Origin: a bacterium
GTDB taxonomy: Bacteria > KSB1 > UBA2214
DNA length: 9,178 nt
Assembly (NCBI GenBank): GCA_029560815.1
Contig: JAKQKF010000131.1
Coordinates: 1-9,178 of the forward strand
Direction: 5' to 3'
Below the pieces are notes generated by a model that saw nothing but the letters and a program-made list of their open reading frames with translations, was not told the DNA's origin and did not search any database. Position 1 is the stretch's first letter; every line of letters begins with the position of its first letter. This document shows, piece by piece, positions 1 through 9,178 of this stretch. A program made the translations under genes and the position numbers.

Positions 1-1926
1 CAGTGGTACCGCGACGCCAAATTCGGCATCTTCATCCACTGGGGGCTCTATTCGGTGCCGGCTTTCACCCGCAAGGGCGGCTACGCCGAATGGTACTGGA
101 ACGGCATCGCCGACACCTCCACTTTCATGCACAAATGGCATCACCGCACTTACGGAGATGACTTTCAGTACCAGGATTTCGCTCCGCTCTTCAAGGCCGA
201 ACTCTACCGGCCGGACAAGTGGGCCGAGCTCTTTGAGCGCGCCGGGGCCCGCTATGTGGTGCTCACCTCCAAACACCACGACGGCTTTTGCCTCTGGCCC
301 AGCACCCAAAGCTGGAACTGGAACAGCGTCGATGTCGGCCCTCATCGCGATCTGCTCGGCGATCTGACCCAGGCGGTACGGGCGCGCGGGCTGCGCATGG
401 GTTTTTACTACTCCCTGCTCGAATGGTTCAATCCCCTCTACCGCAGCGACATCAACAACTATGTCGGCGAGCACATGCTGCCCCAGCTCAAGGAGGCTGT
501 CACTCTCTATCAGCCCTCCATCATCTTTTCCGACGGCGAGTGGGATCATGACAGCCGGGTGCTGCGGAGCGAGGAATTTCTCGCCTGGCTGTACAACGAC
601 TCACCCGCGCCGAAGGATGTGGTGGTGAACGACCGCTGGGGCGGCGAGACCCGCTTCAATCATGGCGGCTATTTCTCGACCGAATACGAGGCGGCCGACA
701 GCGAGCGCTCCGCGGCCTTTCTCGCGCGCGGCTGGGAGGAGTGCCGGGGCATGGGGCGCTCCTTCGGCTTCAACCGCAACGAGGATGTGCAGGACTATCA
801 GACCGCCGAAGCCCTCATTCACATGCTGGTCGAGATCGTCAGCCGCGGAGGCAATCTGCTCCTCAATATCGGCCCGGCCGCCGACGGCACCATTCCGGTG
901 ATCATGCAGGAACGGCTGCTGCAGATGGGGGAGTGGCTCAAGGTCAACGGCGAGGCCATCTATGGCAGCCGCGTCAACCGCACGACGGGCGAGGGCGATT
1001 CGGTGCGCTTTACCCGCAGCGCCGACGGCCGCTGGCTCTATGCCATCGCGCTGCGCCATCCGGGCGCACAGCTGCGCCTCGGGAGCGTCGAGGCGATGCC
1101 GGGCAGCGCTGTGCGGCTGCTGGGGCTCGACCGCGACCTGAAGTACCGGCAGGAGGGAGGAGAACTGGTCATCGATCTGCCGGCCGGGATCATCCACCGC
1201 ATGCCCTGTGACCACGCCTGGGTTTTCAGGATTCAGGCCCGCCCCTATGTGGAGCGCCCGGCCATTCAGGCCGCCTCTTTCATCAGCATCGACAAACCTT
1301 TGCGCCTGACCCTGACCGCCGAGCCGGCCGATGCGCAGATCCGCTACACGCTGGACGGCACAGAGCCCACCCCGGCGAGCCCCCTCTACACCGGATCCCT
1401 GCGTCTCAGCTCGAGCGGCCTCCTGCGCGTCAGCGCTTTCCGGGAGGGCTTTGCCCCCAGCCTGACGGTGCAGCAGCAGGTCAGCGTCCTCAAGAGCGGA
1501 GAGAACGGCCTCGCCTGCCGCTATTATGAGGGGGAGTGGTCCGAGCTGCCCGATTTCGACGCGCTCAAACCGGTCCGGGAGCTCCGGGCCTGGGATTTTT
1601 CCCTCGCTCCCGTCATCCGGCGCGAGGAAAATTTTGCTCTCGTGTTCGATGGTTATCTCCGGATCGACCGTGCGGGTAAATATGCCTTTTTTACCCGTTC
1701 CGACGACGGCTCGTGCCTCTGGATCGACGGCCGTCTGGTGGTCGATAACGACGGCCTGCACGGGGCCCGGGAGGCCGGGGGCGAGGTTGAGCTGGCACCC
1801 GGCCGTCACGCCCTGCGCGTCGGCTTTCTCGAACGCGGCGGGCAGGAACTCCTCCAGGTCTCCTGGCAGGGGCCGGAGCTGCCGAAACAGCCCCTTCCGC
1901 CCTCACTGCTCTACCGGCGCAAGTAG
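1..1926 (+). CDS. GH29 alpha-L-fucosidase with chitobiase-type C-terminal module and PA14 domain (5' end outside window)
   Basis: The enzyme should release alpha-L-fucose from glycans by the retaining mechanism of family GH29, probably outside the cytoplasm. The frame is open from base 1, so the true start and any signal peptide are off the window; 641 residues are visible. GH29 hallmarks are FGIFIHWG (window residues 8-15), TSKHHDGF (89-96), the RDLL...RMGFYYS stretch that follows, and FSDGEWD, whose Asp178 (bases 532-534) fits the catalytic nucleophile. A conserved GGNLLLNIGP block starts near residue 283. The acid/base Glu is less certain; Glu228 or Glu230 in STEYE are candidates. After a beta-rich fucosidase C-terminal domain comes a chitobiase/hexosaminidase C-terminal-like module (about 425-493, with YTLDGTEPT). 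A PA14 domain follows (about 501-641, with FFTRSDDGSCLWIDG), probably for carbohydrate binding. There is no T9SS tail. It lies 104 bases before the PNGase-like gene on the same strand. Confidence 0.93.
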   Translation, partial: QWYRDAKFGIFIHWGLYSVPAFTRKGGYAEWYWNGIADTSTFMHKWHHRTYGDDFQYQDFAPLFKAELYRPDKWAELFERAGARYVVLTSKHHDGFCLWPSTQSWNWNSVDVGPHRDLLGDLTQAVRARGLRMGFYYSLLEWFNPLYRSDINNYVGEHMLPQLKEAVTLYQPSIIFSDGEWDHDSRVLRSEEFLAWLYNDSPAPKDVVVNDRWGGETRFNHGGYFSTEYEAADSERSAAFLARGWEECRGMGRSFGFNRNEDVQDYQTAEALIHMLVEIVSRGGNLLLNIGPAADGTIPVIMQERLLQMGEWLKVNGEAIYGSRVNRTTGEGDSVRFTRSADGRWLYAIALRHPGAQLRLGSVEAMPGSAVRLLGLDRDLKYRQEGGELVIDLPAGIIHRMPCDHAWVFRIQARPYVERPAIQAASFISIDKPLRLTLTAEPADAQIRYTLDGTEPTPASPLYTGSLRLSSSGLLRVSAFREGFAPSLTVQQQVSVLKSGENGLACRYYEGEWSELPDFDALKPVRELRAWDFSLAPVIRREENFALVFDGYLRIDRAGKYAFFTRSDDGSCLWIDGRLVVDNDGLHGAREAGGEVELAPGRHALRVGFLERGGQELLQVSWQGPELPKQPLPPSLLYRRK

Positions 1927-2030
1927 GCTGGTGTTGTGTTGTATCCGGCGCCGGCCGCAGCCGGCCCCGCAGATGGTGAACCCTAAAGCGCGCAGGTGCG
2001 CGCAGCTATCCATTCGGAAGCAGGAGAATT
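1927..2030 (+). other. Intergenic region with two short GC-rich hairpins
   Basis: This 104-base gap separates the fucosidase from the PNGase-like gene. It holds two small perfect inverted repeats: GCCGGC at 1950-1955 and 1960-1965 around a CGCA loop, and GCGCGC at 1988-1993 and 1998-2003 around an AGGT loop. Neither is followed by a run of T, so neither is a convincing intrinsic terminator. No good promoter was seen, which leaves cotranscription of the two flanking genes possible. In so GC-rich a sequence, 6-bp stems may arise by chance. Confidence 0.4.
2022..2027 (+). promoter_or_regulatory. Ribosome binding site of the PNGase-like gene
   Basis: AGGAGA stands three bases before the ATG at 2031. 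The spacing is short, but the following codons begin a classic signal peptide, so this start is preferred. Confidence 0.65.
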
Positions 2031-5000
2031 ATGAAACGGTTGATTCTATACGCCGCAGCCCTGGCGCTGACGGCGAACAGTTACGGCCAGATTCGCGGCA
2101 TCGCCGGAGCAGAGCGCCTGACGGCGTGGCAGGTGGCCGATTATGCCGCAGACTACCGGCCGGCGCCCGCGGCTGCCGGGACCGCTCCAGCGGCCGGCTT
2201 TTTCAAGAGCGGTAGCCAGGAGTACGTCCTGATCGACCAGCTCGCTATCGATGATTATGTCATGCCGCGCGAGCGCTGGGCCGTCGCCTTTGATCCCGCG
2301 CGCTGTGATCTGACCCTGCACGCCCCGGCCGCTGCGGACCGGCTCAACGATGAGGCCCTGGCCGCCATCGAACGCGCGCCGGACTGGCTGGAGCGGGATC
2401 TGCGCCTCACTTTCTCCCTGCTCACCCCGGAGTTTCAGACCCTGTGGGCCAACGGCATCCTCGCGGCCGAGGATCCCTGCATCGACGAATTCGCCTTCGC
2501 TGTCGCCCACTCCTCGCCGCAGTACCTGATGTCCGGTTACGGCTCACCCGGGCTCTTTCTCGAGAACGCCAGATCGATCTATGCCAACGATGCCTTTCTG
2601 GATTACGTCGAGGTGGTCGACTACGGCACCTCTGCCAGCGATCCCGATTATTATACCACCACCCGCTACAAGACCCTGCGCAGCGGCAGCCTGGTCGAGG
2701 TCGTCGCACCGCGCGATGTCTATTACTGGTATATCGTCTATCCCCGCGCCACCAGCGAGATCCCGGCTTATGTCGATCCCGCTGTTTCCGAGAGCAACTC
2801 GCTGCGCAACAACAACATCGCCGCCCCGCCGGCCGGGGTTTTCTGGCGTGATTTTCTCCTCAACCACGCCGACGAGGGTTATCCCCTCTTGCGCGATCAG
2901 CTCAAGGGCTGCAAGGCCCTCTTCGACGGCACCCGCGGCATACCGGAGGCCAATGCCACCGCCCTGGGGCGCCTCAATACCTGGATGGAGAAGACCCTGG
3001 CCTTCGATTCGAAGGAGGAGCGTCCCCATCAGCCGGTGCGCATCTATCGCGTCCATATGGGGCGCTGCGGCGAGTGGTCCGATCTGCGCAACGCCGCCGC
3101 CCGCGCCGCCCTTATCCCCTGCACCAGCGTCGCCTCCTATTCGACCGACCATGTCTGGAACGAATTCTGGGATGGCCAGTGGTACCACTGGGACAACGAG
3201 ACCAACTATCCCCTCATGTACTATCTGAGCTGGGGCAAGGTCTTCGGTACGGTCTTTGAAATCCGCCCGGACGGTGCCCTCACCTCTGTCACCAGCCGCT
3301 ATACGCGCGGTATCTGCTATATCGATCTCTATATCACCGACAGCGCCGGCCGGCCTGTCGATGGCGCCGAGGTCAATCTCTACACCAAGGACCCCACCAC
3401 CGGGGAGCTGTGGTGGGATATGTACGCCCTCACCGATGACAAGGGGCAGTGCACTTTTGTGGTCGGCAAGGACCGCGGTTACTACGCTGCCATCACTTCG
3501 GCCATCGGGATTCATCCCGCCAAAGCGGGCGGTGTGGTGGAAGTGGTCGCCAACGCGGTCAGCGGTACCGATTACAGCAAGAAGATCAAGATGACGCAGA
3601 CCAAACCCGCCCCGAAATGGAATGCAGCCGCGGCTCCAACAGATGGTGGCGAGGACTATTATCTGCAGGCGGAGTTCAACGCCCCAACGCAGATCCTCAG
3701 CGGCGCCATTCGCTTCGATGACGTCCGCCTCGGCTCCCAGCTCTACCAGTCGGATTGGGATGGCAGCATCGATTTTTATTTCGCCGATTCGGCCAATTTT
3801 GCGGCCGCCGCTGCCGGCAGTGCTTTCGACGCCGTCGGACTGCTGCCCGACTCGCTTTCAGGACTCGGCTGGCTCTCCCTGCCCATGGACCAGCGGTGGT
3901 ACGCCGTCTTCGGCAACGAGCAGAACAGCCGCAATGTGCAGCGTCTCACAGCGACGGTCAAGCTCTTCGCCCGCGCAGCGGCACTGAATCAGCAGACCCT
4001 GACCTGCACGGCCGGCTGGAACTGGATCGCTCTCAACGTCGCTCCCTCCTCAACGGCGGTGGCTGATGTGCTCGCCCCGCTGGGCAGCAGCGCTCTGCGG
4101 ATCAAGTCTGCACAGGCCGAGGCGGTGCATGAAACGGGTAAAGGATGGACCGGGACGCTGCAAAACCTGGAAGCCGGCAAGGGCTATCTGCTCCAGCTTG
4201 ATTCCGGACAGGATTTTACCGTGACGGCGCCCATCCTGCCGGTGGACCAGCCGATTACACTGGAGAAGGGATGGAACTGGATCGCCTATCTCGCCCACGC
4301 CGGATTGCCGGTGGCCGAGGCCCTCGCCCCGATCGCGGACAAGGTCTATCAGATCAAGGGGCAGCAGCAGTCGGCCATGTATGCGGAGGGGAAGTGGATC
4401 GGCGACCTCGAGTGGCTCGCACCCGGCCGCATGTACAAGATCAATATGACCGCCCCCGCTGCCCTGAGCTGGCCCAATCCCCAGCCCGCGCTGGCCAAAC
4501 CAGCCTCCGCCGCTGCGGAGATCATGCCCGGAACCGCCGGCAATATGGTGGTGATCGCCCGCATCACCAGCGGCCATGATTTCCGGCAGGCGACCATCGT
4601 CGATGATCAGGGCAACCGCCGCGGCTGCGGCGTGCCCATCCCCGGGACCGGCCTCTACTACTTCACCATCGTCGGGGATGTGGAAAAGGAAGCCCTCTCC
4701 GTAGAGCTGCGCGTCATCCCGACCGGCTGGCAGACCAACTGTGTGCAGAAAATCCCGTTCAAAGACGATGCCACTCTGGGCACCCTGAAGGCGCCTCTCC
4801 ACCTCTCGGACGGCGCGATCACTTTCCGGCTTGGCCGGAACTATCCCAATCCCTTCAACAGTGGAACGACCCTGCGCTACAGCCTGGCCGAACCCGGGCA
4901 GGCCCGTCTGGTGATTTATGACGCACTGGGCCGCCGGGTGCGGGTGCTCCTCGACGGTGTGCAGCCGGCGGGCGAGGGGATCGCCTCCTGGGATGGCCGG

Positions 5001-5096
5001 GATGAGTACGGCCGTCCTGCCGCTGCGGGTATCTACTTCGCCCGGATCACGGCCGGCGGGTCGCACCAGAGCTGCAAGATGCTCCTGCTGCGCTGA
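2031..5096 (+). CDS. Secreted PNGase-like transglutaminase-fold protein with T9SS sorting domain
   Basis: This 1021-residue protein is probably exported by Sec and then carried across the outer membrane by the type IX system. A signal peptide covers residues 1-19, with probable cleavage at SYG/Q. Residues 20-330 form a region I do not recognise. The catalytic core (about 335-425) reads GRCGEWS, then STDHVWNEFW, then QWYHWDNE. These place a Cys346-His374-Asp388 triad in the order of the transglutaminase/PNGase fold. The wording, including a WGK block at 401-403, is close to eukaryotic cytosolic PNGase (Png1/NGLY1), which cuts N-glycans from asparagine. The zinc-binding CxxC pairs of that enzyme are absent. 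Next come a carboxypeptidase-regulatory-like beta domain (about 428-520), an unassigned beta-rich segment, two GWNWIA modules (655-815), and a FlgD-like sorting domain (about 934-1021) with YPNPFN at 938-943. Fold and triad are well supported. Amidase activity on glycoproteins is an inference; a protease or cross-linking role is possible. Confidence 0.9.
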   Translation: MKRLILYAAALALTANSYGQIRGIAGAERLTAWQVADYAADYRPAPAAAGTAPAAGFFKSGSQEYVLIDQLAIDDYVMPRERWAVAFDPARCDLTLHAPAAADRLNDEALAAIERAPDWLERDLRLTFSLLTPEFQTLWANGILAAEDPCIDEFAFAVAHSSPQYLMSGYGSPGLFLENARSIYANDAFLDYVEVVDYGTSASDPDYYTTTRYKTLRSGSLVEVVAPRDVYYWYIVYPRATSEIPAYVDPAVSESNSLRNNNIAAPPAGVFWRDFLLNHADEGYPLLRDQLKGCKALFDGTRGIPEANATALGRLNTWMEKTLAFDSKEERPHQPVRIYRVHMGRCGEWSDLRNAAARAALIPCTSVASYSTDHVWNEFWDGQWYHWDNETNYPLMYYLSWGKVFGTVFEIRPDGALTSVTSRYTRGICYIDLYITDSAGRPVDGAEVNLYTKDPTTGELWWDMYALTDDKGQCTFVVGKDRGYYAAITSAIGIHPAKAGGVVEVVANAVSGTDYSKKIKMTQTKPAPKWNAAAAPTDGGEDYYLQAEFNAPTQILSGAIRFDDVRLGSQLYQSDWDGSIDFYFADSANFAAAAAGSAFDAVGLLPDSLSGLGWLSLPMDQRWYAVFGNEQNSRNVQRLTATVKLFARAAALNQQTLTCTAGWNWIALNVAPSSTAVADVLAPLGSSALRIKSAQAEAVHETGKGWTGTLQNLEAGKGYLLQLDSGQDFTVTAPILPVDQPITLEKGWNWIAYLAHAGLPVAEALAPIADKVYQIKGQQQSAMYAEGKWIGDLEWLAPGRMYKINMTAPAALSWPNPQPALAKPASAAAEIMPGTAGNMVVIARITSGHDFRQATIVDDQGNRRGCGVPIPGTGLYYFTIVGDVEKEALSVELRVIPTGWQTNCVQKIPFKDDATLGTLKAPLHLSDGAITFRLGRNYPNPFNSGTTLRYSLAEPGQARLVIYDALGRRVRVLLDGVQPAGEGIASWDGRDEYGRPAAAGIYFARITAGGSHQSCKMLLLR
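3993..4475 (+). repeat. Two tandem GWNWIA modules within the PNGase-like protein
   Basis: Residues 655-735 and 741-815 are diverged copies of one module of about 75-80 residues. Both open with a short beta strand and GWNWIA (662-667 and 747-752). Both then carry VA followed by a LAP block (DVLAPL and EALAPI), a lysine-containing IK strand, a GKxW stretch (GKGW and GKWI), a DLEWLAPG or NLEAGKG turn, and a closing hydrophobic strand ending near TAP. I recall similar modules in other T9SS-sorted proteins but cannot give a family name. They are likely surface-attachment or spacer domains; binding is unproven. Confidence 0.75.
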
Positions 5097-5118
5097 CCAG
5101 CGGCGCATATTTTTACTT
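5089..5118 (+). terminator. Probable intrinsic terminator overlapping the stop codon of the PNGase-like gene
   Basis: TGCGCTG (5089-5095) pairs with CGGCGCA (5101-5107) around an ACCAG loop. This gives a 7-bp stem with one G-T wobble. TATTTTTACTT follows directly as a T-rich tail. The stem begins inside the last codons and includes most of the TGA stop at 5094-5096, so termination would be tightly coupled to the gene end. Confidence 0.55.
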
Positions 5119-5145
5119 GGATATTTCTCCTAGATAGTGTATTCT
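5117..5145 (+). promoter_or_regulatory. Weak candidate promoter for the alpha/beta hydrolase gene
   Basis: In a short AT-rich island, TTGGAT (5117-5122) and TATTCT (5140-5145) are separated by 17 bases. They match 3 of 6 and 4 of 6 positions of the sigma70 boxes. The site begins right after the terminator and 52 bases before the ATG, which is sensible for an independently transcribed gene. The same stretch also loosely fits the Bacteroidota TAnnTTTG box, so the sigma factor type is open. Confidence 0.3.
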
Positions 5146-5157
5146 TGGTTCACACAC

Positions 5158-5163
5158 AGGAGA
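5158..5163 (+). promoter_or_regulatory. Ribosome binding site fixing the hydrolase start
   Basis: AGGAGA lies five bases before the ATG at 5169. This favours 5169 over the in-frame TTG at 5145, which would put non-signal residues in front of the signal peptide. Confidence 0.75.
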
Positions 5164-5168
5164 AAGAT

Positions 5169-6575
5169 ATGAAACGATTTAAAATGGTTGTCATCTTGTC
5201 CTTGCTCAGCCTCTCTTTTGCTCAGGGTGTCAGCGCTCAGGATCTGGCCGGCAGCTGGCAGGGGACGCTCAAAATTATGGGCGCCAGCTTGCGTCTGGTA
5301 TTCCATTTCGAAAAAAGCGACAGCGGCTGGACCGCTCTCCTCGACAGTCCGGATCAGGGTGCCGCCGGCATTCCGTGCGGCAGGGTCAGCACCCCGTCGG
5401 ACTCGCTCATCGTGCAAGTGCCCGTCGTCCGCGGCCGCTATCTGGCGCGCTTCCGCAGTGACAGCCTCTTTTACGCCGGCTCCTGGCAGCAGGGGGGAAT
5501 GGAGATGCCCCTCAACCTGTTCAAGAGCGAGAAACCCGTCGTCATGAACCGTCCCCAGACACCCGAACCGCCCTTTCCCTATCGCATTGAGGAAGTGACG
5601 ATACCCAATCCCCGGGCGGGCCTCACCCTCGCCGGCACCCTGACTTTGCCGGAAGGGGAGGGGCGCCATCCGGCCGTCATCCTCATCACCGGCTCGGGAG
5701 CGCAGGATCGCGACGAGACCATCTTCGGCCACCATCCCTTTTGGGTCATCGCCGACCATCTCAGCCGCAACGGCTTTGCGGTGCTGCGCTGCGATGATCG
5801 CGGCACAGCCTCCTCGACCGGTGATAGATCAGCCGCGACGAGCCTGGATTTTGCTGAAGATGCGGCCGCCCAGTTCGACGCGCTCGCCCGGCGCCCCGAC
5901 ATCGATAAAAAGCGGATCTTTTTCGCCGGCCACAGCGAGGGCGGCCTGATCGCCCCGCTGGTCGCCACCGGGAAGAGGAAAGTGGCCGGGATCATCCTTC
6001 TCGCCGGGCCCGGCGTGACCGGGGAGAAAATCATGCTCGCCCAGGGTGAACTTATCGGCCGCGCTGCCGGGCAGGATGAGGCTTCCCTGCAGCGCAACCG
6101 CCGGAACCAGATTACTTTCTTTAATATTGTCAAATCGGTCGGGGAGGGGGAGAAACTCGAGGCAGAACTGCGCGCGGCCATGTCGGAGCTGCGGAGCGGG
6201 TTGAGCGCGAATGAGCAGGAGGCGTTGACCGATCAGGCGATCGATATGCAGGTGAAACAGCTGGCGTCGCCCTGGTTCCGCTTCTTTCTGCTCCACGATC
6301 CGGCGCCGGTGCTGCGCAAGGTCAAATGTCCAGTGCTGGCCCTCAACGGCGAACTGGATCTGCAGGTTCCGGCGGATGAAAACCTCGCCGCCATCGCCGC
6401 GGCGCTCCATGCCGGCGGCAACAAGCGTTTCGAGACCCACAAGCTTTCCGGCCTCAACCATCTCTTCCAGACCGCTCAAACCGGCGGGGTGGATGAGTAC
6501 CTCCGCATCGAGGAGACCTTTTCGCCGCAGGCGCTGGAATTGATGACCAACTGGCTGCAAGCGCAGATCAGATAG
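5169..6575 (+). CDS. Exported alpha/beta hydrolase (serine esterase or peptidase-like)
   Basis: The product is a 468-residue serine hydrolase, probably periplasmic or outside the cell. A signal peptide covers residues 1-23, with cleavage expected at VSA/QD. Residues 24-120 form a beta-rich N-terminal domain (AGSWQG...LRLVFHF) that I recall from other exported hydrolases of this kind. The alpha/beta core starts near 140 and contains TGSGAQDRDE (174-183, oxyanion-hole region) and RCDDRGTASSTGD. The nucleophile elbow GHSEGG has Ser256. Asp397 in NGELDLQVP and His431 in GLNHLF complete the triad. A charged helical cap (about 283-375) interrupts the core. The substrate cannot be read from sequence; an esterase acting on acylated sugars would suit the neighbours, but a peptidase is equally possible. 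The gene appears to have its own promoter and ends at a hairpin shared with the convergent gene. Confidence 0.9.
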   Translation: MKRFKMVVILSLLSLSFAQGVSAQDLAGSWQGTLKIMGASLRLVFHFEKSDSGWTALLDSPDQGAAGIPCGRVSTPSDSLIVQVPVVRGRYLARFRSDSLFYAGSWQQGGMEMPLNLFKSEKPVVMNRPQTPEPPFPYRIEEVTIPNPRAGLTLAGTLTLPEGEGRHPAVILITGSGAQDRDETIFGHHPFWVIADHLSRNGFAVLRCDDRGTASSTGDRSAATSLDFAEDAAAQFDALARRPDIDKKRIFFAGHSEGGLIAPLVATGKRKVAGIILLAGPGVTGEKIMLAQGELIGRAAGQDEASLQRNRRNQITFFNIVKSVGEGEKLEAELRAAMSELRSGLSANEQEALTDQAIDMQVKQLASPWFRFFLLHDPAPVLRKVKCPVLALNGELDLQVPADENLAAIAAALHAGGNKRFETHKLSGLNHLFQTAQTGGVDEYLRIEETFSPQALELMTNWLQAQIR

Positions 6576-6584
6576 GGAGCGCAG

Positions 6585-6611
6585 ATCAGCCGGTCACGCT
6601 GACCGGCTGAT
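6585..6611. terminator. Perfect 12-bp hairpin between convergent genes, possible bidirectional terminator
   Basis: ATCAGCCGGTCA (6585-6596), loop CGC, and TGACCGGCTGAT (6600-6611) form a perfect inverted repeat. It lies 9 bases after the hydrolase stop and 22 bases beyond the end of the minus-strand oxidoreductase gene. Neither strand has a T run after the stem, so it is not a textbook intrinsic terminator. It may act as a two-way terminator or protect the 3' ends of both transcripts. Confidence 0.6.
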
Positions 6612-6633
6612 TCACCCCGCCGCTGGCAGACCC

Positions 6634-8079
6634 TCAGCCTTTTTTCGGCATCGGCAGCGGTTCTTCGCGGCCGGGCATTATGGTATAGTCAGGGTAGCCG
6701 ATGCCGCCGGCCAGGCTGGCGATCTCGACCGGCTTATTGGTCGCCATCGAGCGATTGGCGGCGATGCCGGTCAAGCAGGAGTAAGCTCCGCTGCGCTGGT
6801 CCGCGGCACGCAGATACTTGTCAACCTTTGGCCGCGGCGAGAAGAGATCGTCCAGCATCACAGCGTCGCCCCCGCCGTGCCCGCCCTCTCCCTTCCATAA
6901 TTCCACCTCATAAGCCGGTTCGCGCAGGGGATAGATGCGGGTATAGGTGCCGTCCCCCTTGAGGGCTCCGGGCACACTGCCGTCGCCGAAGAGGTAGATC
7001 TGCTCTTCAGCCTTGTGTTCCAGCCGTCCTTTTGTGCCGTTGAAAATCACATAGTAACCTTCCCAGGCGTTGAAGGCGTTGAGACTGTAGGCCATGGTGA
7101 CGTTGTTGTCATAGCGCACCAGCACATTCATCGTATCTTCGATGTCGATCCCGGGCCGGAAGACGCAGCGGTCACGGAAATAGCCGTCGTACTGCTCGTT
7201 GTCGAGGTAGAGCTCTTTCAGATTCTTGTTTTTTTCGAGGTCCAGCTCGAAGGCGCACCCGGTTTTTTCCGGGCAGGTGTGACAGCGTTCATGATAGCCT
7301 GACAATCCCATCCGTCCGGCCATACCGGGAGTATAAAACTCCCTTTTGCCGGTGGCATAGACGGAGACCGGGATGGCCGAGAGCCACCAGTTGATCAGAT
7401 CGAAGTGATGGGTTGCTTTGTGCACCATCAGGCCGCCGGAATTCTTTTTCTGGCTGTGCCAGCGGCGGAAATAATCGGTGCCGTGACGGGTATTGAGCAT
7501 CCAGTGAAAATCGACGGAGAGGATGTCGCCGATGGTCCCCTGCATGAGCAGATCCTTGATTTGGGTGCGCGGCGGCGAATAGCGATAGTTGAAGGCTGTC
7601 GTGCAGCTCCTGCCCGTTTGTTTGACCGCTTTGAGGATGGCGCGGCATTTTTCGGCGTTGGTGGTCATCGGCTTTTCAGTGATGACATCGCATCCCAGCT
7701 GCATGGCACGGATAATATACTGGTGATGGAATCCATCCACTGTGGTGACAATCACCGTCTCCGGCCGGGTTTCTGTGATCATCCGGTCGAAATCGCTGGC
7801 AGCATAGATGGGTGGTTCCGGCTGATTGAGGGAGCGCGCGTAGCGCTGCGCCCGCTGCAGGCGGCCGTGATTGGTATCGCATAAGCCGGTGATCTCAGCA
7901 TGGCCGGCATAGGTCCTGAGAATGGCATCCTGATACATATAGGAGCGTGAGCCGGTGCCGACGATGGCATAGCGTTTTTTGCGTTCGCCCTGCGCCTGCA
8001 GGCTTTCCGTGCCCGCGAGCAAGATTCCGGCCCCACTCAGGGCAGCGGTTTGGATGAATTTACGTCGCGTGACCTTCAT
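6634..8079 (-). CDS. Tat-exported Gfo/Idh/MocA family oxidoreductase
   Basis: This 481-residue protein is an NAD(P)-dependent dehydrogenase-like enzyme that probably acts on a sugar or cyclitol outside the cytoplasm. The start at 8079 is supported by GGAGGAG seven bases upstream and by a twin-arginine signal beginning there (TRRKFIQ at 4-10, then a hydrophobic stretch to about 25). An in-frame ATG at 8145 would add 22 unrelated residues. The Rossmann domain opens with YAIVGTGSRS (37-46), and EKP at 135-137 supplies the usual catalytic Lys136. His224 in KATHHFD fits the conserved histidine of the C-terminal domain. An insert carries Cys266, Cys269, Cys275 and Cys305, a possible metal site. GGHGGGD (399-405) is a further conserved-looking block. 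It follows the GH128-like gene by 87 bases on the same strand, probably in one transcript. The NAD-dependent glycosidase family GH109 is related, but EKP argues for a dehydrogenase. The substrate is unknown. Confidence 0.9.
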   Translation of the reverse strand: MKVTRRKFIQTAALSGAGILLAGTESLQAQGERKKRYAIVGTGSRSYMYQDAILRTYAGHAEITGLCDTNHGRLQRAQRYARSLNQPEPPIYAASDFDRMITETRPETVIVTTVDGFHHQYIIRAMQLGCDVITEKPMTTNAEKCRAILKAVKQTGRSCTTAFNYRYSPPRTQIKDLLMQGTIGDILSVDFHWMLNTRHGTDYFRRWHSQKKNSGGLMVHKATHHFDLINWWLSAIPVSVYATGKREFYTPGMAGRMGLSGYHERCHTCPEKTGCAFELDLEKNKNLKELYLDNEQYDGYFRDRCVFRPGIDIEDTMNVLVRYDNNVTMAYSLNAFNAWEGYYVIFNGTKGRLEHKAEEQIYLFGDGSVPGALKGDGTYTRIYPLREPAYEVELWKGEGGHGGGDAVMLDDLFSPRPKVDKYLRAADQRSGAYSCLTGIAANRSMATNKPVEIASLAGGIGYPDYTIMPGREEPLPMPKKG

Positions 8080-8085
8080 GAACAG

Positions 8086-8092
8086 CTCCTCC
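8086..8092 (-). promoter_or_regulatory. Ribosome binding site of the oxidoreductase gene
   Basis: Read on the minus strand, GGAGGAG stands seven bases before the ATG at 8079. It decides in favour of the start that opens the Tat signal. Confidence 0.8.
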
Positions 8093-8130
8093 AGTTGATT
8101 TGGCTTTTGACCGATGTTCAGATTTTCGGG

Positions 8131-8162
8131 CAGCGCAGCCGTCACCCGCCGGGCTGCTGCTG
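8131..8162 (-). other. Intercistronic hairpin between the glucanase and oxidoreductase genes
   Basis: CAGCGCAGCC (8131-8140) pairs with GGCTGC (8152-8157) and GCTG (8159-8162), with a single bulged base at 8158 and an 11-base loop. The 10-bp stem lies just after the glucanase stop. No T run follows on the minus strand, so it may reduce read-through or stabilise the upstream part of the message rather than stop transcription. No separate promoter for the oxidoreductase is evident in this 87-base gap. Confidence 0.45.
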
Positions 8163-8166
8163 ATCC

Positions 8167-9057
8167 CTATTTGAAGGGCAGTTCGATGTAGAGTTTGCCC
8201 AGCTCCGAAAGCTCCCCGTCGATGGCGGTGAAGAGATAGGTGAAGTGGCGGTCCGGAAAATCGCCCCGGCCGTAGAACCAGGCGTAGCGGAAGACATCCT
8301 CACGGTTTTCGCAGATGGTCACCATCTCGGTCATCTGCTGCTTCTGTTTGGCGTAGGAAGTGATCTGGGCGTTCCAGTTGGCCATTTCGGTGACCCAGAT
8401 CTTTTTGTTGTATTTCTTCAGCCGGTCGAGCTGGCCGCTCAGGCCGTAATCGTACCAGTGGAAGGCGAGATAATCGATGCGGGGTTCCCTGTCACCGTTG
8501 GCGGCCTTGTAGGCGGCATAAAAAGCGTCGAGCCAGGCCACGGGATCAGCGTAGCCGGTCATGGTGCCCCAGGTGATCGCCGGACCGACGAGCTGGACCG
8601 TCCGGCCGAGATCGGCGAGATCCTTGATCACCTGCTCATAGCGGATCCAGTCGGCGGCTGCCTGGGCCGGGGTGCGGTTGGCCTGGTCGGTCAGGTTGGG
8701 CTCGTTCATTACCAGCAGGTACTTGACGTTGGCGTGACTCATGATGAAGCTTTTAACCCGTGTCATGTCGTTCGCGCTGGTGTTTCCGCCCCAGAGCATC
8801 GGCACGAAATCCATACTGTAGGCAGACTCGTACTCCGCCGGCGCCGTTGTCGAGGGAGATGGCGCCCAGTTGTACCACCAGCTCACCCCTTTGGAGAGGG
8901 CGGCGAAATCAGCGGGTGAGGCGAGGTTGAAGGCGATGCCCCGCTTCCAGCTTTTGGCCGCGGTATCGTCGGGCTCGGATTTGGTCGGCGATTTGTCCTT
9001 GCAGCCGTTTGCCGCGAAGGTCAGGGCGAGCAGGCTGAGGATGATGATCCGCTTCAT
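8167..9057 (-). CDS. GH128-like glycoside hydrolase, probable lipoprotein (endo-beta-1,3-glucanase-like)
   Basis: The 296-residue product resembles the Glyco_hydro_cc/GH128 TIM-barrel family, whose characterised members cut beta-1,3-glucan. A short signal peptide ends in AANGC, giving a probable lipidated Cys19 with a slightly atypical lipobox, followed by a polar linker (20-36). The barrel starts near RGIAFN (39-44). VSWWYNWAPSP (58-68) is a family hallmark. NEP (118-120) supplies Glu119 as likely acid/base, and IWVTEMANW (220-228) supplies Glu224 as likely nucleophile. AFHWYDYG (198-205) and a late YAWFYGRGD block also fit. The size suits a single catalytic domain without binding modules. 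AGGAG seven bases upstream supports the start at 9057; an ATG at 9093 lacks a binding site. It is the first gene of a probable two-gene unit. The family assignment is strong; the exact glucan is inferred. Confidence 0.87.
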   Translation of the reverse strand: MKRIIILSLLALTFAANGCKDKSPTKSEPDDTAAKSWKRGIAFNLASPADFAALSKGVSWWYNWAPSPSTTAPAEYESAYSMDFVPMLWGGNTSANDMTRVKSFIMSHANVKYLLVMNEPNLTDQANRTPAQAAADWIRYEQVIKDLADLGRTVQLVGPAITWGTMTGYADPVAWLDAFYAAYKAANGDREPRIDYLAFHWYDYGLSGQLDRLKKYNKKIWVTEMANWNAQITSYAKQKQQMTEMVTICENREDVFRYAWFYGRGDFPDRHFTYLFTAIDGELSELGKLYIELPFK

Positions 9058-9064
9058 GATATCA

Positions 9065-9069
9065 CTCCT
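9065..9069 (-). promoter_or_regulatory. Ribosome binding site of the GH128-like gene
   Basis: AGGAG on the minus strand lies seven bases before the ATG at 9057. It selects the start that begins directly with the lipoprotein signal peptide. Confidence 0.75.
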
Positions 9070-9132
9070 TTTGATCAGTCGAGGGGTTCTCATTCAGGGG
9101 GGCCAGCATCGAATTCAATAAATACTTTCATA

Positions 9133-9161
9133 ATAATAGGAATTCAGCGAACGAAAGTCAA
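9133..9161 (-). promoter_or_regulatory. Sigma70-like promoter of the minus-strand glycan unit
   Basis: On the minus strand TTGACT (9161-9156) and TATTAT (9138-9133) are separated by exactly 17 bases. Each box matches 5 of 6 consensus positions. The site lies in an AT-rich stretch that stands out from the GC-rich genes and predicts transcription starting near 9126, giving a leader of about 70 bases. It should drive the GH128-like gene and, by read-through, the oxidoreductase. Confidence 0.6.
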
Positions 9162-9178
9162 TGGATTTGGCGGGCGGC

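Follow-up and report, generated by a model that had tools for sequence, protein, structure and literature searches.

On the transglutaminase fold, a Cys-His-Asp triad cleaves amides through a thioester. The closest described enzymes to the locus presented here are the cytosolic NGLY1/Png1 PNGases of eukaryotes (PDB 2f4m, 1x3w and 3esw). A passage of PMC9102325 states that yeast PNGase activity can be lost when the CxxC zinc site is disturbed. XPC/Rad4 (PF03835) is called inactivated in the title of Anantharaman 2001, as it stands among the references of PMC10318531. PNGase F and PNGase A, named as the two PNGase superfamilies in an excerpt of PMC12381499, would share with our protein the reaction and, in their bacterial members, the extracellular place. 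A further point of comparison is provided by planctomycete and KSB1 transglutaminases with the pattern GRCxE...NHAWVE...GACEP, which we call GACEP-type, a name coined here.

The window, that is, the whole stretch of DNA analyzed (9,178 nucleotides from a KSB1 bacterium), encodes a secreted protein with a core more like animal and yeast PNGase than other solved enzymes, which suggests a new type of secreted sugar-stripping enzyme. No report of a secreted bacterial PNGase of the transglutaminase type was found in the open-licence literature, and the excerpt of the review PMC10154615 mentions neither transglutaminase nor NGLY1.

The secreted protein and its catalytic signature

The gene and its product have the following features.

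2031..5096 (+), coding sequence of the secreted transglutaminase-fold protein, 1021 aa; length and order the same in relatives
2031..2090 (+), secretion signal, approximately residues 1-20, by inspection
2328..3005 (+), N-terminal part with helices and beta structure, residues 100-325, conserved; in the same confident model as the core
2946..3194 (+), Transglut_core, residues 306-388 (PF01841, 35.4 bits against a cut-off of 23)
3066..3068 (+), Cys346 of GRCGEW, the predicted nucleophile; conserved in 118 of 118 aligned rows
3150..3152 (+), His374 in DHVWNE; His in 118 of 118 aligned rows
3192..3194 (+), Asp388 in QWYHWD; Asp in 36 and Glu in 82 of 118 aligned rows
3231..3239 (+), WGK block, residues 401-403, aligned with PNGase WGK/WNK; Trp in 117 of 117 rows with a letter
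3294..3302 (+), SRY, residues 422-424, aligned with PNGase WRY/KRY; Tyr424 in 118 of 118 rows
3330..3536 (+), Ig/transthyretin-like domain, residues 434-502; weak CarboxypepD_reg match
4842..5081 (+), FlgD_ig / T9SS type A sorting tail, residues 938-1017 (Pfam and NCBIfam)

A GGAG sequence lies just 5′ of the ATG. The N-terminus, MKRLILYAAALALTANSYGQ, is by inspection a typical export signal, read by eye from the sequence rather than taken from a dedicated predictor. At the other end of the protein the T9SS type A tail scores above the NCBIfam cut-off (TIGR04183, 35.4 bits against 23), and CxxC is absent from all 1021 residues; signal, tail and missing CxxC are as the original prediction, made from the sequence alone, had described them. 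The PF01841 match above its cut-off, together with the Cys-His-acid triad, places the protein in the transglutaminase-core superfamily. An extra stretch with two GWNWIA segments (window 3990-4520) separates the Ig-like part from the sorting tail; this stretch of the window lineage is absent from the inspected relatives of about 750 aa.

The motifs read GRCGEWS (residues 344-350), TDHVWNEFW (372-380) and QWYHWD (383-388), followed by WGK at 401 and SRY at 422. Cys and His are 28 residues apart and His and Asp 14, where the PNGase segments of mouse and yeast have 27 and 17; the motifs, their order and their spacing had all been predicted correctly. The protein has in common with NGLY1/Png1 the order of the triad, a similar spacing, GRCGEW, DHVWxE, P-L-Y...W(G/N)K and a terminal RY. 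Where NGLY1/Png1 have W.H.D, the window protein has W..WD, with the same W and D but a His-Asp distance of 14 instead of 17. Unlike those enzymes it contains no zinc CxxC pairs, PUB or PAW, and unlike the cytosolic proteins it carries a secretion signal, a T9SS tail and an Ig-like domain directly after the core. PF03835 (Rad4-type), PUB and PAW gave no match at E≤1. The lack of zinc pairs, the domains and the location place it outside the cytosolic NGLY1/Png1 family. It also has no match to the PNGase F and PNGase A superfamilies; for PNGase F, both domain and PDB sequence searches were negative.

The family alignment comprises 118 rows, namely the window protein, 99 of the 120 listed proteins and 18 of 80 loci. 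The ordered signature is present in 96 of the 120 relatives listed (one relative, P0002, is 99% identical to the window protein) and in all 120 PNGase matches listed, and the 28/14 spacing is found in 119 of these relatives. CxxC occurs in five of the 120 listed relatives versus all 120 listed PNGase matches. None of 45 other transglutaminase-core segments, a few of which were taken in the wrong frame, has the ordered signature. GRCGE together with DHxW is likewise absent from the 40 other transglutaminase-core rows aligned, the remaining five of the 45 having been excluded for want of a C...HxW match. The W of GRCGEW is no family trait, the position being occupied by Tyr in 47, His in 42, Asn in 13, Trp in 9 and other residues in the rest of the 118 rows. 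The triad Asp of NGLY1/Png1 corresponds to Glu in most aligned relatives (82/118, with Asp in 36/118).

Probable kinship with eukaryotic PNGase

When the window protein was compared with all PDB sequences, the only significant core matches were mouse and yeast PNGase (2e-7 to 5.5e-5). The family profile matched the same enzymes at 8.4e-11 to 1.1e-9, and the next core match was XPC with an E of 0.77; XPC/Rad4 also follows PNGase in Foldseek, although PF03835 finds no match here at E≤1 and the triad is intact in the window protein. The match to 3e8v ("possible transglutaminase-family protein", E 0.021) is confined to the Ig-like part.

A profile of mouse and yeast PNGase ranks the family member first in eight of eight genomes, chosen as carriers; these genomes contain another 40 Transglut_core rows, of which many score far higher in Pfam. 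In two wider samples, of 246 and 247 genomes, seven and one respectively had matches at E≤1e-5, and the top match in each sample was the family member of the genome at its center. Non-family proteins from the planctomycete phylum rival the family in this profile (L153, 2.4e-9; L154, 5.5e-8), with matches that span positions 5-65 only, the first two thirds of the profile. In a profile-profile comparison of PNGase with 13 bacterial groups, three of them single sequences, the family scored 104, the GACEP-type transglutaminases 64.5 and the other 11 groups lower. The family's own partners were L156 (104.5), PNGase (99.7) and GACEP (66). The GACEP-type proteins, next best to PNGase after the family, have Gly at the aligned triad Asp position in most rows, lack the WGK block and show NH instead of DH. 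Ordinary transglutaminase cores fit the signature (0/45 segments) and the PNGase profile (at most 64.5 against 104) worse, as had been expected.

One explanation for the likeness would be chance, or a resemblance generic to all transglutaminase-fold proteins. The motifs are short, W..D and HxWxE recur elsewhere in the fold, and some planctomycete non-family proteins score similarly with the PNGase profile; with the signature in none of 45 other segments and a score of 104 against at most 64.5, we give this explanation hardly any credence, and the PNGase-profile ranking and the PDB and Foldseek searches speak against it as well. Chance likeness of the motifs as such was rejected on the profile ranking, the profile-profile scores and the 45 negative segments.

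An earlier fold search that included the Ig-like domain was dominated by Ig/transthyretin-like folds and by transglutaminases of eukaryotes, and the best 50 matches contained no PNGase. For this reason the core was modelled without that domain. The model of residues 100-438 has a mean pLDDT of 94, and Foldseek with this model places the PNGases first, followed by XPC, over approximately 105 of 339 columns at TM-scores of 0.26-0.30. In VIA-align, factor XIII and TG3 tie with PNGase at a Z of 9.8. The bacterial fold matches are 3isr (putative cysteine protease) and 3kd4 (putative protease).

A true transglutaminase that cross-links extracellular proteins is highly improbable: TG2, TG3 and factor XIII gave no sequence match to the family profile up to E 1, and the PNGase-specific WGK/SRY extension is conserved. 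A generic transglutaminase was rejected at the level of sequence by the same PDB search with the family profile, although VIA-align scores the folds equally.

Trees of the core (137-140 columns) lean towards kinship of the family with PNGase, no more, and are unstable. With the first row set the two grouped at 97/85. With the second, from which seven long-branch rows were removed before building, PNGase joined the long-branched L143/L148 instead and the test spoke against a family-PNGase grouping (rejected at p-AU 0.013). Part of the reason is that L156 was counted outside the family although it joins it, and that L143/L148 joined PNGase. Without L143/L148 and with L156 counted in the family, the grouping returned at 80/51, and at 98/86 when L153-L156 were also left out; the choice of rows behind both values was made after the first result had been seen. 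PNGase with GACEP was not rejected (p-AU 0.11-0.23), and the family with GACEP was rejected with the second row set (p-AU 0.005) but not with the later sets (0.11 and 0.43).

The eukaryotic-PNGase likeness that the original prediction had read from the motifs is real and specific by profile, PDB and Foldseek searches, while the N-glycanase role attached to it is still a proposal made from sequence. As for a closer placement among proteases or generic transglutaminases, which the same prediction had named as a possible refutation, these searches gave none, and the trees of about 140 columns vary with the rows.

Distribution and gene neighborhood in KSB1/Calditrichota

The protein search gave 341 relatives at E≤1e-3 among 7997 scored candidates; 106 of the 120 listed have FlgD_ig or a T9SS tail in the Pfam column. 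A scan of genome contigs gave 82 relatives, of which 80 loci were kept, mostly from Candidatus Cloacimonadota and otherwise from KSB1, Calditrichota and a small number with labels such as Bacteroidetes, Ignavibacteria and Phycisphaerales. Those sources that have names are environmental MAGs, and a search of viral contigs for a relative of the family found none. Of 124 genomes in the Cloacimonadota-type phylum to which G004 (L012) belongs, 60 carry the family; in the phylum of G003 (L005), where the KSB1 genomes also fall, 7 of 82 do. The tally of one genome scan, which missed the members of G003 and G043 that were found later, is a lower bound. A distant relative, L156, is a 1809-aa open frame in a planctomycete-phylum genome (G256) with SCGEHS, DHQWNE and a core Asp. 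Its core is 35% identical to that of L005, and we regard it as an outlying branch of the family.

The gene has these neighbors in the window.

1..1926 (+), alpha-L-fucosidase (GH29) with CHB_HEX_C and PA14, truncated 5′ at the window edge; 104 nt upstream
5145..6575 (+), alpha/beta hydrolase, best NCBIfam match EstD, below its cut-off; 48 nt downstream
6634-8145 (-), Gfo/Idh/MocA-type oxidoreductase with a weak TAT-like signal below cut-off
8167-9093 (-), small glycosyl hydrolase of the PF11790 type, its N-terminus resembling that of a lipoprotein by eye

Carbohydrate genes are thus plentiful in the window. The order of fucosidase and then gene is also found in L001 and L002, and the hydrolase position in L001. 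GH29 is a direct neighbor in L002, L005 and L059, on the downstream side in L059. It lies next door in four of the seven carrier genomes of that phylum; the contigs of the other three (taken to be L006, L014 and L050) are short, with flanks partly visible. Between the three lineages the neighboring fucosidases are only about 27-34% identical. Each of the six KSB1/Caldithrix genomes inspected has 4-8 GH29 matches in 3.5-7.3 Mb, so that repeated adjacency by chance is unlikely, with the caveat that glycoside hydrolase genes cluster.

In L005 the order is GH3, GH29, family gene and DUF4838, and among the loci seen DUF4838 adjoins the gene in this one only. DUF4838 is given as GH163 in a table of PMC9870897, and a passage of PMC10154615 describes characterized GH163 as cleaving the GlcNAc-Man bond of complex N-glycans. 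DUF4838 occurs in 34 of the phylum's 82 genomes, among them all seven carriers (hypergeometric 0.0014, with related genomes counted as independent and the calculation run after L005 had been seen); strong matches (>300 bits) occur in 5 of 7 carriers versus 13 of 75 non-carriers. The fucosidase and DUF4838 neighbors in KSB1/Calditrichota fit N-glycan harvesting.

PorV genes lie near L002 and L006. Upstream in L059 is a ROK regulator, its best NCBIfam match being NagC, far below that model's cut-off. The family copy of L059 (G071:C110, a KSB1 contig) has an in-frame TAG within the matched region, with the frame open beyond, and is either a pseudogene or the result of an assembly error. On G002:C128 and G001:C343, fucosidase-like and DUF4838 (GH163) matches lie on the same strand, both in an open frame of equal length (1456 aa and 981 aa, respectively), which suggests fused enzymes.

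The ordered triad, the WGK/SRY extension, the PNGases as best matches in sequence and fold, and the secretion tail come directly from the computations. With these as a starting point we surmise that Cys346, activated by His374 and Asp388, would attack a side-chain amide to form a thioester, which water would then hydrolyze. In the KSB1/Calditrichota members the most likely amide would be the GlcNAc-Asn linkage of N-glycoproteins outside the cell, and in a locus for fucosylated glycans the protein may act together with the neighboring alpha-L-fucosidase. Unlike the cytosolic enzyme of eukaryotes it would work with neither a zinc module nor a PAW domain, and the Ig-like domain and the N-terminal part perhaps provide stability in place of the zinc site.

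The best explanation of the whole, to which we give a probability of about 0.4, is a T9SS-sorted cysteine amidase on the PNGase/Rad4 branch that acts on extracellular N-glycoproteins; N-glycanase activity of the secreted protein is plausible, if short of even odds. We would propose tentatively a third superfamily of extracellular N-glycanases, consisting of T9SS-secreted PNGases of the NGLY1 type that bacteria would employ together with fucosidases and GH163-type enzymes for glycoprotein harvesting, and that lack the zinc module needed in yeast. In that case the eukaryotic PNGase/Rad4 branch would have close bacterial kin. An active protein would be a further tool for N-glycan release, secreted and unrelated in fold to PNGase F, would show how KSB1/Calditrichota bacteria attack glycoproteins, and would be a bacterial counterpart for the eukaryotic PNGase/XPC branch; its activity would also test the need for the zinc module in N-glycanase chemistry. 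Inactivity on glycans would mean that PNGase-like signatures alone do not report function.

The Cloacimonadota copies

In the Cloacimonadota-type phylum DUF4838 is found in 1 of 124 genomes and GH29 in five, four of them carriers, leaving 56 of the 60 carriers with no GH29 match. A family-wide association with GH29 or DUF4838, also considered, was not found in these 124 genomes. The Glu-type majority of the family is in Cloacimonadota.

A secreted transglutaminase-fold cysteine peptidase or amidase, which acts on surface or nutrient proteins, retains an ancestral PNGase-like core and has a substrate other than sugar, would account for a family carried by 60 of 124 genomes in a phylum poor in GH29 and DUF4838. 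The third triad residue, which is mostly Glu, and the protease labels of 3isr and 3kd4 point the same way, as do the GACEP-type transglutaminases, which by eye seem to have the same order of core and Ig-like strands. The PNGases, not 3isr or 3kd4, are nevertheless best by sequence and by Foldseek, and fucosidases are neighbors in three lineages. We regard such a peptidase or amidase as a serious possibility that is, on balance, somewhat doubtful.

In 12 of the 80 loci (L013, L016, L019, L022, L023, L025, L036, L037, L040, L062, L070 and L071) the longest frame of the secreted protein begins 1-19 nt behind purM. In nine of these loci purL comes after it, and most have guaB, purQ or pyr genes close by, with guaB or pyr genes on the upstream side. 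A secreted enzyme here stands within a nucleotide-synthesis block. The dozen copies in the purine/pyrimidine block look like a house function rather than a catabolic one, which, along with the environmental MAGs as named sources, would suit an enzyme for another amide-linked sugar, such as the N-glycans of the cell's own or archaeal surface proteins, or for a peptidoglycan-type amide, and not for eukaryotic N-glycans. Set against the catabolic context in KSB1/Calditrichota, such a substrate is unlikely.

A link between Asp or Glu in the triad and gene context was dropped, as Asp copies also adjoin purine genes (L020, L023, L029 and L040). The contigs of L022 and L034 are labelled Armatimonadetes/Armatimonadota, with the family gene near purL as in Cloacimonadota; L022 has a full purine/pyrimidine block and its genome, G005, falls within the phylum sample of G004. 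The Armatimonadetes/Armatimonadota labels of these two are probably old or wrong.
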